Assembly: GCA_029959295.1 (NCBI GenBank)
Contig: JASCOH010000007.1
Location: 225,326-289,325, forward strand
From: Flavobacteriaceae bacterium PS02334
GTDB lineage: Bacteria > Bacteroidota > Bacteroidia > Flavobacteriales > Flavobacteriaceae
Length of the DNA: 64,000 nt
Direction: 5' to 3'
Shown here: positions 1-64,000 of the stretch, in pieces
Position numbering within the stretch: the first letter of the stretch is position 1
Layout: each line of letters starts with the position of its first letter
Position numbers and translations under genes: made by a program
Notes under the pieces: generated by a model
Databases searched by the model: none
Seen by the model: the letters and a program-made list of their open reading frames with translations, nothing else
Told to the model about the DNA's origin: nothing

Positions 1-1803
1 AAGGAGTTTTTGGAAGAATTGAATACTTACGGAAGAATTTACATGTACCGGTTTCGTCCGGATTATGAGATGAAAGCGCGCCCGATTGAGGAATATCCTG
101 GGAAATCTGAGCAGGCAAAAGCGATCATGCTGATGATTCAGAATAATCTGGATTATGCCGTGGCACAGCATCCGCATGAGCTGATTACTTATGGTGGCAA
201 TGGCGCCGTTTTTTCTAACTGGGCTCAGTATTTATTGACGATGAAATATTTGTCCGAAATGACTGACGAGCAGACTTTGACCATGTATTCTGGGCATCCG
301 ATGGGATTATTTCCTTCACATAAAGAGGCGCCGAGAGTCGTGGTAACGAACGGAATGGTGATTCCGAATTATTCAAAGCCAGACGATTGGGAGAAATTTA
401 ATGCTTTGGGCGTTTCGCAATACGGACAAATGACGGCGGGAAGCTATATGTACATCGGTCCGCAGGGAATAGTGCATGGAACGACAATCACGGTTTTAAA
501 TGGATTCAGAAAGATAAAAAAATCTCCGACAGGGGGTTTATTCGTAACTTCTGGTTTGGGAGGCATGTCTGGCGCACAGCCAAAAGCCGGAAATATTGCA
601 GGATGCGTGACAGTTTGCGCCGAAGTGAATCCGAAGATTACGCAGATTCGTCATTCTCAAGGCTGGGTGAACGAAATCGTTGAAAACATTGAAGATTTAG
701 TTCCAAGAGTTAGAAAAGCTTTGAAAAATAAGGAAGTGATTTCGATTGCCTATTTAGGAAATGTGGTGGATGTCTGGGAGCGTTTTGACCAAGAAAACCT
801 GCATATTGATTTGGGTTCTGACCAGACTTCGCTTCACAATCCGTGGGCGGGAGGTTATTATCCAACAGGCCATACCTTTGAAGAATCGAACGAAATGATG
901 GCCAATAATCCTGAGAAATTCAAGGCAGAAGTTCAAAAAACATTGCGCCGCCATGCGGATGCGATTAACAAACATACCGCAAAAGGAACGTATTTCTTTG
1001 ACTATGGAAATGCTTTTTTATTAGAAGCTTCCCGTGCTGGAGCTGATGTTTTTGCTCCGAATGGCATTGATTTCAAATATCCGAGCTATGTTCAAGATAT
1101 TATGGGACCGATGTGTTTTGACTATGGATTTGGGCCTTTCCGTTGGGTTTGCGCTTCTGGAAAACCGGAAGATTTAGCGAAAACTGACAGGATTGCAAGT
1201 GACGTTTTAGAGGAATTGGCCAAAACTTCTCCGGAGGAAATCCAACAGCAGATGCAGGATAATATCAAGTGGATCAAAGGCGCTCAGGAAAATAAATTGG
1301 TCGTTGGCTCGCAAGCTAGGATTTTATATGCGGATGCGGCAGGAAGGATTAAAATTGCGGAAGCTTTCAACCAGGCGATTGCCAAAGGCGAAATTGGGTA
1401 CGTGATTTTAGGACGCGACCACCACGATGTTTCAGGAACGGATTCTCCTTACAGAGAAACTTCAAATATTTATGACGGATCGAAATTTACGGCGGATATG
1501 GCGATTCAAAACGTAATCGGCGATAGTTTCAGAGGCGCGACTTGGGTTTCGATTCACAATGGCGGCGGCGTTGGCTGGGGCGAGGTGATTAACGGTGGTT
1601 TTGGTATGGTTCTTGATGGTTCTAGTGAGGCTTCAAGACGCTTACAATCAATGCTTTTCTGGGACGTGAACAACGGAATTTCAAGAAGAAGCTGGGCGCG
1701 AAACGACGAAGCGATTTTTGCCATAAAACGAGCCATGGAAACGCAACCTTTGTTAAAAGTTACCATCCCTAATAAAGTGGACGACGCGCTTTTAGATTTT
1801 TAA
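1..1803 (+). CDS. hutU: Urocanate hydratase (urocanase), 5' partial
   Basis: Urocanase adds water to urocanate to give imidazolone propionate, the second step of histidine breakdown in the cytoplasm, using a tightly bound NAD+. The reading frame is open from base 1, so the start codon lies before the window and only the C-terminal 600 codons are present. Family hallmarks visible are a glycine-rich stretch (SGLGGMSGAQ) in the NAD-binding region, DQTSLHNPWAGG, and the C-terminal HNGGGVGWGEVINGG block. Probably some 60-70 N-terminal residues are missing, judged from memory of the family length. No other hut gene is visible inside the window. The first ATG or TTG in the frame should not be taken as a start. 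Confidence 0.95.
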   Translation, partial: KEFLEELNTYGRIYMYRFRPDYEMKARPIEEYPGKSEQAKAIMLMIQNNLDYAVAQHPHELITYGGNGAVFSNWAQYLLTMKYLSEMTDEQTLTMYSGHPMGLFPSHKEAPRVVVTNGMVIPNYSKPDDWEKFNALGVSQYGQMTAGSYMYIGPQGIVHGTTITVLNGFRKIKKSPTGGLFVTSGLGGMSGAQPKAGNIAGCVTVCAEVNPKITQIRHSQGWVNEIVENIEDLVPRVRKALKNKEVISIAYLGNVVDVWERFDQENLHIDLGSDQTSLHNPWAGGYYPTGHTFEESNEMMANNPEKFKAEVQKTLRRHADAINKHTAKGTYFFDYGNAFLLEASRAGADVFAPNGIDFKYPSYVQDIMGPMCFDYGFGPFRWVCASGKPEDLAKTDRIASDVLEELAKTSPEEIQQQMQDNIKWIKGAQENKLVVGSQARILYADAAGRIKIAEAFNQAIAKGEIGYVILGRDHHDVSGTDSPYRETSNIYDGSKFTADMAIQNVIGDSFRGATWVSIHNGGGVGWGEVINGGFGMVLDGSSEASRRLQSMLFWDVNNGISRRSWARNDEAIFAIKRAMETQPLLKVTIPNKVDDALLDF

Positions 1804-1818
1804 TATTTTTCAATCAGC

Positions 1819-1986
1819 ATGCAGCAATTAAATAGTATATCATTATTATTCATGAGTCTTGGATTTTTAATTTTAGGGCTGCTTTTTGAAAATGCATTTA
1901 TAAAAATCGTCATCCTCACAGCAGCCGCAGTTCTAAGCATTGTGGCCGCAATCAGGAGTTTCAAGGAGAAGAATAAAAAGAAATAA
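1819..1986 (+). CDS. Small two-helix membrane protein (55 aa), unknown function
   Basis: A 55-codon frame begins 15 bases after the urocanase stop and ends 24 bases before the next gene, so it lies in a same-strand run. The product has two hydrophobic stretches, roughly residues 9-24 and 28-44, and a very basic tail (KEKNKKK), which fits a small inner-membrane protein with its C terminus in the cytoplasm. I do not recognise a family. The clean start, stop and spacing, together with the positive tail after a transmembrane segment, argue that it is real rather than chance. Confidence 0.6.
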   Translation: MQQLNSISLLFMSLGFLILGLLFENAFIKIVILTAAAVLSIVAAIRSFKEKNKKK

Positions 1987-2010
1987 GACTATAACTATTA
2001 AAACTTTGCT

Positions 2011-2550
2011 ATGAAAACGATTAAATTTTTACCGCTATTCTGCCTTTTTATGCTGGCCTCTTGTTTGTCTGTTCAGGTAAATACTGACTATGATAAAAAT
2101 GCAGATTTTACACAATATAAGACTTTTGCTTTCCATAAAACCGGGATTGACAAAGTGGAAGTTTCTGATTTAGACAAGCGAAGAATCTTAAATGCTATCG
2201 ATGCTGAAATGACGGCAAAAGGTTTTACAAAAAGCGACAAACCTGATATTTTGGTTAATATTTTCACCAAATCAAGACAGCAAGTTGACGTGAACCAGTT
2301 TAACGCCGGATGGGGTTATGGCTGGGGATGGGGATGGAATCCTTGGATGTGGGGAGGTAGAAATACTTCTGTTACTACCACTACTGAAGGCACTTTGTAC
2401 ATTGATTTAGTTGATGCTAAGAAAAAAGAACTGATCTGGCAAGGTGAAGGTGTTGGCGTTTTGACTCAAAACATGAAACATAAAGACGAAAGAATTCAGG
2501 AGTTCGTGAAAAAGATTTTGGTAAAATACCCTCCAGAAATCAAGAAATAA
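2011..2550 (+). CDS. DUF4136 family lipoprotein
   Basis: Predicted lipoprotein of 179 aa. The signal peptide ends in a lipobox (LASC, acylated Cys18), so the mature protein should be anchored in the outer or inner membrane facing the periplasm. The body matches the DUF4136 pattern common in Bacteroidota: a YDKNADFTQYKTFAF start, a central D-I-L-V-N strand, and a Gly/Trp-rich loop at about residues 100-118 (GWGYGWGWGW). The late part (TEGTLYIDLVDAKKKELIWQG) is also typical. The molecular role of the family is unknown. A strong terminator follows directly. Confidence 0.85.
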   Translation: MKTIKFLPLFCLFMLASCLSVQVNTDYDKNADFTQYKTFAFHKTGIDKVEVSDLDKRRILNAIDAEMTAKGFTKSDKPDILVNIFTKSRQQVDVNQFNAGWGYGWGWGWNPWMWGGRNTSVTTTTEGTLYIDLVDAKKKELIWQGEGVGVLTQNMKHKDERIQEFVKKILVKYPPEIKK

Positions 2551-2570
2551 TCCTTACGCATACTTAACTT

Positions 2571-2597
2571 AAAAAACCGCACTTCGCGGTTTTTTTT
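2571..2597 (+). terminator. Intrinsic terminator after the DUF4136 gene
   Basis: The arms AAAACCGC and GCGGTTTT flank the loop ACTTC and are followed by a run of T. It ends the transcript coming from the DUF4136 lipoprotein gene. Confidence 0.85.
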
Positions 2598-2681
2598 ATG
2601 TACTTATACTTCTATTTTATGGAATAACAATCTGGCAGATTGATTTGAAATAGTATTACGAATAGCTTGCTCTCCTTAATT

Positions 2682-2897
2682 TCAATCATATAAAAAATTC
2701 ATCAACTCATCAAATAGAGGAACGGCATGGTTTGCTGATTTCAATCTTTCATCGAGCGCAATTGAGTCTTCCTCAACAGATTTGTTATAAACTTCAAGCT
2801 GTTCTTCTGACAACGCACTTTTTAAAGCTTTTATCTTTATTGAAAGAATTAGAAGCTTTGCATTCATTTTATTTTCTAGATTCATAAAAAATGACAT
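2682..2897 (-). CDS. Small hypothetical protein (71 aa or slightly shorter)
   Basis: A 71-codon minus-strand frame lies alone between two plus-strand genes. The product is charged and probably helical (LSIKIKALKSALSEEQLEVYNKSVEE), with no signal peptide, membrane segment or motif that I know. Later in-frame ATGs (MNLENK, MNAKLL) would give shorter versions. The composition looks protein-like, but there is no operon partner and no recognised family. Confidence 0.4.
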   Translation of the reverse strand: MSFFMNLENKMNAKLLILSIKIKALKSALSEEQLEVYNKSVEEDSIALDERLKSANHAVPLFDELMNFLYD

Positions 2898-3117
2898 TAA
2901 ATTATTTGTAAAAAAATAAGATATCTGAAGCTTAAAATCACAATTACATCTTTTTAAACAAATTGAATATTAAAAAAAATTCACTATCGTAATAATTTAT
3001 GATAAAAATAAAAAATATAACAATACAAAAACAAATTAACTATTGACAAATATAAAAAGATAGCTTTTGAATGATTTAGCTAAATTTTCGTTTACTTATT
3101 GATCTCGATTAATTGCA

Positions 3118-3166
3118 GGATTGACATTTAATTGTCAACCGCATTTCATCACTGTGGTTTTTTTTA
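3118..3166 (+). promoter_or_regulatory. Overlapping hairpins upstream of phhA (attenuator-like leader)
   Basis: The 334 bases between the small minus-strand gene and phhA are very AT-rich and hold no gene. Inside them is a near-palindrome (TTGACA at 3121-3126, TGTCAA at 3133-3138, extended by GG/CC). It shares bases with a following terminator hairpin (AACCGCA at 3137-3143, TGTGGTT at 3153-3159) that has a run of eight T. The two hairpins cannot form fully at the same time. No upstream plus-strand gene needs this terminator. Either a short leader or sRNA ends here, or phhA is attenuated. Confidence 0.45.
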
Positions 3167-3200
3167 TGCTTTTTTAAGAGTCCTTTCGATTAAAGATTTG

Positions 3201-3208
3201 TAATTTTA
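3201..3208 (+). promoter_or_regulatory. Possible -7 box for phhA
   Basis: TAATTTTA matches seven of eight positions of the Bacteroidota -7 box TAnnTTTG and lies 24 bases before the phhA start. No clear -33 TTG is seen at the usual distance, so the call is tentative. Confidence 0.3.
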
Positions 3209-3231
3209 CAAAAACAGAAACGTTTAAAAAT

Positions 3232-4992
3232 ATGGAAACGGAATTTGAAAGCAATCCTTTGATAGACAGACTTCCTGAGCATTTGAAACAATTTATTAAG
3301 CCTCAGGATTATGAAGATTACACACCGATAAATCAAGCAGTTTGGCGCTATGTGATGCGTAAAAACGTAGATTATCTTTCAAAAGTTGCTCACAATTCTT
3401 ATCTCGACGGACTTAAAAAAACAGGTCTTGAAGTAGACAATATTCCAAACATGTATGGCATGAACCGAATTTTGAAAGAAATCGGCTGGGCTGCGGTAGC
3501 CGTTGACGGATTTATTCCGCCAAATGCTTTCATGGAATTCCAGGCTTACAACGTCTTGGTCATTGCCTCAGATATCAGACAATTAGAACACATCGAATAT
3601 ACGCCTGCGCCAGACATTATCCACGAAGGTGCTGGCCACGCTCCTATTATTGCCAATCCTGAATATGCTGAATATTTGAGACGTTTTGGCGAAATAGGCT
3701 GCAAGGCAATTTCCTCTTCGCGCGATTATGAAATGTATGAAGCCATCCGATTGCTTTCAATTTTAAAGGAAGCTGAAGGAACGCCCCAAAGCGAGATCGA
3801 TGCGATTGAGAAAAAAGTAGAAGATCTGCAGAACAATATGGGCGAATTGTCAGAAATGGCTCTGATCAGAAACCTGCATTGGTGGACGGTTGAATATGGC
3901 TTGATCGGCGATGTTGACAACCCAAAAATATACGGTGCCGGATTGCTTTCTTCTATCGGGGAAAGTGCTTGGTGCATGACAGACAATGTGAAAAAATCGC
4001 ATTACGACATCAATGCAGCTTACCAAAGTTTTGATATTACGAAACCACAGCCACAGTTATTTGTGACGCCAGATTTTGCACATTTGAGTTCTGTTTTGGA
4101 AGAATTTGCAAATAAAATGGCGCTTCGAACCGGAGGACTTTCTGGAGTACAGAAATTAATACAATCTAACGCTCTAGGAACAATTGAACTCAGTACCGGA
4201 CTTGAGATTTCTGGAGTTTTCACGAATGTAATTGAAGAAAACGGAAAACCAGTTTATGTTCAAACCACAGGAAAAACCGCTTTATCTTACAGAGAAAAAG
4301 AATTGGTCGGACATTCGACTTCCTACCATGCGGAAGGTTTTGGAAGCCCGATCGGGAAATTAAAAGGAATCAATCTGGCTATCGAAGACATGAGCCCGAG
4401 AGATTTGCAAGCCTATGCGATTTATGAAGGCGAGCGCGTAACTTTAGAATTTGAAGGAGACATTACCGTTTCTGGGAAAATCATTACGGGCACGAGAAAC
4501 TTGCAAGGAAAAATCATCATCATCAGTTTTGCAGATTGCACGGTAACCCACAATGACACTGTTTTATTCCAGCCTGAGTGGGGAATTTTTGACATGGCTG
4601 TCGGTAAAAAAGTGATTTCTGCTTTTTCTGGACCTGCCGACGTGAAAAGCTTTGACATGATCACGCACGTTCCTTCGAGCACGACAATTAAGGCAAAAAC
4701 CAATCCTGAAAAAGAAGAATTGGAAAGCCTTTATTTAAATATCAGAAATATCCGTGAAGGAAAAACGGCTTTCATGACGATTGAAAAAACTTTTGAAACT
4801 TTAAAAGAAAATCACCCAAAAGATTGGTTGCTTTCTGTAGAAATTGCAGAAATTTTAGACAAAGAAAATGAAACAGAACTTTTTCAGAAAGTCATAATCC
4901 ACTTAGAAAAAGTAAAACACAATCGCCCCGAAGTTGCACATTTGATTTCTGGCGGATTAGAATTGATTCTAGAACACGAAAACGTGGAATAA
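3232..4992 (+). CDS. phhA: Phenylalanine 4-hydroxylase, long Bacteroidota form
   Basis: Iron- and pterin-dependent aromatic amino acid hydroxylase converting phenylalanine to tyrosine in the cytoplasm. The N-terminal half carries the catalytic domain: the two iron-binding histidines lie in HEGAGHAP (His131, His136) and the third ligand is Glu221 in WWTVEYGL. At 586 aa it is about twice as long as proteobacterial PhhA. The C-terminal half (from about residue 300) is an extra domain seen in the long Bacteroidota version, whose role I do not know. It is followed by a strong hairpin terminator and so looks monocistronic; the leader with competing hairpins suggests regulation at elongation. Confidence 0.9.
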   Translation: METEFESNPLIDRLPEHLKQFIKPQDYEDYTPINQAVWRYVMRKNVDYLSKVAHNSYLDGLKKTGLEVDNIPNMYGMNRILKEIGWAAVAVDGFIPPNAFMEFQAYNVLVIASDIRQLEHIEYTPAPDIIHEGAGHAPIIANPEYAEYLRRFGEIGCKAISSSRDYEMYEAIRLLSILKEAEGTPQSEIDAIEKKVEDLQNNMGELSEMALIRNLHWWTVEYGLIGDVDNPKIYGAGLLSSIGESAWCMTDNVKKSHYDINAAYQSFDITKPQPQLFVTPDFAHLSSVLEEFANKMALRTGGLSGVQKLIQSNALGTIELSTGLEISGVFTNVIEENGKPVYVQTTGKTALSYREKELVGHSTSYHAEGFGSPIGKLKGINLAIEDMSPRDLQAYAIYEGERVTLEFEGDITVSGKIITGTRNLQGKIIIISFADCTVTHNDTVLFQPEWGIFDMAVGKKVISAFSGPADVKSFDMITHVPSSTTIKAKTNPEKEELESLYLNIRNIREGKTAFMTIEKTFETLKENHPKDWLLSVEIAEILDKENETELFQKVIIHLEKVKHNRPEVAHLISGGLELILEHENVE

Positions 4993-5013
4993 ATATATTT
5001 CTATAAAAACTAA

Positions 5014-5064
5014 AACCGCAGATTCGCAGATTAAAATAAATCTGTGACTCTGCGGTTCTTTTTT
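5014..5064 (+). terminator. Intrinsic terminator after phhA
   Basis: A long interrupted stem (AACCGCAGA at 5014-5022 with TCTGCGGTT at 5049-5057; inner GCAGATT/AATCTGT) is followed by a T run. It overlaps the first codons of the longest open frame of the next gene, which is why a later start is chosen there. Confidence 0.85.
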
Positions 5065-5121
5065 GCCCGTAGGTTTTTCGATTTAATTTTTATAAATTTA
5101 TATATCACAAGAAAATCGCTG

Positions 5122-6234
5122 ATGGACGAATTTTTTAATTTTATTGAAACAACGCAAATTGAAACGCCGGTAGTTTTCTTTTTTGTGATATTCGCCTTGG
5201 GAATCGCTATATTTCACACTTTTATTTTCATGGGAATATACAAGTGGGATTTTCGCCCAAAGTGGCTTTTCTTCGCCTTAAATCCTTCATTAATCCTGCT
5301 TACTTATCTCTTTTTTGGAAATTATGTCATGGTCACTTTTGGCATTCTTTTCGCTTCCGTTTTTATCTTGGCAATTTTAGGAATGTTTGTTTCAATCTTC
5401 ATTAAAGATAAGGAGGAAGAAAATTTCAACAGAAAGCACAACATACCCAAAAAGCCACTTTGGAAGCGTATTTTAATTACAATCGGAACTATTCTTTTCG
5501 GAATAATATTCTTGTCCATCGGCCCTTATGCTTTTGTTTTAATTCTTGCTTTAATCATTTTAACTGCAATTCTTCCTAATAAAACCAACCGATTTTTAAA
5601 ATACCAAGGCATTCTTCCTTCTTCAAAAATTCGTTCTGTGGCAATGGGCTTGGCTGAAGTTCAAGGCAAATTAGTGATGATTGAAGAACTTTTAGCGCCA
5701 ATTGAAAAAGTTCCCTGTATTGGATATGAATATAAAATTGAAAATATTTCTAGAGATAAAGACGGAAAAGAAAGCTTCTCAACAATATCTTCTGAAATAA
5801 TTTGCAATCGGTTTTATATCGAAGATGAAACTGGAAAAATAGAGGTAAATCCAGAGAAATTAGACTTTGTTTGGATAGAACTTAACGAACAATATCGCAG
5901 TGGCGGAAGACGCTATTCGCAATATATCATCAAAAATAATGACGAAATGTTGCTTATCGGAAAAGTTGGCCTAGAATCAAACAAGCCTGTTTTTATGCAC
6001 GAAGATATTAAAAATGTCTTCGGAATTTGTCCTGTAGAAAAAGTCGGAACTTACAATAAAAACAAGCCTTTGCTCAATTCACTGATTTATTTTTCTGTAG
6101 TTTTTGCATTCTTGACCGCCATAATTTTGATTACTCCAATCAGCATTGAAAACGGAATCGTAACGCTCAAATTCAACTCGGAATTATTCAATTGGAAAGA
6201 TTTTTTCTCTAACTTTAATGAACTTTTTAACTAA
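5122..6234 (+). CDS. GIDE-like (MULAN-type) membrane protein
   Basis: Multi-pass membrane protein of 370 aa. The start is the ATG at 5122 (MDEFFNF), because the open frame upstream runs through the phhA terminator. There are four to five hydrophobic segments in the first 160 residues. Next is a domain resembling the GIDE/MAPL region (GLAEVQGKL, CIGYEYKIE, FYIEDETGKIEVNP), and then one last membrane segment near residue 325. The eukaryotic relatives are E3 ligases, but no RING is seen here, so no ligase activity is implied. Bacterial GIDE-domain proteins are often next to LemA, and a lemA gene follows after 5 bases. Function unknown; membrane stress or envelope work is an inference. Confidence 0.65.
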   Translation: MDEFFNFIETTQIETPVVFFFVIFALGIAIFHTFIFMGIYKWDFRPKWLFFALNPSLILLTYLFFGNYVMVTFGILFASVFILAILGMFVSIFIKDKEEENFNRKHNIPKKPLWKRILITIGTILFGIIFLSIGPYAFVLILALIILTAILPNKTNRFLKYQGILPSSKIRSVAMGLAEVQGKLVMIEELLAPIEKVPCIGYEYKIENISRDKDGKESFSTISSEIICNRFYIEDETGKIEVNPEKLDFVWIELNEQYRSGGRRYSQYIIKNNDEMLLIGKVGLESNKPVFMHEDIKNVFGICPVEKVGTYNKNKPLLNSLIYFSVVFAFLTAIILITPISIENGIVTLKFNSELFNWKDFFSNFNELFN

Positions 6235-6239
6235 AAAAC

Positions 6240-6800
6240 ATGAATCCAATTCTCTCTATTGTCATCATAATTCTTATCATCGCAGGGCTTTTGAGCGTAA
6301 TTATTTCTACGTATAACAAAATCGTCATGCTGAAATTCAACGTAGAAAAAGCTTTTGCGAACATCGACGTACTTTTAAAACAACGAGCTGACGAAATTCC
6401 GAATCTTATCAAAGTTGTGAAAGAATATATGAATTATGAAGAAAATGTTTTGGAAAAACTGACGCAATTACGAACCAAATTTCTGAATTCAAATGACACA
6501 AACGAAAAAATCGAACTGTCAAATGAAATGAACAAAAGCATGAAAACTATTTTTGCCGTTTCTGAAAACTATCCAGATTTAAAGGCTTCACAAAATTTTT
6601 CATCGTTGCAGACAAGAGTTTCTGAGTTGGAAAATGCCATCGCTGACAGAAGAGAATTTTTCAATGAAAGCGTAAATATGTACAATATCGGAATTACGGA
6701 ATTCCCAAATGTGATTCTTGCAAAAATCTTGGGATACAAAGAAAAATTGCTGTTGCAGATTTCAGAACAAGAAAAAAAATACGATGGAATTCAGTTTTAA
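6240..6800 (+). CDS. LemA family protein
   Basis: LemA-fold protein of 186 aa: one N-terminal transmembrane helix (about residues 5-24) followed by a long helical periplasmic or cytoplasmic domain. It carries the family pattern in KAFANIDVLLKQRADEIPNLIKVVKEYM and in the later YPDLKAS segment. It sits between the GIDE-like gene (5-base gap) and a membrane protein whose start overlaps its end, so the three form one operon. The biochemical role of LemA is not established. A second LemA gene with different partners lies at 14012. Confidence 0.85.
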   Translation: MNPILSIVIIILIIAGLLSVIISTYNKIVMLKFNVEKAFANIDVLLKQRADEIPNLIKVVKEYMNYEENVLEKLTQLRTKFLNSNDTNEKIELSNEMNKSMKTIFAVSENYPDLKASQNFSSLQTRVSELENAIADRREFFNESVNMYNIGITEFPNVILAKILGYKEKLLLQISEQEKKYDGIQF

Positions 6801-7167
6801 ATATTACGAAATACTTCACTATTTTGAAGCCGAACCCGCGATGGTTGTGATGTGCGCTGCTTTTGGCGTTCCACTTTTGATGTTTGCTTTGTCATTGCCG
6901 CTATACATTTTTCGAAAAATCGGGCTAGACAAAACCTTGAAGCCTTTTTACAGCATCCTCTATATTCCGCTGGCCATTTCTTGGATTATTGGCTTTATTT
7001 TGATGATGATTCTGCTGTTCACAGGCGTTTCCGGAATCCGAATGGTACTGATTTGGACACTGATGTACCTAACTTATCTCTTCTTCGGAATTTTTAACAG
7101 AAAAGCAATCAACCGATGGATTGACGACACCGGAAAGAATGCAATCAACAAAAAATCTTCTGATTAA
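6784..7167 (+). CDS. Membrane protein of the GIDE-LemA operon, unknown function
   Basis: Product of 127 aa with three predicted membrane helices (about residues 19-40, 58-80 and 85-105) and a basic tail. The chosen ATG at 6784 lies inside the last codons of lemA (17-base overlap), which fits translational coupling. The longer frame starting at 6718 would overlap lemA by over 80 bases and adds a Cys/Lys-rich N terminus that does not look natural. No family recognised. Its stop codon overlaps that of the convergent DUF4230 gene. Confidence 0.65.
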   Translation: MEFSFKYYEILHYFEAEPAMVVMCAAFGVPLLMFALSLPLYIFRKIGLDKTLKPFYSILYIPLAISWIIGFILMMILLFTGVSGIRMVLIWTLMYLTYLFFGIFNRKAINRWIDDTGKNAINKKSSD

Positions 7168-7778
7168 TTCAATAGATTTTTCTGCAAATCTGTATCTTGG
7201 TTAACCGTTTCTCCATCATATTTCAACGTCCAGCCTAAAGTATTTGTCGTAATCAAAATCTTTGAAAGTTCGCTTATCAATCGATTTTGAGCGTTTGATT
7301 TTAACGTAGATTTCTCAATTTTTGCTTGCAGATTCTTTTTTACCGTCGCATTAATTTTGTTGTAATCATCACCCGAAAACGGATTTAATCGGCTCTGGTT
7401 GACATCATAAAATTTAATATCTGGACTGATTTTAATTTCTTCCTTTGGAATATATTCAATCGTGATCGTCTTGTTTTTCTCGTCAATATCATATTTCATC
7501 TGGCGCAGATCATACGCAACCGTCACGTCTGCATTCACGACAACAAGCGCTTTTTTTTCAAAAGAAACCATTCCCATGAAATATTTATCTTGATCTTTAT
7601 AAGTCAAAACCTCCGCAAAATGGCCCTCGGTGACAACTAATTTTCCGACATTCACAATTTGCTGTTGGATAAGATTTGTATCATAAGTAACTGATTCTTC
7701 GCTTTTCTTAAATTCGCAAAAACGGAAAGCCAGGATGATAATTGCAATAATTCCAACGCCAATAAGTATTCTTCGCAT
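7164..7778 (-). CDS. DUF4230 domain protein, membrane anchored
   Basis: Protein of 204 aa with one N-terminal membrane anchor (about residues 4-20) and a domain matching DUF4230: LVVTEGHFAEVLTYKD, then ALVVVNADVTVAYDLRQM, then the amphipathic C-terminal half ending in an ITTNTLGWTLKYDG-type tail. Its role is unknown. It lies alone on the minus strand; its stop (TTA on the plus strand) shares bases with the stop of the convergent membrane protein gene. Two palindromic repeats lie just upstream. Confidence 0.8.
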   Translation of the reverse strand: MRRILIGVGIIAIIILAFRFCEFKKSEESVTYDTNLIQQQIVNVGKLVVTEGHFAEVLTYKDQDKYFMGMVSFEKKALVVVNADVTVAYDLRQMKYDIDEKNKTITIEYIPKEEIKISPDIKFYDVNQSRLNPFSGDDYNKINATVKKNLQAKIEKSTLKSNAQNRLISELSKILITTNTLGWTLKYDGETVNQDTDLQKNLLN

Positions 7779-7821
7779 GTTTTTTTATAAAGTTATATAA
7801 ATAATTTTAGTTATAGACATT

Positions 7822-7901
7822 CCTGCAAGGTTTTTAAAACCTTGCAGGTTTAATTTATTTGATTAGCAAAAATACCTACAAGGTTTTAAAAACCTTGCAG
7901 G
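7822..7901. repeat. Pair of 27-bp palindromes (CCTGCAAGGTTTT type)
   Basis: Two near-identical palindromes at 7822-7848 and 7875-7901 read CCTGCAAGGTTT...AAACCTTGCAGG, separated by 26 AT-rich bases. The second carries one change (CCTACAAGG) in its left arm. They sit between the promoter sides of two minus-strand genes. Each unit could fold into a long hairpin on either strand, like a dispersed intergenic repeat or a REP-type element. Confidence 0.8.
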
Positions 7902-7938
7902 ATTATCGTTCAAAATGCAAGTTTCGAGCAAGCTAAAA

Positions 7939-8889
7939 TTAGAAATTCATGAAAGGAAATCTGCTTGTCAGCACTTCAATTCGCTGTTGCAAATTGCCTA
8001 AAAACTTTTGGTGCTGTTCAGATTCACTATTAAACGGACGATGATTCAATCCTTTTTGGATGTTTTCAATTTCTTGCAAAGTCAGCATTGCTTCTTCATA
8101 AATCCAAGTTTCCGAGAATCTTTTCCAAATATAATCAATCGCCATTTGGCTTGGATGAATCATGTCTTCGGCATAAAAACGATAATCGCGAAGCTCGTCC
8201 ATCATGATTTCATAACTCGGGAAATAATTTATGATTTCAGATTTTTGATTTATGATTTGATGCACCGCGGTTATCAGGTTAGCTTTGCTCCACTGATTTT
8301 CTACAAAACCATCCTTGATGTGGCGCACGGGAGAAATCGTGAAAATAATTTTTGCTTTTGGATTTGCTTCTGAAATGGCTGCAATGATTTTTTCAAGGCT
8401 GTTTTTTATTTCATCTGCCGAAAGCAATTCTTTTTTAAATTGGTTTTGCGGTACTTTGTGGCAATTGGCAACAACTTCTTCTGATTTTAAATTTCTATAA
8501 ACCCAAGCTGTTCCTAATGTAATCAGGACGTGAGAACTTTCAGATAAATCATTGCGTAAACTTTCTAAATTAGAATTGAGTATTTTCAGAAACAGTTCTT
8601 TATTGGAAACGCTTAAATCAGAATGCACGTCGAAAGAATGCCATCTTTCATTGTGAAAAAAGATATCTTCCTCTGCAAATTCTTCTTGGAAAATTGCCTT
8701 CGAAATATTTTTTTCCAATGCCAAAGGATGAAACAAAATTCCGAACGGATTGATGCTGTTTTTGAATTTAAAATGCGCAAACTTCTCCCCAATATTTACC
8801 GCAAAGCAAGAACCTAACGATACAATTTTAGAATTGTAATCAATTTGATAATTGCTTTTTTGAATCGGAATTGGAGTTGTGAATTGCAT
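7939..8889 (-). CDS. GSCFA domain protein
   Basis: Protein of 316 aa with the name-giving motif GSCFA at residues 26-30 (IVSLGSCFAVNIG), and later blocks LITLGTAWVYR, FTISPVRHIKDG and a C-terminal MIHPSQMAIDYIW. The pattern resembles the SGNH/GDSL hydrolase fold, with Ser27 as a possible nucleophile and the HPS segment supplying Asp/His; this is inference from motif layout. The substrate is not known. The gene stands alone on the minus strand, with a TATCTTTG -7 box upstream. Confidence 0.85.
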   Translation of the reverse strand: MQFTTPIPIQKSNYQIDYNSKIVSLGSCFAVNIGEKFAHFKFKNSINPFGILFHPLALEKNISKAIFQEEFAEEDIFFHNERWHSFDVHSDLSVSNKELFLKILNSNLESLRNDLSESSHVLITLGTAWVYRNLKSEEVVANCHKVPQNQFKKELLSADEIKNSLEKIIAAISEANPKAKIIFTISPVRHIKDGFVENQWSKANLITAVHQIINQKSEIINYFPSYEIMMDELRDYRFYAEDMIHPSQMAIDYIWKRFSETWIYEEAMLTLQEIENIQKGLNHRPFNSESEQHQKFLGNLQQRIEVLTSRFPFMNF

Positions 8890-8908
8890 GTTTTAAGTTG
8901 CTGAGTCG

Positions 8909-8916
8909 CAAAGATA
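8909..8916 (-). promoter_or_regulatory. -7 box for the GSCFA gene
   Basis: On the minus strand this reads TATCTTTG, a perfect match to TAnnTTTG, 20 bases before the GSCFA start codon. No -33 element stands out. Confidence 0.45.
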
Positions 8917-8938
8917 CTAAATTGCAAAGTTTTTTGCC

Positions 8939-9055
8939 CCCTCGACTGCGCTCGGGGTGACAGTATAAATAGGCAATAAACAATACGCAATCTTATTTCA
9001 TCTCGAGAATTTATATTGAACGCAATCGAATTGTCATCCCGAGCGCAGTCGAGGG
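8939..9055. repeat. Inverted repeat, dispersed-element type
   Basis: The arm CCCTCGACTGCGCTCGGG(G)TGACA at 8939-8962 is answered by its complement at 9032-9055 with a single mismatch that stays a G-T wobble. The arms are much more GC-rich than their surroundings and enclose 69 AT-rich bases. It lies in the gap between GSCFA and alaS. The same design (GTCATCCCGAGCGCAGTCGAGGG) is, from memory, a common dispersed repeat in Bacteroidota genomes. Confidence 0.75.
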
Positions 9056-9075
9056 AACGCATTTTTGACAAACAA

Positions 9076-9106
9076 AAAACCACAACAATTAAGCTGTGGT
9101 TTTTCT
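9076..9106 (-). terminator. Intrinsic terminator after alaS
   Basis: Stem AAACCACA/TGTGGTTT with a short AT loop and T runs on both sides. It lies 21-50 bases past the alaS stop on the minus strand. Confidence 0.75.
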
Positions 9107-9126
9107 GTAATCTGTTTATCTAAAAT

Positions 9127-11763
9127 CTATTTCACAAAATCAACTGCTTTTTCCAAAGCTTCCTTGATTCCGGCCACGTTCTTTCCTCCTGCTGTTGCAA
9201 AGAAAGGCTGTCCGCCACCGCCGCCTTGGATATATTTTCCTAATTCACGAACAACTTGTCCGGCGTTTAGGTTTTTTTCTGCAACTAATTCTTTAGAAAT
9301 ATAGCAAGTCAGCATTGGTTTTCCTTCATCGGCTGTAGCTAAAACTAGGAATACATTTGTTCCCAAAGTTCCTAATTCATAAGCCAAGTCTTTTGCGCCT
9401 TCTGCATTTAAATCGACCTGTTTTGCCAAGAATTTCACGCCTTTGATTTCTTGAATTTCAGAAGCTAATTCTCCTTTCAAGTTTTTCGCTTTTTCTTTCA
9501 GTAAAGCTTCCACTTGCTTTTTCAATTTGGCATTTTCGTCCTGCAATGAAACCACTGCTTTCAATGAATCTTGCGGGTTTTTCAGCGCTTCTTTTATTTC
9601 TTTCAAAGCTGTTTCTTGCGATGCAAAAAACGCTTTTACGCCTTCATTGGTAATCGCTTCAATTCTTCGGATTCCTGCTGCAACGGCTCCTTCAGAAACA
9701 ATTTTAAAGTGCCAGATTTCTGCTGTATTTTTCACGTGGATTCCACCGCAAAGTTCCATGCTTTCTCCGAATTTGATTGCACGAACATTGTCGCCATATT
9801 TTTCTCCAAATAAAGCCATCGCGCCTTCTTCCACCGCTTGCTTAAACGGAATATCTCTTCTTTCAATCAAAGGTAATTGTTCTTGAATTCTAGCATTTAC
9901 AAAAACTTCCACTTCCTGAAGTTCTTCTTCAGTCACTTTTGCAAAATGTGAAAAGTCAAAACGAAGGTAATTTGGCGAAACCAACGAACCTTTTTGCTCC
10001 ACGTGCGTCCCTAAAATGTGACGCAAAGCTTGGTGCAACAAGTGTGTAGCCGAGTGGTTGCTTGCTGATTCGCTTCTTAATTTTGTATTCACCAACGCCA
10101 TGAATTTTCCTTCTGGATTTTCTGGCAATTCTTTGGTAAAATGCAAAATCAGGTTGTTTTCTTTCTTCGTATCTAAGATTTCGATGGCTTGGTTTGGCGT
10201 AAAAAGTGTTCCTTTATCACCAACTTGACCACCGCCTTCTGGATAAAAAGGCGTTGCATCTAAAACAATTTGGTACAATTTACCGTCTTTTTTAGAATCT
10301 ACTTTTCTATATCTTGTAATTTTTACTTCTTTTTCTACATCGTCATAACCTACGAAAGTTTCGGTATTTCCTTCGACCAAAATCGTCCAGTCATCCGTTG
10401 AAGTTTCAGAAGCGGCGCGAGAACGTGTTTTTTGCTTTTGCAACTCCAAATCAAATTCTGCTTCATTGTAAGACATTCCTTTTTCTTTCAAAATCAAGGC
10501 TGTCAAATCTTTTGGAAACCCGAAAGTATCGTATAATTCAAAGGCTTTTGCTCCGGAAACTTCTTGTCCTTTTGTGTCTTTTACGACATTTTCCAGCAAT
10601 TGCAATCCTTGGTCCAAAGTTCTCAAAAACGAAGCTTCTTCCTCACGGATTACGTTGGTAACCAAATTTTGCTGCGATTTGATTTCTGGGAAAAACTCGC
10701 CCATTTGGTTGGCCAAAACAGCCACCAATTTGTAAATGAACGGCTCTTTTGTATCTAAAAATGTAAATCCGTATCGAATGGCTCTGCGCAAAATTCTTCT
10801 GATCACGTAACCTGCACCTGTATTTGAAGGCAATTGTCCGTCTGCGATTGCAAACGCAACAGCACGAACGTGATCCACAATTACACGAATCGCGATGTTG
10901 GTTTTGTCTTGCTCTTCGCTTACATTTTTGACTTCGTTTGAAGTGTATTTGTAACCTGTAATTTTCTCGACTTCTTCGATAAGCGGTGTGAAAACATCCG
11001 TATCATAATTCGAAGTTACACCTTGCAAAGCCATACACAAACGCTCAAAACCCATTCCTGTATCAACGTGCTGTGCTGGTAATTTTTCAAGCGAACCGTC
11101 GGCCTTACGGTTGAATTCCATAAAGACATTGTTCCAAATTTCCACCACTTGCGGATGGTCATTGTTCACCAGACTTTTTCCAGAAACTTGTGCTTTTTCT
11201 TCTGCAGTTCTCAAATCGACGTGAATTTCTGAACAAGGACCACACGGACCTTGATCGCCCATTTCCCAGAAATTGTCTTTTTTATTTCCTAAAATGATTC
11301 GGTCTTCGTCAATCAATGTTTTCCAGATATCCCAAGCTTCTTGGTCAAACGGCACATTTTCTGAAGGATTTCCCTCAAAAACAGAAACGTATAGATTTTC
11401 CTTCGGAATTTTATACACTTCCGTCAATAATTCCCAAGCCCAGTTGATGGCTTCTTTCTTGAAATAATCTCCGAAAGACCAGTTTCCTAGCATTTCGAAC
11501 ATCGTGTGATGGTAGGTATCAAAACCTACATCCTCTAAATCATTGTGCTTTCCTGAAACACGAAGACATTTTTGCGTATCGGCAATTCTCTTGCTTTTTG
11601 GCGTGGCGTTCCCTAAAAAGTATTCTTTAAACTGCGCCATTCCTGAATTGTTGAACATCAAGGTTGGGTCATCTTTTAGAACGATTGGCGCCGAAGGAAC
11701 GATCAAATGTCCTTTGCTTTCAAAAAATTGTAGAAACTGCTTTCTGATATCTTGTGATTTCAT
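9127..11763 (-). CDS. alaS: Alanyl-tRNA synthetase
   Basis: Charges tRNA-Ala with alanine and edits mischarged serine and glycine. The 878-aa length is normal. Domains in order: class II catalytic core ([14 protein letters not shown] start, [24 protein letters not shown]), tRNA-recognition region, and editing domain with the zinc-binding HxxxH in [10 protein letters not shown] and CGGIH. Last is the C-Ala domain with the glycine-rich tail [14 protein letters not shown]. The start is supported by the conserved N terminus. It is divergent from the M23 peptidase gene at 12020 and ends in its own terminator. Confidence 0.97.
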
Positions 11764-12019
11764 TTAAATGGGTTTAAGGTCTTGGGTTTAAGGTTCAAGG
11801 CTTTGCGAAGTGATCTTGACCGTCAACATTTTAAATTTATATTTTAATAATAAGCTGAACGTATGAAACATTTATTAAATTTGTTCGTCTAACTATAGTA
11901 GTTTTTGTCTTATAAGAGATATTATAATAAATACAATATCAATAAACTAAAATTAGAGATGAATAAATTTTATGCTATATTTAGTCTCATAAAAGTGCAA
12001 AAATAGCATATTTTAAAAT

Positions 12020-12997
12020 ATGAAAAAGGTAAAATATTATTACGATACCGAAAATTTAGCTTACCGAAAAATTAAGCCGAAGAAAGGACAAAGATTGGGC
12101 GTAATTGCCTTGTTTTTATTGGCTTCTGGTTTGTTTGGCTTTTTGTGTTTCGTAATTTTGATCAATACGCCGTTTTTTGAAACTCCGAAGGATCGACTTC
12201 AGGCAAGGGAAATTGAGAATATGAAAATCAACTATGCCATCTTGAACAAGAAAATGGACCAAGTGGATGAAGTTTTGGAAAATGTGGCTGAACGCGACAA
12301 TAATTTATACAGAGTTTATTTCAACTCCTCGCCGATTCCTGAAGAACAGCGAAAAGCAGGTTTTGGAGGCATAAATCGCTATAAAGCTTTGGAAGGTTAT
12401 GACAATTCAGAATTGGTTGTCAGTACGACAAAACGCGTGGATGTTATCTCTAAGGAATTAGTGATTCAATCAAAATCTTTAGATGAAATTTTGAAATTGG
12501 CTAAGGAGAAAGAGAAATTATTGGTAGCTATTCCGGCGATTCAGCCTGTAAAAAATGAAGACCTAAAGCAGATGGCTTCTGGTTTTGGATATAGAAGCGA
12601 TCCGTTTACAAAAATCAGAAAATTTCATGCGGGAATGGATTTTTCTGCTAAAACCGGAACTCCTATTTATGCAACTGGAGACGGAGTTGTTGATCGCGCT
12701 GATAACACGGCATCAGGTTATGGAAACCATATTGTGATTCGGCACGGATTTGGATATGAAACTTTATACGGACATTTGAGCAAATATAAAGTCAGAGCCG
12801 GGCAAAGAGTCAAACGTGGCGACGTGATTGGTTATGTGGGAAGCACGGGGAGATCTGAAGCGCCACATTTGCATTATGAAGTGCACAAAAACGGGGAAGT
12901 CGTAAACCCTTTGAATTTTTATTACGGAAATATTTCGGCGGCAGAATATGCAGCCATTTCAAAATTAGCAAACCAAGAAAACCAATCTTTAGATTAA
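12020..12997 (+). CDS. M23 family metallopeptidase (peptidoglycan hydrolase)
   Basis: Membrane-anchored endopeptidase of the LytM type, expected to cut peptide cross-links of peptidoglycan in the periplasm. It has one membrane helix at about residues 28-50, then a coiled-coil-like linker (ENMKINYAILNKKMDQVDEV). The M23 domain carries His203 and Asp207 in FHAGMDF, plus HLHYEVH (His283, His285) completing the zinc site, so it looks catalytically intact. Its stop codon overlaps the start of a MerR-type regulator gene by one base. This pairing, downstream of alaS in the opposite direction, suggests an operon of cell-wall protease and regulator. Confidence 0.92.
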   Translation: MKKVKYYYDTENLAYRKIKPKKGQRLGVIALFLLASGLFGFLCFVILINTPFFETPKDRLQAREIENMKINYAILNKKMDQVDEVLENVAERDNNLYRVYFNSSPIPEEQRKAGFGGINRYKALEGYDNSELVVSTTKRVDVISKELVIQSKSLDEILKLAKEKEKLLVAIPAIQPVKNEDLKQMASGFGYRSDPFTKIRKFHAGMDFSAKTGTPIYATGDGVVDRADNTASGYGNHIVIRHGFGYETLYGHLSKYKVRAGQRVKRGDVIGYVGSTGRSEAPHLHYEVHKNGEVVNPLNFYYGNISAAEYAAISKLANQENQSLD

Positions 12998-13329
12998 TGC
13001 ATTTAGACCTACCAACAGACAAAAGATATTACAGCATTGGAGAATTGGCCAAAGCTTTTGACGTAAACGCTTCACTGATTCGTTTTTGGGACAAGGAATT
13101 TGATATTCTTAAACCAAAAAAGAACGCTAAAGGAAACCGAATGTTTACTCCAGAAGACGTGAAAAACCTGCAATTGATTTATCATTTGGTAAAAGAGCGC
13201 GGTTTTACTTTGGAAGGTGCGAAAACGCATTTGAAAGAAGGACAGAAAAAGACGTTGGATAAATTTGAAGTGATTAGCAAATTGGAATCAATCAAGGCAC
13301 AGTTGAGTAGTATTAAGAATGCGTTGTAA
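12997..13329 (+). CDS. MerR family transcriptional regulator
   Basis: DNA-binding protein of 110 aa with the winged helix of the MerR family: YYSIGELAKAFDVNASLIRFWDKEFDIL at residues 11-38, followed by KPKKNAKGNRMFTPEDVKNLQLIYHLVKERGFTL-type wing and helix. A short C-terminal helix could be the dimerisation helix; there is no effector domain or cysteine cluster, so the signal is unknown. It overlaps the M23 peptidase stop by one base (TAATG), a sign of coupled translation. Confidence 0.9.
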   Translation: MHLDLPTDKRYYSIGELAKAFDVNASLIRFWDKEFDILKPKKNAKGNRMFTPEDVKNLQLIYHLVKERGFTLEGAKTHLKEGQKKTLDKFEVISKLESIKAQLSSIKNAL

Positions 13330-13333
13330 TTCG

Positions 13334-13945
13334 ATGAAACTTAAACAAGAACAAGATTCAAAAAAAACTATTATGGGAATGTTATCTTTTAGAAAAGGCT
13401 GTAGAACTTGTAATCAATCTAATGGAATTACTTCTTTCATTGGAGATTATGAAAATAATATTGATTATTACAAATCTCAAACTGATCACCAAGTGTCCGG
13501 GGAAATAACCAAATCCTTAGAAAAAAACAATATTAATTGCGAGTTTTGTGGAGAAAGAAATTTCGACATTAGCAACATTCGCTTTGATGATATAGAAATT
13601 TTCAAGCTAAGCGAAATTAAAAATTCGGCTAAAAAGAATAATACTTTTGTTTACATTTATAATATGACTAAACAAAATAATTTAGGTGGAGCATCTATTG
13701 ATGATGTCTATCAGGATTATGATCAGTTTCAGCAATTTCAGTTACTTTGTAGAGAAGAAATTCAGAGTCAAATAAATAATTATCCACAATCAAATCTCAA
13801 ACATCATCCTGATGGAATTTTTTATGTCTGCTTTACGGGAAGTGGCAGTAATTTACGAATTGAAAAATTAAGATATTCGGGATTTTCCAAAGAAGCCCTT
13901 TTAAACATTTCTAGTAATATTGGAAAAAACCCTTTTGAAGACTAA
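13334..13945 (+). CDS. Hypothetical protein with two CxxC pairs
   Basis: Product of about 203 aa from the ATG at 13334. An earlier ATG at 13319 would overlap the regulator gene and adds only five residues. Two CxxC pairs (GCRTCNQ and CEFCGERN) could bind one metal ion. The rest is a mixed alpha/beta domain with a C-terminal half ending IEKLRYSGFSKEALLNISSNIG. No signal peptide or membrane segment. It follows the MerR-type gene closely and precedes the LemA operon by 66 bases. Family not recognised; the sequence is more AT-rich than its neighbours. Confidence 0.6.
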   Translation: MKLKQEQDSKKTIMGMLSFRKGCRTCNQSNGITSFIGDYENNIDYYKSQTDHQVSGEITKSLEKNNINCEFCGERNFDISNIRFDDIEIFKLSEIKNSAKKNNTFVYIYNMTKQNNLGGASIDDVYQDYDQFQQFQLLCREEIQSQINNYPQSNLKHHPDGIFYVCFTGSGSNLRIEKLRYSGFSKEALLNISSNIGKNPFED

Positions 13946-14011
13946 GAAATTTTAGTATCGACAAGATTAAAACAAATACAAATCAATTTATAAACTCTAA
14001 AAACAAAACAA

Positions 14012-14596
14012 ATGAAAAAATGGTTAATACCTGTAGGAATTATTGTTGTATTAATAGTAATTATCGGATTCTGGGTTGTGGGAATTAAAAACACAGCTTT
14101 GAAACACAATCAAGCCGTTGGAAAAGAATGGGGTAACGTAGAAACAGCGTACCAAAGAAGAAATGACCTTATCGGAAACTTGGTGAATACGGTAAAAGGT
14201 GCCGCTGATTTCGAAAAAGGAACGTTGACTGCCGTTGTTGAAGCGCGTGCAAAAGCGACTTCTGTAAAAATTGACCCAAGCAATGTTACTCCTGAGCAAA
14301 TGGCGCAATTCCAACAAGCACAATCGAATGTTTCTTCTAGCTTGTCAAGATTATTGGTTTCTGTGGAAGCTTATCCGCAATTGAGAGCGAACGAAAACTT
14401 CTTGAAATTGCAAGACGAATTGGCGAGCACAGAAAACCAGATTTTGACTGCAAGAACACGTTTTAACGAACAAGTCCAGATCTATAATGGTTATGTTCTT
14501 TCTATTCCAAATAGCTGGTTCTTGAGCGGATATCCTGAAAAACCATTTTTCAAATCTGTTGAAGGTGCTGAAAAACCAGTAGAAGTAAAATTCTAA
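14012..14596 (+). CDS. LemA family protein
   Basis: LemA-type protein of 194 aa: N-terminal transmembrane helix (about residues 5-26), then the conserved helical domain (VGKEWGNVETAYQRRNDLIGNLVNTVKG, VEAYPQLRANENFLKLQDELASTENQI, ARTRFNEQVQIYN). The C-terminal segment (PNSWFLSGYPEKPFF) is typical of the subgroup that travels with TPM-domain proteins. It is followed by two TPM genes at 15-base and zero-base spacing, forming the LemA-TPM-TPM operon found in many bacteria. Exact role not established; membrane or envelope stress is often suggested. Confidence 0.92.
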   Translation: MKKWLIPVGIIVVLIVIIGFWVVGIKNTALKHNQAVGKEWGNVETAYQRRNDLIGNLVNTVKGAADFEKGTLTAVVEARAKATSVKIDPSNVTPEQMAQFQQAQSNVSSSLSRLLVSVEAYPQLRANENFLKLQDELASTENQILTARTRFNEQVQIYNGYVLSIPNSWFLSGYPEKPFFKSVEGAEKPVEVKF

Positions 14597-14611
14597 TAAA
14601 ACAAAAAACCG

Positions 14612-15049
14612 ATGTCAAAAGTAGAAGATTTTCTAACTGCTGAAGAAGAAGCTGAAATTGTAAAAGCAATTACGCAAGCTGAAAAAAATACTTCGGGAGA
14701 AATAAGAGTCCACATCGAAAATCATACAGAAAAACCTCCGCTTGAAAGAGCTCAGGAGGTTTTTCATTTTTTAGGTATGGATCAGACTTCGTTGCGAAAC
14801 GGAGTGTTGTTTTATGTCGGTGTCGCCGATCATGCTTTTGCCATTATTGGCGATGAAGGCATTGATAAAGCGGTTGAATGTGATTTTTGGGATTGCACAA
14901 AAGATGCAGTCATTTCTAATTTTAAAGAGAATAAATACAAAGAAGGTTTGGTTGCCGGAATATTAAAAGCTGGCGAACGACTCGAAAAGTACTTTCCTTT
15001 TTTAGATGGCGATAAAGATGAATTATCTAACGAAATATCAAAAGGATAA
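14612..15049 (+). CDS. TPM domain protein, soluble
   Basis: Small protein (145 aa) made almost only of a TPM domain (YgcG/psb32 type): FLTAEEEAEIVKAITQAEKNTSGEIRVHIE, then NGVLFYVGVADHAFAIIGDEGIDKAV, and the C-terminal KEGLVAGILKAGERLEKYFP. No signal peptide or membrane helix, so it should work in the cytoplasm or at the inner face of the membrane. It follows lemA and ends exactly where the next TPM gene begins, so the three are co-transcribed. Some TPM proteins have weak phosphatase activity; this is not shown for this one. Confidence 0.85.
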   Translation: MSKVEDFLTAEEEAEIVKAITQAEKNTSGEIRVHIENHTEKPPLERAQEVFHFLGMDQTSLRNGVLFYVGVADHAFAIIGDEGIDKAVECDFWDCTKDAVISNFKENKYKEGLVAGILKAGERLEKYFPFLDGDKDELSNEISKG

Positions 15050-15847
15050 ATGAAAATTTCAACTATAAAAAACACGTTTTTCCTGTCGCTATTTTTGTTG
15101 ATTCAGAATTTGGGTTTTGCACAAATTGACATTCCTCCTATTCCAAAACTTCAAACCAGCGTTTATGATTATGCTGGCGTGATGAATGCTTCTGAGAAAT
15201 CTAATTTGGAACAAAAACTCATCAATTATTCTGATTCTACTTCCACGCAAATTGTTGTTATTACAATTGAAACTTTAAAAGGAGAAGATATCGGAATTTT
15301 AACTCCGAAATGGGGACAGACTTGGGGAATCGGCGGTTCAAAAGAAAATGACAATGGCGTTATTATTCTATTGGCTGAAAAAGAACGAAAAATCTGGATT
15401 TCGCCAGGATATGGTGTTGAAGACAAATTGACAGCGGGAATTACTGGAGAATTAGTCCGAAATGTGATTATTCCAGAGTTCAAAGCCGGAAGTTATTACA
15501 ACGGATTAGACAAAGGTGCCGATGCCATTTTTGACGTCTTGAAAGGAAAATATAAAGGAACTAGAAAACAAGACAAAGGAGAATCAAGCTCCGGCGGACT
15601 GATTTTCTTTATCATCATTTTTGTCGTGCTGCTTATTATCATTTTCAAAAACAAGAATAAAGGAAACGGTGGCAATCGCGGCGGCGGCTTAGATTTATCT
15701 GACATAATTATCTTAAGCAGTTTGGGCCGTGGCTTTGGTGGCGGTTCATCTGGAGGCGGTTTTGGCGGAGGATCATCTGGCGGTGGTTTCGGTGGCGGAT
15801 TTGGCGGCGGCGGCTTTAGTGGCGGCGGTGCTGGAGGAAGCTGGTAA
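15050..15847 (+). CDS. TPM domain protein with glycine-rich tail (YgcG-like)
   Basis: Protein of 265 aa: signal peptide (cut after about residue 25, GFAQ), TPM domain at about 30-170 (VYDYAGVMNASEKSNLEQKLINY, TQIVVITIETLKGEDI, NDNGVIILLAEKERKIWISPGYGVED), one membrane helix at about 183-200, and a long Gly/Ser-rich tail (FGGGSSGGGFGGG type) ending in GAGGSW. This is the classic YgcG layout, with the TPM domain outside the inner membrane and the tail in the cytoplasm. Last gene of the LemA-TPM-TPM operon; a terminator follows. Confidence 0.9.
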   Translation: MKISTIKNTFFLSLFLLIQNLGFAQIDIPPIPKLQTSVYDYAGVMNASEKSNLEQKLINYSDSTSTQIVVITIETLKGEDIGILTPKWGQTWGIGGSKENDNGVIILLAEKERKIWISPGYGVEDKLTAGITGELVRNVIIPEFKAGSYYNGLDKGADAIFDVLKGKYKGTRKQDKGESSSGGLIFFIIIFVVLLIIIFKNKNKGNGGNRGGGLDLSDIIILSSLGRGFGGGSSGGGFGGGSSGGGFGGGFGGGGFSGGGAGGSW

Positions 15848-15867
15848 AACCTTTTTTAACTATTCTA

Positions 15868-15897
15868 AAAGCTCCGCTTATTGCGGAGCTTTTTTTG
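15868..15897 (+). terminator. Intrinsic terminator of the LemA-TPM-TPM operon
   Basis: Perfect stem AAGCTCCGC (15869-15877) / GCGGAGCTT (15883-15891), loop TTATT, then seven T. Confidence 0.9.
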
Positions 15898-15982
15898 TTT
15901 CATATTTGACCAATCTTTCGAAGCCTACTTTTATCTTGCTAAAGACCAATCTAATTTTGTTTAAACATTAATTGATTTACGG

Positions 15983-16255
15983 TAAGCACTAGCTATTACT
16001 GCTTAAACATTTATTAATAACTAATAAGCATTTATTATTATGGCTTAAGCAATTATTGATAAGTAATAAGCAATTGTTGATATGGCTTAAGCATTTATTG
16101 ATAACTAGTAAGCAATTGTTACTATAGTTTAAGCATTTATTGATATGGCTTAAGCAATTATTGATATGGCTTAAGCAATTATTGATATGGCTTAAGCATT
16201 TATAGACAACTAATAAGCAATTGCTACTACAGCTTAAGAATTTATTAATAAGTAG
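15983..16255. repeat. 21-bp tandem array, 13 units without indels
   Basis: Thirteen units of exactly 21 bases, each beginning TAA(G/A)CA or a close variant; the commonest unit reads TAAGCAATTATTGATATGGC plus T. Unit tails alternate between a GGCT-like and an ACTAA-like ending over much of the array, which hints at a 42-base higher period. The minus strand is open throughout in one frame, giving heptads such as CLSHINN and CLLVINK with a Cys every seventh residue. The plus strand is full of TAA stops. There is no ATG start on the minus strand (only TTG). The array lies between two convergent terminators. Confidence 0.85.
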
Positions 16256-16284
16256 TAGCAAAGCTTTATCGCCTTAATTTACCA

Positions 16285-16317
16285 CCAATAAAAAACTCCG
16301 TTATTGCTAACGGAGTT
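16285..16317 (-). terminator. Intrinsic terminator after the GH5 gene
   Basis: Perfect ten-base stem AACTCCGTTA (16294-16303) / TAACGGAGTT (16308-16317) with loop TTGC, followed on the minus strand by TTTTTA. It ends the polysaccharide locus transcript. Confidence 0.85.
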
Positions 16318-16377
16318 GGATCACAAAGAATAAAAAAATATAAAATACTAACTTTAACTTTCTAATGTCTTTGATAC

Positions 16378-18117
16378 TTATTTGGCCTTTTTGAATTCGA
16401 AATAATTCAGGCTGAAACCGCCCTTTTCAAATTTCACTTTTAGTTTATTGCTTCCCTTTTTCAAAGAAATATTTTTTACGGTTATGGTTTTCCAAATAGC
16501 ATTTCCTCCTGTTTTTGGAAGTTCGATAGTTGCTAAAACTTTTCCTGATTCCTCTTCAATTGTCATTTTCCCAGTCTCATCGGCATTTGCATAACGAATA
16601 TCTAAATTGAAATTTGTCTCTTTTGCAGTGACAGTATATTGCATCCATTCGCCAGATTCTATGAAACCTACAGAAAAACCAACACTCGATTTATCTTTAC
16701 ATTCTTGGATGTCAACGCCGTCATTTCGCATGGCGTAGCCTTTATTCCAAGCATCAAAATTTCCGGTTACGGTTCTATAATTTACGAAGTCATTGTCTTT
16801 ATAAGCAATTCCGTTTTGCCCTAAATCATAATGAACCGCAAAAACTTTTGCAGGAAGATTGTGTTTTTTATAAGGCTTTGTTTCCTCCGTTTGCACTTGT
16901 CGAAACATCGCATCTATTACGTCTGGCTTCACAGTCACCTTATCCATTTTATAATTTTTAGCTAACTGCATCAATGCTTTTTTAGCAAAAGCCGGAGTTG
17001 GTTTTTCACCTCCATTTTTCCAATAATCTAGAAGTTTTTGATATTCTGAATTCATGGTTACCGAAGTCACACCCGCAATATTTTCCACTTTTTTCATAGG
17101 CCAAAAAGCCCATCCGATGTTATTTTTCTCCAAAAGGGAAATAGATTCTTTAAACCAAACATTTGAATTTTCGCCGCCTTCGCCCATCCAAATCGGAACA
17201 TTGTGCTCTTTTCTCAAATTCACAATATCTTGAATGGAAGCCTGGTCGTTGTAATTCCAATATTTATGGAAACTCAACACCAAATTTTCATCCCAAAGCG
17301 GAAACATGCCACTGTAATTATTTCCCCAGCAATTGCCTTCAATAATCACCAAATGGTTTTTATCAACGGTTCTGATTGCTTTTGTGATTTCCAATTGCAA
17401 TGCTCGCAACGGCGCATTTAATTTTTCGTCACAGCCGTTTTTGTTCGTTCCAGAGAAATTCCAATTTGGTTCGTTGATGATGTCATAACCGCCAATCCAT
17501 GGATTGTCTTTATATCTTTCCGCTAATTTTACCCAAAGCGCAACCATCTTTTTCTTGTTGGCATCGCTTTCCCAAAGAGAAGGTTTTGACGTGTCATAAT
17601 CAGAAATATTAGCGTCCATTCCTTGGCCACCAGGGGCCGCGTGAAGATCTAAAATCAGATACATTTTATTTTCTGTACACCATTTCAAAAGATCGTCGGT
17701 CATTTTAAATCCTTCTTCCAGCCAAGTATTTTGACCTGCAACCGTTTCCTTTTCAATCGGAAGCGTGTACAAATTATAGTGCATCGGCAACCTTACGGAG
17801 TTAAAACCCCAAGATGCCAGCGAATCGATATCTCTTTTAGCGATGCCATTTTTTAGATATGCTTTATAAAATTCATTCGTAGCTTCAGTTCCGATTAATT
17901 CTTCTATTTTGCTTTTGATCTTAAATTGAGTTCCTGCAAAGCCGTCAGTTTTTAACATATAGCCTTCCTGAACCATCCAGCCTCCGACGCCCAAGCCACG
18001 CAAAATGATATTTTTTCCTGAACCGTCTACAATTTTTTGTCCGTCTCTATGCAAGAAACCTTGCCCAAACATGGAAAAAGAAATGGTTACAAAAAGTAAT
18101 GATAAAGTCTTTTTCAT
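16378..18117 (-). CDS. Glycoside hydrolase family 5 with C-terminal carbohydrate-binding module
   Basis: Secreted beta-glycanase of 579 aa. Signal peptide (about 1-18, ends MFGQ). A GH5 barrel spans about 25-390, with the acid/base Glu in DIINEPNW and the nucleophile Glu in PIWMGEGGENS. A CBM6-like beta-sandwich covers the last 130 residues (GIAYKDNDFVNYR, SGEWMQYTV, SLKKGSNKLKVKFEKGGFSLNYFEF). GH5 enzymes cut beta-1,4, beta-1,3 or beta-1,6 glucans or mannans; the exact substrate cannot be read here, but the GH30 neighbour points to a beta-glucan. It is last in the locus, one base after the GH30 gene. Confidence 0.88.
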   Translation of the reverse strand: MKKTLSLLFVTISFSMFGQGFLHRDGQKIVDGSGKNIILRGLGVGGWMVQEGYMLKTDGFAGTQFKIKSKIEELIGTEATNEFYKAYLKNGIAKRDIDSLASWGFNSVRLPMHYNLYTLPIEKETVAGQNTWLEEGFKMTDDLLKWCTENKMYLILDLHAAPGGQGMDANISDYDTSKPSLWESDANKKKMVALWVKLAERYKDNPWIGGYDIINEPNWNFSGTNKNGCDEKLNAPLRALQLEITKAIRTVDKNHLVIIEGNCWGNNYSGMFPLWDENLVLSFHKYWNYNDQASIQDIVNLRKEHNVPIWMGEGGENSNVWFKESISLLEKNNIGWAFWPMKKVENIAGVTSVTMNSEYQKLLDYWKNGGEKPTPAFAKKALMQLAKNYKMDKVTVKPDVIDAMFRQVQTEETKPYKKHNLPAKVFAVHYDLGQNGIAYKDNDFVNYRTVTGNFDAWNKGYAMRNDGVDIQECKDKSSVGFSVGFIESGEWMQYTVTAKETNFNLDIRYANADETGKMTIEEESGKVLATIELPKTGGNAIWKTITVKNISLKKGSNKLKVKFEKGGFSLNYFEFKKAK

Positions 18118-18118
18118 A

Positions 18119-19564
18119 TTAATAAACTAGAGTTTGAATGGCATGCGCCGGAATTGTAACATCCGCTTTTGTCTCGTCGATAATCAAATTATATCTTAAT
18201 TCTTTATCGCCTTGGTTCATGACAACCGTTACCATTTTACCATCTTTATTCAAGAAAGAAGTGCTCAACAATTGGCTTCTGCTCACAGCCGTGCTCACTC
18301 TTTTTGCTTCAGGACGGATAAATTTTGAAAAATGTCCGATATAATAATAAGACGGTGTATAAATCAATTCGCCTGTTGTCGTATCGCCATGGATTGGTGA
18401 AAAACAGAAATTTCCAACATGATTCGGACCTCCTTTTTCATCTAGAAGAATATTCCAGTCAGTCCAAGCAACAGTCCCATTATTGAAATCGTTGATCATG
18501 TTTAGTCCATATTTTTCTGCGTTTGGCCAGAATTGGTATTTTTCAGCTTTAAAAACTTCAATACAGCCTTCTGTAAACATCAGTTTTTTATCAGGATAAG
18601 CTTCGTTTACAGCTTTCACATTATTGAACATGTGCTGTCCGCCATTCCAAGTTTCATACCAGTGGAAACCCATTCCCCAAACATATTTCGAAGCTTCTGG
18701 GTCAGAATAAATCACATTGGCTCTTTGCATCATCATGTCTCTATTGTGATCCCAAACCACGATTTTTTTATCTGCGTAGCCATTTTTTTGCATTGTTGGC
18801 CCTAGGAAATTTTTCACGAAATCTCTTTCGTCTTCTGCAGTAAAAATGCAAGACTCCCACTTTTGGACAGCCATTGGTTCGTTTTGAACTGTTATTCCCC
18901 AAATTGGCATGCCTTCTTTTTCATAAGCATTGATGAATTTTGTATAATAATTCGCCCAGCTTTGTTGGAATTCAGGAAGCAGTTTTCCTCCTTTTAGCAT
19001 ATTTTTAGTGTCTTTCATAAAAGCTGGCGGACTCCAAGGACTTGCATACAGAGGAATATTTCCTGCTTTTTTCAACGCTTCTTTAATCAAAGGAATTCTG
19101 AATTTCTTATCGTGATCGATGTTAAAAGATTTTAAATCTTTGTCATTTTCTTTGATGTAAGTATAACTTCCGCTGCTAAAATCAGAGCTGTGGATTGTAG
19201 TTCTGATCAAAGAATATCCGATTCCTTTTTCGGTATCATAATAGGCATTTACAAATTCTTGCTGTTTGTCTTTCGGCAATTTTGCAAAAACTTCAGCGCT
19301 TGCGTCAGTAATCGCGCCACCGATTCCCATAAAACTTTGGAAAGTCTTGCTTGGATTTACAAAAATCGAAGCTTCTGTTTCCAAAGGCTGTTTTGAAGAC
19401 TTGAATTCTAAATTATCAGTCAGTTTCAACCTAGAATCTGTTTTTTCAGCTGTAGTGTATACTTTTATTTTTCTTCCATCTGTGGAAAATTTCTTGCTAT
19501 TTTGCTGTCCGAAAGCTGTAATTGAAAGCAATAACAGCGCTGCTTTTAGTGTGTGTGTTTTCAT
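18119..19564 (-). CDS. Glycoside hydrolase family 30
   Basis: Secreted GH30 enzyme of 481 aa; family members include beta-glucosylceramidases and beta-1,6-glucanases. Signal peptide about 1-19 (TAFGQ). Conserved blocks: FMGIGGAITDASAEVF near the start of the barrel, PLYASPWSPPAFMKDT, acid/base Glu in GITVQNEPMAVQKWESC, nucleophile Glu in LMFTEGCIEVF, and a C-terminal beta-domain. All key residues are present. The gene starts about 120 bases from the glycan-binding lipoprotein gene and is followed by GH5, so both enzymes are produced with the SusCD uptake system. Confidence 0.9.
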   Translation of the reverse strand: MKTHTLKAALLLLSITAFGQQNSKKFSTDGRKIKVYTTAEKTDSRLKLTDNLEFKSSKQPLETEASIFVNPSKTFQSFMGIGGAITDASAEVFAKLPKDKQQEFVNAYYDTEKGIGYSLIRTTIHSSDFSSGSYTYIKENDKDLKSFNIDHDKKFRIPLIKEALKKAGNIPLYASPWSPPAFMKDTKNMLKGGKLLPEFQQSWANYYTKFINAYEKEGMPIWGITVQNEPMAVQKWESCIFTAEDERDFVKNFLGPTMQKNGYADKKIVVWDHNRDMMMQRANVIYSDPEASKYVWGMGFHWYETWNGGQHMFNNVKAVNEAYPDKKLMFTEGCIEVFKAEKYQFWPNAEKYGLNMINDFNNGTVAWTDWNILLDEKGGPNHVGNFCFSPIHGDTTTGELIYTPSYYYIGHFSKFIRPEAKRVSTAVSRSQLLSTSFLNKDGKMVTVVMNQGDKELRYNLIIDETKADVTIPAHAIQTLVY

Positions 19565-19686
19565 TATTTATTATATTTTTTTGCAAGATCATAGCTGATT
19601 TTGGCTGAAACAAATTACGAGAAATTTAAAAATAGCCTATAACCAAAAAGACTATAGGCTATTCTAACTAACTCAACTTTAAAAAA

Positions 19687-20553
19687 TTATTCTACAACTC
19701 CTCTAAATTCTACGTTAGAGATTGTTATTCCTGTTGTTCCTAAATTTTCACCGCCCGATTTGATTACTAAATAAACCGTACCGCTTTGAGAAAAAGTAAC
19801 TCTGCTTCCAGTACCTGAGCATGATATTTCAGACAATTTCCCGTCGAAAGGAGAATTTCCGCAACCTGCCCAAGTATTCAATGAAATTCTTTTGTCAGCT
19901 TCGCCATTTCCTGAATAATCACTTCCTTGAACTGGGGGTTTTGTAGAAACATAAACTTCAAACCATGTGTTTGTTGCGCCAGAGCCTTGAACTCGCATGT
20001 CTACCGCATATTGTTTTCCTGCTACCACTTCAAATGATTGGTAAATTCCTTGCTGGTTGCTTCCAGTTCCTTTGATGGTTGCACTTCCTGTTGCGAAAGT
20101 CCAGCTAGCTCCAGATGGGCTGATATTTAATACTTCCCAAATTCCTTTCCCGTTAGGAAATTTTCCGTCACGAACTATATTTCCTGCAATCGGATCAGAA
20201 ACTGCTACGGTAACATCTTTAGAAAGCGACGTTGCAACGCCACCTTTTCCGATTACCGTGTGCGTGATTACGTAATCACCCGCATCCGGAAGGAAAATAT
20301 CTTTTGGAAGCCCTAAATAACCTGTATTTGGAACTCCGTCAACAATCCATTTTGAGCTTAAATAGTTGCTATTGCTGGCTTCTAGCTTGAATCTATTTGG
20401 AGATGCCGTGCTTGGTGTTATCGTGAAAGAAGCATCTGCAGTTCCTTCCAAGCCATTTCCTGAATCGGTTTCATCCGGCTGGCAAGAAGCTGTAACTCCT
20501 ACTAACGCAGCAATAAAAAATATAGAATATGCTTTTTTTATAATTTTAATCAT
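19687..20553 (-). CDS. Surface glycan-binding lipoprotein with PKD-like domain
   Basis: Lipoprotein of 288 aa with lipobox TASC (Cys24) followed by an acidic stretch (QPDETDSGNG) that may act as a lipoprotein export signal. A PKD-like Ig domain follows (SFTITPSTASPNRFKLEASNS, DAGDYVITHTVIGKGG). The C-terminal beta-sandwich resembles a carbohydrate-binding module (GIWEVLNISPSGASWTFATGS, GKQYAVDMRVQGSG). Located directly after susD, it fills the position of the SusE/SusF-type surface glycan-binding protein, which holds the polysaccharide at the cell surface for the SusCD pair. Ligand not readable. Confidence 0.75.
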   Translation of the reverse strand: MIKIIKKAYSIFFIAALVGVTASCQPDETDSGNGLEGTADASFTITPSTASPNRFKLEASNSNYLSSKWIVDGVPNTGYLGLPKDIFLPDAGDYVITHTVIGKGGVATSLSKDVTVAVSDPIAGNIVRDGKFPNGKGIWEVLNISPSGASWTFATGSATIKGTGSNQQGIYQSFEVVAGKQYAVDMRVQGSGATNTWFEVYVSTKPPVQGSDYSGNGEADKRISLNTWAGCGNSPFDGKLSEISCSGTGSRVTFSQSGTVYLVIKSGGENLGTTGITISNVEFRGVVE

Positions 20554-20571
20554 TTCAATACTATTTATAAA

Positions 20572-22086
20572 TTAATAATGAGGATTTTGAGTAAGCAATG
20601 TATTAGTCAATTCTAAAAGAGGAATTGGAAGCACTTCGTGAGTTCCTGCAACGAAACCTCTGCCAGATAAAACTGTAGCTGCTCTTCCTGTTCTGATCAG
20701 ATCAAACCAACGGTGGCCTTCACCTGCCAATTCTAATCTTCTTTCATTGAAAATATTTTGTTCTGTTGCGGGAATTGATGGCATATTTACTCTTCCTCTT
20801 ACCGCATCAAGCAAGCTTTGCGCTCTTCCGATATCGCCACCTCCTCTTACAAGCGCTTCAGCTTCCATCAAATAAGTATCTGCAAGTCTGATGTCATACG
20901 TATTTTGATTCCAGTTTAGCTCAGGAGCACCTCCGCCAATGTGTCTATTGCTTACTCTTCCTGCAAATTTTTCAAGGAAATATCCAGTATCTTTATAACC
21001 CGGAGTGTACTTTGCAGTTCCATCAAGCACCATTTGCTTCATGTTGAGGATTGTTGCTTTCTTTCTTGGATCAGTATTTGAAAAAGCATTAAACAAATCT
21101 TCTGTAACTGGATTGAAACTATAACCAGAAACATAATCAGGAGCCGTAGGAACTTGTGGATCATAATTTCTTGGTCCAACCATTTGGTTTAAGATATTTC
21201 CTTCAGAACCTGCAACATTTCCCCAATCGCTCCAATTACCGACATTTGAATGGCTTACTTCGAAAATAGATTCTGAATTGTACTTATTTGCAGGATTCCA
21301 CAAATCAGCAAAATTAGTCAGCAATTTATTTCCGTAAGGGCTAACTGCACCTGGAGTACCATTCACAAGTGCAAGCTGTTCAGCAGCCAAAGTAAATTTA
21401 TTTTGCCATAAATAAACACGGCCGAGCAATGCTCTTGCTGCACATTGTGACAAACGACCTCCTTCAACAGAAGCAGTAATTGTTGTTGGCAAATTTGGTA
21501 TTGCTTCTAAGAGATCTGTTTCAATTTGTGCAAAAACGGCTTGAGGTTCAGATTGCGGAACACTGTAATATTCATTTGGACCAAGTGGCGCGGTCATCAA
21601 AGGAATTCTTCCAAAAAAACGTACTAAGTCAAAATAAAAATAAGCGCGTAAAGATTTTGCTTCTGCTGTAAATCTATCAATTTGACTTTGGCTCATAGGC
21701 ACATTTGGCAGTTTTTTCAACAATGTATTTGCTCTAAAAACACCTTGGTATCCTTTTTTCCAATATTCTCCTTGAGGGCCAACTGATGGATTTAAAGTAT
21801 ATATTGACCAAACCTGAAGCTCATTGACGTCAGTTGAGCTACCTCCGCCAGCATAAAAATCATCAGAAGCAGCATTTAATCCTGCAATTCTGCCTACAAA
21901 AGTTTCCCAGCCAACTACATCATAAACAGCAGTTAATGCAGAATAAGCTTGTATTTCATTTTGATAATAGCCGTTTTCGACCATCAATCCATTACTGTCT
22001 ACGTCAAAAAAATCATCACTGCAGGACGAAATTAAAGATAGTCCGAGACACGCAATTATTACATTTTTAATTTTTACAAATTTCAT
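20572..22086 (-). CDS. SusD/RagB family nutrient-binding outer-membrane lipoprotein
   Basis: Lipoprotein lid of a SusCD transporter (504 aa). Lipobox SSC with Cys22 after MKFVKIKNVIIACLGLSLIS; then the acidic start SDDFFDVDSNG and TPR-like helices (IDRFTAEAKSLRAYFYFDLVRFFGRIPLM). The C-terminal RagB/SusD block has NIFNERRLELAGEGHRWFDLIRTG, the best family signature. It caps the SusC barrel and captures glycan oligomers outside the cell. It lies 18 bases after susC and 18 bases before the glycan-binding lipoprotein gene: one operon. Confidence 0.95.
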   Translation of the reverse strand: MKFVKIKNVIIACLGLSLISSCSDDFFDVDSNGLMVENGYYQNEIQAYSALTAVYDVVGWETFVGRIAGLNAASDDFYAGGGSSTDVNELQVWSIYTLNPSVGPQGEYWKKGYQGVFRANTLLKKLPNVPMSQSQIDRFTAEAKSLRAYFYFDLVRFFGRIPLMTAPLGPNEYYSVPQSEPQAVFAQIETDLLEAIPNLPTTITASVEGGRLSQCAARALLGRVYLWQNKFTLAAEQLALVNGTPGAVSPYGNKLLTNFADLWNPANKYNSESIFEVSHSNVGNWSDWGNVAGSEGNILNQMVGPRNYDPQVPTAPDYVSGYSFNPVTEDLFNAFSNTDPRKKATILNMKQMVLDGTAKYTPGYKDTGYFLEKFAGRVSNRHIGGGAPELNWNQNTYDIRLADTYLMEAEALVRGGGDIGRAQSLLDAVRGRVNMPSIPATEQNIFNERRLELAGEGHRWFDLIRTGRAATVLSGRGFVAGTHEVLPIPLLELTNTLLTQNPHY

Positions 22087-22104
22087 AATAATCTTTATTT
22101 TATA

Positions 22105-25100
22105 TTAAAATTCTAAATTAACACCAAACATTATAGTTCTTGCCTGAGGATATTGGCCTCTGTCTATACTCAAAGTATTTCCACCAATTTCAGGATCATA
22201 GCCTGTATATTTGGTAAATGTTACTAGATTTTCACCCGTTACATAAAGTCTAGCTCTTTGAATTCTAGCTTTTGTTGTTATTTCTTTCGGAATTGTATAT
22301 CCTAATTGAACCAATTTGATTCTGAAATAATCACCGTCTTGCAAATAGAAATCTGAGAATTTTGAAAAGTTACCATTCGGATCTCCGTCTATAAGTCTTG
22401 GATATGTTGTTGAAGTGCCTTCTCCTGTCCATCTTCCTAAAGCTGCTGTTTGATAGTTAGAATTAGCAATATCCAATCTTCTCAAGCCTTGGAAAATTTG
22501 ATTTCCTGCTACACCCTGTCCTAAAACTGTCAAGTCAAAATCTTTATATTGAAGGTTTAAAGTCAAGCCATATGTCCAATCTGGTGTTGGATTTCCGATA
22601 TAACTTCTATCATCAGCAGTAATTTTTCCATCTCCATTTTTATCTACAAATCTGAAATCTCCAGGCGCTGCATTTGGCTGGATCAAATTTCCTGAACCAT
22701 CTCTGTGCGCATCAACTTCTGCTTGATTTTGGAAAATCCCGGCAGTTTGGTATCCGTAAAATTCATGATAAGAATGGCCAACTTCAATTCTTGTTATATT
22801 TTGTAATCCTTGGAAACCTTCTCCGTCAAGGAATTTTTTCTCTCCCAAATAAGTTACTTTATTTTGTAGGTAAGAAACATTTCCATTAATTGAGAAATTA
22901 AGTTCGCCTATTGATTTTTTATAACCCAATTCTACCTCAAAACCGGTATTTTCCATTTTTCCGATATTTGCATACGGATAAGCAATTGCTCCTACATATT
23001 CTGGAATTGGACTTTCACGAAGAATTTTCTCTGTATTTTTTTTGTACCAGTCAAAAGTCAGATTAAAATCTTGAAACAAACGCATTTCAAAACCTATATT
23101 AGTTTGGTGCGTTTCCTCCCATTGTAAATCAGGATTTGCCGGTCTATTTGGACTATATCCGATTACAACACTGCTAGGCGCAGAAGTTGTTCCTGTTCCA
23201 AAAACATAGTTTCTTCCTGGCCCAACTGATAGCAGATATGCAAATTCACCAAGCATATCGCTTCCAACGGTTCCATATCCTCCACGAATTTTGAAATTAT
23301 TTACAACGTTGTTTTCTTTCCAAAATTCTTCTTTTGAAACAACCCATCCTAATGACACAGAAGGAAAAGTCCCGTATTGTTTATTTTTAGCGAAACGAGA
23401 AGATCCATCACGTCTTACAATTCCTGTGAGCAAATATTTTTCATCAAAATCATAGTTCAAACGAGCAAATAAAGAGGTGATTCTATGCTCAACTCCTTTA
23501 TAAGAAGTAGAAATTTTGTCAACTTCAGGATGTGACGTAGGGAAAGCAGCATCGTCAAAATTAGTGTAAGGAATATTATAATAAGTAACCGAAGATCCTT
23601 CAGAAATATTATCAATATAAGCTCCTTGGCCTGCCAATAAATTGAAATTATGACGGTCAATTTTTTTAGTATAAGAAATAGTATTTTCAATATTCCAACC
23701 AAAACCTTTGTTATCAGTTCTGTTGATATTATTTTTAGAAACGATTGTTGATGAATTTAGGTAAGAGATTGGCGTAAAACTCTCACTTCCCCAATATGCT
23801 AATTTTGCTCCCAAGGTAGTTCTGAATTTCAATCCTTTTATCGGCTGAGCTTCTAAATAAGCATTTCCAACAAAATTATCTGACCAATTAAAATTGCCAA
23901 GACGCGTTTGCATGTAAGCCAACGGATTTGTAATTTCTTGCTGTACATCTTTTGAAATTCCGTAAGGATTTCCAAAAGCATCTCTTATTATTCCAGGTTG
24001 ATTATAAGGAGCGCCTGCAATTACAGCAGGATCAGTAACCACCAAAGGCGTTATCGGATCTAAATTAATAGCTGAACTTAATGGACCTCCATATTCATTA
24101 TTAGTATTCCCTAGACCGATTGTTTTTTCATTAGAATAACCTAAAGTTTGTCCAAAAGTCACCCATTCAGAGATTTTGTGAGTAGAATTCAGTCTTAAGT
24201 TTTTTCTCTTATACTTAGAAATTGCCGTTGTTACGACTCCCTCTTGATCAGTTAAACCAAAAGACACATAGTAAGTAGACTTGGCATTTCCTCCACTCAA
24301 ACTTACCTCATGATTTTCTTTTTTTGCATGGTCATTAAAAATTGCATCCTGCCAGTCAGTTCCTTTTCCTAAGGAAGCTGGATTCGGGAATAATACATTA
24401 CCACCTGAGGCTACAGATGATTCATTTCTTAATGTTGCATATTGGTTTACATCTAAAAGATCTAATTTTCTTGCCGCTTTAGAAAAACCAGTATAGCCAT
24501 TATAAGTTACTTTTAACGAGCCTTCAACACCTTTTTTAGTTGTAATTAAGATTACCCCTGTTGCTGCTCTAGTTCCGTAAATAGCCTGAGAGGCCGCATC
24601 TTTTAAAACTTCGATAGATTCAATATCAGCTTGATTCAAAAACCCAATTCCTCCTGCGTCAACAATAACACCGTCAACAACCCAAAGGGGTTCATTATTT
24701 CCAAAAGAAGTAGTTCCACGAACACGAATTGTAGAGCTAGACCCTGGCTGCCCTGAATTTGTTGTAATTGTCAAACCAGATGCCCTGCCTTGTAAAGATT
24801 GTTCCACTCTGGTTATTGGCAAATTTTCTAAATCTTTTGCTTTCACGCTAGAGATAGATCCAGTAACAACACTCTTTTTTTGAGTACCATAACCGACAAC
24901 AACAATTTCATCTAGAACTTGTGAAGAAGCTTTAAAGCTGACATCAATTTTAGTTCTGCCATTTACAGCTTGTTCTACAGAATTGTAGCCTAAATAACTG
25001 AATACTAAAGTGCCATTGGAAGCAACACGGATTGTATAGTTTCCATCCATATCGGATATACTTCCTTGTGAACTTCCTTTTAATAAAACAGAAACGCCTG

Positions 25101-25218
25101 GCAAAGGCAATCCTGACTCATCCACAATTGTCCCGCTTACATTAAGCTCTTGAGACCAGCTTGTAGCTGAGAAAAGAATAAACGAAAAACAAAAAAAGAG
25201 TAGTTTTGTAAATTTCAT
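22105..25218 (-). CDS. SusC/RagA family TonB-dependent receptor
   Basis: Outer-membrane transporter (1037 aa from the chosen start) that imports oligosaccharides with energy from TonB. The start at 25218 (MKFTKLLFF) places a proper signal peptide at the N terminus; the upstream extension of 14 residues lacks signal character. Order: signal peptide; carboxypeptidase-regulatory-like domain (VSGTIVDESGLPLPGVSVLLKG, GNYTIRV); TonB box region (DEIVVVGYGTQKK); plug (LQGRASGLTITTNSGQPG, LWVVDGVIV, IEVLKDAASQAIYGTRAATGVI); and a 22-strand barrel ending in FGVNLEF. First gene of the glucan locus, divergent from its regulator. Confidence 0.95.
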   Translation of the reverse strand: MKFTKLLFFCFSFILFSATSWSQELNVSGTIVDESGLPLPGVSVLLKGSSQGSISDMDGNYTIRVASNGTLVFSYLGYNSVEQAVNGRTKIDVSFKASSQVLDEIVVVGYGTQKKSVVTGSISSVKAKDLENLPITRVEQSLQGRASGLTITTNSGQPGSSSTIRVRGTTSFGNNEPLWVVDGVIVDAGGIGFLNQADIESIEVLKDAASQAIYGTRAATGVILITTKKGVEGSLKVTYNGYTGFSKAARKLDLLDVNQYATLRNESSVASGGNVLFPNPASLGKGTDWQDAIFNDHAKKENHEVSLSGGNAKSTYYVSFGLTDQEGVVTTAISKYKRKNLRLNSTHKISEWVTFGQTLGYSNEKTIGLGNTNNEYGGPLSSAINLDPITPLVVTDPAVIAGAPYNQPGIIRDAFGNPYGISKDVQQEITNPLAYMQTRLGNFNWSDNFVGNAYLEAQPIKGLKFRTTLGAKLAYWGSESFTPISYLNSSTIVSKNNINRTDNKGFGWNIENTISYTKKIDRHNFNLLAGQGAYIDNISEGSSVTYYNIPYTNFDDAAFPTSHPEVDKISTSYKGVEHRITSLFARLNYDFDEKYLLTGIVRRDGSSRFAKNKQYGTFPSVSLGWVVSKEEFWKENNVVNNFKIRGGYGTVGSDMLGEFAYLLSVGPGRNYVFGTGTTSAPSSVVIGYSPNRPANPDLQWEETHQTNIGFEMRLFQDFNLTFDWYKKNTEKILRESPIPEYVGAIAYPYANIGKMENTGFEVELGYKKSIGELNFSINGNVSYLQNKVTYLGEKKFLDGEGFQGLQNITRIEVGHSYHEFYGYQTAGIFQNQAEVDAHRDGSGNLIQPNAAPGDFRFVDKNGDGKITADDRSYIGNPTPDWTYGLTLNLQYKDFDLTVLGQGVAGNQIFQGLRRLDIANSNYQTAALGRWTGEGTSTTYPRLIDGDPNGNFSKFSDFYLQDGDYFRIKLVQLGYTIPKEITTKARIQRARLYVTGENLVTFTKYTGYDPEIGGNTLSIDRGQYPQARTIMFGVNLEF

Positions 25219-25395
25219 ATTTCTAAAAATTTTGGTTGTTAAATTATTGATTTCGTACAATAGTACTATTTAATTTTCTGTATTAACATTTTTATTTCCT
25301 TACAAAAACACATCAATCATAGTTTTATAACTTAACAAAAACACATCATATATTTTTTAATTAATTAATAATCAATATTTTAAAATTAAAAAACA

Positions 25396-25412
25396 AACGT
25401 TACGAAAACGTT
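25396..25412. promoter_or_regulatory. Two AACGTT palindromes one helix turn apart in the locus promoter region
   Basis: The 305-base gap between susC and its divergent regulator is AT-rich and holds two perfect AACGTT hexamers at 25396-25401 and 25407-25412, 11 bases apart centre to centre, so on the same DNA face. The flanks are similar (CAAACGTTACG, AAAACGTTAAC). They could be the binding site of a dimeric regulator of the locus. No other marked signal is seen in the gap. Confidence 0.35.
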
Positions 25413-25523
25413 AACTTAAAAAAACAAACACTACATTTATAGAAAATTTAAAATATATTAATTTTAACATAAAAAGCAAGCGTTGACGTGGTAAGAAATT
25501 ACATTAAATACAACATTATCAGC

Positions 25524-28388
25524 ATGAATATTTCCAAATTAATATTTATACTTTTTTTCATGTGGAATCTATCTGGTTATTCCCAGATAAAGAATATTGG
25601 ATTGCCAGAAATTAAAAATTATAAAAAATCTGATTATAAAGGAGGCACTCAAAATTGGGGAATTGAACAAGATAAAAGTGGTAATTTATATTTTGCCAAT
25701 AATTCTGGATTATTTCAATTTGACGGCTCATCTTGGAGTAAATATACTTTGCCAAATTTTTCCTCTATTAGATCGTTAAAGATTAGCGATTCAAATAAAA
25801 TATTTGTTGGAGGCTATAGTGAATTCGGTTTTTTTGAAGCTGATCAAAAGGGAAAATTACAGTACCATTCTGTTTCAAAATTAGTAAATGAGAACAATAA
25901 AAAGCTGATTGATTTCATTTGGAAGATTCATATTATTAAGGATGAGATTATTTTTCAGTCTTTTGGCAGAGCTTATATCTATAAAAACAACAAGCTGAAA
26001 ATTCTTGAAGCGCCAAATCGCTTTCAATTTTCTTTTTCGGTCAATAAAAGACTTTTTTTTCAAGATATAAGTTCTGGAATCTTGGAGTACAAAAATGGAA
26101 AGCTATATCCACTACAAGACACACAACTTTTAAACAATACTGAAGTTTGGGGGATATTCGAATTGCCTGGAAATAAATTGCTGTTTGCTACCTTAGACAA
26201 AGGCATCTTTTCATACGAAAATAATTTCCTTACATCTTGGGAAACAGAAGCCAATAGCTTTATCAAAAAAAACAGTTCTCTTGGAGGAACTGTAATCAAG
26301 AAAGATTTTTTGGTCTTGAATTCGGTTTTGGACGGTGTCATTATTTGCGATTTCAACGGAAAAATAATCCAGCATATTAACAGAAAGAAAGGTCTGCAAA
26401 ACAATACGGTTTTGCATTCTTATGTTGACAATAACAGCAATTTGTGGCTTGGACTTGATAACGGAATTGCCTTTATCAATGAGAATTCTCCTTTTACTTA
26501 TTTTGGATTCAGCTATGACCTGAGTACCGTTTATGCCTCGGTAATTCATCATGACAAATTATATGTTGCGACAAACCAAGGACTGTTTTTTCACGAATGG
26601 AACAAATCATTTAAAGAAGATTCTTTCAAGCTGGTTCAAGGAACTACGGGACAAACTTGGAATATTCAGGTCGTTGACGGTGAATTGATTTGTTCGCATA
26701 ATCGTGGCATGATGCTGATTTCAAATGACAGGGTTTCAAAAATCTTGGACACAAAAGGATATTGGGGATTGAAAAAAATTGCTGGAGCACCCGAATTAGC
26801 GATAGCATCCAATTATGACGGTTTCGCCTTATTTGAAAAAAATCAAAATTCTTGGGAGCATAAAGCGCAGATCGAAGGCTTTAATCTTTCTGCAAGTACT
26901 TTCGAAATTGAAGCCAATAATGTATGGTTAAGAAAAGATGACCAAGTTTATCAGCTGAAATTGAGCAACGACAAAAAGAAATTCAATACCATAAAAAGCT
27001 ATAAAAGCCTGACGAAATCACTGAAAGGAATCACAAGCATCCAAAAACTAAACGGACATCTTTATTTCCAGACAAACAATGAATTCTTTAGATTTTCTTA
27101 TGATGAAGATTTATTTGTAGAAGATAAAATGTTTACGAATTTATTTAAAAACATTCCAAAAGTAAGTTCCATCAACCAAGACAACCAGCACAATATTTGG
27201 TATGTTTTTAATCAATCTTTAGGTCTTCTGACCAAGAAAAGCGATGGAAAATATAGCAATACGGTCGTTCCTTTTTCAAACCTTACAGGAAATTTGGTCT
27301 TAAATTATCCTTCCATAAATACGATTGACAAAAACAATATTCTTATCGGATTAACTGATGGATTGGCGCATTATGACGCTCAATCGCTGCAAAGTTTTGC
27401 TTCAAAACCAAAAGCTTACATCCGAAGTTTTTCTTCTCCAAAAGATACTTTGATTGTTGGAAATTTAGACCGAAAGCTGGCAATTTCTGTTCCGTATAAA
27501 TCTAATAATGTGAAATTTACGTTTTCGTCTCCTACGTATGAAAACCTTGAAAACATGGAATTCTCCTATAAATTAGAAGGTTTTGATGACAATTGGAGCA
27601 ACTGGACGCCAATTACAATAAAGGAATATACGAATTTAAGGGAAGGCGATTATGAGATGCAAGTCAAGGCAAGAAACAGCTACGGAATCCAATCAGAGCC
27701 GGCGATTTTACAATTTACCATTTCGCCTCCGTTTTACAGGCATTTCTTGGCGTATATTTCTTATATCGTGCTGATTGCTTTCGCTATTTATTTCATAAGG
27801 TTGCGCATCAAGATGAAGATTAGAAAAAACAAGTATTATGAAACGATCGAACAGCGCCGAATTTATCTTGAGAAAGAAGCAAAAATCAGGCAAGAGCAAT
27901 TTGAATTGGAAAAAGAGATTGAAAGGCTGAAAAATGAGAAGCTTAAAACTAAAATACTTTCAAAAGATAAAGAACTGGTAAACAACTCCTTGCAGGTCGT
28001 AAAGAAAAACAAAGTCTTAAACGGAATCATCCATAAACTGAAAGATATTGATGCCGATTTGCTTGATGATTCAACTAAATTTCAGTTTAACAAGTTAAAC
28101 AAAAGCATTGTCAAGGAAGTAAATGCAGACAAAAGCTGGAAAGATTTAGAAAAGCACATCAAAAATGTGCATTTTGACTTCTTGAAAAGATTGAAAGAAA
28201 AATATCCGACGATTTCCCCGCGAGAGCTTGATCTTTCGACTTATTTGCTGATGAACATGTCAACCAAAGAAATTGCAGAAATCATGAATATTTCAAGCGG
28301 TGGCGTTGAATTGGCTCGTTATCGATTAAGAAAAAAACTGGAACTCAACAAGAAAGAAAATCTGATCGGATTTTTGATGAGCATATAA
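25524..28388 (+). CDS. Membrane-bound sensor-regulator: beta-propeller, Y_Y_Y domain, LuxR-type HTH
   Basis: Hybrid sensor and transcription activator of about 954 aa. The start is taken at MNISKLIF (25524), which gives a signal peptide ending near GYSQ. About 700 residues of propeller-like repeats follow (GNLYFANNSGLFQFDGSSW, NSNLWLGLDNGIAFI), expected to sense a glycan in the periplasm. Then come a Y_Y_Y domain (YKLEGFDDNWSNWTP, REGDYEMQVKARNSYG), a membrane helix at about 750-770, a coiled coil, and a C-terminal HTH (ISPRELDLSTYLLMNMSTKEIAEIMNIS). There is no histidine kinase domain. Divergent from susC, so it very probably controls the adjoining locus. Confidence 0.88.
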   Translation: MNISKLIFILFFMWNLSGYSQIKNIGLPEIKNYKKSDYKGGTQNWGIEQDKSGNLYFANNSGLFQFDGSSWSKYTLPNFSSIRSLKISDSNKIFVGGYSEFGFFEADQKGKLQYHSVSKLVNENNKKLIDFIWKIHIIKDEIIFQSFGRAYIYKNNKLKILEAPNRFQFSFSVNKRLFFQDISSGILEYKNGKLYPLQDTQLLNNTEVWGIFELPGNKLLFATLDKGIFSYENNFLTSWETEANSFIKKNSSLGGTVIKKDFLVLNSVLDGVIICDFNGKIIQHINRKKGLQNNTVLHSYVDNNSNLWLGLDNGIAFINENSPFTYFGFSYDLSTVYASVIHHDKLYVATNQGLFFHEWNKSFKEDSFKLVQGTTGQTWNIQVVDGELICSHNRGMMLISNDRVSKILDTKGYWGLKKIAGAPELAIASNYDGFALFEKNQNSWEHKAQIEGFNLSASTFEIEANNVWLRKDDQVYQLKLSNDKKKFNTIKSYKSLTKSLKGITSIQKLNGHLYFQTNNEFFRFSYDEDLFVEDKMFTNLFKNIPKVSSINQDNQHNIWYVFNQSLGLLTKKSDGKYSNTVVPFSNLTGNLVLNYPSINTIDKNNILIGLTDGLAHYDAQSLQSFASKPKAYIRSFSSPKDTLIVGNLDRKLAISVPYKSNNVKFTFSSPTYENLENMEFSYKLEGFDDNWSNWTPITIKEYTNLREGDYEMQVKARNSYGIQSEPAILQFTISPPFYRHFLAYISYIVLIAFAIYFIRLRIKMKIRKNKYYETIEQRRIYLEKEAKIRQEQFELEKEIERLKNEKLKTKILSKDKELVNNSLQVVKKNKVLNGIIHKLKDIDADLLDDSTKFQFNKLNKSIVKEVNADKSWKDLEKHIKNVHFDFLKRLKEKYPTISPRELDLSTYLLMNMSTKEIAEIMNISSGGVELARYRLRKKLELNKKENLIGFLMSI

Positions 28389-28393
28389 AAAAA

Positions 28394-28423
28394 ACGCTGG
28401 CTAAGTTGCCAGCATTTTTTTTT
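28394..28423. terminator. Bidirectional intrinsic terminator
   Basis: Stem GCTGGC (28396-28401) / GCCAGC (28408-28413), loop TAAGTT, eight A on the left and nine T on the right. It serves the regulator gene from the left and the barrel-protein gene from the right. Confidence 0.85.
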
Positions 28424-31220
28424 AATTGAAATCGTCTTGTTTTTTCTTGCCTCCAAACTTCTCAATTTGGTAAGTCAGCGAAAACATTACATACCTTTTC
28501 AAAACCGTATTTTCAATATCTTGGATCGCCGTTGGCGTAATGTTTCTCACGGCGCTTTGGTTTTGGTTCAGCAAATCATAGACTTTCACCTTAAAAAGCA
28601 ATTTGTCATTCATGAAATTATAACCCAAACTGCTATTCAGCAAGAAGAAATCTTTCTTGAAGCCTCCAGAAATATTAGAATTGTAAGTATATCCAAAATC
28701 ATTTCCAAAAACGACGTGTTTTGGCCAACGGCTTGTTGTTTGAATCTTGAAATTATGCGTAAAATTAGAAGACCTGTCGATCGTATAATTTGAGAAATTC
28801 GACAAATTCCAGTTATAAGAATACGAAGGTTCAATCGTCAGCAATTCGCCATAATCCCATCCAAAATTTACAGCTGGCTCAAAAGAAAATGCTTCTGAGC
28901 GATATTCTGCATTGTTTGTAATTCCTTTGCTTATGTTGTAATTACCGCTTACGCCAAAACCAATTCTGAACGTATTTGCCTCTTTTTTGATGCTTTTATT
29001 CCAGTTAATTCCAGCATAGCTGTTCATCATGTCATCGATATTTTGATAAGTCGTTCTGCTGATCAAATCAGTAGGATCATATGATCTTGACGCTACAATC
29101 TCGCTTTCTATAAAATTTGCGCCTGCGTAAGCATAATATCCAGACTTTGTTGCATAATCATAATTATTGTAATTCATGTATAAATTATGGCTCTTCCCTG
29201 GATCTAAATTTGGATTTCCAATGAGTATCGATAACGGATTTGAAAGGTCAGCTACCGGCAAAATTTGTCCTGCGTTTGGCAATCTTACCTCAAAATTATA
29301 GTACATGTAAATCGATTTTGATTTCGAAAGATTATAGTTAAACCAGCCATTTGCAGAAGGATAAATATATTTTTTATTTACAGTATTAGTTTCTCCTGTG
29401 TATAAAGAGGTGTTTTCAAAATCGATAACTTGCGTTCCCACATAGGCGCCACCGCTATATTTTTTCTTCCTCACATTCAAACCGACACTCGGATTAAATA
29501 TTTTAGTTCTCGATTCTAAATCATAAGACAGCAAAGAATTTGCATCGCTATATTGCTGATTTCCTGAGTTGTAATTAAATGTAGCTTTGTTTTTTGAATA
29601 ATCTTTCCATTCGTGGGCAATTCGAACATTGATGCTCAACGAATCCATAAGCGGTTCTAAATAGCCGAATCTTGCGTAATAACTATTCTCTTTCACGTTA
29701 TTAAATTCGCGCTGATTTCTGATATCATCTGCCAAATCTGGATCTTGAAAGAAATAAGTTTCTGATTTATTGATCAGGTTGGCATCGTTTTCCTTGTTGT
29801 TATTATTGAATGTCAATCCAATGCTTCTGCCCTTTTTCTTGAAGGCGCGCATCAAATAAAAATTATTGCTGAAATTAGTCGCAGTTCGGTCATCCACTTT
29901 TGAACTGTTGCTTTTATTGATCAAGCCTAAATTATTTGTAGAAGAACTTTCAGAAGATTCTTCTGCAAAAGTGGTATTTTTAGATAGTTTTGGCCTAACG
30001 GAAAGCGTTGTTTTTGGGTCTATTTTATACTCAAATTCAAAACTAGCATTGTGTCCGTCGTTTTTAGTTTCAGAATTCCCCGAAGATTCTGTGATAAACG
30101 AATTGCTTTCGCCAGTTATAGGATCGGCAGGCAATAAATTTTCTGTACGGCTTCTGTTATTATTTTCGTTTTTTGAATTTGTATAAAAATAGCTTCCGCT
30201 TGGCTCAAATTTCTTATTGAACAATTCATCTGCAAAATTAAGCCCGATCATACTTGACTGCGTAATTCCTGTATTTCCACCAAAACTCATGTCGTCAATT
30301 CCAAAAGATCCATTGCTGTTGGAATAAAAAGAACGGTTTCGACCGCCTCCCATGGCATCAAAAATCTCATCCATAGAAAATCCAACGGCATTGATATTAT
30401 TGGAAGCGCCGAGAAAGCTAATCTTCTGCTTGTCTTTAAAATAATTGATCAATCCGCTGGCTTCATAGCGTTCATCAGAACCATAACCGCCGGTAAATTT
30501 CCCGAATAATCCTTTATTTTTATCTTCTTGAATGGTAATATTGATACTTTTCTTATCTGAACTTGCACCTTGGCCGGTGAGCTGTTCTTCTTTTGTTTTG
30601 GTATCAGAAACTTGAATTTTGTCGATTATTTCAGAAGGAAGGTTTTTGATCGCAACGGCTCCATCTTTTCCGAAGAATGACTTTCCGTTAACCAAAATTT
30701 CATTAACTTCTTTTCCGTTGACCGTAATTTTACCGTCTTTGCTGATTTCTACTCCCGGCAATTGCTTCAGTAAAGCTTCCACATTTGAATCTGGATTTAC
30801 TTTAAAGGAAGAAGCATTGAATTCTAAAGTATCATTTTTGATGCGAACTGGAGGCGCTTCACTTTTAATGACGACTTCACCTAAAGTCGTCACAGCGTCT
30901 TCCACCAAAACTTCGCCTACATTTAAGTTTGCAGTAAGATTTGGATATTGTTTTTCATAATTCTGGTAGCCCAAAGTAGAAACTTTCAATATAAAAGGCT
31001 GTGTTTGTTTTCGAACAACAATCGAAAAGTTACCGCTTTTTTCAGTAATCGAATAATCAATCACAGACGAATCTTTTACAGAAGTCACATAAACTGTTGC
31101 GGCTTCAAGCGGAATATTTGCTTCCTTACTTTTGACAATCCCTTTAATTGTAAAGGAATTTTGTGCAGAAGCAACAATTGAAAATAGAATAAAAAATAAG
31201 TAGGTAATAATTCTTGGCAT
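28422..31220 (-). CDS. Outer-membrane beta-barrel protein, TonB-receptor-like (OMP_b-brl_3 type)
   Basis: Outer-membrane protein of 932 aa: signal peptide (cut near VASAQ20); carboxypeptidase-regulatory-like Ig domain (FTIKGIVKSKEANIPLEAATVYV); a plug-like domain (NVEALLKQLPGVEISKDGKITVNGKEVNEILVNGKSFFG); and a long barrel ending in RYVMFSLTYQIEKFGGKKKQDDFN. The C-terminal tail after the last strand is charged. No TonB box is obvious and no SusD partner lies nearby, so this is the SusD-less receptor-like group of unknown cargo. It stands alone between two terminators. Confidence 0.88.
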   Translation of the reverse strand: MPRIITYLFFILFSIVASAQNSFTIKGIVKSKEANIPLEAATVYVTSVKDSSVIDYSITEKSGNFSIVVRKQTQPFILKVSTLGYQNYEKQYPNLTANLNVGEVLVEDAVTTLGEVVIKSEAPPVRIKNDTLEFNASSFKVNPDSNVEALLKQLPGVEISKDGKITVNGKEVNEILVNGKSFFGKDGAVAIKNLPSEIIDKIQVSDTKTKEEQLTGQGASSDKKSINITIQEDKNKGLFGKFTGGYGSDERYEASGLINYFKDKQKISFLGASNNINAVGFSMDEIFDAMGGGRNRSFYSNSNGSFGIDDMSFGGNTGITQSSMIGLNFADELFNKKFEPSGSYFYTNSKNENNNRSRTENLLPADPITGESNSFITESSGNSETKNDGHNASFEFEYKIDPKTTLSVRPKLSKNTTFAEESSESSSTNNLGLINKSNSSKVDDRTATNFSNNFYLMRAFKKKGRSIGLTFNNNNKENDANLINKSETYFFQDPDLADDIRNQREFNNVKENSYYARFGYLEPLMDSLSINVRIAHEWKDYSKNKATFNYNSGNQQYSDANSLLSYDLESRTKIFNPSVGLNVRKKKYSGGAYVGTQVIDFENTSLYTGETNTVNKKYIYPSANGWFNYNLSKSKSIYMYYNFEVRLPNAGQILPVADLSNPLSILIGNPNLDPGKSHNLYMNYNNYDYATKSGYYAYAGANFIESEIVASRSYDPTDLISRTTYQNIDDMMNSYAGINWNKSIKKEANTFRIGFGVSGNYNISKGITNNAEYRSEAFSFEPAVNFGWDYGELLTIEPSYSYNWNLSNFSNYTIDRSSNFTHNFKIQTTSRWPKHVVFGNDFGYTYNSNISGGFKKDFFLLNSSLGYNFMNDKLLFKVKVYDLLNQNQSAVRNITPTAIQDIENTVLKRYVMFSLTYQIEKFGGKKKQDDFN

Positions 31221-31370
31221 TGATTAGGGGATTAAGATTGATGATGTTTTGTAAGAATCAACTGCGAATTAAATAGATTAGTAGCATATAAAATAATTTG
31301 TTACAGAATTTTTAACATAAACCACAAAATTGTACAAAATCAAAATTCTCCAATAAAATTTCTTATACAA

Positions 31371-31403
31371 AAAAGGGAACTGCTTTTGACAATTCCCTTT
31401 TTA
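31371..31403 (-). terminator. Intrinsic terminator after der
   Basis: Stem AAAAGGGAA (31371-31379) / TTCCCTTTT (31393-31401) with an imperfect loop and flanking A/T runs, 14 bases past the der stop on the minus strand. Confidence 0.65.
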
Positions 31404-31416
31404 TTTCTTCTATATT

Positions 31417-32727
31417 TTATTTTTCTCTGATATAAATATCAATCGGAACACCTGAAAAATCCCAATGTTCACGAATTTTATTCTCCAAGAAACGTTTGTA
31501 AGCATCTTTCACATATTGTGGCAAGTTCGCAAAAAACACAAACTGTGGCGTTGGAGTTGGTAATTGCATGCAGAATTTAATCTTTACATACTTGCCTTTC
31601 AAAGCCGGCGGCGGATATGCTTCAATGATTTTCAACATGTGGTCGTTGAATTTCGAAGTAGCGATTCGTTGCTTTCTGCTTTCATAAACTTTTACCGTTT
31701 CTTCCAAAGCTTTCAGCAAACGTTGTTTTGTGATAGCTGACGTAAAAATAATCGGCACGTCGGTAAAAGGCATTAATTCTTTGCGAATTTTCGCTTCGTA
31801 TTCTTTTGTAGACATGGTATCTTTCTCCACCAAATCCCATTTGTTTACCAAGATTACAACCCCTTTTCTGTTCTTTTCAGCCAGCCAAAAAATATTTTGA
31901 TCTTGACCTTCAAATCCTCTAGTCGCGTCAATAATCAAGATACAGACGTCAGAATGCTCAATGGCACGAACCGAACGCATTACAGAATAAAATTCTAAAT
32001 CTTCCTTCACTTTCGCTTTACGACGGATTCCCGCGGTATCGACCAAGTTAAATTCGAATCCGAAACGGTCAAATTTTGTATCGATAGAATCACGAGTTGT
32101 TCCCGCAATATCAGTTACAATATATCTGTCTTTACCGATCAAAGCGTTGATAAAACTTGATTTTCCAGCATTTGGACGACCAACTACTGCAAAACGAGGC
32201 AATTCTAATTCCTCTTTTGTAGGTTCTGGCTTAACCGGAAATGACTCGATCAAAGCATCAAGCAAATCTCCTGTTCCACTTCCTGAAATACTGGCAAAAG
32301 TGAAATATTCACCTAAACCAAGATTATAAAATTCCACCGCGTCTTTTTCACGCATGGCATTATCTACCTTATTAACAGCTAATAAAACTGGTTTGGTCAC
32401 TTTACGAAGCAATTTTGCAACAGCATCATCCATCGGAGTAATTCCTTCTTCAACGTCAACGACAAAAATGATTACATCGGCTTCATCGATTGCCAATTCT
32501 ACCTGTTTTCTGATTTCGCCTTCAAAAACGTCATCAGATCCGCGAACATATCCGCCAGTATCAATTACAGAAAACTCTTTTCCGTTCCATTCGCTTTTAC
32601 CGTAGTTTCTGTCTCGAGTTACACCCGAAACCGAGTCTACAATAGCTTCTCTTCTTTGTATCAGCCTATTGAAAAGGGTTGATTTCCCCACATTAGGTCT
32701 TCCTACTATCGCAACAATATTGTTCAT
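31417..32727 (-). CDS. der: Ribosome biogenesis GTPase Der (EngA)
   Basis: Essential GTPase with two consecutive G domains that acts in 50S subunit assembly. 436 aa. First G domain: [18 protein letters not shown]. Second: [21 protein letters not shown]. Then the KH-like C-terminal domain ([19 protein letters not shown]). The ATG at 32727 ([12 protein letters not shown]) is chosen because an earlier in-frame start would lie inside a TACCTTTG -7 box at 32749-32756. Monocistronic. Confidence 0.95.
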
Positions 32728-32748
32728 AAGTCTTTTTGAAATATTTTG

Positions 32749-32756
32749 CAAAGGTA
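32749..32756 (-). promoter_or_regulatory. -7 box for der
   Basis: On the minus strand TACCTTTG, a perfect TAnnTTTG, 21 bases before the chosen der start codon. It decides against the longer reading frame. Confidence 0.5.
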
Positions 32757-32896
32757 CAACTTTTGTTCAAGCTTTAAGGTCTAAAGTTTGAAGTTGTTGG
32801 ATTTACGCTATTTTGATAACTTTTGTTTAACTAGAATTTAGCTTTTCTTTAAAAAATAAAAATACCGATTTGCAGTTTTATACGTATATAAATCAT

Positions 32897-33394
32897 ATGA
32901 AAATGAACAGCGAGAAAAACATGAAATTGAGACTGCGATTTGAAAGATTTTCTTCAAAAACTGCTGAAGAAATTAAAGCGGGTTTTGAGCACGTAAGGCA
33001 ATCAGAATCTGATAATTTTAAACTGAATAATGCCGGAAACCACATTTGGCTGGGCATCGGAATGTTGCGCCGTGAATTCTGGTCGCCGACTTTGCACATT
33101 GAGCTTGACAAATATGAAGACGGAAGAACGCATGTCAAAGGCACTTTTGGTCCAGACCCGATTTTGTGGTTCGTCTTTTTAGGACTTCACTGCATTGTCG
33201 CCGCATTATTTATCATTTTCGGGATAATCGCATATTCGAAATGGATGCTGGAACAATCGCCAAGATTTGATATAATCGTAATGTTTGTGTTGGTAAACAT
33301 ATGGTTTTTGCTATATTTTATGGCAAGATATAACAGAAAAAAAGGAGCCCGCCAAATGGACGAACTCCTTAATTTATCAGAACAATTGATTTAA
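32897..33394 (+). CDS. Two-helix membrane protein, unknown function
   Basis: About 165 aa from the first ATG at 32897; an upstream TTG and two further ATGs (MNSEKN, MKLRLRF) are alternatives. The soluble N-terminal domain (LRFERFSSKTAEEIKAGFEHV, HIWLGIGMLRREFWSPTLHIELDKYEDGRTHVKG) is followed by two membrane helices at about 100-125 and 135-155 and a basic tail. I have seen similar small Flavobacterium proteins but know no function. It stands alone between der and era. Confidence 0.65.
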   Translation: MKMNSEKNMKLRLRFERFSSKTAEEIKAGFEHVRQSESDNFKLNNAGNHIWLGIGMLRREFWSPTLHIELDKYEDGRTHVKGTFGPDPILWFVFLGLHCIVAALFIIFGIIAYSKWMLEQSPRFDIIVMFVLVNIWFLLYFMARYNRKKGARQMDELLNLSEQLI

Positions 33395-33460
33395 TTTTTA
33401 CCGCAGATTAGTAGATTTTATCCAAAAAACACCTCATTAATAAAGTAATTTACGGCTTCT

Positions 33461-33534
33461 TTGTCATTCTGACGAAGGAGGAATCTCAACAATTTGCTCG
33501 GCTTATGGCGATTCCTCCTTCGTCGGAATGACAA
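33461..33534. repeat. Inverted repeat with 25-base arms (dispersed element type)
   Basis: TTGTCATTCTGACGAAGGAG plus GAATC at 33461-33485 pairs with its complement at 33510-33534, one mismatch (G-T wobble), with a 24-base loop. It lies between convergent genes. GC content and design differ from its surroundings and resemble the repeat at 8939-9055 in general layout (TGTCAT... outer ends). Confidence 0.8.
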
Positions 33535-33556
33535 GTTTGGAAAAATCTAAAATCAA

Positions 33557-34441
33557 TTATTTATTATTATAACCAAATCTTTTCAATTGAAAAGCGCTAT
33601 TCCTCCAGTCCTTATTGACCTTAACGTATAATTCAATATGGATTTGTTTCCCGAAGAATTTTTCTAAATCTTCACGAGCCTGCATGCCCACTTTTTTCAA
33701 AGCGCCGCCTTTGTGACCGATGATGATTCCTTTTTGAGTATCTCTTTCGACCATGATTATGGAGCGAATTCGGATGATATTCTCATCTTCCAAGAATTCT
33801 TCTGTCTCGATTTCTACCGAATACGGAATTTCTTTTTCGTAGTTGATCAAGATTTTCTCACGAATAGTTTCATTTACAAAGAAACGTTCCGGCTTGTCAG
33901 TCAAAGTATCTTTTGGGTAATAGGCTGGAGATTCTGGCAGAAGGTCAATGATTCTTCCAAAAACTTCTTTCACGTTAAAATTCTCTAAGGCAGATATCGG
34001 ATGAATTTCAGCATTCGGAACTTTCTCTTTCCAAAGTGCAATCTGCTCTTCCAAAACATCCTGGTTCGACTTGTCAATTTTATTCAAAAGCAACAATACC
34101 GGAATTTTAGCGTGAACGATTTTATTGAAAAAAGCTTCATCTTTTAATTCCTTTTCGCCGATTTCCACCATATAAATCAAAATATCGGCATCTTCAAAGG
34201 CAGATTTCACAAAATCCATCATCGAAGATTGCAATTCATAGGCTGGCTTGATGATTCCTGGCGTATCTGAAAGAATCACCTGAAAATCTTCACCATTTAC
34301 AATTCCAAGAATTCTGTGGCGCGTTGTTTGTGCCTTAGACGTGATAATTGACAAACGTTCGCCGACAAACGCATTCATCAAGGTTGATTTTCCAACATTT
34401 GGATTACCGATAATATTTACAAAACCTGCTTTATGTGACAT
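33557..34441 (-). CDS. era: GTPase Era
   Basis: Ribosome-assembly GTPase that binds the 3' end of 16S rRNA. 294 aa, normal length. G domain with GNPNVGKST (P loop), DTPGI and NKID, and a C-terminal KH domain with GHKGGALKKVGMQAREDLEKFFGKQIHIEL. A minus-strand TACCTTTG box lies 20 bases upstream of the start codon. Single gene between the repeat and the tRNA genes. Confidence 0.95.
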   Translation of the reverse strand: MSHKAGFVNIIGNPNVGKSTLMNAFVGERLSIITSKAQTTRHRILGIVNGEDFQVILSDTPGIIKPAYELQSSMMDFVKSAFEDADILIYMVEIGEKELKDEAFFNKIVHAKIPVLLLLNKIDKSNQDVLEEQIALWKEKVPNAEIHPISALENFNVKEVFGRIIDLLPESPAYYPKDTLTDKPERFFVNETIREKILINYEKEIPYSVEIETEEFLEDENIIRIRSIIMVERDTQKGIIIGHKGGALKKVGMQAREDLEKFFGKQIHIELYVKVNKDWRNSAFQLKRFGYNNK

Positions 34442-34460
34442 TCTAAAATAATTTATTCTG

Positions 34461-34468
34461 CAAAGGTA
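34461..34468 (-). promoter_or_regulatory. -7 box for era
   Basis: TACCTTTG on the minus strand, the same sequence and almost the same distance from the start codon as before der. Confidence 0.45.
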
Positions 34469-34515
34469 GTCATATCAGTCCAATAGAGAAAATAAAACAT
34501 TTTTCATTAAAAAGC

Positions 34516-34545
34516 TTGTTTTTTAAGATATTCGTCGTAAATTTG
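34516..34545 (+). promoter_or_regulatory. Promoter of the tRNA genes (TTG-N19-TAAATTTG)
   Basis: TTG at 34516-34518 and a perfect TAAATTTG at 34538-34545 with a 19-base spacer: the primary sigma promoter form of Bacteroidota. Transcription should begin at about 34551, a few bases before the first tRNA gene. Confidence 0.8.
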
Positions 34546-34557
34546 CACCCGAAACAT

Positions 34558-34630
<73 letters not shown>

Positions 34631-34683
34631 CTAAGTTTACTGATTCAGTAAAAACAATATATATTTAGATTACAAACGCACAT

Positions 34684-36272
<1,589 letters not shown>

Positions 36273-36459
36273 CTTTTTTCTTTAAATAGTTTGAAACTGC
36301 CATGTTTGCCAGTTTTCTTAAAAATTCTAAAATCATTCCCGCCTGTTCCAGCGTTACTTCCACTCCTTCATCTTTCAGCATTTTTCTTGTCTTTTCTGCC
36401 GTCATTTTTCCTCTTTCTTCTCTTCCATCCTTCTCCATTTGAAATTCCTCTTCATTAAA

Positions 36460-36486
36460 AAAAGACCGAGCCTCGGTCTTTTTTGT
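36460..36486. terminator. Terminator between the small-gene operon and the recombinase operon
   Basis: Stem AAGACCG/CGGTCTT around AGCCT, with A and T runs on both sides, so it works in both directions. It lies between the -7 box at 36638 and the start of the small protein gene, so transcripts entering from upstream must read through it to reach the recombinase. Confidence 0.75.
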
Positions 36487-36637
36487 TCCACAATCATTCA
36501 TCGCTATAAAGTTAAAACACTTTTCTCTTTTTATCCTGCGCAAAATTTGGGTAGGATAACACAAATATAAAACCTAACCAACTAAGGATCATAAGTAAAA
36601 TTTACTTATTATCACTCAATCCAATTTTTGATTCTGA

Positions 36638-36645
36638 CAAAGATA
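36638..36645 (-). promoter_or_regulatory. -7 box upstream of the recombinase pair
   Basis: TATCTTTG on the minus strand, a perfect TAnnTTTG. A transcript starting here would have a leader of about 190 bases containing the terminator at 36460-36486. Confidence 0.45.
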
Positions 36646-36720
36646 AAATGCTTTTCTCTCAATCTCATGGACATAATATGTTCATGAAAACGGTATTGGA
36701 ATCATTGATAAGCCCTGTGT

Positions 36721-37038
36721 TCATTTATCTTCCCTCTGCTTATTGAGCATTCTGTATATTTCATCCAGAACCTCAATTTCTGCACTTGGAATCAGCTGAA
36801 GGGCAAGTTCCAGAACAGAACCTATGTATATTTCTCTGTTATCCAGCTCGTCTGAATAAATGATATGCAGGCACATTCGGATGAGATTCACTCCCAGACA
36901 CGTCATATCCGTGTATCCGTAAAATCTTATCTCTCGTATTGATTCCCCTTTCTTGTCCTGAGCAGGTTTCAGAAGCTTGAAATGAAACGATGCAAAATCC
37001 TTAAATTCATCCAGTGTTTTTATTTTGTCAGTTTCCAT
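36721..37038 (-). CDS. Small element protein, paralogue of the preceding gene (105 aa)
   Basis: Soluble 105-aa protein with no recognised domain. It shares its start (METDKIK-L), the segment KKG-S-REIRFYGYTD and the C-terminal SVLELALQL-P-AEIEVLDEI with the 112-aa product of the gene 30 bases upstream, so the two arose by tandem duplication. The predicted fold is helical with a short strand pair in the middle. Part of an operon that begins with the HEPN-like gene. Confidence 0.7.
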   Translation of the reverse strand: METDKIKTLDEFKDFASFHFKLLKPAQDKKGESIREIRFYGYTDMTCLGVNLIRMCLHIIYSDELDNREIYIGSVLELALQLIPSAEIEVLDEIYRMLNKQREDK

Positions 37039-37067
37039 AATTTTAAAATATTAAATCTTAATCTGTG

Positions 37068-37406
37068 CTATTCTGTTTCTTCTTTACTTTCTGAAAACAG
37101 ATCAGTAATCTCATTTAAAAATTCTAATTCGTCAACTGGAAAAAGCTGAAGTGCAATCCCCAGTATAAGCCCAACATCAATGTATTGATTTTTAATCGTG
37201 GGCGGAACTTCTGCGCTGTCATGATCTAAAGCAATAATACAGAGCTTCATCAGGTTTCTGATCACAGAACCGAGTTCGCAATAGCCATAAACCCTGATCT
37301 CTGCATTATACATCCCCCTTTTATCCTCTGCTTTTTTCAGGGCATTAAGCAGTTTTCCGCTTAACACCCTGATGTCTTCCAGTTTTTTGATTTTATCGGT
37401 TTCCAT
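37068..37406 (-). CDS. Small element protein, paralogue pair member (112 aa)
   Basis: 112 aa, sister of the gene at 36721-37038: METDKIKKLEDIRVLSGKLL, KRGMYNAEIRVYGYCELG, and LILGIALQLFPVDELEFLNEI. No known domain, signal or membrane segment. It sits 11 bases after the HEPN-like gene in the same operon. Identity with its neighbour is moderate, so the duplication is not recent. G+C is slightly higher here than in the AT-rich DNA to the right. Confidence 0.7.
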   Translation of the reverse strand: METDKIKKLEDIRVLSGKLLNALKKAEDKRGMYNAEIRVYGYCELGSVIRNLMKLCIIALDHDSAEVPPTIKNQYIDVGLILGIALQLFPVDELEFLNEITDLFSESKEETE

Positions 37407-37417
37407 AACTTCTGTTT

Positions 37418-38287
37418 TTATGCTGATAAAGCTTCCTGCTGATGAATTCCCTCAAGCCTCTCCAGTTCCTTCTGGATCATAACTTCTGCCTCTTTCATAA
37501 AATCACGGCATCGGCCTTCCATCATTCCATAATACAGATAATCAAAACTGTTGCTTCTGCTGAATCGAAGCGTGTTTGGATTTTTTTTCAGAAGCTTGAA
37601 CATATTTTTTTCATCGCTGCTGTTTCGGGGAAAATATTCAGAAGTCAAGCTTGTGAAGTATTCGCACAGCTCAAATAAGTAGCCCAGTGAGAAATGATTC
37701 GGGGTATATCCCAGAAATACCCTTATAAGGGAAAGGCAGGTCTGTTCCACTATCTGGTGGAGAGAACACATTCTGACTTCATAGGAAAAATACTGGTCGT
37801 TATTATAGATAAGATCCCAGATCGATTCAGTAACATTTCTTCTGTCTCCTGCGTATGCTGAAGTGCTTTTCACATATCTCTTTTCTGGATTTTTTGCCCA
37901 GATTATCGGCGATCTGTATGCATCTATATGAATTCTTTGGGCTTTCTTAAAAATGTTCCAGAAGAAATACTGCTGGTCTCCGTATAATTTCACGATGTTT
38001 CTCAGGCGGTGCATGAGGATGGTTACCGTTATCTGGCCTCTTGATATGCTCTTTATCTTATCGGTAAGGTCATTGCCGATATTATCCTCGAACTCTTCGG
38101 CTATGATCAGCAGATAAAGATGGACATGCTTTTCTTTCTGGACGGGCTTGTGAAAAGGCTCATTAAAAGTATAACTGCTTTTCTTCTGTGCAAAACAGTA
38201 GATACCTATTGGATCGATGTTCTGCGAAATAACTCGATAAATTAAATCGGATGCGGTGTTTTGAATTGCTTTCATAATTTTACTCAT
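37418..38287 (-). CDS. HEPN-domain-like protein, possibly with nucleotidyltransferase-like N terminus
   Basis: Protein of 289 aa, first gene of the left operon of the element. The C-terminal half looks like a HEPN helical domain: MCSLHQIVEQTCLSLIRVFLGYTPNHFSLGYLFELCEYF follows the pattern of an aromatic-Q-x-x-E helix, then H and leucines. The N-terminal half (HKPVQKEKHVHLYLLIIAEEF, ITVTILMHRL) may be a degenerate nucleotidyltransferase-like fold; this is weak. Such proteins occur beside recombinases in Bacteroidota elements. Toxin, defence or transfer role cannot be decided. Divergent from the XRE gene; the operator lies between them. Confidence 0.5.
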   Translation of the reverse strand: MSKIMKAIQNTASDLIYRVISQNIDPIGIYCFAQKKSSYTFNEPFHKPVQKEKHVHLYLLIIAEEFEDNIGNDLTDKIKSISRGQITVTILMHRLRNIVKLYGDQQYFFWNIFKKAQRIHIDAYRSPIIWAKNPEKRYVKSTSAYAGDRRNVTESIWDLIYNNDQYFSYEVRMCSLHQIVEQTCLSLIRVFLGYTPNHFSLGYLFELCEYFTSLTSEYFPRNSSDEKNMFKLLKKNPNTLRFSRSNSFDYLYYGMMEGRCRDFMKEAEVMIQKELERLEGIHQQEALSA

Positions 38288-38352
38288 TTTAATTAATACT
38301 TGTCTGAAAAATTGTATTTTTGTTTAACACACAGGCAAGTAAGCAATTACTT

Positions 38353-38386
38353 GTACGGTACGGTATCAAATTTTACCGTACCGTAC
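38353..38386. promoter_or_regulatory. Operator: perfect 13-base inverted repeat built of GTACG direct repeats
   Basis: GTACGGTACGGTA at 38353-38365 and its exact complement at 38374-38386, with an 8-base AT spacer. Each arm is itself a tandem repeat (GTACG, GTACG, GTA). A TACATGA heptamer at the right edge (38384-38390) recurs at 38405-38411, 21 bases on. It lies in the 161-base gap between the divergent HEPN-like and XRE genes and is the obvious site for the XRE protein to bind and control both. Confidence 0.7.
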
Positions 38387-38436
38387 ATGAGATTTTTTGT
38401 ATCATACATGAATCCCGTTTTTTTATTCTTAATTAT

Positions 38437-38444
38437 TATCTTTG
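38437..38444 (+). promoter_or_regulatory. -7 box right before the XRE start codon
   Basis: TATCTTTG, a perfect TAnnTTTG, ends only four bases before the ATG at 38449, so a transcript from it would be leaderless or nearly so. A second match, TATTTTTG at 38315-38322, lies left of the operator and would give a normal leader. Confidence 0.4.
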
Positions 38445-38448
38445 AGCT

Positions 38449-38841
38449 ATGAGTACATTAACAAAACCAAACCACATGGGTCGCAAAATCAGCCGTATCC
38501 GTGAACTGAAAGACATGAAGCAGGAAGCACTCGCGCAGGCTATGGGAACAAACCAGCAGACTGTTTCGATATTAGAAAATAGTGAAGAAATAGATGATGA
38601 AAAATTAAAAGAAGTGGCAAAAGCCTTAGGAATTAGCGTGGAAGCAATTAAAAATTTTTCTGATGAAGGTGTAATTAATTATTTCAACACTTTTAATGAA
38701 GCCGTTGCAAATAATAATTTTGGGCGACAAGATACGATTAACTTTAATCCCATCGATAAGGTTGTTGAGCTTTATGAACGATTAGTTCAAGCAGAAAAAG
38801 ACAAGGTTGAATATTTGGAAAAGTTATTAAAAGCTAAATAA
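38449..38841 (+). CDS. XRE-type helix-turn-helix regulator of the element
   Basis: 130 aa. HTH_XRE domain at residues 10-62: MGRKISRIRELKDMKQEALAQAMGTNQQTVSILENSEEIDDEKLKEVAKALGISVEAIKNF. The C-terminal part contains INFNPIDKVVELYERLVQAEKDKVEYLEKLL, an amphipathic helix for dimerisation. Similar regulators are common next to recombinase and mobilization genes in Flavobacterium. It is divergent from the HEPN-like operon, and the operator with 13-base arms is 60-95 bases upstream. A terminator follows. Confidence 0.9.
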   Translation: MSTLTKPNHMGRKISRIRELKDMKQEALAQAMGTNQQTVSILENSEEIDDEKLKEVAKALGISVEAIKNFSDEGVINYFNTFNEAVANNNFGRQDTINFNPIDKVVELYERLVQAEKDKVEYLEKLLKAK

Positions 38842-38872
38842 GTTTTTATAAAAGATATATATTAATTCATTA

Positions 38873-38898
38873 AAGAGACCTTTGAGTCTCTTTTTTTT
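38873..38898 (+). terminator. Intrinsic terminator after the XRE gene
   Basis: Stem AGAGAC/GTCTCT with loop CTTTGA and nine T. It separates the regulator from the nuclease-like gene. Confidence 0.85.
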
Positions 38899-38940
38899 AT
38901 TTCTTAATTCTCATTTCTGATACTCTAAATTTTTGTCTAA

Positions 38941-40527
38941 ATGTTTAATATATTAGCGTGTGAAACCAATACAAAACAATTTATGTTAAATAATAGCATC
39001 TTTTTTGTTGATAGAATTGAAGAAAAGGCAGTATGCAATTCCAAAATGTATTATCTCACAGGGAGTTCATTTTCACTTCCAACTGACTTCAAAAGGGTAC
39101 ATAATGAAAATCATAATTTAAAAATTTGTACGAATTGCAAAAAAAATCATAAAGACGTTTTAAAAGGACTTCAAAGTCGATTGTCTAATTTTCCTTACTG
39201 CTGTGATTATCACAAAAGATTGGCCAACGAAAAATGGTTTAATAAAAATGATTTCAATAATGTTGCAACACTCTCCGCCGATAAAATTTATTTTACTTGG
39301 GATTTTATAAAAAAATTTATTGACGAAATAAACTGGGAGGATGAAATTACTGATTATCTAAGTCATGTAATTGCCACATTTGGAAGTTTCCCAGTTGATC
39401 ATGGAGAACCATTATTTTTAGGTTCGTACTTAAACAGTATAAAATCATTAGTGAGTGGATTAGACGACAAAAAATATAAAAAGAAAAAAGATGCAATTAG
39501 TGACTATATAGACCGTTATTACATAACAGAATTAGGAAAAAAACAAAATACCGATTTTAATGTTCTTTTGTCTATATATCATAAATGGTTTAAAACATTC
39601 CCTTTTGAAATAAGTGTTTTTAAAGATTTAAAGGAAAAATTTTCGAGAACTCTGCCAATTATAGAAAAGACTAGATTTAATAAATATTCTGGAACAGCTA
39701 TTCTTTACCCTACCACCAAGAATAATCTTATAAATTCATTATGTAATATTACAAATCAAATTGTTACTGAGATAAACTCTTTGAAGCTTTATGAACAGGG
39801 AAAATTAGATGAATTAGAAAATTATAAATTAGAAATAGTTCTCCAAAAAAGAAAACTTAAATTGAAGGAGGGATATCGAAGTGATATTAAAGAACCAAAT
39901 AGCCGATACAGAAAAATATTAAAAAACTGGTTTTCTGATGAAATTGATTTCATCAAAGAGATAGAGCCGACTTTGAAAGCAATTGCTGATAAAAAAAGTA
40001 ATTTATATTTAGATATACTATATGCATGCAGTAAAATGCAGGAAAATAAGATTTTCTGGAAAGCAGATGAAAACACAAGAACTAAACAAATTTTAGATCT
40101 TTTAGAAATAAGATACCCTACTAAAGATCAAACTCAAATGGGTATATCAGCAACTGGAATTAAATCTGGATCGATTGATGGTATTATCTTAGATAATAAT
40201 AGAATACAAATTATTATTGAAGCATTAAATCTAAAATATCTAAATAAAAGTTATATACAAAATCATATCAGCAAACTTGAAAAAAATTATGACAGCAAAG
40301 GTCTAAAAACCAAATTTCTAATTTCATATTGTGAAATTGCAGATAACAGCTTTCAAGACTTTTATGAAAAATATATTTCTTTTATAAATAATGAGGTACA
40401 ATTCGAAAACCTTAAAGAAGTCTCTGAAAGCTTAGAACCAAATTATACAGATCAACGAATTTTAAAAACTGTGCATATCCGAGAAAAGATGAGTGTTACC
40501 ATTTATCATATTCTATTAAAAATGTAG
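38941..40527 (+). CDS. Putative PD-(D/E)XK nuclease with zinc-finger-like N terminus
   Basis: Protein of 528 aa, very AT-rich (unlike the recombinase side of the element). N-terminal cysteine cluster ICTNCKKNH ... FPYCCDYH could hold a metal. A long helical middle follows. At about residues 400-460 are GSIDGIILDNNRIQIIIEALNLK and NHISKLEKNYDSKG, which fit the D-x(n)-E-x-K core of the PD-(D/E)XK nuclease fold (Asp of SIDG, Glu of IIEAL, Lys of NLK). The C terminus is HIREKMSVTIYHILLKM. It sits as cargo between regulator and oriT, a usual place for defence genes. Function unproven. Confidence 0.5.
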   Translation: MFNILACETNTKQFMLNNSIFFVDRIEEKAVCNSKMYYLTGSSFSLPTDFKRVHNENHNLKICTNCKKNHKDVLKGLQSRLSNFPYCCDYHKRLANEKWFNKNDFNNVATLSADKIYFTWDFIKKFIDEINWEDEITDYLSHVIATFGSFPVDHGEPLFLGSYLNSIKSLVSGLDDKKYKKKKDAISDYIDRYYITELGKKQNTDFNVLLSIYHKWFKTFPFEISVFKDLKEKFSRTLPIIEKTRFNKYSGTAILYPTTKNNLINSLCNITNQIVTEINSLKLYEQGKLDELENYKLEIVLQKRKLKLKEGYRSDIKEPNSRYRKILKNWFSDEIDFIKEIEPTLKAIADKKSNLYLDILYACSKMQENKIFWKADENTRTKQILDLLEIRYPTKDQTQMGISATGIKSGSIDGIILDNNRIQIIIEALNLKYLNKSYIQNHISKLEKNYDSKGLKTKFLISYCEIADNSFQDFYEKYISFINNEVQFENLKEVSESLEPNYTDQRILKTVHIREKMSVTIYHILLKM

Positions 40528-40614
40528 TATCTCAAACCTACTTAAAAAAAACAATTACTATTGGTTTAGATAAAAAAACAAAAAAAGCAAAGCAAAGTAT
40601 TGGACACAGCCAGA

Positions 40615-40897
40615 GAAGTGCGCATAACATTTTTCTTCGTCCCTCAAAAAATGCCCTTCGGGACTTATAGCACTTCAACTGTCTGACTGCCCAATTGAAG
40701 ACTGCTTTCTTTTTTTCCTTTTTCTTTTTTTAAGCACTTATCCATTGTAACATCCTATAGCTATCATGACCATATTTTGCGCATGATACATTCAAAAATT
40801 TTATTTAATTTAGAAGCCTGCTTTTAAAAATCTCCAAAGATTGCCACGTTCCTGCAATCAGCAAGATGTACGGTTGTCTGACAACCGCCTATCTTGC
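40615..40897. other. Probable origin of transfer (oriT) region with nested inverted repeats
   Basis: The 440 bases between the nuclease-like gene and mobC contain no gene. A first fold has GAAGTGC (40615-40621) / GCACTTC (40670-40676) enclosing GTCCC/GGGAC. Nearer to mobC lie GATTGC (40839-40844) / GCAATC (40854-40859). Then comes a nested palindrome: outer GCAAGAT (40861-40867) / ATCTTGC (40891-40897), inner CGGTTGTC (40871-40878) / GACAACCG (40880-40887). Paired inverted repeats immediately upstream of MobC and relaxase genes are the usual design of oriT. The nick site itself cannot be read. Confidence 0.6.
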
Positions 40898-40967
40898 CAC
40901 CTATTGCCTCGGAACTCGGCGGTGGAGAAACTTAAAAGAAAAGAGTTGGAAACAATGAAAAGGAAAA

Positions 40968-41360
40968 ATGATGGAAAGAGAAAATTCAAACAGATCACGC
41001 AGAATTACCCTGCGCCTGACAGAGAAAGAGTATGCAAAAATTGAAAGCCTGTTCAAGGCAAGCACCTGCAGAAAAATGAGCGACTACGTTCGAAAAAGTT
41101 TATTCAGTAAACCAATTACAACCACTTACCGCAACCAGTCGTTAGATGATTTAATGGAAGAAACCGTTGTGCTATCTTCAGAACTTCGTTCAATTGGAAA
41201 CAACATCAACCAGATTGCCAGAAAAATAAATACGCTGAAAATGATTCCTGAGTTTAAGACACAGCTGTTTTTATTTGATCTGGAAAGAAAAGCACTTTCC
41301 AATAAATTAGAAGCAATAAGCAGTCATACACAGAAAATATCGGAGCAATGGTTGCAGTGA
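40968..41360 (+). CDS. MobC-like mobilization accessory protein
   Basis: 130 aa. N-terminal ribbon-helix-helix-type DNA-binding segment (RSRRITLRLTEKEYAKIESLFKAS, MSDYVRKSLF) and C-terminal helical part with SSELRSIGNNINQIARKIN, the family signature of MobC relaxosome proteins. It should bind oriT and help the relaxase to nick. The last 13 bases overlap the relaxase start (ATGGTTGCAGTGA), so the two are coupled. Start could be the first or second of two adjacent ATGs. Confidence 0.88.
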   Translation: MMERENSNRSRRITLRLTEKEYAKIESLFKASTCRKMSDYVRKSLFSKPITTTYRNQSLDDLMEETVVLSSELRSIGNNINQIARKINTLKMIPEFKTQLFLFDLERKALSNKLEAISSHTQKISEQWLQ

Positions 41361-42592
41361 TTAAAACCAGCCGTTCGATAAACAGCATTCTGAACTATAA
41401 CGAAAATAAAGTCAAAGAAGGAGTGGCTGAGTGTATCAGTGCCGTGAACTATCCTCTAGAATTAGAAAAATTAAGCTTTACCCAGAAGTTAAACCGTTTT
41501 TTAAAACTGTCTTCATTGAATGAGAATGCAAAACGGAACAGCGTTCATATATCGCTTAATTTTGACCCATCAGAAAATCATTCTAAAGAAAAACTGATTG
41601 AAATTGCAGACACTTATATGGAGAAAATAGGTTTTGGGAAACAGCCGTATTTGGTATATCAACACCATGATGCGGGACATCCTCATCTGCATTTGGTCAC
41701 AAACAACATTCAGAGAGACGGGAAAAGAATTGATCTGCATCTGATAGGTCTTAAAAAATCAGAACCTGCAAGAAAAGAAATTGAAGATATATTTGGGCTG
41801 ATAAAAGCAGAGGGAAGAAAACATAAAGAAGTTTTCACTTTAAAACCGATAAGTGTTGGCAGAGTCGAATACGGAAAAGCAGAGTCCAAAAAAGCTATCA
41901 ATTCAGTTTTAAATAAGGTTCTGTTTGACTATAAATATTCAAGCCTGCCCGAACTCAATACCGTTTTAAACCTTTATAATGTTCATGCTGACAGAGGAAG
42001 TGAGGAATCGAGAGTTTTTAAAAACAATGGACTGCTTTACAAGATACTTGACCAGAATTCAAAACCGATAGGCGTGCCTATAAAAGCTAGCGAATTCTAC
42101 AGCAGACCTACACTGAAATTTCTGGAAGGAAAATTTAAGTCTAATGAAGCACAGAAAGAATCCTCTAAAAAACATTTAAAAAATGCCATAAAACTAGCTT
42201 TCCAACGTGAAAATATAATTTCTCCCGAAAAATTATCCAAAGTATTGGAACGAGAAAGCATTCATACAATATTAAGAAAAAGCAATGAAGGACAGCTTTT
42301 CGGAATAACTTATGTTGACCATAAAACCCAATCCGTTTTTAACGGAAGCAGTTTGGGAAAAGAATTCAGTGCAAAAGGAATTCAGGAAAATTGTGCAATA
42401 AACATTCTTGCACTTGAGAGAAAATACCAAAATTCTACTTCAACAAATCCAGAGAACTTAGAACATCTTGAATTAAGAGAATGTGTAAAAGAAAATCTTG
42501 CAGACATCCTGCTTCGTGCGGAAAAAATAAATGACTATGTTTCGAAACAATTTAAACAAAAAAAGAAAAAGAGACTTTTTAAAGGTATATAG
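41348..42592 (+). CDS. Relaxase (mobilization nuclease), MOBP-like
   Basis: 414 aa. N-terminal relaxase domain: an early Tyr in LNYNENKVKEG (residue about 18) as likely nicking residue, then the histidine triad region YQHHDAGHPHLHLVTNNI (about 102-119), which binds the metal. The remainder is a long basic helical region for DNA contacts. It nicks one strand at oriT and pilots it to the recipient. No coupling protein or secretion genes follow, so transfer needs a helper element. A strong terminator ends the mobilization operon. Confidence 0.92.
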   Translation: MVAVIKTSRSINSILNYNENKVKEGVAECISAVNYPLELEKLSFTQKLNRFLKLSSLNENAKRNSVHISLNFDPSENHSKEKLIEIADTYMEKIGFGKQPYLVYQHHDAGHPHLHLVTNNIQRDGKRIDLHLIGLKKSEPARKEIEDIFGLIKAEGRKHKEVFTLKPISVGRVEYGKAESKKAINSVLNKVLFDYKYSSLPELNTVLNLYNVHADRGSEESRVFKNNGLLYKILDQNSKPIGVPIKASEFYSRPTLKFLEGKFKSNEAQKESSKKHLKNAIKLAFQRENIISPEKLSKVLERESIHTILRKSNEGQLFGITYVDHKTQSVFNGSSLGKEFSAKGIQENCAINILALERKYQNSTSTNPENLEHLELRECVKENLADILLRAEKINDYVSKQFKQKKKKRLFKGI

Positions 42593-42597
42593 AAAAT

Positions 42598-42631
42598 GTT
42601 AAGGGTGCAAAATTGCATCCTTAACTTTTTC
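42598..42631 (+). terminator. Intrinsic terminator of the mobilization operon
   Basis: Stem GTTAAGGGTGCA/TGCATCCTTAAC (one wobble), short AAAT loop, then TTTTT. It marks the end of the mobilization genes and the change to the minus-strand cassette-like genes. Confidence 0.85.
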
Positions 42632-42665
42632 TCCTATTTCGGTTACTCTATCCATGTTGGATTGG

Positions 42666-43070
42666 TTACTTATCTTTCCATCTTATTACTTCTAAGATTG
42701 CTAAAACAAGGGCAATGAAAATACTAACTCGAGCAAACCATTTCGTGTACGGATATTCTTTTAGCATTTTTCGTGCTAAGTCTAAGTCAAGTTTTGACTT
42801 TTCAAATTCAATCCTTTCTTTCTCGGCAATATATTTATGCTCTTCAATTATTTGCTTTAAAAATTCTTCTCCTTTTTCAGTTATTGAATATATCGAATCT
42901 CGATTATCATCTTCAACTATCAAACTATTCCTTTCTAAAAGATCAATGTTTTGTATAAAAACAGTTCGATCAAAATATTTTTCAATTTCTCTATTTATAT
43001 CTTGGTCTCTTAAATTGACAATATTTTGTTTAAAAAAAATAAGATAGTTTTTAATTTCGTTATTGTTCAT
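42666..43070 (-). CDS. Winged-helix-like protein with C-terminal membrane helix (cassette 1)
   Basis: 134 aa. The N-terminal part (IQNIDLLERNSLIVEDDNRDSIYSITEKGEEFLKQII) looks like a winged helix: helix, then a wing with the typical Y-x-I-T-x-K-G turn. Then comes a charged helix and a membrane segment at about 112-128 (WFARVSIFIALVLAILEVI). No known family. It is the last of four same-strand genes separated by palindromic repeats; the repeat at 43101-43231 begins 30 bases before its start codon. No such repeat follows its stop. Confidence 0.65.
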   Translation of the reverse strand: MNNNEIKNYLIFFKQNIVNLRDQDINREIEKYFDRTVFIQNIDLLERNSLIVEDDNRDSIYSITEKGEEFLKQIIEEHKYIAEKERIEFEKSKLDLDLARKMLKEYPYTKWFARVSIFIALVLAILEVIRWKDK

Positions 43071-43100
43071 ACTTTTTTTGTTTCGGTTGACTTAACTGAG

Positions 43101-43231
43101 GCATAACGTTCTGGTACTATAGCGAGTTTGGGACTAAATTCAGCCAATTCTTCGGATCTCCCAAATTTTCCAAAAATAAACCAACTTCAAATTAAGCCTA
43201 ATACCCAAATTGCTCGCAACGTGTGTTGGCC
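43101..43231 (-). repeat. attC-like imperfect palindrome, copy A (131 bp)
   Basis: Begins GCATAACGTTCTGG and ends CAACGTGTGTTGGCC on the plus strand. Internal arms GCGAG-TTTGGG and CCCAAA...CTCGC pair, with extrahelical bases between. The AAC...GTT ends, the layout of outer and inner arms and the position (5 bases past one stop codon, 30 bases before the next start) resemble an integron attC site in the minus-strand direction. Similar to copies at 44329 and 45399. Confidence 0.7.
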
Positions 43232-43235
43232 GATG

Positions 43236-44288
43236 TTATTTTATTTCGACATTTAGATAGTCAAATTCCAGTTTTAAATTATCCTTTAGAAATTCTATAT
43301 ACTCTTTATCGTTTTCTGTTGGTGCATATTGACCTACGACAATATGCTTTTTAACTCTTTTATCATTATCATTAAATGAATATAATAAAATTTGTCCTAA
43401 TGCATCCTTAATACATTGAGATGCATATGGTGCTGATTTTACCTCATAAAATGATATGTAATTTGGTTGAAGTAATTTAATATCTACATAGTTTTCTTCA
43501 AGAATTACATTATCTTGACCATATTCTTCTATCAATAATTTTTCAAGTGCTTCTTGAATTTTATTGTGTTTTTGTTCTGCAATGAATGAACGAGTAATCG
43601 TTCTTACTTGTGGTTGTGTATTTCTTTGAGTAGTTGCTTTTCTCGTCGTTCTTAACTTTTTGCGACTTGTCGTTCCAGCAACTTCTTTTACGTTTTTAAT
43701 TTCTCCAAATTCTTTATATAGTTGCCACATAAACTCATAAACATTCAAGTTTGCAGGTTTATTCAAAATCATTAAATTTTGAATCTCTGAAATTTTTGTC
43801 AATCTTGATGTTTGTAATCCAAAATGTTTTGCAATTTTAAATAAAACAGTTTTTTTGTAAATTGGAATTAATCTCTCATTTGAATATAAAAATGCAACTT
43901 TCCATTTGAACAAGTCTGGTAATTGAATATTGTCTATTAAGTCAAATCTTCCAATTTCAGAAAAATGTATTATTTTAATTATGTCTTTTTTGGCATCTTC
44001 AAATGCTACATTTCGATTGTCGCCATATGCTAGTAACCAAGAATATTTATCATCATTCTTGTAGTTTTTAGGTTTTTTGTTTGAATCATTTCTTTCATAA
44101 ATACCAAATTTTATAGAAGTCAGACCTTTTATACTTCCAAGCATTCTTGTTTTAGTTTCAACCCATTGACAAAATGTATCTTTATTTCCAATTCCAACAT
44201 ATTGTTGCAAAGTCATATGGTTGACATTTTCAATTGTCCATCTATTTAAAAATTGGTCAAGTATTTCTTTTAGTTCGTCAATTGTCAT
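43236..44288 (-). CDS. Putative restriction-type nuclease: McrB-N-like domain plus PD-(D/E)XK domain (cassette 2)
   Basis: 350 aa. The N-terminal half (GIGNKDTFCQWVETKT, WLLAYGDNRNVAFEDAKKDI, LFKWKVAFLYSNERLIPIYKK, LFKIAKHFGL) resembles a module I recall in front of McrB-like ATPases. A basic linker follows. The C-terminal domain has the nuclease pattern: Asp in ENYVDIKLL, the E-V-K pair in SFYEVKSAPY and the Gln in ALGQILLYSF. Together these suggest a stand-alone modification- or end-directed nuclease for defence, but this is inference. It is flanked on both sides by attC-like palindromes. Confidence 0.5.
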   Translation of the reverse strand: MTIDELKEILDQFLNRWTIENVNHMTLQQYVGIGNKDTFCQWVETKTRMLGSIKGLTSIKFGIYERNDSNKKPKNYKNDDKYSWLLAYGDNRNVAFEDAKKDIIKIIHFSEIGRFDLIDNIQLPDLFKWKVAFLYSNERLIPIYKKTVLFKIAKHFGLQTSRLTKISEIQNLMILNKPANLNVYEFMWQLYKEFGEIKNVKEVAGTTSRKKLRTTRKATTQRNTQPQVRTITRSFIAEQKHNKIQEALEKLLIEEYGQDNVILEENYVDIKLLQPNYISFYEVKSAPYASQCIKDALGQILLYSFNDNDKRVKKHIVVGQYAPTENDKEYIEFLKDNLKLEFDYLNVEIK

Positions 44289-44328
44289 AATTTAATAGTC
44301 TTTTTCTCTGATTCTGTTTGATAACATC

Positions 44329-44486
44329 TGCCAACGTTTTGGGTGTTACAGCGGGTTTGGGAGTAAATTAGGCCATTTCTTAGGATTTACCGCCCAAGCG
44401 TTAGCGAACAGGGAAAGCAAATCATCCCAAATACAAAACCATCTTTCCCTTAAGCCAATTGCCCAAATTCGTTGTAGCTGTTAGAC
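44329..44486 (-). repeat. attC-like imperfect palindrome, copy B (158 bp)
   Basis: Plus strand begins TGCCAACGTTTTGGG and ends CGTTGTAGCTGTTAGAC. On the minus strand the first seven bases, GTCTAAC, fit the integron consensus RYYYAAC exactly. ACAGCGGGTTTGGG pairs with CCCAAATTCGTTGT through G-T wobbles on the plus strand only, so the strand opposite to the coding strand folds better, as known for attC. It has an extra 25-base insertion in the loop compared with the other copies. Confidence 0.7.
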
Positions 44487-44491
44487 ACAGT

Positions 44492-45367
44492 TTATTTTAT
44501 AATCTGTAAACATTTTTTTAATCGTCTTTGATTGTCTTTATAAAGTTGATGAAAAATTATAAATTGTTTTTGATATGAAGTCAGGGTGTTTTCAATTTCC
44601 ATATATTCTAAATGACAATTTAATAATAGATTAGAAGATTCTAAAGTGATTCCTAAATCAGAGTTCTTCCGATTAAGCTCAAGCATAGGGGCAATTAAAT
44701 TATTGTAAGAGTAATAATAAAATGTTCGTATTTCTCCTAAATCTCCCCAATTTACCCATATCTGATCTTGCGCGTTTAAATATTCAACAAATTTAATTTC
44801 GCTTTTATCGTGTGAAAAATCATTATACTGATGCATTAATTTGTCGTTGAATTTTCGATAATCTTCTAAGTGTGAATTATATTGTTTAAGATGTAAATTG
44901 AAAGTTGAACTTAAATTAACGAGGCTAGTTTGGATTTGTTCTTCAAAATATTTTTGTTGTCGTAAAACTGCCCAAATTTTATGAAAAGCTTTATGCTTAA
45001 TTTTTTTGTTGCAAAAACTCCAAAAGAATTTTTTTCTAAATGAATAATAAATTTCCTTAAAATCAATTTCAAAAATTGTATCTAAGTAGCTTATAGAAGT
45101 TTGTTTGATTATAAAATTATCTTCATTTTTCACTGAAACTTGAGGGTAGAATTCAGCAATACTTTTTTCTTTAGTTTTTAGATCTTTATAAACTTCGTTA
45201 ATTATTAAATTAAAAGTATTTCGGTTTATTTTTCTATCGTTGAATTCTCTTATTTTTAAAAAAATGTAATTTATAATACCGCCTGTAATGAATACAATCA
45301 ATGAGATCATTGTAGGAACAGAAACTTCATTTTTAATTCCGAAAAATTTATTTATCCAATCTATCAT
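44492..45367 (-). CDS. Membrane-anchored helical protein, unknown function (cassette 3)
   Basis: 291 aa. One N-terminal membrane helix at about residues 19-38 (MISLIVFITGGIINYIFLKI), then a cytoplasmic, mostly helical domain rich in Lys, Asn, Gln and aromatic residues (FFWSFCNKKIKHKAFHKIWAVLRQQKYFEEQIQTSL). The general design of one anchor and a long helical body is common among single-gene hypothetical cassettes. No motif recognised. It lies between attC-like copies B and C, with the stop 5 bases from B and the start 31 bases from C. Confidence 0.6.
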   Translation of the reverse strand: MIDWINKFFGIKNEVSVPTMISLIVFITGGIINYIFLKIREFNDRKINRNTFNLIINEVYKDLKTKEKSIAEFYPQVSVKNEDNFIIKQTSISYLDTIFEIDFKEIYYSFRKKFFWSFCNKKIKHKAFHKIWAVLRQQKYFEEQIQTSLVNLSSTFNLHLKQYNSHLEDYRKFNDKLMHQYNDFSHDKSEIKFVEYLNAQDQIWVNWGDLGEIRTFYYYSYNNLIAPMLELNRKNSDLGITLESSNLLLNCHLEYMEIENTLTSYQKQFIIFHQLYKDNQRRLKKCLQIIK

Positions 45368-45398
45368 TTCTTATTAATTACGTCTGTTTGTAAATTGT

Positions 45399-45533
45399 GC
45401 ATAACGTCCTGTAACTATAGTGGGGTTGGGACTAAATTATCCCCATTCTTAGGATTTACTAAATCATCCAAATACAAAAACAATTTTCCATTAAGCCTAC
45501 TGCCACATCCGTTGCAGTAGCTATTAGTTGCTG
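45399..45533 (-). repeat. attC-like imperfect palindrome, copy C (135 bp)
   Basis: Plus strand begins GCATAACGTCCTGTAACTATAG and ends GCAGTAGCTATTAGTTGCTG. Its left part shares GTTGGGACTAAATTA and CATTCTTAGGATTTAC with copies A or B, and its right part shares ATTAAGCC. The stop codon of the next gene (45524-45526) lies inside its right end, as often found where cassette genes run into attC. Confidence 0.7.
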
Positions 45534-46378
45534 TTTTTAATTATTAGGAATTCGTTAAATTCGTCTATGCAATAATTACTTATTGAATATAAGTCAAATT
45601 GGATTTCAGAATTGTTCGATATTTCATTGTAAATTATAACACCAAAATCTTCAATATTTTTAAGTGTTGTTTTAATTATTTTATTTAAATACTTTTCTAC
45701 ATTGTAATCAATATCATTAGATTTTAAAATATTGGGAAGTAGATTGTCATTACTGTTAGTTTCTTTAATTGGAACTCTCATAAATAAAACACCTGCCTTT
45801 CTAGTTAATAAAAAGTCCTTTCCTTTATGAATTATATTATCTCTTATTTGTTTAATATCGTTTAAGTCACCTTCAATATTATTAAGTACCCAAATTATAT
45901 TTTTTGGTAATTTATCTTGATTATTCTCGTTTTTTGCAAACGTTATTAAACTATTTATAGAGTCTTTTTGGGGATATTGTTTTAGTTCTTTATCAGACAA
46001 AGCAATTTTAACAAAATGATACAAAAAATCATATAAGCTTCTCAAATTAGTAAATAGATTTTCTAAAATTACAGAAATATAAAGATTTGATTTATGTCCG
46101 TTGATATTAACTTTTTCGTTAATTTCTTTGAATAAGCAATAATTAATTGGAAGATTATGTAAATCATCTGTAAATCCATTCATTGCCGATTTAATTTTTC
46201 CAAACTCTCTTGCTTTTTCAGAAGATATATCGACTTTTAAGTTTCCATTGTTTTCGTAATTTGAATAAAACCAAGAGTTGACAACAGAAAACAGAACAGA
46301 CGAAAATAATTCTTCTCCAACATAAAAACTTCCTGAATGTGTTAGAATTGTACCTTTTATAATTAGTCTGTTTTTCAT
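45524..46378 (-). CDS. HEPN-like protein with RNase-type Rx4H motif (cassette 4)
   Basis: 284 aa, all helical in the C-terminal two thirds. The segment DLNDIKQIRDNIIHKGKDFLLTRKAG carries R-x4-H (RDNIIH), the catalytic motif of HEPN ribonucleases; the segment ILENLFTNLRSLYDFLYHFVKIALS would be the partner helix. The N-terminal 90 residues are a beta-rich domain (IIKGTILTHSGSFYVGEELFSSVLF). No antitoxin gene is adjacent. A role in defence or RNA cleavage is possible but unproven. Most upstream gene of the cassette-like row; no palindrome precedes it. Confidence 0.5.
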   Translation of the reverse strand: MKNRLIIKGTILTHSGSFYVGEELFSSVLFSVVNSWFYSNYENNGNLKVDISSEKAREFGKIKSAMNGFTDDLHNLPINYCLFKEINEKVNINGHKSNLYISVILENLFTNLRSLYDFLYHFVKIALSDKELKQYPQKDSINSLITFAKNENNQDKLPKNIIWVLNNIEGDLNDIKQIRDNIIHKGKDFLLTRKAGVLFMRVPIKETNSNDNLLPNILKSNDIDYNVEKYLNKIIKTTLKNIEDFGVIIYNEISNNSEIQFDLYSISNYCIDEFNEFLIIKNSN

Positions 46379-46615
46379 ATTCTGCTTTAAAATAGCTATT
46401 GAAATTTATCAGAGATTATTTATTATCAAATATATAATAATAAGCTTAGACCTCATCAAGGAGGCTTTTAATTTGTTGGGTACTTTTCATACTAATGCAA
46501 GTGTAAATTTCAATGATATTAATATAGAGTATAGGTTATTAGGAATAGCATATCTCTTGGTATTGTCACAATAAAATTGAAAATCTATTAAAGAGATTCT
46601 TACCCTACTAAGTAT

Positions 46616-47713
46616 TTATATATCAAGATATTCCTTTATCAAATCAATTTTTTGCTCAATTTGTTTTTCTGCTTCGGAAGGCTTTAATTCATTTGGTTTA
46701 AATCCTTTTATATCCTTATGACAGCTACTACAATATTCTCCTATTTCATTTCTTTTAGAACAATCACAACTCCAAACTTCTTTTTCTTTCGATGACAACA
46801 TCTGCTTTTTAAATGTTTTTGTCCCTCTTTCAAAAAAATTATTTTTGATATACTCTAGTATAGTATCTAAATCTTTCTTGTCTTTTTCATCATAAAATGG
46901 TTTATCATAGGTAGCCATTTTTAGTGCTATCTTTTGTACATTAAAATTATCATCATTCAATAGTTTTATTATTTCGTCATAATTGAATAAATTTAAATCC
47001 TTTATAACTATTGATAGATATTCAGATATTGAAGTATTTTCGGCTCTTTTAATATAATCATATAAAAGTCTTATTTTTTGATCTTCTTTCAAAACATCAA
47101 CATAGTTAATAAATCTTTTATTAAAAGAATTATAAACCTCTCCGTAATTTTGAGGCGTTGTGATTATATCTGAATATCGTTTAAGTATATTGGGAAAAAC
47201 TTCTTCTATTTGATTTTCTATTACGAAGTTCCAAAAATCTTCATCTGCTGTCAAAATTCCTGATTGAGCATCTCTAATTAACTCCTTCTTTTTACGTAAA
47301 ATATTTATTTTTTCAATACTTACAATTTCAACCTTGTCATCTCGATCCAAAAGGGAATTAATCGCATTCTCTTTTTCGATAATAACTGCAGTACCAATGG
47401 CTGTAATCATAAACATAGATTTTCCTTTACCTGAAATTTCGTCTAGATCAATACTTAATCCAATGATACAATTTCCACCTATTTCGTGTGTTGCAAGTTT
47501 TATTTTTTCTATTGCTTCATTATATATTGAAGATAATTGCTTTTGATATGCATTAGATCGACCTCCAAAAACATCAGTTAGCCCTCCCATAAAATCACTA
47601 AAGAAATTAGTTCCAGCAACAACATGCGCGGTTACAGGTTTGAGAGGCTTTTTAATTTTTAATCCTTCTATCGAAGAAGTTGTCAACACTAAAACATCTT
47701 TTGGATTTACCAT
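46616..47713 (-). CDS. YbjQ/UPF0145-like domain protein with C-terminal zinc ribbon
   Basis: About 365 aa from the ATG at 47713 (MVNPKDVLVLTTSSIEG), the natural start of the YbjQ fold. The N-terminal 110 residues fit UPF0145/YbjQ: VLVLTTSSIEGLKIKKPLKPVTAHVVAGTNF, DVFGGRSNAYQKQLSSIYNEAIEKIKLA, GGNCIIGLSIDLDEI. A long helical repeat-like region follows. The C-terminal zinc ribbon has SCDCSKRNEIGEYCSSCHK. YbjQ proteins usually end after the first 110 residues, so this is a fusion. Function unknown. It stands alone in AT-rich DNA. Confidence 0.65.
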   Translation of the reverse strand: MVNPKDVLVLTTSSIEGLKIKKPLKPVTAHVVAGTNFFSDFMGGLTDVFGGRSNAYQKQLSSIYNEAIEKIKLATHEIGGNCIIGLSIDLDEISGKGKSMFMITAIGTAVIIEKENAINSLLDRDDKVEIVSIEKINILRKKKELIRDAQSGILTADEDFWNFVIENQIEEVFPNILKRYSDIITTPQNYGEVYNSFNKRFINYVDVLKEDQKIRLLYDYIKRAENTSISEYLSIVIKDLNLFNYDEIIKLLNDDNFNVQKIALKMATYDKPFYDEKDKKDLDTILEYIKNNFFERGTKTFKKQMLSSKEKEVWSCDCSKRNEIGEYCSSCHKDIKGFKPNELKPSEAEKQIEQKIDLIKEYLDI

Positions 47714-47811
47714 ATCTTTTTTTTTGTTTTTTAATGAAATACTTACACTTTGCTTACAGATCAAAAAATATCAAAGCACTTGTTTGATTATTAGAATTAT
47801 TACTGAGTTTC

Positions 47812-48558
47812 TTACTCGTCAATCTTAATAACTTCCTCATCTTCCAATAAGTCTACATGATAAATTGGTGAATCACTAAATTTTATGATAAATTTATTTT
47901 TATTACTTACCTCTGGAACGAAATAGACATAAAATGTGCTGACTGTGAATCCTCCAAAACTATTGGTCGCTTCAACTTCAGTTGAAACAACTTTTATACC
48001 TGTCTTTTTAAATTTACTATGTACGAATTCCTCATATTCATGAATATAAATTTCATTAAATCTAGCAGTATTTGGATTTTTTAAATTCAATTTGATTTCT
48101 TCAATTGCCTTATCGTAAAAGTATGGAACTTCGTTCAGATTAATATCACAACTAAATATGATCTTTTTGCTGGAGAATTTTTGAACTTTGTAAACTATTG
48201 ATTTGATGCTGTCTCTCTTGACGGCATTAAAATTAACCTTTTCAAAAATATTCTTTTCGAGAACACTTTGCATTACTAGCTTCTTATTTTCTATCTTAAA
48301 CCAAACTGTATCAAGCTTTTCTTTATCTATAATATATGCTCCATTTTTATTTTTGGAATATTTTATAAAGTTCCAACCACACGTTTTTAAACTATCTGCA
48401 TTTAAGGCAATGGTACTATCATTTAAAAATATAATGTTAACATCGTATTTCTTTTTTGGGTCAATCATTTTATATAACTGCCCATCAGAAAAAGAATCTT
48501 TTTCACTACATGAATGTAAAAGGGTCGATAGTAAAATTGCTAAAATAATTTGTTTCAT
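47812..48558 (-). CDS. Predicted lipoprotein, unknown function
   Basis: 248 aa. Signal peptide with lipobox LLHSC (Cys17), then a beta-rich body in two parts: a stretch like a stress-response or lipocalin-like fold (YDVNIIFLNDSTIALNADSLKTCGWNFIKYSKN) and a second domain (YFYDKAIEEIKLNLKNPNTARFNEIYIHEYEEF) resembling a small domain I have seen in other Bacteroidota lipoproteins. No known function. It follows another lipoprotein gene by about 60 bases on the same strand, so the two may be co-expressed. Confidence 0.65.
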   Translation of the reverse strand: MKQIILAILLSTLLHSCSEKDSFSDGQLYKMIDPKKKYDVNIIFLNDSTIALNADSLKTCGWNFIKYSKNKNGAYIIDKEKLDTVWFKIENKKLVMQSVLEKNIFEKVNFNAVKRDSIKSIVYKVQKFSSKKIIFSCDINLNEVPYFYDKAIEEIKLNLKNPNTARFNEIYIHEYEEFVHSKFKKTGIKVVSTEVEATNSFGGFTVSTFYVYFVPEVSNKNKFIIKFSDSPIYHVDLLEDEEVIKIDE

Positions 48559-48617
48559 AATTATTAGTTTTTGCTCTAAATTCGAATTGAAAGCTTTTTT
48601 ATTTATAGTATTAGTTT

Positions 48618-49235
48618 TTATTTGTTGATAATATCATTGAATACCTCATTCAACTTTTCAAATTTCAAAACATTAAATTGTTTGCTTGGAACCCATATTC
48701 CATTTTGATTTTGGTACAAAATTGAAAACTTATTAGTATCTAGATATTTCTTTAAAATTAACAAAGCTTTCTCTCTACTAACTTCTACAGTTTTTCTATA
48801 ATTATCATAATACTTTTTAGGATTATCATTTGAGTTAGGAACAGATGTAATCGTTAGTGAATCAATTTTAGTCTGTGTAAATGCTTGAAAAGCCACATAT
48901 ACAATATCGCGTTTAACCTGCTCTTCAATTATATTTTTCAAATCACCTTCAAAAATTGGTTTAGAGACTTGGACATGCAATTTACTTTCATCCAATGAAA
49001 TGAATTTTAATGTTCCTATTTCTTCACTAAAATCGTACGAAGCTTCAAACATTTCTTTGATAGTTTTATATTTCGGTAGTGAATTGTCATTTTCACTATT
49101 CTCTTTTGATGGTTCAAAATTTTCGACAGAAATACTGTCAGTTGTAATATTATTCACTTGATTATCTCTATCGGATTTACAACTCATAAATGCAAGTATT
49201 GACAGAATACATATCGTTGATTTCATTGTATTCAT
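48618..49235 (-). CDS. Predicted lipoprotein, unknown function
   Basis: 205 aa; MKSTICIL (three codons in) is an equally good start. Lipobox FMSC (Cys19) followed by an acidic and Asn-rich linker (KSDRDNQVNNITTDSISVENF). The body has an alpha/beta pattern (TIKEMFEASYDFSEEIGTLKFISLDESKLHVQV, YVAFQAFTQTKIDSLTITSVPN). No family recognised. Directly upstream of the 248-aa lipoprotein gene. Confidence 0.65.
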   Translation of the reverse strand: MNTMKSTICILSILAFMSCKSDRDNQVNNITTDSISVENFEPSKENSENDNSLPKYKTIKEMFEASYDFSEEIGTLKFISLDESKLHVQVSKPIFEGDLKNIIEEQVKRDIVYVAFQAFTQTKIDSLTITSVPNSNDNPKKYYDNYRKTVEVSREKALLILKKYLDTNKFSILYQNQNGIWVPSKQFNVLKFEKLNEVFNDIINK

Positions 49236-49259
49236 ATATATTTTTTTTAAAAATATTAA

Positions 49260-49298
49260 TAAACCTCAATTCTGATTTTAACAGATTGAGGTTTTATG
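49260..49298. terminator. Intrinsic terminator between lipoprotein genes and the 46-aa gene
   Basis: Stem AAACCTCAATTCTG with CAGATTGAGGTTT (one bulge) and AT-rich flanks. On the minus strand it ends the transcript of the 46-aa protein gene. Confidence 0.6.
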
Positions 49299-49345
49299 TT
49301 CATCTAAATTGGTGACTAAAACTAAATAGCATTGCAAATATTTAC

Positions 49346-49486
49346 TTAATCTTTAGGCTTATGCTTGTGAGGTTTCAAATCAGGATGCTTATCCTTGTTT
49401 GGAGGATTGACACGAGGTCTTTTATCTGGTGTCCCATCTTCTTTTTTCGGTTTTGGACCAGGCTTAATTGCTTGAATTTCATTCAT
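49346..49486 (-). CDS. Small Pro/Lys-rich protein (46 aa)
   Basis: A 46-codon frame with ATG start at 49486 and TAA stop at 49346. Nearly half of the product is Lys, Pro and Asp (IKPGPKPKKEDGTPDKRPR, DKHPDLKPHKHKPKD), with no hydrophobic core, so it is probably unstructured and basic. It lies between two hairpins, with the terminator at 49260-49298 downstream. Such composition over a complete frame in AT-rich DNA is unlikely by chance. It could bind RNA, be a toxin-like or secreted peptide, or be a nucleoid-type peptide; nothing decides this. Confidence 0.55.
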   Translation of the reverse strand: MNEIQAIKPGPKPKKEDGTPDKRPRVNPPNKDKHPDLKPHKHKPKD

Positions 49487-49598
49487 AATAATTTTCTTTT
49501 AATTAAATAACAGCTTTTGTTTCTCACTAACAAATAACATTAAAAAAATTATTACTGTATTACGGAAATCCGTAACAAGCAACAAGATAGCATCTTTA

Positions 49599-50171
49599 CT
49601 ACATAAATATTTTGTTCCAGAATTTTTCATTAAAATTTTCCAAACTCTCTCTTGCTTTAATGATTAATTCCTGATCTGATTTAACATCCTCCTTCTCAAA
49701 TCTCATATAATCATAAAATACTCCGTTTCTTTTTGCTTTAGTTTTAACTTGTATGTATTTCTCATTTATTGTTGCACCATAATTTGCATGAGCATAAATA
49801 TTTCGAACTGTGCCAGCGTCTCGAAGTTTTTTCTCTAAAATTTCCATTTCAGCGATAAGTTCTTCAAAACGATTGTCATTGTAAATTAACATTCCATAAT
49901 GTCGAATAATAAATGAGACTTTAGCACTGAAATTCATTTCACTAATTAACAAATGATTTATTTCACTTCTTCTTTCCTGAGGGTCTAATGCTTTATCTAC
50001 TGCAGAATTCACTGCTCCTTCTAACGCATTAAATAGCATAATTATCCAGCCAATATCATGCAATCGTTGAATAAAAATATCAGTTGCCTCATCATCGGAA
50101 ATTACTGATTCTGTTTCGATTTCAAATATTTCTGTTAGTTGAAAATCTGATTCAAGTTTTCGATTTCTCAT
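49599..50171 (-). CDS. HEPN-like protein with Rx4H motif
   Basis: 190 aa, helical. VRNIYAHANYG contains R-x4-H (RNIYAH), as in HEPN ribonucleases and their inactive relatives. Upstream are helices with HDIGWIIMLFNALEGAVNSAVDKAL and FSAKVSFIIRHYGML, which fit the first HEPN helices. No MNT-type antitoxin gene is next to it. It may act in RNA cleavage or be a structural HEPN; the flanking genes are other accessory ones. Confidence 0.5.
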   Translation of the reverse strand: MRNRKLESDFQLTEIFEIETESVISDDEATDIFIQRLHDIGWIIMLFNALEGAVNSAVDKALDPQERRSEINHLLISEMNFSAKVSFIIRHYGMLIYNDNRFEELIAEMEILEKKLRDAGTVRNIYAHANYGATINEKYIQVKTKAKRNGVFYDYMRFEKEDVKSDQELIIKARESLENFNEKFWNKIFM

Positions 50172-50574
50172 TTGATTTTATATTTTTAATATTCATATTT
50201 ACAATTACATTTTAAAATCTATTAATCCAGTTGCCAAATTAATTACATCTCAAAGATTGCAATATTAGTGCGCAGTCTTTTTGCGTCGTTAAAAAATTTT
50301 CACTTTTAAAAAGCTAAAGACATTACTAATCCAAAAATTATAATATATATTCGGTTTATGGGTGGTCAAATTTTATGGATATTAAATATTATTATTCTGC
50401 AGGAAGATAAAATGCATAAAAAACTGTAATTATACATGAAGAGCAAGTGCCACAATTAAATTTAATAATGCAGAAATAAAAAGACAATGTTAAACTGAAA
50501 ATTTTAAAATATCCAATCACTAAATTCCTGTAAACATAAATTGTTCTGATTAAAAGTACTCATGTTTACAATTA
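50172..50574. other. Gene-free AT-rich gap with one inverted repeat
   Basis: 403 bases without a credible gene. The only structure seen is TGTAAACAT (50529-50537) with ATGTTTACA (50562-50570), a perfect nine-base inverted repeat with a 24-base loop just past the stop of the minus-strand gene at 50575. It lacks a T run, so it may stabilise the 3' end of the mRNA rather than terminate. Confidence 0.4.
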
Positions 50575-51417
50575 TTAACGGTCCTCTCCAAACCATTCTG
50601 AAGTGTCTATACCATAGTCATCAATATCATAATGACCTAAAGGAAAATCTTCTGAAATCTCATATCTAATACTCGTTTCGAAAGGAAAACTTTGTTCAAT
50701 ATCGTGACCATCTCCCTCTCTTCTTTCGTGGTTTGATCCATATAGTAAAGTTACACTTATAATGCCTGTGATAAAAACAATTATTTCACAATCAGTTATT
50801 TGTAAAACATTATAATCAGTAACCTCGCAGTCATCGAGTGAATAATGGGGTGCTAAACTATCTATATTTTCAAAATATTCACTAACAATAGAAACAACCA
50901 TATGCTCTTCAATATGCTCATCTAAAAAACTCTTCAGTTTGCCCCTATATTCATCAATTGTTTCAACAAAAATTTTAAAAGCATTTAGAACATCTGTACT
51001 TTTAGTAAGAATATCTATCTTGTCCAAATCAAATACGTCAGGATTTATATGTGTATATTTACTTAAAGAATCTATTGTATTTAGTAATCTTCTTATATTC
51101 TTTTTTAACTGGTCAGTATCAAAACCCCGTTTCTTTAAAACGTCGTCAGTTACTCCACCTTGTATCGCATATTTAATTCTTTGAGCTCTTGTTGGCTTAT
51201 CATCTTTTGTTTCAATCTTAAACCATGCACATTTCTTAATATTTACTTCTGGAGATAATGAATATAGGAAATGCCTAGATAACTCTCGTATACTATATGC
51301 AAAATTGTTATATCGTAATTTATTTGTCTGATCATTTAAACTTGCTAAAGAAGCGTCAAATAAATCTACTTCGAAAGTTGATGTGAGTATTTTTTTTATA
51401 TTATCGAAGTTATCCAT
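50575..51417 (-). CDS. Relative of predicted pPIWI-associating nucleases
   Basis: 280 aa. The N-terminal pattern (NDQTNKLRYNNFAYSIRELSRHFLYSLSPEVNIKKCAWF followed by KPTRAQRIKYAIQGGVTDDVLKKRGFD) is one I associate with a domain named predicted pPIWI-associating nuclease, found in prokaryotic Argonaute-like and other defence contexts. The C-terminal part is a beta-rich domain with many acidic residues (EGDGHDIEQSFPFETSIRYEI). No pPIWI or ATPase gene lies next to it on the same strand; the ABC system starts 392 bases away in the opposite direction. Assignment from memory only. Confidence 0.5.
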   Translation of the reverse strand: MDNFDNIKKILTSTFEVDLFDASLASLNDQTNKLRYNNFAYSIRELSRHFLYSLSPEVNIKKCAWFKIETKDDKPTRAQRIKYAIQGGVTDDVLKKRGFDTDQLKKNIRRLLNTIDSLSKYTHINPDVFDLDKIDILTKSTDVLNAFKIFVETIDEYRGKLKSFLDEHIEEHMVVSIVSEYFENIDSLAPHYSLDDCEVTDYNVLQITDCEIIVFITGIISVTLLYGSNHERREGDGHDIEQSFPFETSIRYEISEDFPLGHYDIDDYGIDTSEWFGEDR

Positions 51418-51809
51418 ATAAGATTTTTTAAATTAATATTACCAACTCATCCCCTTAATTGCTATACATAATAATACAGTTATTTTTTGTGAATATATGA
51501 TTTACTTCAATTCAATATTTGATCATTTTATAAATTTTTAGCTACGTAGAAATACCTGATTTTACTCTCTTCAAAAGCTCAAAACCTTTTAAGTTATAAA
51601 ACTCAAAATATTCGATATTAAAAATATTAAATTCAATATTGCAAAAAACATATTGAATTCATAGCCATTTTTAAAAATATATCGATATAAATCAAAATAA
51701 TTCATCTAAAATTATTTAATTACAAGTCTATAAAATATTGAATTTCGTACAAAATTAAAAGTTTAAAAATTTAAAATAGAAGGATTTATTATGTCGAGTT
51801 GAAAAAAAA
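51418..51809. promoter_or_regulatory. AT-rich control region with four ATTCAATATT-type motifs
   Basis: 392 bases between the divergent pPIWI-nuclease-like gene and the ABC system. No gene is seen. The ten-base motif ATTCAATATT occurs at 51510-51519 and 51631-51640 and, reversed, at 51734-51743; a nine-base copy (ATATTGAAT) is at 51650-51658. They could be operators of the conflict-system operon, although in DNA this AT-rich chance copies are not excluded. Confidence 0.3.
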
Positions 51810-52925
51810 ATGCTTTATTTACATCTTAAAACAATAATATTCAAAATATTGAAAACTGAAATTCATATACTGCGAGCGTATCATGGAGACTGCTTACTAA
51901 TTAAAACTTTTGACGAAAAAGATAGTCCTTTTAATATATTAATTGATGGTGGGCCTCCTAATTCATTTGATTTTAGTCTTCGAAAACAGCTGAAAGGTAT
52001 AAAAGTAATTAATCTATTAATACTAACGCACATCGACTATGATCATATTGGAGGTATAATAAAATTTTTAAATAATTCCTTATTTGATGAAATTCAAATT
52101 GACAAATATTGGATTAATTGCAAAAACTTGATAGATGCAGGAGTAAATTCTGGGAAAATAAGCTATGCACATGCAAAAAATTTAGAAGAATTATTTATTG
52201 AAAAAAAAGTCCCACTTGAAAAATTTGAAAATTTTGTAACCACTGACTTCATACCAAAACTAGTGAATGGAATCAAGATAACAGTTCTTTCGCCAGAACC
52301 TGAAATTATTGAAAAATTAAATAGTAAATGGAAAGATTTAAATGAATCTCATCAAGAGAAGCTAGAAGGAGTAAAAATTAGTGGTAATGTAAAAAGCCAA
52401 ATTACCAAAGGTTCATTATTAGATTTAAGTAAAGAAAAATTTCGCCCACAAAATAATATTGACAACGATATTATTAATTCTTCATCTATAGCGTTAATAA
52501 TTGAGGGAAGAGATTTTAAATTTTTGTCCCTAGCTGATTCTCGAGCTGAAATTATTGAAAAATCATTAAAAAAGCTTTTATATAACGATGGTGACAATAA
52601 GTTAAAAGTAGACTACATGCAAATTTCACATCATGGAAGTAAAAATAATACTTCAAATGAACTGTTAGATTTAGTAGACTGCTCAAATTTTATAATTTGT
52701 ACAAACGGTGGTTCAGGACGAAGTAAGCACCCAGATCGAGAAGTTATTGCACGTATCCTATACCATCCAAAAAGAGAAAAAAAGGACACAATTAATTTAA
52801 TATTTAACTATCCTTTAAATGAAATACAAGCTAACTCTGGCTTGATTTTTACTAAAGAAGAATTAAATGCTGCGAATTGTAAATTTACTGACAACAAAAA
52901 TAAATTGCCATTAGATTATGCCTAA
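51810..52925 (+). CDS. Metallo-beta-lactamase fold protein of the ABC-3C-like system
   Basis: 371 aa, or about 357 if translation starts at the TTG at 51852 just before KTEIHILRAYHGDC. MBL fold with LILTHIDYDHIGG: the usual HxHxDH appears as H-x-D-x-D-H, a variant seen in ComEC-like MBL proteins. Also YHGDC near the start, FLSLADSRAE as the central Asp region, and ISHHGSKNNTS. It is a likely hydrolase or nuclease effector. First gene of a four-gene operon; its stop overlaps the protease start by eight bases. Confidence 0.75.
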   Translation: MLYLHLKTIIFKILKTEIHILRAYHGDCLLIKTFDEKDSPFNILIDGGPPNSFDFSLRKQLKGIKVINLLILTHIDYDHIGGIIKFLNNSLFDEIQIDKYWINCKNLIDAGVNSGKISYAHAKNLEELFIEKKVPLEKFENFVTTDFIPKLVNGIKITVLSPEPEIIEKLNSKWKDLNESHQEKLEGVKISGNVKSQITKGSLLDLSKEKFRPQNNIDNDIINSSSIALIIEGRDFKFLSLADSRAEIIEKSLKKLLYNDGDNKLKVDYMQISHHGSKNNTSNELLDLVDCSNFIICTNGGSGRSKHPDREVIARILYHPKREKKDTINLIFNYPLNEIQANSGLIFTKEELNAANCKFTDNKNKLPLDYA

Positions 52926-54036
52926 AAAAATACTTGAACAATGTTGTGTAAGGATATTTATAAATGATAATGGTGACTTAGTAAATCAAGGAACAGGCGC
53001 GATCGTTATGCATAATGATAAATATTATGTTTTAACAGCCGAACATTGTATTACTGGGGAAAATGGTGAATATGCACATATTATTGCTGATAATATTATT
53101 ATTCAGTACCAAAATGATTACACATCTCCATTTAATCAAATAAAAGTTTTGAATATAACTGAATTAAATAAAACTCATGATTGGGCACTAGTTGAAATTG
53201 AAAAACCAAATATTGAGTGTGAATTTATGAAAGTTCAATTTGGCGACAATTTTTTAGCAGATGAAGGAGTACAATTTCGCGGTTATCAAAATTACGACGC
53301 TACTAAATCTAGATCTTGGAAGGGAAAAATTATTGATCTTGCAACAAATGAGTTCATAATAAATGTTGAGGGTAATTTTGAGCAAGGTGGTGAATTAGGG
53401 TCTAAACTTGCAAAGGGCTTATCAGGTAGTGGGGTTTACATAATTAGAGGTAAAACCCTCTATCTGATAGGTCATTTAAAGGAAGTTATAGGTGATATTG
53501 CATTAAACAATGATATAAAATGCTGTAAGTTAACCAATTTAAATACAGTTCTAAATGACAAGTGGGTAGATATGGGAGCTATAGAAGAGCTCGATATATG
53601 GGAGAAAGCAACTCAAAAAATAGCTACTGACGAGGACGTTCAAGAATGGATTTCAAGCAATGATACTTACTTTAATAGATTATTAAGAAAGGCAAAAACT
53701 TTATATCCTGATGAAAAAGCGGAAAAAATTGCTAGCGAAAGAATTATCAACTTTCTTAATCAAGAATATAAAAACGGTCAAATAAGAAATTCTAGTGATT
53801 TGATAAGTAAATATGAGGCTACATCTCAATTATTTGAAGAATCTGTTAAAGCAGATTATACACGCACAGTTAATTCAAGATCAGAAGCAAAGGATTTATT
53901 AATAAAATTACAAAATGAATTTTCAATGCATATTAAAGAACTAGTTGGAGACAAAAGCAATTTGAGAAATATGGAACTTGCAAAACATAAAGTAACTTGG
54001 TGGTTAATGAATTGTTCATTTGATTTTGTAGAGTAA
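52918..54036 (+). CDS. Trypsin-like serine protease of the ABC-3C-like system
   Basis: 372 aa. Trypsin-fold domain over the first 220 residues with the full triad: His in VLTAEHC, Asp in HDWALVEIEKP and Ser in GLSGSGVYI. No signal peptide, so it works in the cytoplasm. The C-terminal 150 residues are helical (WISSNDTYFNRLLRKAKTLYP, SRSEAKDLLIKLQNEF) and may bind a partner of the system. Its start overlaps the MBL gene and its stop lies one base before the next gene, so expression is coupled. Probably an effector released by the ATPase when an invader is sensed; this is inference from context. Confidence 0.78.
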   Translation: MPKKILEQCCVRIFINDNGDLVNQGTGAIVMHNDKYYVLTAEHCITGENGEYAHIIADNIIIQYQNDYTSPFNQIKVLNITELNKTHDWALVEIEKPNIECEFMKVQFGDNFLADEGVQFRGYQNYDATKSRSWKGKIIDLATNEFIINVEGNFEQGGELGSKLAKGLSGSGVYIIRGKTLYLIGHLKEVIGDIALNNDIKCCKLTNLNTVLNDKWVDMGAIEELDIWEKATQKIATDEDVQEWISSNDTYFNRLLRKAKTLYPDEKAEKIASERIINFLNQEYKNGQIRNSSDLISKYEATSQLFEESVKADYTRTVNSRSEAKDLLIKLQNEFSMHIKELVGDKSNLRNMELAKHKVTWWLMNCSFDFVE

Positions 54037-54037
54037 G

Positions 54038-54496
54038 ATGATTGATGTAAAATTAGATATTAAAGCTATTCCTGTGCCATTAATATATCAGCCTATCTAT
54101 AAAATAATTATGTTATTGGCAATATTAAAATTCGGTACAGCTCGTCCTTACAATTCTACTTTCTTAAAGTTACACTTATACATGTGGGCATTAAGATCGG
54201 AAGATAATTATCAGATTCTACTGGCTATTAAAAATAAAAAGAGAGATTCTATTGTCCCTTGGATTTTTGAGCCTTCTTTGGAACGTATTGTTACCTTAGC
54301 AGTTATGAATGGTTTCTGCAAAAGATCAATTCTTAGTGGTGAGCTTCAAATCCAAATTTTAGATTCCGGAATAACTCTTTTAAATAAAATAGAAGAAATG
54401 GAATTATTTACTGAAGATATACTTAAAATTAAAACCATTGGCATTATACCTCAAACTACGATAGCAAGAGCAAATAATAAATGGGAAATACTTTAA
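54038..54496 (+). CDS. ABC-3C middle component-like protein
   Basis: 152 aa. Small helical protein with no catalytic motif: YQPIYKIIMLLAILKFGTARPYNSTFLKLHLYMWALR, then VPWIFEPSLERIVTLAVMNGFC and LQIQILDSGITLLNKIEEMELF, the kind of winged-helix-like layout described for middle components of ABC-three-component systems. It lies between the protease and the ATPase with gaps of one and three bases, exactly where a middle component is expected. It probably links effector and ATPase. Named by position and general pattern. Confidence 0.65.
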   Translation: MIDVKLDIKAIPVPLIYQPIYKIIMLLAILKFGTARPYNSTFLKLHLYMWALRSEDNYQILLAIKNKKRDSIVPWIFEPSLERIVTLAVMNGFCKRSILSGELQIQILDSGITLLNKIEEMELFTEDILKIKTIGIIPQTTIARANNKWEIL

Positions 54497-54499
54497 AAA

Positions 54500-56635
54500 A
54501 TGTTTAAAATAAATCGATTAAGACTAGAAATTCAGTCTACAGAATTTCCAGAAGATAATAAATACGGATTCGATATACCTTTCAAATCTGGTTTAAATAT
54601 TATTGCAGGACATAACTCAAAAGGTAAATCTACCATTGGGTCAAGTATTTATTATGCTCTAGGAATGGAAGAATTACTAGGTGCTAAAAATGAAATTGCA
54701 TTAGGAAAAGCTCTTAAAACAGAATTTGATATTTTTGACTCACGTATAAATTCATTAAAATCCTTTAGAATATTATATTCAAAAGTATTTGTAGAAATTG
54801 AAAATGAAAAAGGTAACATTGTTACCATTAGACGATACATTAATTCTAATCAAAAAGATCAAAACCAAAACGACAAAAACACAAAAAAAGTTTTAGTTTA
54901 TTTATCCAAATTTGAAGATATCAATAAAGATGTAGAATCATATCCTTTATTTCTCAGGAATGATAATAACAATAGTGATCAATACGGATTTTACCATTGG
55001 CTGGCTGATTTTATAGGTATTCAAATACCACAAGTGCTTAATAACAAAATGGAGTATAGTCCATTATACCTTCAGACTATATTTGCTTCGTTTTTAATTG
55101 AGCAAACCAAAGGATGGACAGATTTTTTAGCAACTATACCATACTTTGGTATCCCAAAAAATAGGGAAAAAGTTATTGAATTTATATTAGATCTTAATGA
55201 ACTTGCTGTCTCTTCAAAACGCGATAAAATTGAAAAGGAAGAGAACCTTATTAAAACTAATTGGGGAAAAACAATTTCTAAGCTTGAAATATTAGCAAAT
55301 GAATATGGTGGAACAATAAAATATTTACCAGAAACGGCTACAGCGGAGCAAGATGCATTTAAGCTCACCACAATATTGTTAAATGATGAAAATGACAATA
55401 CAGAAAAATCTATCAAATCATTGCGTCAAACATATTCAGAAACTTTAAATCATTTAAGAAATACCCCAATTAAGAAAGTCGGAGAAAATAAGGATTTTAT
55501 ACGTCAAAAGTTAGAAAACCTTTATGAAGAACAATCTTCATTTATGATTAAATTTGAAGAATTTGATTTACAACTAAATTTACAGAAAAATCAATTAGAA
55601 AATATTTCTAAACATTATCAAAATATTACTAAAGAATTATCTTCACAGAAAGGAATTCAAAATATCATTGAGGAATCTATATTGATAAGTAATGTTTATG
55701 ATAAGTGCCCTACTTGTACACAAACAGTTTCGGACGACTTACTTTTAGCAGAAGGAATAACAATAGAAAAATTAAGTCTATCTCAAAACATTGCCTATTT
55801 AAGTGGTCAGCATAAAATTATAAAAAGGTCTATAGAAACACTTAAGAATGTTATTGATGAAAAAAAAATAATACGTAAATATTACATTAAGAAGCAACGT
55901 GAACTTGAGGAGGAAATTAAGCTAATTTTACAAGAACTTATTACAGATGACCGTGATTATTCAGATGTAGATACTTTACATCGTGTCAGACTTGAAAAAA
56001 AACTAAGTGATTTTACAACTATTGATGAAATGTTTAATAGTTATATTACGATTTTGAAACTGATATCAGTTGAATATAGCGTATTACTGCAAGAAAAACT
56101 TTTACTTGAAGATAGTTCTGTAGAAGATAATTTAAAACTCACAAGTCTCGAAAAAGTGTTTAAAACAGATTTTTTATTTCCTTTCAAGTATTCTAGTAAT
56201 AAAAATTACAACGTTTATATTCAAAAAAATCATCCATTTAAATACTTTCCAGTATTTAAATACAATGAATTTGATGAGTTACCTCAATCAATTAAAACCA
56301 ACTCGTCTGCATCTGATTTTGTTCGAACTATATGGGCATATTCATTAAGTTTATTGACTCGAGGCAAAAATCATCCTGGAATTTTGATTCTTGATGAACC
56401 TGGTCAGCATTCAGTTAGTAGTGAGAGTTTGCAAGCACTTTTCGAAAAATGTTCCGCCATTAAAAATAGACAAACAATAATTTTTACTTCAATTCAAAAA
56501 GTTTTAATTAAGGATGGAGATAAGGAAATAGATGCCCTAGATTTAGATTCCTTATTAGTAAATCTAGTTAACGATGACTACAATCTTTATAAGTTGCCAG
56601 AAATAGGAAAGAGTATACAATTGCTTCCCTCTTAA
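54500..56635 (+). CDS. Rad50/SMC-like ABC ATPase of the ABC-3C-like system
   Basis: 711 aa. Walker A GHNSKGKST at about residues 36-44. Two long coiled coils flank a CxxC zinc hook (KCPTCTQ, near residue 403), so two molecules may join as in Rad50. The C-terminal ATPase half has SASDFVRTIWAYSLSLL as a weak signature motif and Walker B GILILDEPGQHS. The latter ends in the catalytic Glu and a D-loop-like GQHS, followed by TIIFTS. It should sense abnormal DNA or nucleoprotein and switch on the MBL and protease partners. Last gene of the operon, followed by a terminator. Confidence 0.85.
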   Translation: MFKINRLRLEIQSTEFPEDNKYGFDIPFKSGLNIIAGHNSKGKSTIGSSIYYALGMEELLGAKNEIALGKALKTEFDIFDSRINSLKSFRILYSKVFVEIENEKGNIVTIRRYINSNQKDQNQNDKNTKKVLVYLSKFEDINKDVESYPLFLRNDNNNSDQYGFYHWLADFIGIQIPQVLNNKMEYSPLYLQTIFASFLIEQTKGWTDFLATIPYFGIPKNREKVIEFILDLNELAVSSKRDKIEKEENLIKTNWGKTISKLEILANEYGGTIKYLPETATAEQDAFKLTTILLNDENDNTEKSIKSLRQTYSETLNHLRNTPIKKVGENKDFIRQKLENLYEEQSSFMIKFEEFDLQLNLQKNQLENISKHYQNITKELSSQKGIQNIIEESILISNVYDKCPTCTQTVSDDLLLAEGITIEKLSLSQNIAYLSGQHKIIKRSIETLKNVIDEKKIIRKYYIKKQRELEEEIKLILQELITDDRDYSDVDTLHRVRLEKKLSDFTTIDEMFNSYITILKLISVEYSVLLQEKLLLEDSSVEDNLKLTSLEKVFKTDFLFPFKYSSNKNYNVYIQKNHPFKYFPVFKYNEFDELPQSIKTNSSASDFVRTIWAYSLSLLTRGKNHPGILILDEPGQHSVSSESLQALFEKCSAIKNRQTIIFTSIQKVLIKDGDKEIDALDLDSLLVNLVNDDYNLYKLPEIGKSIQLLPS

Positions 56636-56758
56636 AATACCACTTACGTACAATTAAAATAAAAGAAATTGAAAGGACATTAGAAATTATTCAGCGTTTA
56701 ATTTTATCAAGTCAGTAAAAAAATGGTTCGAGAATTGTCCCGTTAGGGCTACAAAGAA

Positions 56759-56788
56759 AAAGCTTCAGAGAAATCTGAAGCTTTTTTG
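56759..56788 (+). terminator. Intrinsic terminator after the ABC system
   Basis: Stem AGCTTCAGA (56761-56769) / TCTGAAGCT (56774-56782), loop GAAA, then six T. The gap of 336 bases from 56636 holds this hairpin and no gene. The 30 bases before it (TTCGAGAATTGTCCCG, GGGCTAC) resemble the segment before the terminator at 58853. Confidence 0.85.
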
Positions 56789-56971
56789 TTTTTAAAATAT
56801 TTTTTAGACTTACATCATATAAGCAATATTATAGTTCTTTATCCTTTAGTTAATCATTTCTTAATCCCATAAGAAATTCATCTGTATGCTATAAATTCGC
56901 CCAATCATTTGCATAAAATAAGCTATGTTTTAAAATGACCAATTGCAACTATCATACAAATCTAAAAGAAA

Positions 56972-58108
56972 TTGATTTATACAACACTTTTAAATATCGC
57001 AATTTTTCAGGGATTGGTCTTAGGTTTGGTTATTTTAAAATCTTCCTTATTCAATAGTAATTCAAACAAATATCTGGCTTATTTGCTATTTGCACTTTCA
57101 ATTCTTTTACTGAATCATGTACTTGAGCTTGAAGGAGCATATAATCCTTATCCTTTTCTACGTTTTATGGACGACATCGAGTGGGCTTTTCTACTGCCTG
57201 CTTTCCTGTTTCTATTTGTTATAAATAGGATTGATGATGCTGTAAAAAGCAAACAGAAATCTTATTTGTGTTTTATTCCATTTGCTTATTCTGCCGTTCT
57301 TAATATTGCATGCGACTTTGATCATATTGCAGGTATATATAAAATTCCTGAGTCGGCCATTAATTTAATCAACATACTCAGTTTGATTCATCTTTTTTTA
57401 GCAATTACATTTATCCCCTTCTTACTGATTTACTCTTATTTTATGATAAGACATTTAAAAGAACCACAAGAGAAGAAATGGATAATTGCCTTAGTAACAA
57501 TAGTTTCTTCCTTATTATTTGCTTGGCTAATTACCGCTCTAGCCGGCTTATTTCTTGACTATGATATTTCTGCAACTATGAGCGCCTTGGCTTTATGCGC
57601 AACATTCATAATGCATTGGACAGCTTATATAGGAATTTACAAATACAGACTTGCCAAAAACAGAAATGCCGTCTATAATTTTCTAAATAATAATTCTACT
57701 ATTTCATATCCCAATCTGCAAATTGTACAAAATAGCACACCGGAAGAATATAAGGAATCTATCACGGCTGATAATTTATACTTTCAAAAACTGGAACTGC
57801 TTTGCAAAGAGCAGCACATTTATACTGACAGCACATTAAACAGAGAAAAAGTTGCTGAAAAACTAGGTATAAGCGCAGGATATGTTTCACAAATTGTAAA
57901 CGCAGTAACAGGAGACAATTTTGCCAATTACATCAATCAATATCGAGTGGAAGCTGTCAAGGAAATGATTTCAAATTCTGAATATGAAAACTATAATTTA
58001 CTGGCGATGGGATTAGAATCTGGCTTTACTTCAAAAACGACTTTTTATAAAGCGTTTAAAAAAATTACCGGTCAGACACCAAATGAATATAAAAATACCA
58101 GCAAATAA
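56972..58108 (+). CDS. Membrane-bound AraC-type transcriptional regulator
   Basis: 378 aa starting with TTG at 56972; a stop codon lies three codons upstream in frame and there is no early ATG. Seven or so membrane helices fill the first 225 residues. Then comes a linker and an AraC HTH domain at about 270-375: LNREKVAEKLGISAGYVSQIVNAVTGDNFANYINQYRVEAVKEMI, MGLESGFTSKTTFYKAFKKITGQTPNEYK. These integral-membrane AraC proteins are common in Flavobacteria and sense unknown signals. It lies 88 bases before a PorT-like gene that it may control. Confidence 0.85.
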   Translation: MIYTTLLNIAIFQGLVLGLVILKSSLFNSNSNKYLAYLLFALSILLLNHVLELEGAYNPYPFLRFMDDIEWAFLLPAFLFLFVINRIDDAVKSKQKSYLCFIPFAYSAVLNIACDFDHIAGIYKIPESAINLINILSLIHLFLAITFIPFLLIYSYFMIRHLKEPQEKKWIIALVTIVSSLLFAWLITALAGLFLDYDISATMSALALCATFIMHWTAYIGIYKYRLAKNRNAVYNFLNNNSTISYPNLQIVQNSTPEEYKESITADNLYFQKLELLCKEQHIYTDSTLNREKVAEKLGISAGYVSQIVNAVTGDNFANYINQYRVEAVKEMISNSEYENYNLLAMGLESGFTSKTTFYKAFKKITGQTPNEYKNTSK

Positions 58109-58196
58109 GTACCATTTTATCCATTTTTAAGCTTTTGAAACCCGTCCTGATTTTTATTATTTGAATTTTGCATTTAAATAATTCAAATCACTTTTT

Positions 58197-58760
58197 ATGA
58201 AAAAAATTTTAGTATTAGCTGTTGTTACAGTTTTAGGATTTACAAACGCAAACGCTCAAAAAATTAAATTTGGGGCAAAAGCAGGAATTAACATTGCGAA
58301 CATTAATGGTGACAACACCAGCAGTCTTGAACCTGTTGCTGCCTTTAATTTCGGATTAATGACTGAAATCCCGATTTCGCAAAAGTTCTCTTTTCAACCC
58401 GAAATTATTTTTTCTGGGCAAGGTTATAGTTTTGAAGGCAGTGATGGAAACATAGTTGCATTAAATTATTTAAACGTTCCGTTAATGGCAAAATATTATG
58501 TAGTGAAAGGATTGAGTCTTGAAGCCGGGCCCCAAATTGGGTATTTACTTTCAGCTAAAAATGAAGGAACAGATGTAAAAGATGGTTTTAAGAAAATAGA
58601 CTTCGCTGCCAATTTAGGAATTGGTTATAAGTTAGAAAACGGACTTAATTTTGGAGCAAGATATAATTTTGGATTATCAAACATTAATGATGTAAGTGGT
58701 GATTTTAGCAAATTTAGAAATTCTGTTTTTCAAGTTTCAATAGGATATTTCTTTTTCTAA
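58197..58760 (+). CDS. PorT-family outer-membrane beta-barrel protein
   Basis: 187 aa. Signal peptide to about residue 20 (TNANAQ), then an eight-strand barrel pattern: KIKFGAKAGINIANING, FNFGLMTEIPISQKFSFQPEIIFSGQGYSF, NYLNVPLMAKYYVVKGLSLEAGPQIGYLL, GIGYKLENGLNFGARYNFGLS, and the final VSIGYFFF ending in Phe. Role not known; relatives serve as small porin-like or type IX-linked proteins. It follows the AraC-type gene on the same strand and ends before a terminator. Confidence 0.85.
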   Translation: MKKILVLAVVTVLGFTNANAQKIKFGAKAGINIANINGDNTSSLEPVAAFNFGLMTEIPISQKFSFQPEIIFSGQGYSFEGSDGNIVALNYLNVPLMAKYYVVKGLSLEAGPQIGYLLSAKNEGTDVKDGFKKIDFAANLGIGYKLENGLNFGARYNFGLSNINDVSGDFSKFRNSVFQVSIGYFFF

Positions 58761-58850
58761 AATTTAATAATTCTAAAAAATTTATATTGAGCGCTTTTTG
58801 TTTTTAAAAAGAAAATGTTTAGAAAATTATCCCATTTCGCTACTAATAAA

Positions 58851-58878
58851 AAAGCTTCAGATTTCTCTGAAGCTTTTC
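58851..58878. terminator. Intrinsic terminator between convergent genes
   Basis: Stem AAAGCTTCAGA/TCTGAAGCTTT around TTTC. The sequence from 58823 (ATTATCCCATTTCGCTAC) to here resembles 56733-56788. Confidence 0.8.
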
Positions 58879-58943
58879 AATATATATATTAAATAATCCC
58901 GAGACTTTTGAGAAGCTTACGTCCAAAAAATTAAAACATCACT

Positions 58944-59402
58944 TTAAGAACGCGGTTTAGACAAGTTTCTGTCATACATAACAATAGTTCCTGCCACGGC
59001 CACATTTAAACTTTTTTCTGATTTAAATTTCACTAAATGATGGCAATTATCCATTGCTTTTTGAGACAAGCCGTGATCTTCCGCTCCTAACAAATAAACA
59101 CAACGTCTTGGATGTTCAAAGGTTTCTAAATCGGCAGCTTTTTCATCTAATTCGACACCTACTAATCGTGCTCCTTTTGGTAAGTTTTTAAAAAAAGCTT
59201 CAAAATTATCATAATGAAAATAAGGAATTGCTTTCACGGCATCGTGAGTATCACAAGCTTGTTTGGCATATCGATTGCCAATGGTAAATATAAAAGTGGC
59301 GCCTAAATTTTGAGCCGATCGCCACAAAACACCCAAATTTTCAGGAGTTTTACCATTTTGTATTCCTATTCCAAAGTATTCATTTATAAAATTGTCATTC
59401 AT
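58944..59402 (-). CDS. TrmH/SpoU family RNA 2'-O-methyltransferase
   Basis: 152 aa from the ATG at 59402 (MNDNFINEYFGIGIQNG). The longer frame to 59492 runs through a -7 box and is rejected. SpoU motifs: NLGVLWRSAQNLGATFIFTIG (motif 1 with N and R), LLGAEDHGLS (motif 2), SLNVAVAGTIVMYD (motif 3, knot region). It should methylate a ribose in tRNA or rRNA with S-adenosylmethionine. The target is not readable, as the protein lacks the N-terminal substrate domain of larger relatives. Confidence 0.88.
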   Translation of the reverse strand: MNDNFINEYFGIGIQNGKTPENLGVLWRSAQNLGATFIFTIGNRYAKQACDTHDAVKAIPYFHYDNFEAFFKNLPKGARLVGVELDEKAADLETFEHPRRCVYLLGAEDHGLSQKAMDNCHHLVKFKSEKSLNVAVAGTIVMYDRNLSKPRS

Positions 59403-59407
59403 AACTG

Positions 59408-59415
59408 CAAAAATA
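59408..59415 (-). promoter_or_regulatory. -7 box for the RNA methyltransferase gene
   Basis: TATTTTTG on the minus strand, a perfect TAnnTTTG, five bases before the chosen ATG; it implies a very short leader and rules out the upstream start. Confidence 0.45.
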
Positions 59416-59561
59416 CAAACTGTAAGTAAATAATTCAATTTTATTAGGCTGAAACGCAGACCAGTTCTTTTAAAATTTGCAAGGTTGCTCAACTTCTCTG
59501 TTTTTTAGTTAATCTAGTTTTTCTAAATTTGCCTTTCTCCTATTTTACCAAATCCATAAAA

Positions 59562-60464
59562 ATGAAAAAGCACCACCTTCTTTTAATTGCAACGGCTTTC
59601 ACGATTTTATTAAGTTGCAAATCCAATTCTCCACAGCAAAAAAATTCCATTCAAGTCCAAGCGCATCGCGGTGACCGAGGCTATTTTCCAGAAAACACGC
59701 TTCCCGCTTTTTACAGCGCCATTGACAAAGGCGCAGACGTTATTGAATTGGATTTAGTAATTTCAAAGGATAAAAAAGTAGTAGTTTCTCACGACACTTT
59801 TATGCATTCAGCTTATATTTCTTGGCCAAACGGAAATCCGGTTACGAAAGACGAAGAGAAAAAATCGAATTTGTACCAGATGACTTATGACAGCATCAGA
59901 AGTTTCGACGCTGGTTTTCGAACTAATCCAAGTTTTCCCAATCAGAAAAGCTTAAAATCATACAAACCTTTATTTTCGGAAATGATTGACAGCATTGAAA
60001 ATTATATTGTAAAAAATAAAAAACAGCGCATTCGCTATAACATTGAAATAAAATCAGGTGCTGGAGATTACGGAATCAAACAACCTCAACCGGAAGAATT
60101 TGTGGATTTGGTTTTAAAAATTATCCAAGAAAAGAAAATTGAAAAGCATTGTAACGTGCAGTCTTTTGATCCAAATATTTTAAATGCTTTGCATAAAAAA
60201 GCACCAAAAATCGTGATTGCTTTTTTGACTGGAGACAAAGGCTTGGATAAAAACTTGGCAAAATTAAATTTTAAGCCACAAATTTATGCACCACATTATG
60301 GCTTAGTAAATTCGGCTTTGATTGATTCTGTGAGAACTAAAAATATGAAAATTATTCCGTGGACGGTAAATGAAAATAAAGATATTGAAAGCATGATTTC
60401 ATTGAAAGTAGACGGAATTATTACAGATTACCCAAATAGAGTCATTGAGAAATTGAAAAAATAA
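59562..60464 (+). CDS. Glycerophosphodiester phosphodiesterase, lipoprotein
   Basis: 300 aa from the ATG at 59562 (MKKHHLLL); lipobox LLSC (Cys19). GDPD catalytic barrel: VQAHRGDRGYFPENTLPAF with the catalytic His and metal-binding Glu, then VIELDLVISKDKKVVVSHDTF, YNIEIKSG, VQSFDPNILNAL, PWTVNENKDIESMISLKVDGIITDYP. All motifs are present. It cuts glycerophosphodiesters to glycerol 3-phosphate and an alcohol outside the inner membrane, for phosphate or glycerol scavenging. Single gene. Confidence 0.92.
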   Translation: MKKHHLLLIATAFTILLSCKSNSPQQKNSIQVQAHRGDRGYFPENTLPAFYSAIDKGADVIELDLVISKDKKVVVSHDTFMHSAYISWPNGNPVTKDEEKKSNLYQMTYDSIRSFDAGFRTNPSFPNQKSLKSYKPLFSEMIDSIENYIVKNKKQRIRYNIEIKSGAGDYGIKQPQPEEFVDLVLKIIQEKKIEKHCNVQSFDPNILNALHKKAPKIVIAFLTGDKGLDKNLAKLNFKPQIYAPHYGLVNSALIDSVRTKNMKIIPWTVNENKDIESMISLKVDGIITDYPNRVIEKLKK

Positions 60465-60496
60465 TTTATAAAAAAAGCATTGCTTTATAAATTATT
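60460..60496. terminator. AT-rich hairpin at the 3' end of the phosphodiesterase gene
   Basis: Perfect 13-base inverted repeat AATAATTTATAAA (60460-60472) / TTTATAAATTATT (60484-60496), loop AAAAGCATTGC. It begins inside the stop codon region. It has no G-C clamp, so it may be a weak terminator or a 3' stabiliser between the convergent genes. Confidence 0.4.
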
Positions 60497-60516
60497 CAAA
60501 AACTGCTTATTGCAAA

Positions 60517-61389
60517 TCAATACTCATTCGGTTCAATATGAATCAAAATATGTCCCAATTCAGGAATTTCAATTCTCAAATAATCCTCTAAGTTGTGCGC
60601 CAAAAGATGACCTTCTTTAACAGAAATTTTTCCATCCACAATCGCATGAAGTTCTAAGTGGTATTTCATTCCTGCCTTGCGGATAAAGCATTTTTCAGTA
60701 TCTAAAATTCCTTCGACTTTCACGGAAGCTTTCCTAATTTCTTCCATCAAGTCATCATATAAATGCTCGTCCATGATTTCCCCCAAAGCCGGACGGAAAA
60801 TGGTATAGCAATTGTATAAAATAAATCCGGAAGCAAAAAGTGCTGCCCAGTCATCCGCAGCCTCAAAACCTTTGCCAAAAGTCAAGGCGATAGTGATTCC
60901 GATAAACGCGGCAACCGAAGTTATCGCATCACTTCTGTGGTGCCAGGCGTCGGCAGCCAAAGAAGAACTTTTAGTTTCCCTGCTCCTTTTCATGACTAAT
61001 CGAAAAGAAATTTCCTTCCAAATAATAATGCCGCCAAGAACAATTAATGTCCAAGGTTTAGGCAGATCATGCGGCGTCTGGATATTTACAATACTTTCGT
61101 AAGCAATAATTGTGGCTGAAGTAATCAAAAATCCCACAACCAAAAACGTAATCAGAGGCTCTGCCCTTCCGTGTCCGTAAGGATGGTTTTCATCCGCCGG
61201 ACGGCTTGAATATTTGATTCCGAATAAGACCAAAAACGATGCGAAAATATCTGAAGTAGACTCAATCGCATCCGCAATCAAGGCATAAGAATTACCGAAA
61301 TAACCAGCCAGCCATTTGACTATGGCCAAAGCGGCATTCCCGAAGATGCTGAAATAGGTGGCTTTAATTGCTTTTTCTTCGTTTGTCAC
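60517..61389 (-). CDS. Cation diffusion facilitator (CDF) metal transporter
   Basis: 290 aa. Proton-coupled efflux of Zn, Co, Cd or Fe across the inner membrane. Motifs: first metal site in ALIADAIESTSDIF, HPYGHGRAEPL in the loop, AADAWHHRSDAITS with the HxxxD site, and the C-terminal cytoplasmic domain (GEIMDEHLYDDLMEEI, YHLELHAIVDGKISVKEGHLLAHNLE). Six membrane helices. Last gene of the metal cluster, 19 bases after the HMA gene, and thus probably co-transcribed with it. Confidence 0.92.
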   Translation of the reverse strand: MTNEEKAIKATYFSIFGNAALAIVKWLAGYFGNSYALIADAIESTSDIFASFLVLFGIKYSSRPADENHPYGHGRAEPLITFLVVGFLITSATIIAYESIVNIQTPHDLPKPWTLIVLGGIIIWKEISFRLVMKRSRETKSSSLAADAWHHRSDAITSVAAFIGITIALTFGKGFEAADDWAALFASGFILYNCYTIFRPALGEIMDEHLYDDLMEEIRKASVKVEGILDTEKCFIRKAGMKYHLELHAIVDGKISVKEGHLLAHNLEDYLRIEIPELGHILIHIEPNEY

Positions 61390-61408
61390 TTTAAATTATA
61401 TTTTGAGA

Positions 61409-61768
61409 TTACGCTTTACAGCAATTGTCAAGTCCTTCATACGCAACCGGATCTGCTTTTAAATCGTCTGCATCATATCCTAGCTTTGTAATCGCCTGTT
61501 TTATTTTATTTAAATCGGTCTTTTTAGCATTGAAAACCACTTTTATCGTCATCGCTTTTTCATCCAATTCCACCATCTGCACGCCTTTTTCACGAAGCAA
61601 GGTTTTGTTGAATCTTTCCCCACAAGTCTCGCAAGCTTTGCAGTGGTCGCAATGAATCACGGTTTTGATAGTCGCCGTTTGAATGGTTTTTGTTTTTTGG
61701 GCAAAAGCTGTATTCGAAAAGGCAATCATTCCGATAAATAGCAACAGGGATTTCAAAAGTGTTTTCAT
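61409..61768 (-). CDS. Periplasmic HMA-domain metal-binding protein
   Basis: 119 aa from the ATG at 61768 (MKTLLKSLLLF). Signal peptide cut near TAFAQ. One heavy-metal-associated domain with a cysteine-rich site VIHCDHCKACETCGERF (HMA site with extra Cys), and a C-terminal Cys pair NCCKA. It should carry or trap a soft metal (Cu, Zn, Cd, Hg) in the periplasm. A TATCTTTG box at 61784-61791 upstream suggests that it has its own promoter in addition to read-through from the P-type ATPase gene. Confidence 0.85.
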   Translation of the reverse strand: MKTLLKSLLLFIGMIAFSNTAFAQKTKTIQTATIKTVIHCDHCKACETCGERFNKTLLREKGVQMVELDEKAMTIKVVFNAKKTDLNKIKQAITKLGYDADDLKADPVAYEGLDNCCKA

Positions 61769-61783
61769 CGATTTATTTTTTTG

Positions 61784-61791
61784 CAAAGATA
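61784..61791 (-). promoter_or_regulatory. -7 box for the HMA gene
   Basis: TATCTTTG on the minus strand, a perfect TAnnTTTG, 15 bases before the chosen start codon and between the ATPase stop and the HMA gene. Confidence 0.5.
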
Positions 61792-61795
61792 CTTT

Positions 61796-63694
61796 TTAAA
61801 CTTTCATTTTTTGGATTCTCACCGCATTTAATATTGCCAAAAGTGCGACGCCAACATCAGCAAAAACAGCTTCCCACAAAGTCGCCACACCTCCCGCGCC
61901 CAGAATGAGCACAATAACTTTAACGCCAAAAGCCAAGGTGATATTTTGCATTACAATTTTTCTAGTCAGTTTTCCGATTTTTATGGAAGTCGCGATTTTG
62001 CTCGGCTGGTCATTCTGGATTACGATATCTGCAGTTTCAATCGTGGCATCGCTTCCCAAACCGCCCATCGCGATTCCTGCATCTGCCAAAGCAACAACTG
62101 GCGCATCATTTACGCCATCACCAACAAAGACAATGGTGCGTCCCTGAGTCTTTAATTCTTGGACTTTTTCTACTTTATTTTCGGGAAGCAAGTCTCCAAA
62201 AGCAGTATCAATATTCAATTCTTTCGCCACTTTATCAACAATGCTTTGCTTGTCGCCGCTCAACATCACGGTTTTGATATTTAATTGGTGTAAACTTGAA
62301 ATCGCTTCTTTGGCATCTTCTTTAATTTCATCGGCAATCAGAAAATAGCCAGCATATTTATTGTCAATGGCCACAGCCACAATAGTTTCCACTTTATTTC
62401 CTAGGGAATTGTCATAATCGATATTGTATTTTTTTAGAAGTTTCAGATTTCCTGCCAAGATATTTTTACCATCGATTTTACCAGATAATCCGTGGCCTGC
62501 GATTTCTTCTACATTTTCTACGGAAATATTTTTAGGACTGTCTTTTGCATATTGCACAATCGCATTGGCAATCGGATGTGTGGATTTGCTTTCTAAAGCC
62601 GCTGTAAATCGTATCAAATCTTCTTCGGAAATTCCTTCAGAAATCACTTCTTGGACTTGAAAAACGCCTTTGGTCAAGGTTCCGGTTTTGTCCATGACGA
62701 CAGTATTCACTTTCGTCATTACGTCTAGATAATTGCTTCCTTTAAATAGAATCCCATTTTTAGAAGCCAAGCCGATGCCTCCAAAATAACCAAGCGGAAT
62801 CGAGATGACCAATGCACACGGACAAGAAATTACCAAGAAAACCAAGCCGCGGTACAGCCATTCGTTGAAAATATAATTTTCAATAAAAAAGGAAGGAAGA
62901 AAGACAATTCCAATGGCCAGAAAAACTACAATCGGCGTATAAATCTTAGCGAATTTTGATATAAACAATTGCGTTTTTGATTTCTTGGCTGTCGCTTCTT
63001 GAACCATAATCAAGATTCGAGAAAGCTTGCTGTCCTTGAACAAAGCCGTCACTTTTACATCAGCCAAAGTCTGCAAATTGATCATTCCGGCTAAGACTTT
63101 TTCACCCTTGTTTTTGGTATCAGGCTTGCTTTCTCCCGTCAAGGCTGCGGTATTAAAAGAAGCCGATTCCGAAAGCAACTCGCCATCCAAAGCCACTTTT
63201 TCGCCTGGTTTTATCTGGATGATTTCACCTATTTTCACTTCTGACGGGTTGACGACAAAAGCTTCGCCGTTGCGCATCACGGTCACCTTATCCGGACGAA
63301 TATCTAGCAATGCCTTGATGCTTTTCTGCGCCCTTTCCACTGCAGCGTCTTGAAATAATTCTCCAATCGAATAAAAAAGCATGACCGCCACGCCTTCGGA
63401 ATATTCACCGATCAAAAACGCTCCGATTGTGGCAATTGACATCAGGAAGAATTCTGAGAACACATTGCCGTGGCGAATTTCTTTTAAAGCTTCATAGTTG
63501 ACTTTCAAGCCTACGAAAGAATAAGCAATGATGTACCAAATCAAGTTTATCGGATAATTGAAAAAGGCAACTTGCGTCTGCTCAAAAACAATTCCGGAAA
63601 TTAATAAAGCAAAGCTGAATAGTGCGGGAAAGTAGGTTTTAAAATTACTGTCGTGGCTGTGGGAATGCCCTATTTCGGAGTGATCGTGTGCCAT
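61796..63694 (-). CDS. Heavy-metal P-type ATPase (Zn/Cd/Co/Pb type, P1B)
   Basis: 632 aa from the ATG at 63694 (MAHDHSEIGHSHSHDSN); the frame upstream lacks a sensible N terminus. The N terminus is a short His-rich metal-binding tail instead of an HMA domain. Motifs: ALTGESKPD (actuator), ISCPCALVISIP (CPC metal site in the membrane), DKTGTLT with the phosphorylated Asp, STHPIANAIV (SE/HP locus), and GDGVNDAPVVALADAGIAMG. The CPC site plus the His-rich tail fits zinc, cadmium or cobalt export. First gene of the metal cluster with HMA and CDF genes. Confidence 0.92.
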   Translation of the reverse strand: MAHDHSEIGHSHSHDSNFKTYFPALFSFALLISGIVFEQTQVAFFNYPINLIWYIIAYSFVGLKVNYEALKEIRHGNVFSEFFLMSIATIGAFLIGEYSEGVAVMLFYSIGELFQDAAVERAQKSIKALLDIRPDKVTVMRNGEAFVVNPSEVKIGEIIQIKPGEKVALDGELLSESASFNTAALTGESKPDTKNKGEKVLAGMINLQTLADVKVTALFKDSKLSRILIMVQEATAKKSKTQLFISKFAKIYTPIVVFLAIGIVFLPSFFIENYIFNEWLYRGLVFLVISCPCALVISIPLGYFGGIGLASKNGILFKGSNYLDVMTKVNTVVMDKTGTLTKGVFQVQEVISEGISEEDLIRFTAALESKSTHPIANAIVQYAKDSPKNISVENVEEIAGHGLSGKIDGKNILAGNLKLLKKYNIDYDNSLGNKVETIVAVAIDNKYAGYFLIADEIKEDAKEAISSLHQLNIKTVMLSGDKQSIVDKVAKELNIDTAFGDLLPENKVEKVQELKTQGRTIVFVGDGVNDAPVVALADAGIAMGGLGSDATIETADIVIQNDQPSKIATSIKIGKLTRKIVMQNITLAFGVKVIVLILGAGGVATLWEAVFADVGVALLAILNAVRIQKMKV

Positions 63695-63843
63695 AATTGT
63701 AGTGACAGTTGGGTAACTAAAAACTGTCAATGCAATTTAGCGAATTCTATTGTGAATGTGAAGTTTTAAATCTTGAAAGTGTGATTGAATAATAAAGTGC
63801 TTTTTTGGTATTTTTGGATTTTTTTGTTTTGGCTGTGATGATG

Positions 63844-64000
63844 ATTTTGATTGTGGGCACGAGCGGGACGCTCGCGCTAGCGGATGATTGGCTTCGTAAT
63901 TTTGATTGTGGGCACGAGCGGGACGCTCGCGCTAGCGATAATGATTAATTAATAGTTAAGATATACACTATCCGCTGGCGCGAGCGTCCCGCTCGTGCCC
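63844..64000. repeat. GC-rich dispersed repeat: two direct copies and one inverted copy
   Basis: A 39-base block (ATTTTGATTGTGGGCACGAG to CTAGCG) occurs at 63844-63882 and again at 63899-63937; the GC-rich core returns inverted at 63972-64000 and runs out of the window. Each core contains the palindrome GAGCG-GGA-CGCTC. Together they can fold into large hairpins. The composition is unlike the AT-rich surroundings, so this is a dispersed intergenic repeat element. Confidence 0.85.

Follow-up and report, generated by a model that had tools for sequence, protein, structure and literature searches.

Gene cassettes and repeats at the locus

Four open reading frames, all on the minus strand (42666–43070, 43236–44288, 44492–45367 and 45524–46378), lie in the 64,000-nucleotide stretch of DNA analysed here (the window) together with three copies of a repeat, beginning at 43101, 44330 and 45399; the common strand of the genes and the places and kinship of the repeats, all given in a preliminary description of this DNA, were confirmed, and the repeats form a single direct-repeat family. 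Searching the window with a covariance model of the repeat (R1), for which the candidate sites had been supplied by an nhmmer search seeded with copies C and A, we obtained three minus-strand matches: site C at 45403–45525 (72.5 bits, E 4.8e-13), site B at 44333–44482 (66.8 bits, E 7.7e-12; at 150 nt the longest of the three) and site A at 43105–43227 (89.0 bits). Site A is included in the model, sites B and C are outside it, and the E-values of R1 searches are rough throughout. When the window region and five array loci were compared with Rfam, no family was returned for the repeat.

Each of the attC-like sites forms the 3′ end of a cassette. Cassette 1 (45403–46403, minus strand) consists of the gene at 45524–46378 (284 aa) and site C, with TTC in place of the expected GTT at 46403–46401. 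Cassette 2 (44333–45405, minus strand) begins at the GTT of site C, ends with site B and carries the gene at 44492–45367 (291 aa), and cassette 3 (43105–44335, minus strand), which starts at the GTT of site B and ends with site A, carries the gene at 43236–44288 (350 aa). Pfam assigns no family to these three larger reading frames and does not bear out the earlier label of ‘nuclease- and HEPN-like’ genes. The last gene, past site A (42666–43070, minus strand), is winged-helix-like, with Pfam matches under the cut-offs; no site follows it, and it is possibly a truncated cassette 4. By eye, a similar gene is located near an array at another locus (L216), on the opposite strand.

Not all details described earlier apply to every copy: AAC and GTT ends had been reported for all three, but in copy C the triplet aligned with AAC is AAT, and the shared sequence blocks are exact in part of the copies only. 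Three sites are present in the window, and we found neither a tyrosine recombinase nor an attI-like junction there; the description as integron-type cassettes in a row, with no integrase in the window, is supported.

R1 sites are present in 86/101 Flavobacterium genomes; as the best 34 candidates at most were scored per genome in the genus, and the best 23 at most in the family and phylum, site counts saturate. At the loci examined, we found 202 sites in 34/43, with all sites on a single strand in each of the 27 loci that have at least three; the longest array fetched (genome G243) has 29 sites, all on one strand. A BLAST search across the family with one repeat as the query reached hardly beyond the genus (4/199 genomes), and the covariance model was needed. 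Across the phylum, the tally is 68/148 genomes with R1 sites, with a site-by-site check in a few loci only. In a negative control of 358 kb from 38 sources there was no R1 match at E<=1e-3 (best score 27.8 bits), and a blastn search of plasmid and phage records with one repeat copy did not find the repeat.

Site structure and the cassette unit

The arms of the hairpin covary (16 of the 18 pairs; 286 double-change cells as compared to 92.8 after shuffling). AAC...GTT is nearly invariant and the RYYY/RRRY flanks are often broken (as in GTTATGC), a spacer asymmetry of 3 and 7 nt (a difference of 4 nt) is fixed beside the core, and one of 62 sites carries an additional single base within its aligned arms. 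Pair 18–112 is unpaired on the top strand in 61/62 sites and is A.C, corresponding to G.T on the bottom strand, in 57 of the 62; pair 9–122 follows the opposite trend, with T.G on the top strand in 30/62. Joined to their own cassette starts, 126/133 sites fold better as the bottom strand, whereas for sites without cassette starts the bottom is favoured in 104/160 and the top in 53, so that the outer arms account for a large share of the bias. In the window, the bottom-strand folding described earlier for copy B holds for that copy, one of the two testable sites, but not for copies A and C folded alone, nor for copy A joined to the cassette start.

The start of a cassette is the reverse complement of its own end, across two repeats, at 5.95 of 8 nt (154 pairs), as compared to 2.77/8 for shuffled pairs (sd 0.105, 2000 shuffles; z=30) and 2.76/8 when starts are compared with their own repeat (143 pairs). 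In other genera the match is 6.0/8 against 2.64 (sd 0.22) over 43 pairs, with 81 of the 86 matches used and five weak or cut-off ones excluded. The border of the match is sharp: in the 133/154 cassettes selected for at least 5/6 matches at nt 4–9, identity is 0.69–1.0 up to nt 15, save for nt 11 (0.02), and 0.11–0.28 from nt 16. At the two cassette ends testable in the window, 12/15 nt (site B) and 14/15 nt (site A) match; for random GTT/AAC pairs drawn from the window, the probability of at least 11 matches is 0.007 and that of at least 13 is 0.0001. Judged from these sequence borders, the repeating unit is the stretch from one GTT core to the next.

The longest ORF of a cassette is on the same strand as the site in 133/154 cases (opposite in 20, none in one), and the cargo includes acetyltransferases, defence-like genes and many genes without known function. 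Closely similar cassettes adjoin different genes in different species, and, in line with the check set in the preliminary description, the repeat is joined to different genes across other Flavobacterium genomes. The gene of cassette 1 recurs with its site in Flavobacterium chungbukense (85% aa identity) beside a different neighbour gene, and that of cassette 3 has matches in 5 other genomes of the genus, out of 348 searched. No adjoining site was detectable for the relatives of window genes in genome G284 (L218) and Chryseobacterium (L217). Taken at the level of sequence, the three window repeats are best read as attC-like recombination sites of small gene units that would be movable.

An array-linked recombinase and an attI-like junction

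Located 5′ of the arrays is a gene for a tyrosine recombinase, mostly of ~350 aa. Sites are present at 17 of the 30 best-scoring recombinase loci, and 22/22 sites there are on the same strand and downstream; among loci from genomes outside those used for finding and building the profile, sites are present at 11/21. Two of the 12 array recombinases (L122 and L124) are at contig ends, with no site seen. Orientation is mostly that of the array, with divergent arrangements in G001, G044 and the window’s own genome among the matches listed; in the latter, the recombinase gene is on another contig (C44), and an attI-like junction lies 78 nt away from the start of the gene. A junction of this kind, ending in GTT and usually ~100 nt behind the recombinase gene, was found at 8/9 Flavobacterium loci and at 5/8 loci in other genera; a matching junction is missing at one Flavobacterium locus (L083) and at three of other genera (L224, L225 and L226). 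Across these loci, the three elements – recombinase, attI-like junction and array – co-occur in a fixed order.

The IntI-specific insertion is absent from 12/12 array-type recombinases and present in 12/12 IntI proteins. In a tree, the array recombinases fall outside the IntI clade and separately from the Xer-like proteins of their own genomes, as a group with modest support (93/64) and long branches, and they have an extra N-terminal stretch of ~70 residues as compared to Xer proteins. The best NCBIfam match of the enzyme from G243 is NF040815, and its best solved relatives by sequence are PDB 5hxy and 4a8e. An AlphaFold2 model of the recombinase has a mean pLDDT of 79 and a pTM of 0.50, with residues 167–170 and 322–340 below 50. 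Relatives of the recombinase are present in viral contigs as well, where a scan gave 80 with 40–48% identity.

Relation to integrons and alternative readings

The arrays resemble IntI integrons, such as the Vibrio superintegron and class 1 integrons, in having a recombinase, an attI-like site and a one-strand array of genes and attC, as well as a GTT core, a bottom-strand hairpin (from computed folds) and diverse accessory genes. They differ in that the recombinase lacks the IntI additional domain, which contacts extrahelical bases, lies outside the IntI clade and mostly points in the direction of the array; nt 11 is a fixed exception in the match of the cassette ends, the sites have the 3/7-nt spacer asymmetry, and in 61/62 of them the aligned arms are free of single extrahelical bases. 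Of the features of the canonical integron, the attI-like site and the one-orientation array are present, whereas the defining one, an IntI with the additional domain, was not found. The array recombinase belongs to the same family as XerA-like and XerC/XerD proteins (NF040815, TIGR02224, TIGR02225), but is set apart from them by its N-terminal extra stretch, its linkage to arrays and its separate branch.

The window shares with integrase-less clusters (CALINs) the presence of cassettes without an integrase, and the preliminary description took it for a CALIN. On such a reading, with the sites as attC of the canonical family, they would formerly have been served by an IntI that is now lost. GTT/AAC cores, the order of gene and site, the single orientation and the bottom-strand fold are all integron features, and one of 94 cassette ORFs matches Pfam Cass2, a family named for integrons. 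IntI is also common elsewhere in the phylum (84/296 genomes over the TIGR02249 cut-off), and 14 genomes of other classes, among the matches listed, have both canonical IntI and R1 sites, so that R1 may there pick up canonical attC. However, IntI exceeds the cut-off in 0/149 genomes of the family, the position of intI is occupied by a recombinase without the IntI insertion, 12 regions surrounding canonical IntI genes contain no R1 match at E<=1e-3, and the flavobacterial sites, with their own build, fit another class of recombinase. Assignment to the known integron family as a CALIN is therefore not supported, and we regard it as unlikely. In a hand-made search, canonical attC candidates near IntI genes of other classes were few (in 4/12 regions); one canonical-looking site (L241) has a long cassette-end match too, and the length of the match may thus not be special to the flavobacterial system.

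It is still less probable that housekeeping XerC/XerD move the cassettes, as in pdif modules, with the array recombinase a mere passenger. Tyrosine recombinases were present in 16/16 genomes searched, and sites persist in 36/47 genomes without the array recombinase, as this reading would have it; conversely, 4/54 genomes have the recombinase and no sites. Yet genomes with the recombinase have more sites (median 16 as compared to 3, p=1.6e-6, from the best 34 candidates at most per genome), a special recombinase is fixed in place and strand with the attI-like junction behind it, none of 22 other loci with a tyrosine recombinase (Xer-like) has a site in an R1 search, and the sites are hairpins of ~125 nt, unlike dif, which is 28 bp. 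That the repeats spread by other means, as REP- or MITE-like elements or terminators that merely lie between genes, we consider most improbable: they are indeed palindromic, intergenic and multi-copy, but gene and repeat travel together in shared cassettes, and cassette ends match across two repeats with a gene in between, whereas an element spreading as one unit would show no match to the flank of its neighbour.

In our judgement, the window is very probably a short integrase-less cassette cluster of an integron-like system of Flavobacterium and the Flavobacteriaceae, the recombinase of which is not of the IntI family; the window copy is a partly decayed piece without a recombinase. A complete locus of this system would comprise the non-IntI tyrosine recombinase gene, then the attI-like site, then a one-orientation row of cassettes, each a gene with its attC-like site. 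The recombinase would cut at the GTT core, excise cassettes as circles and insert them at attI, acting on the folded bottom strand of attC. Strand choice may be encoded by conserved A.C mismatches of the top strand, which are G.T wobbles on the bottom, together with the 4-nt asymmetry fixed next to the core, in place of the extrahelical bases recognised by the additional domain of IntI. The cassettes of the window would be movable only by a recombinase acting in trans, for example the one on contig C44. More broadly, we lean towards the view that integrons have a second lineage, which is widespread among Flavobacteriaceae and perhaps other Bacteroidota. Its recombinase, lacking the IntI additional domain, would recombine cassettes as single strands, with G.T wobbles and a fixed bulge of 4 nt marking the bottom strand as the one chosen; the lineage would be either a sister of the known integrons or a case in which the integron principle arose independently.

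Both the definition of an integron and the searches for integrons rely on an IntI integrase that carries a special added domain. The enzyme behind this gene-capture system appears not to be the known integron integrase, so that searches based on the latter would probably miss the system; IntegronFinder requires an additional match to an IntI-specific profile for an integrase call (PMC9668308). For Bacteroidetes, the IntegronFinder 2.0 paper mentions In0 elements from earlier and one complete integron, in Salinibacter ruber (PMC9024848), and a literature search, with preprints and most subscription journals outside its scope, returned no account of such arrays in Flavobacterium. The system described here could explain why surveys report few integrons in Bacteroidetes. 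If it is indeed a parallel system, the added domain would not be needed for cassette recombination, the encoding of strand choice would become directly testable, and common environmental bacteria would harbour a large reservoir of mobile accessory genes that is little known.

The cassette row in the window

The three attC-like repeats reported in the preliminary description are all present where it had placed them: site A (43105-43227), site B (44333-44482) and site C (45403-45525). With R1, our covariance model of attC-like sites, they score 89.0 (A), 66.8 (B) and 72.5 bits (C), site A being itself a member of the model; Rfam gave no match for them. The row lies on the minus strand, with the gene of cassette 1 (45524-46378) followed by site C, that of cassette 2 (44492-45367) by site B and that of cassette 3 (43236-44288) by site A, while the last gene (42666-43070) has no site after it. 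Pfam gave no family for the three larger proteins of the row. Site C reads AAT in place of the AAC that all copies had been said to keep, and cassette 1 starts with TTC, where its counterpart in Flavobacterium chungbukense has GTT. The row is an integrase-less cluster, the ends of which have decayed. For the two window cassettes that could be tested, the computed fold favours the bottom strand at site B, in agreement with the preference previously claimed for this copy, and the top strand at site A.

At its 3′ end the array is adjoined by MobC-like and MobA relaxase genes (40968-42592, as judged by Pfam), which may belong to a mobilisable element. Upstream of the array, a YbjQ-domain gene (46616-47764), with no site after it in the window, has a counterpart of 69% DNA identity that is a cassette gene in another genome (G228), and a predicted pPIWI-associating nuclease (PF18165, PF18166; 50575-51417) is encoded a few kb from the array. 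By eye, a protein resembling that of the last gene of the row is encoded near the F. chungbukense array, on the opposite strand (L216:8367-8792).

Arrays, site structure and cassette borders

More repeat copies were found on contig C22 of the window's own genome, and a query with one repeat copy (L009) hit 56 of 101 Flavobacterium genomes. Iterated nhmmer, run on regions picked for their repeat matches, yielded 202 sites, spread over 34 of 43 input loci, once opposite-strand shadows were taken out, and resolved an array of 29 sites across ~46 kb in genome G243; in all 27 loci with at least three sites, these occupy a single strand. R1, built from 62 of 79 chosen sites, detected sites in 86 of 101 genomes of the genus Flavobacterium and in 105 of 149 genomes of the family (approximately one per genus), with no match at E≤1e-3 on 358 kb of other DNA. 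A tRNA gene (L129:13691-13761) lies just past the last detected site of one cassette array. Inside the G243 array are two IS91-like elements, named by the look of their tyrosine recombinase and Y2-type transposase (L072:10779-12652 and 14741-16614). Two sites have one foreign flank in common, directly at AAC, and this flank is also present at a site in another genus (L230); the two elements may target these sites.

Because the sites are related by descent, the counts of structure and strand given here are not independent events. On an alignment of 62 sites we wrote a stem of 18 pairs, 16 of which have changes on both sides, with 286 double-change cells versus 92.8 after shuffling and a covariation score of 0.653 versus 0.197 for shuffled and at most 0.096 for slid alignments. 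All 62 sites have a 3-nt spacer next to AAC, and 60 of them have a 7-nt spacer next to GTT. On the gene-sense strand, the two bases of pair 18-112 do not pair in 61 of the 62 sites; 57 sites have A.C there, hence G.T on the other strand. Pair 9-122 is opposite in direction, 30 of the 62 sites having T.G on the gene-sense strand. Differences between the inner arms give a bottom-strand wobble in 336 cases and a top-strand wobble in 78 (169 sites). When sites were folded together with their own cassette start (133 distinct), DNA parameters gave the better fold to the bottom strand in 126 and RNA parameters in 112; without the cassette start, bottom was favoured in 104 of 160 and top in 53.

An integron cassette begins past the crossover in one attC and finishes in the next, and therefore the ends of a cassette, rather than those of one repeat, should be complementary. 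We compared the 8 nt before AAC with the reverse complement of the 8 nt after GTT in 154 consecutive pairs. The AAC side agrees with the previous site's GTT side at 5.95 of 8 positions, versus 2.76 for the GTT side of its own repeat (143 pairs) and 2.77 (sd 0.105) for shuffled repeats, the highest of 2000 shuffles reaching 3.17. Sites found by R1 in other genera gave 6.0 versus 2.64 (sd 0.22; 43 pairs, 10 loci), 33 of the 43 pairs matching at six or more positions; in other classes the value was 5.67 in six pairs of two loci, also met in shuffles, with four of the six pairs at six or more. For a border profile we kept 133 of the 154 cassettes, each with at least five of nt 4-9 matched, which biases those positions: the match extends to nt 15 and stops at nt 16, with a fixed exception at nt 11, where A at the cassette start faces G (96) or C (33). 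The same match and nt-11 exception are seen at R1 sites of a locus from another class of the phylum (L231, genome G352); in our search of the phylum, the genomes listed as matching the canonical integron integrase, IntI, do not include G352.

The recombinase and the attI-like junction

We mapped tyrosine recombinase genes in 16 genomes; one class, of ~350 aa, lies directly 5′ of arrays. A profile of this array-type recombinase (A2, built from 11 proteins) scores at least 290 bits in 54 of 101 Flavobacterium-genus genomes; below this class scores do not exceed 206 bits, the commonest, Xer-like ones lying at ~140-165. Within ~1.5 kb per side of the 30 best-scoring recombinase genes, 17 loci have sites, and all 22 sites share the strand of the recombinase gene and lie downstream of it. 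Nine of these 30 genomes had served to find or build A2; the other 21 loci have sites in 11 cases. No sites were found at 22 Xer-like loci. Among the matches listed from other genera, at least 13 contigs carry a recombinase and a site within 15 kb, 11 with the site behind the recombinase on the same strand (G003, G022, G024, G025, G056, G069, G078, G087, G101, G114 and G118) and two divergent, the 5′ end of the array being toward the recombinase (G001 and G044). The median number of sites is 16 in genomes with the recombinase versus 3 in those without (p=1.6e-6), although sites are absent from four of the 54 former and present in 36 of the 47 latter. A relative at E≤1e-50 is found in 102 of 149 family genomes, a threshold that admits some IS91-linked proteins. 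In many family genomes the gene is often within a few hundred bases of a contig start, as expected if the adjoining repeat array breaks assemblies.

The recombinase stop is followed by a conserved region that contains an inverted repeat and in most loci ends like ATATAC(A/T)A-GTT. Of nine Flavobacterium loci in which a first site was detected, eight have after GTT a sequence that matches the first cassette's end; the junction follows the stop at 99-102 nt in five loci and at 43-152 nt in three, and L083 is without one. Five of eight loci of other genera have a similar junction, 96-110 nt past the stop and with 8-9 of 9 nt matched; L219, one of the five, has its first detected site 8 kb away. 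In the genome of the window, three weak sites on contig C44 lie divergent to the recombinase, which has a matching attI-like junction 78 nt from its start.

The G243 enzyme scores 231 bits against NF040815 (cut-off 220) and 210 against TIGR02249 (cut-off 265), the latter in two stretches split at the IntI insertion; aligned with one IntI from the phylum, it is 31% identical, and gaps fall at the insertion. In an alignment, this insertion is present in 12 of 12 IntI and in none of 12 array-type enzymes, two of which (L122 and L124) come from contig ends where no array is visible. The array enzyme therefore presumably must read its site differently from IntI. An AlphaFold2 model predicts an N-terminal strand-strand-helix stretch ahead of the usual core. 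In a tree of 47 proteins, IntI (100/99), Xer-like proteins (100/99) and array enzymes (93/64) form separate groups, and Xer is split off (100/99) from a set that comprises the array enzymes, IntI and the IS91-linked protein; owing to long branches, the finer order is unsure. IntI was above cut-off in 84 of 296 genomes of the phylum and in none of 149 family genomes. Outside the family, at least 14 genomes with canonical IntI have R1 sites among the matches listed, with none in the 12 regions searched around IntI genes.

Movement of cassettes and proposed working

A cassette of Flavobacterium G127 and one in the window's genome, outside the window (L011), share 94% DNA identity over 574 nt. The shared stretch opens at the cassette start and reaches into attC, the two attC being less alike over their final few dozen nt; unrelated attC stand before and unrelated genes behind. 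The F. chungbukense counterpart of cassette 1 (85% identical protein) is followed by a site and then a different gene, and the DNA likeness sets in no more than a few nt from the cassette start and is lost at the site's end. The preliminary description had proposed looking for the repeat beside different genes in other Flavobacterium genomes, and both cases provide this. Such comparisons suggest that cassettes move; a 58% relative of cassette 1 in Chryseobacterium (L217), with no site nearby, counts against movement. A search of 348 genomes of the genus gave matches to the cassette 3 protein in five besides the window's own: one is 61% identical over its length (G284), with no site in the 20 kb fetched around the gene, and the rest are 32-35% identical, inside much larger ORFs. 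In a Pfam scan of 94 cassette-type proteins, 52 families were matched, none in more than three proteins, and a few of the proteins look like products of defence genes.

The order, borders and computed structure of the arrays are observed features. In the working that we propose, the recombinase would excise a cassette via recombination between two attC-like hairpins, the excised circle would restore the long outer stem, and the circle would enter attI by a crossover in GTT; the action of the enzyme, the single-strand step and the choice of strand are all putative. No description of such arrays was found in the literature searched, preprints being outside its reach. The integron family is defined by the IntI domain, which the array system does not have. 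As judged from sequence, the system probably works like an integron.
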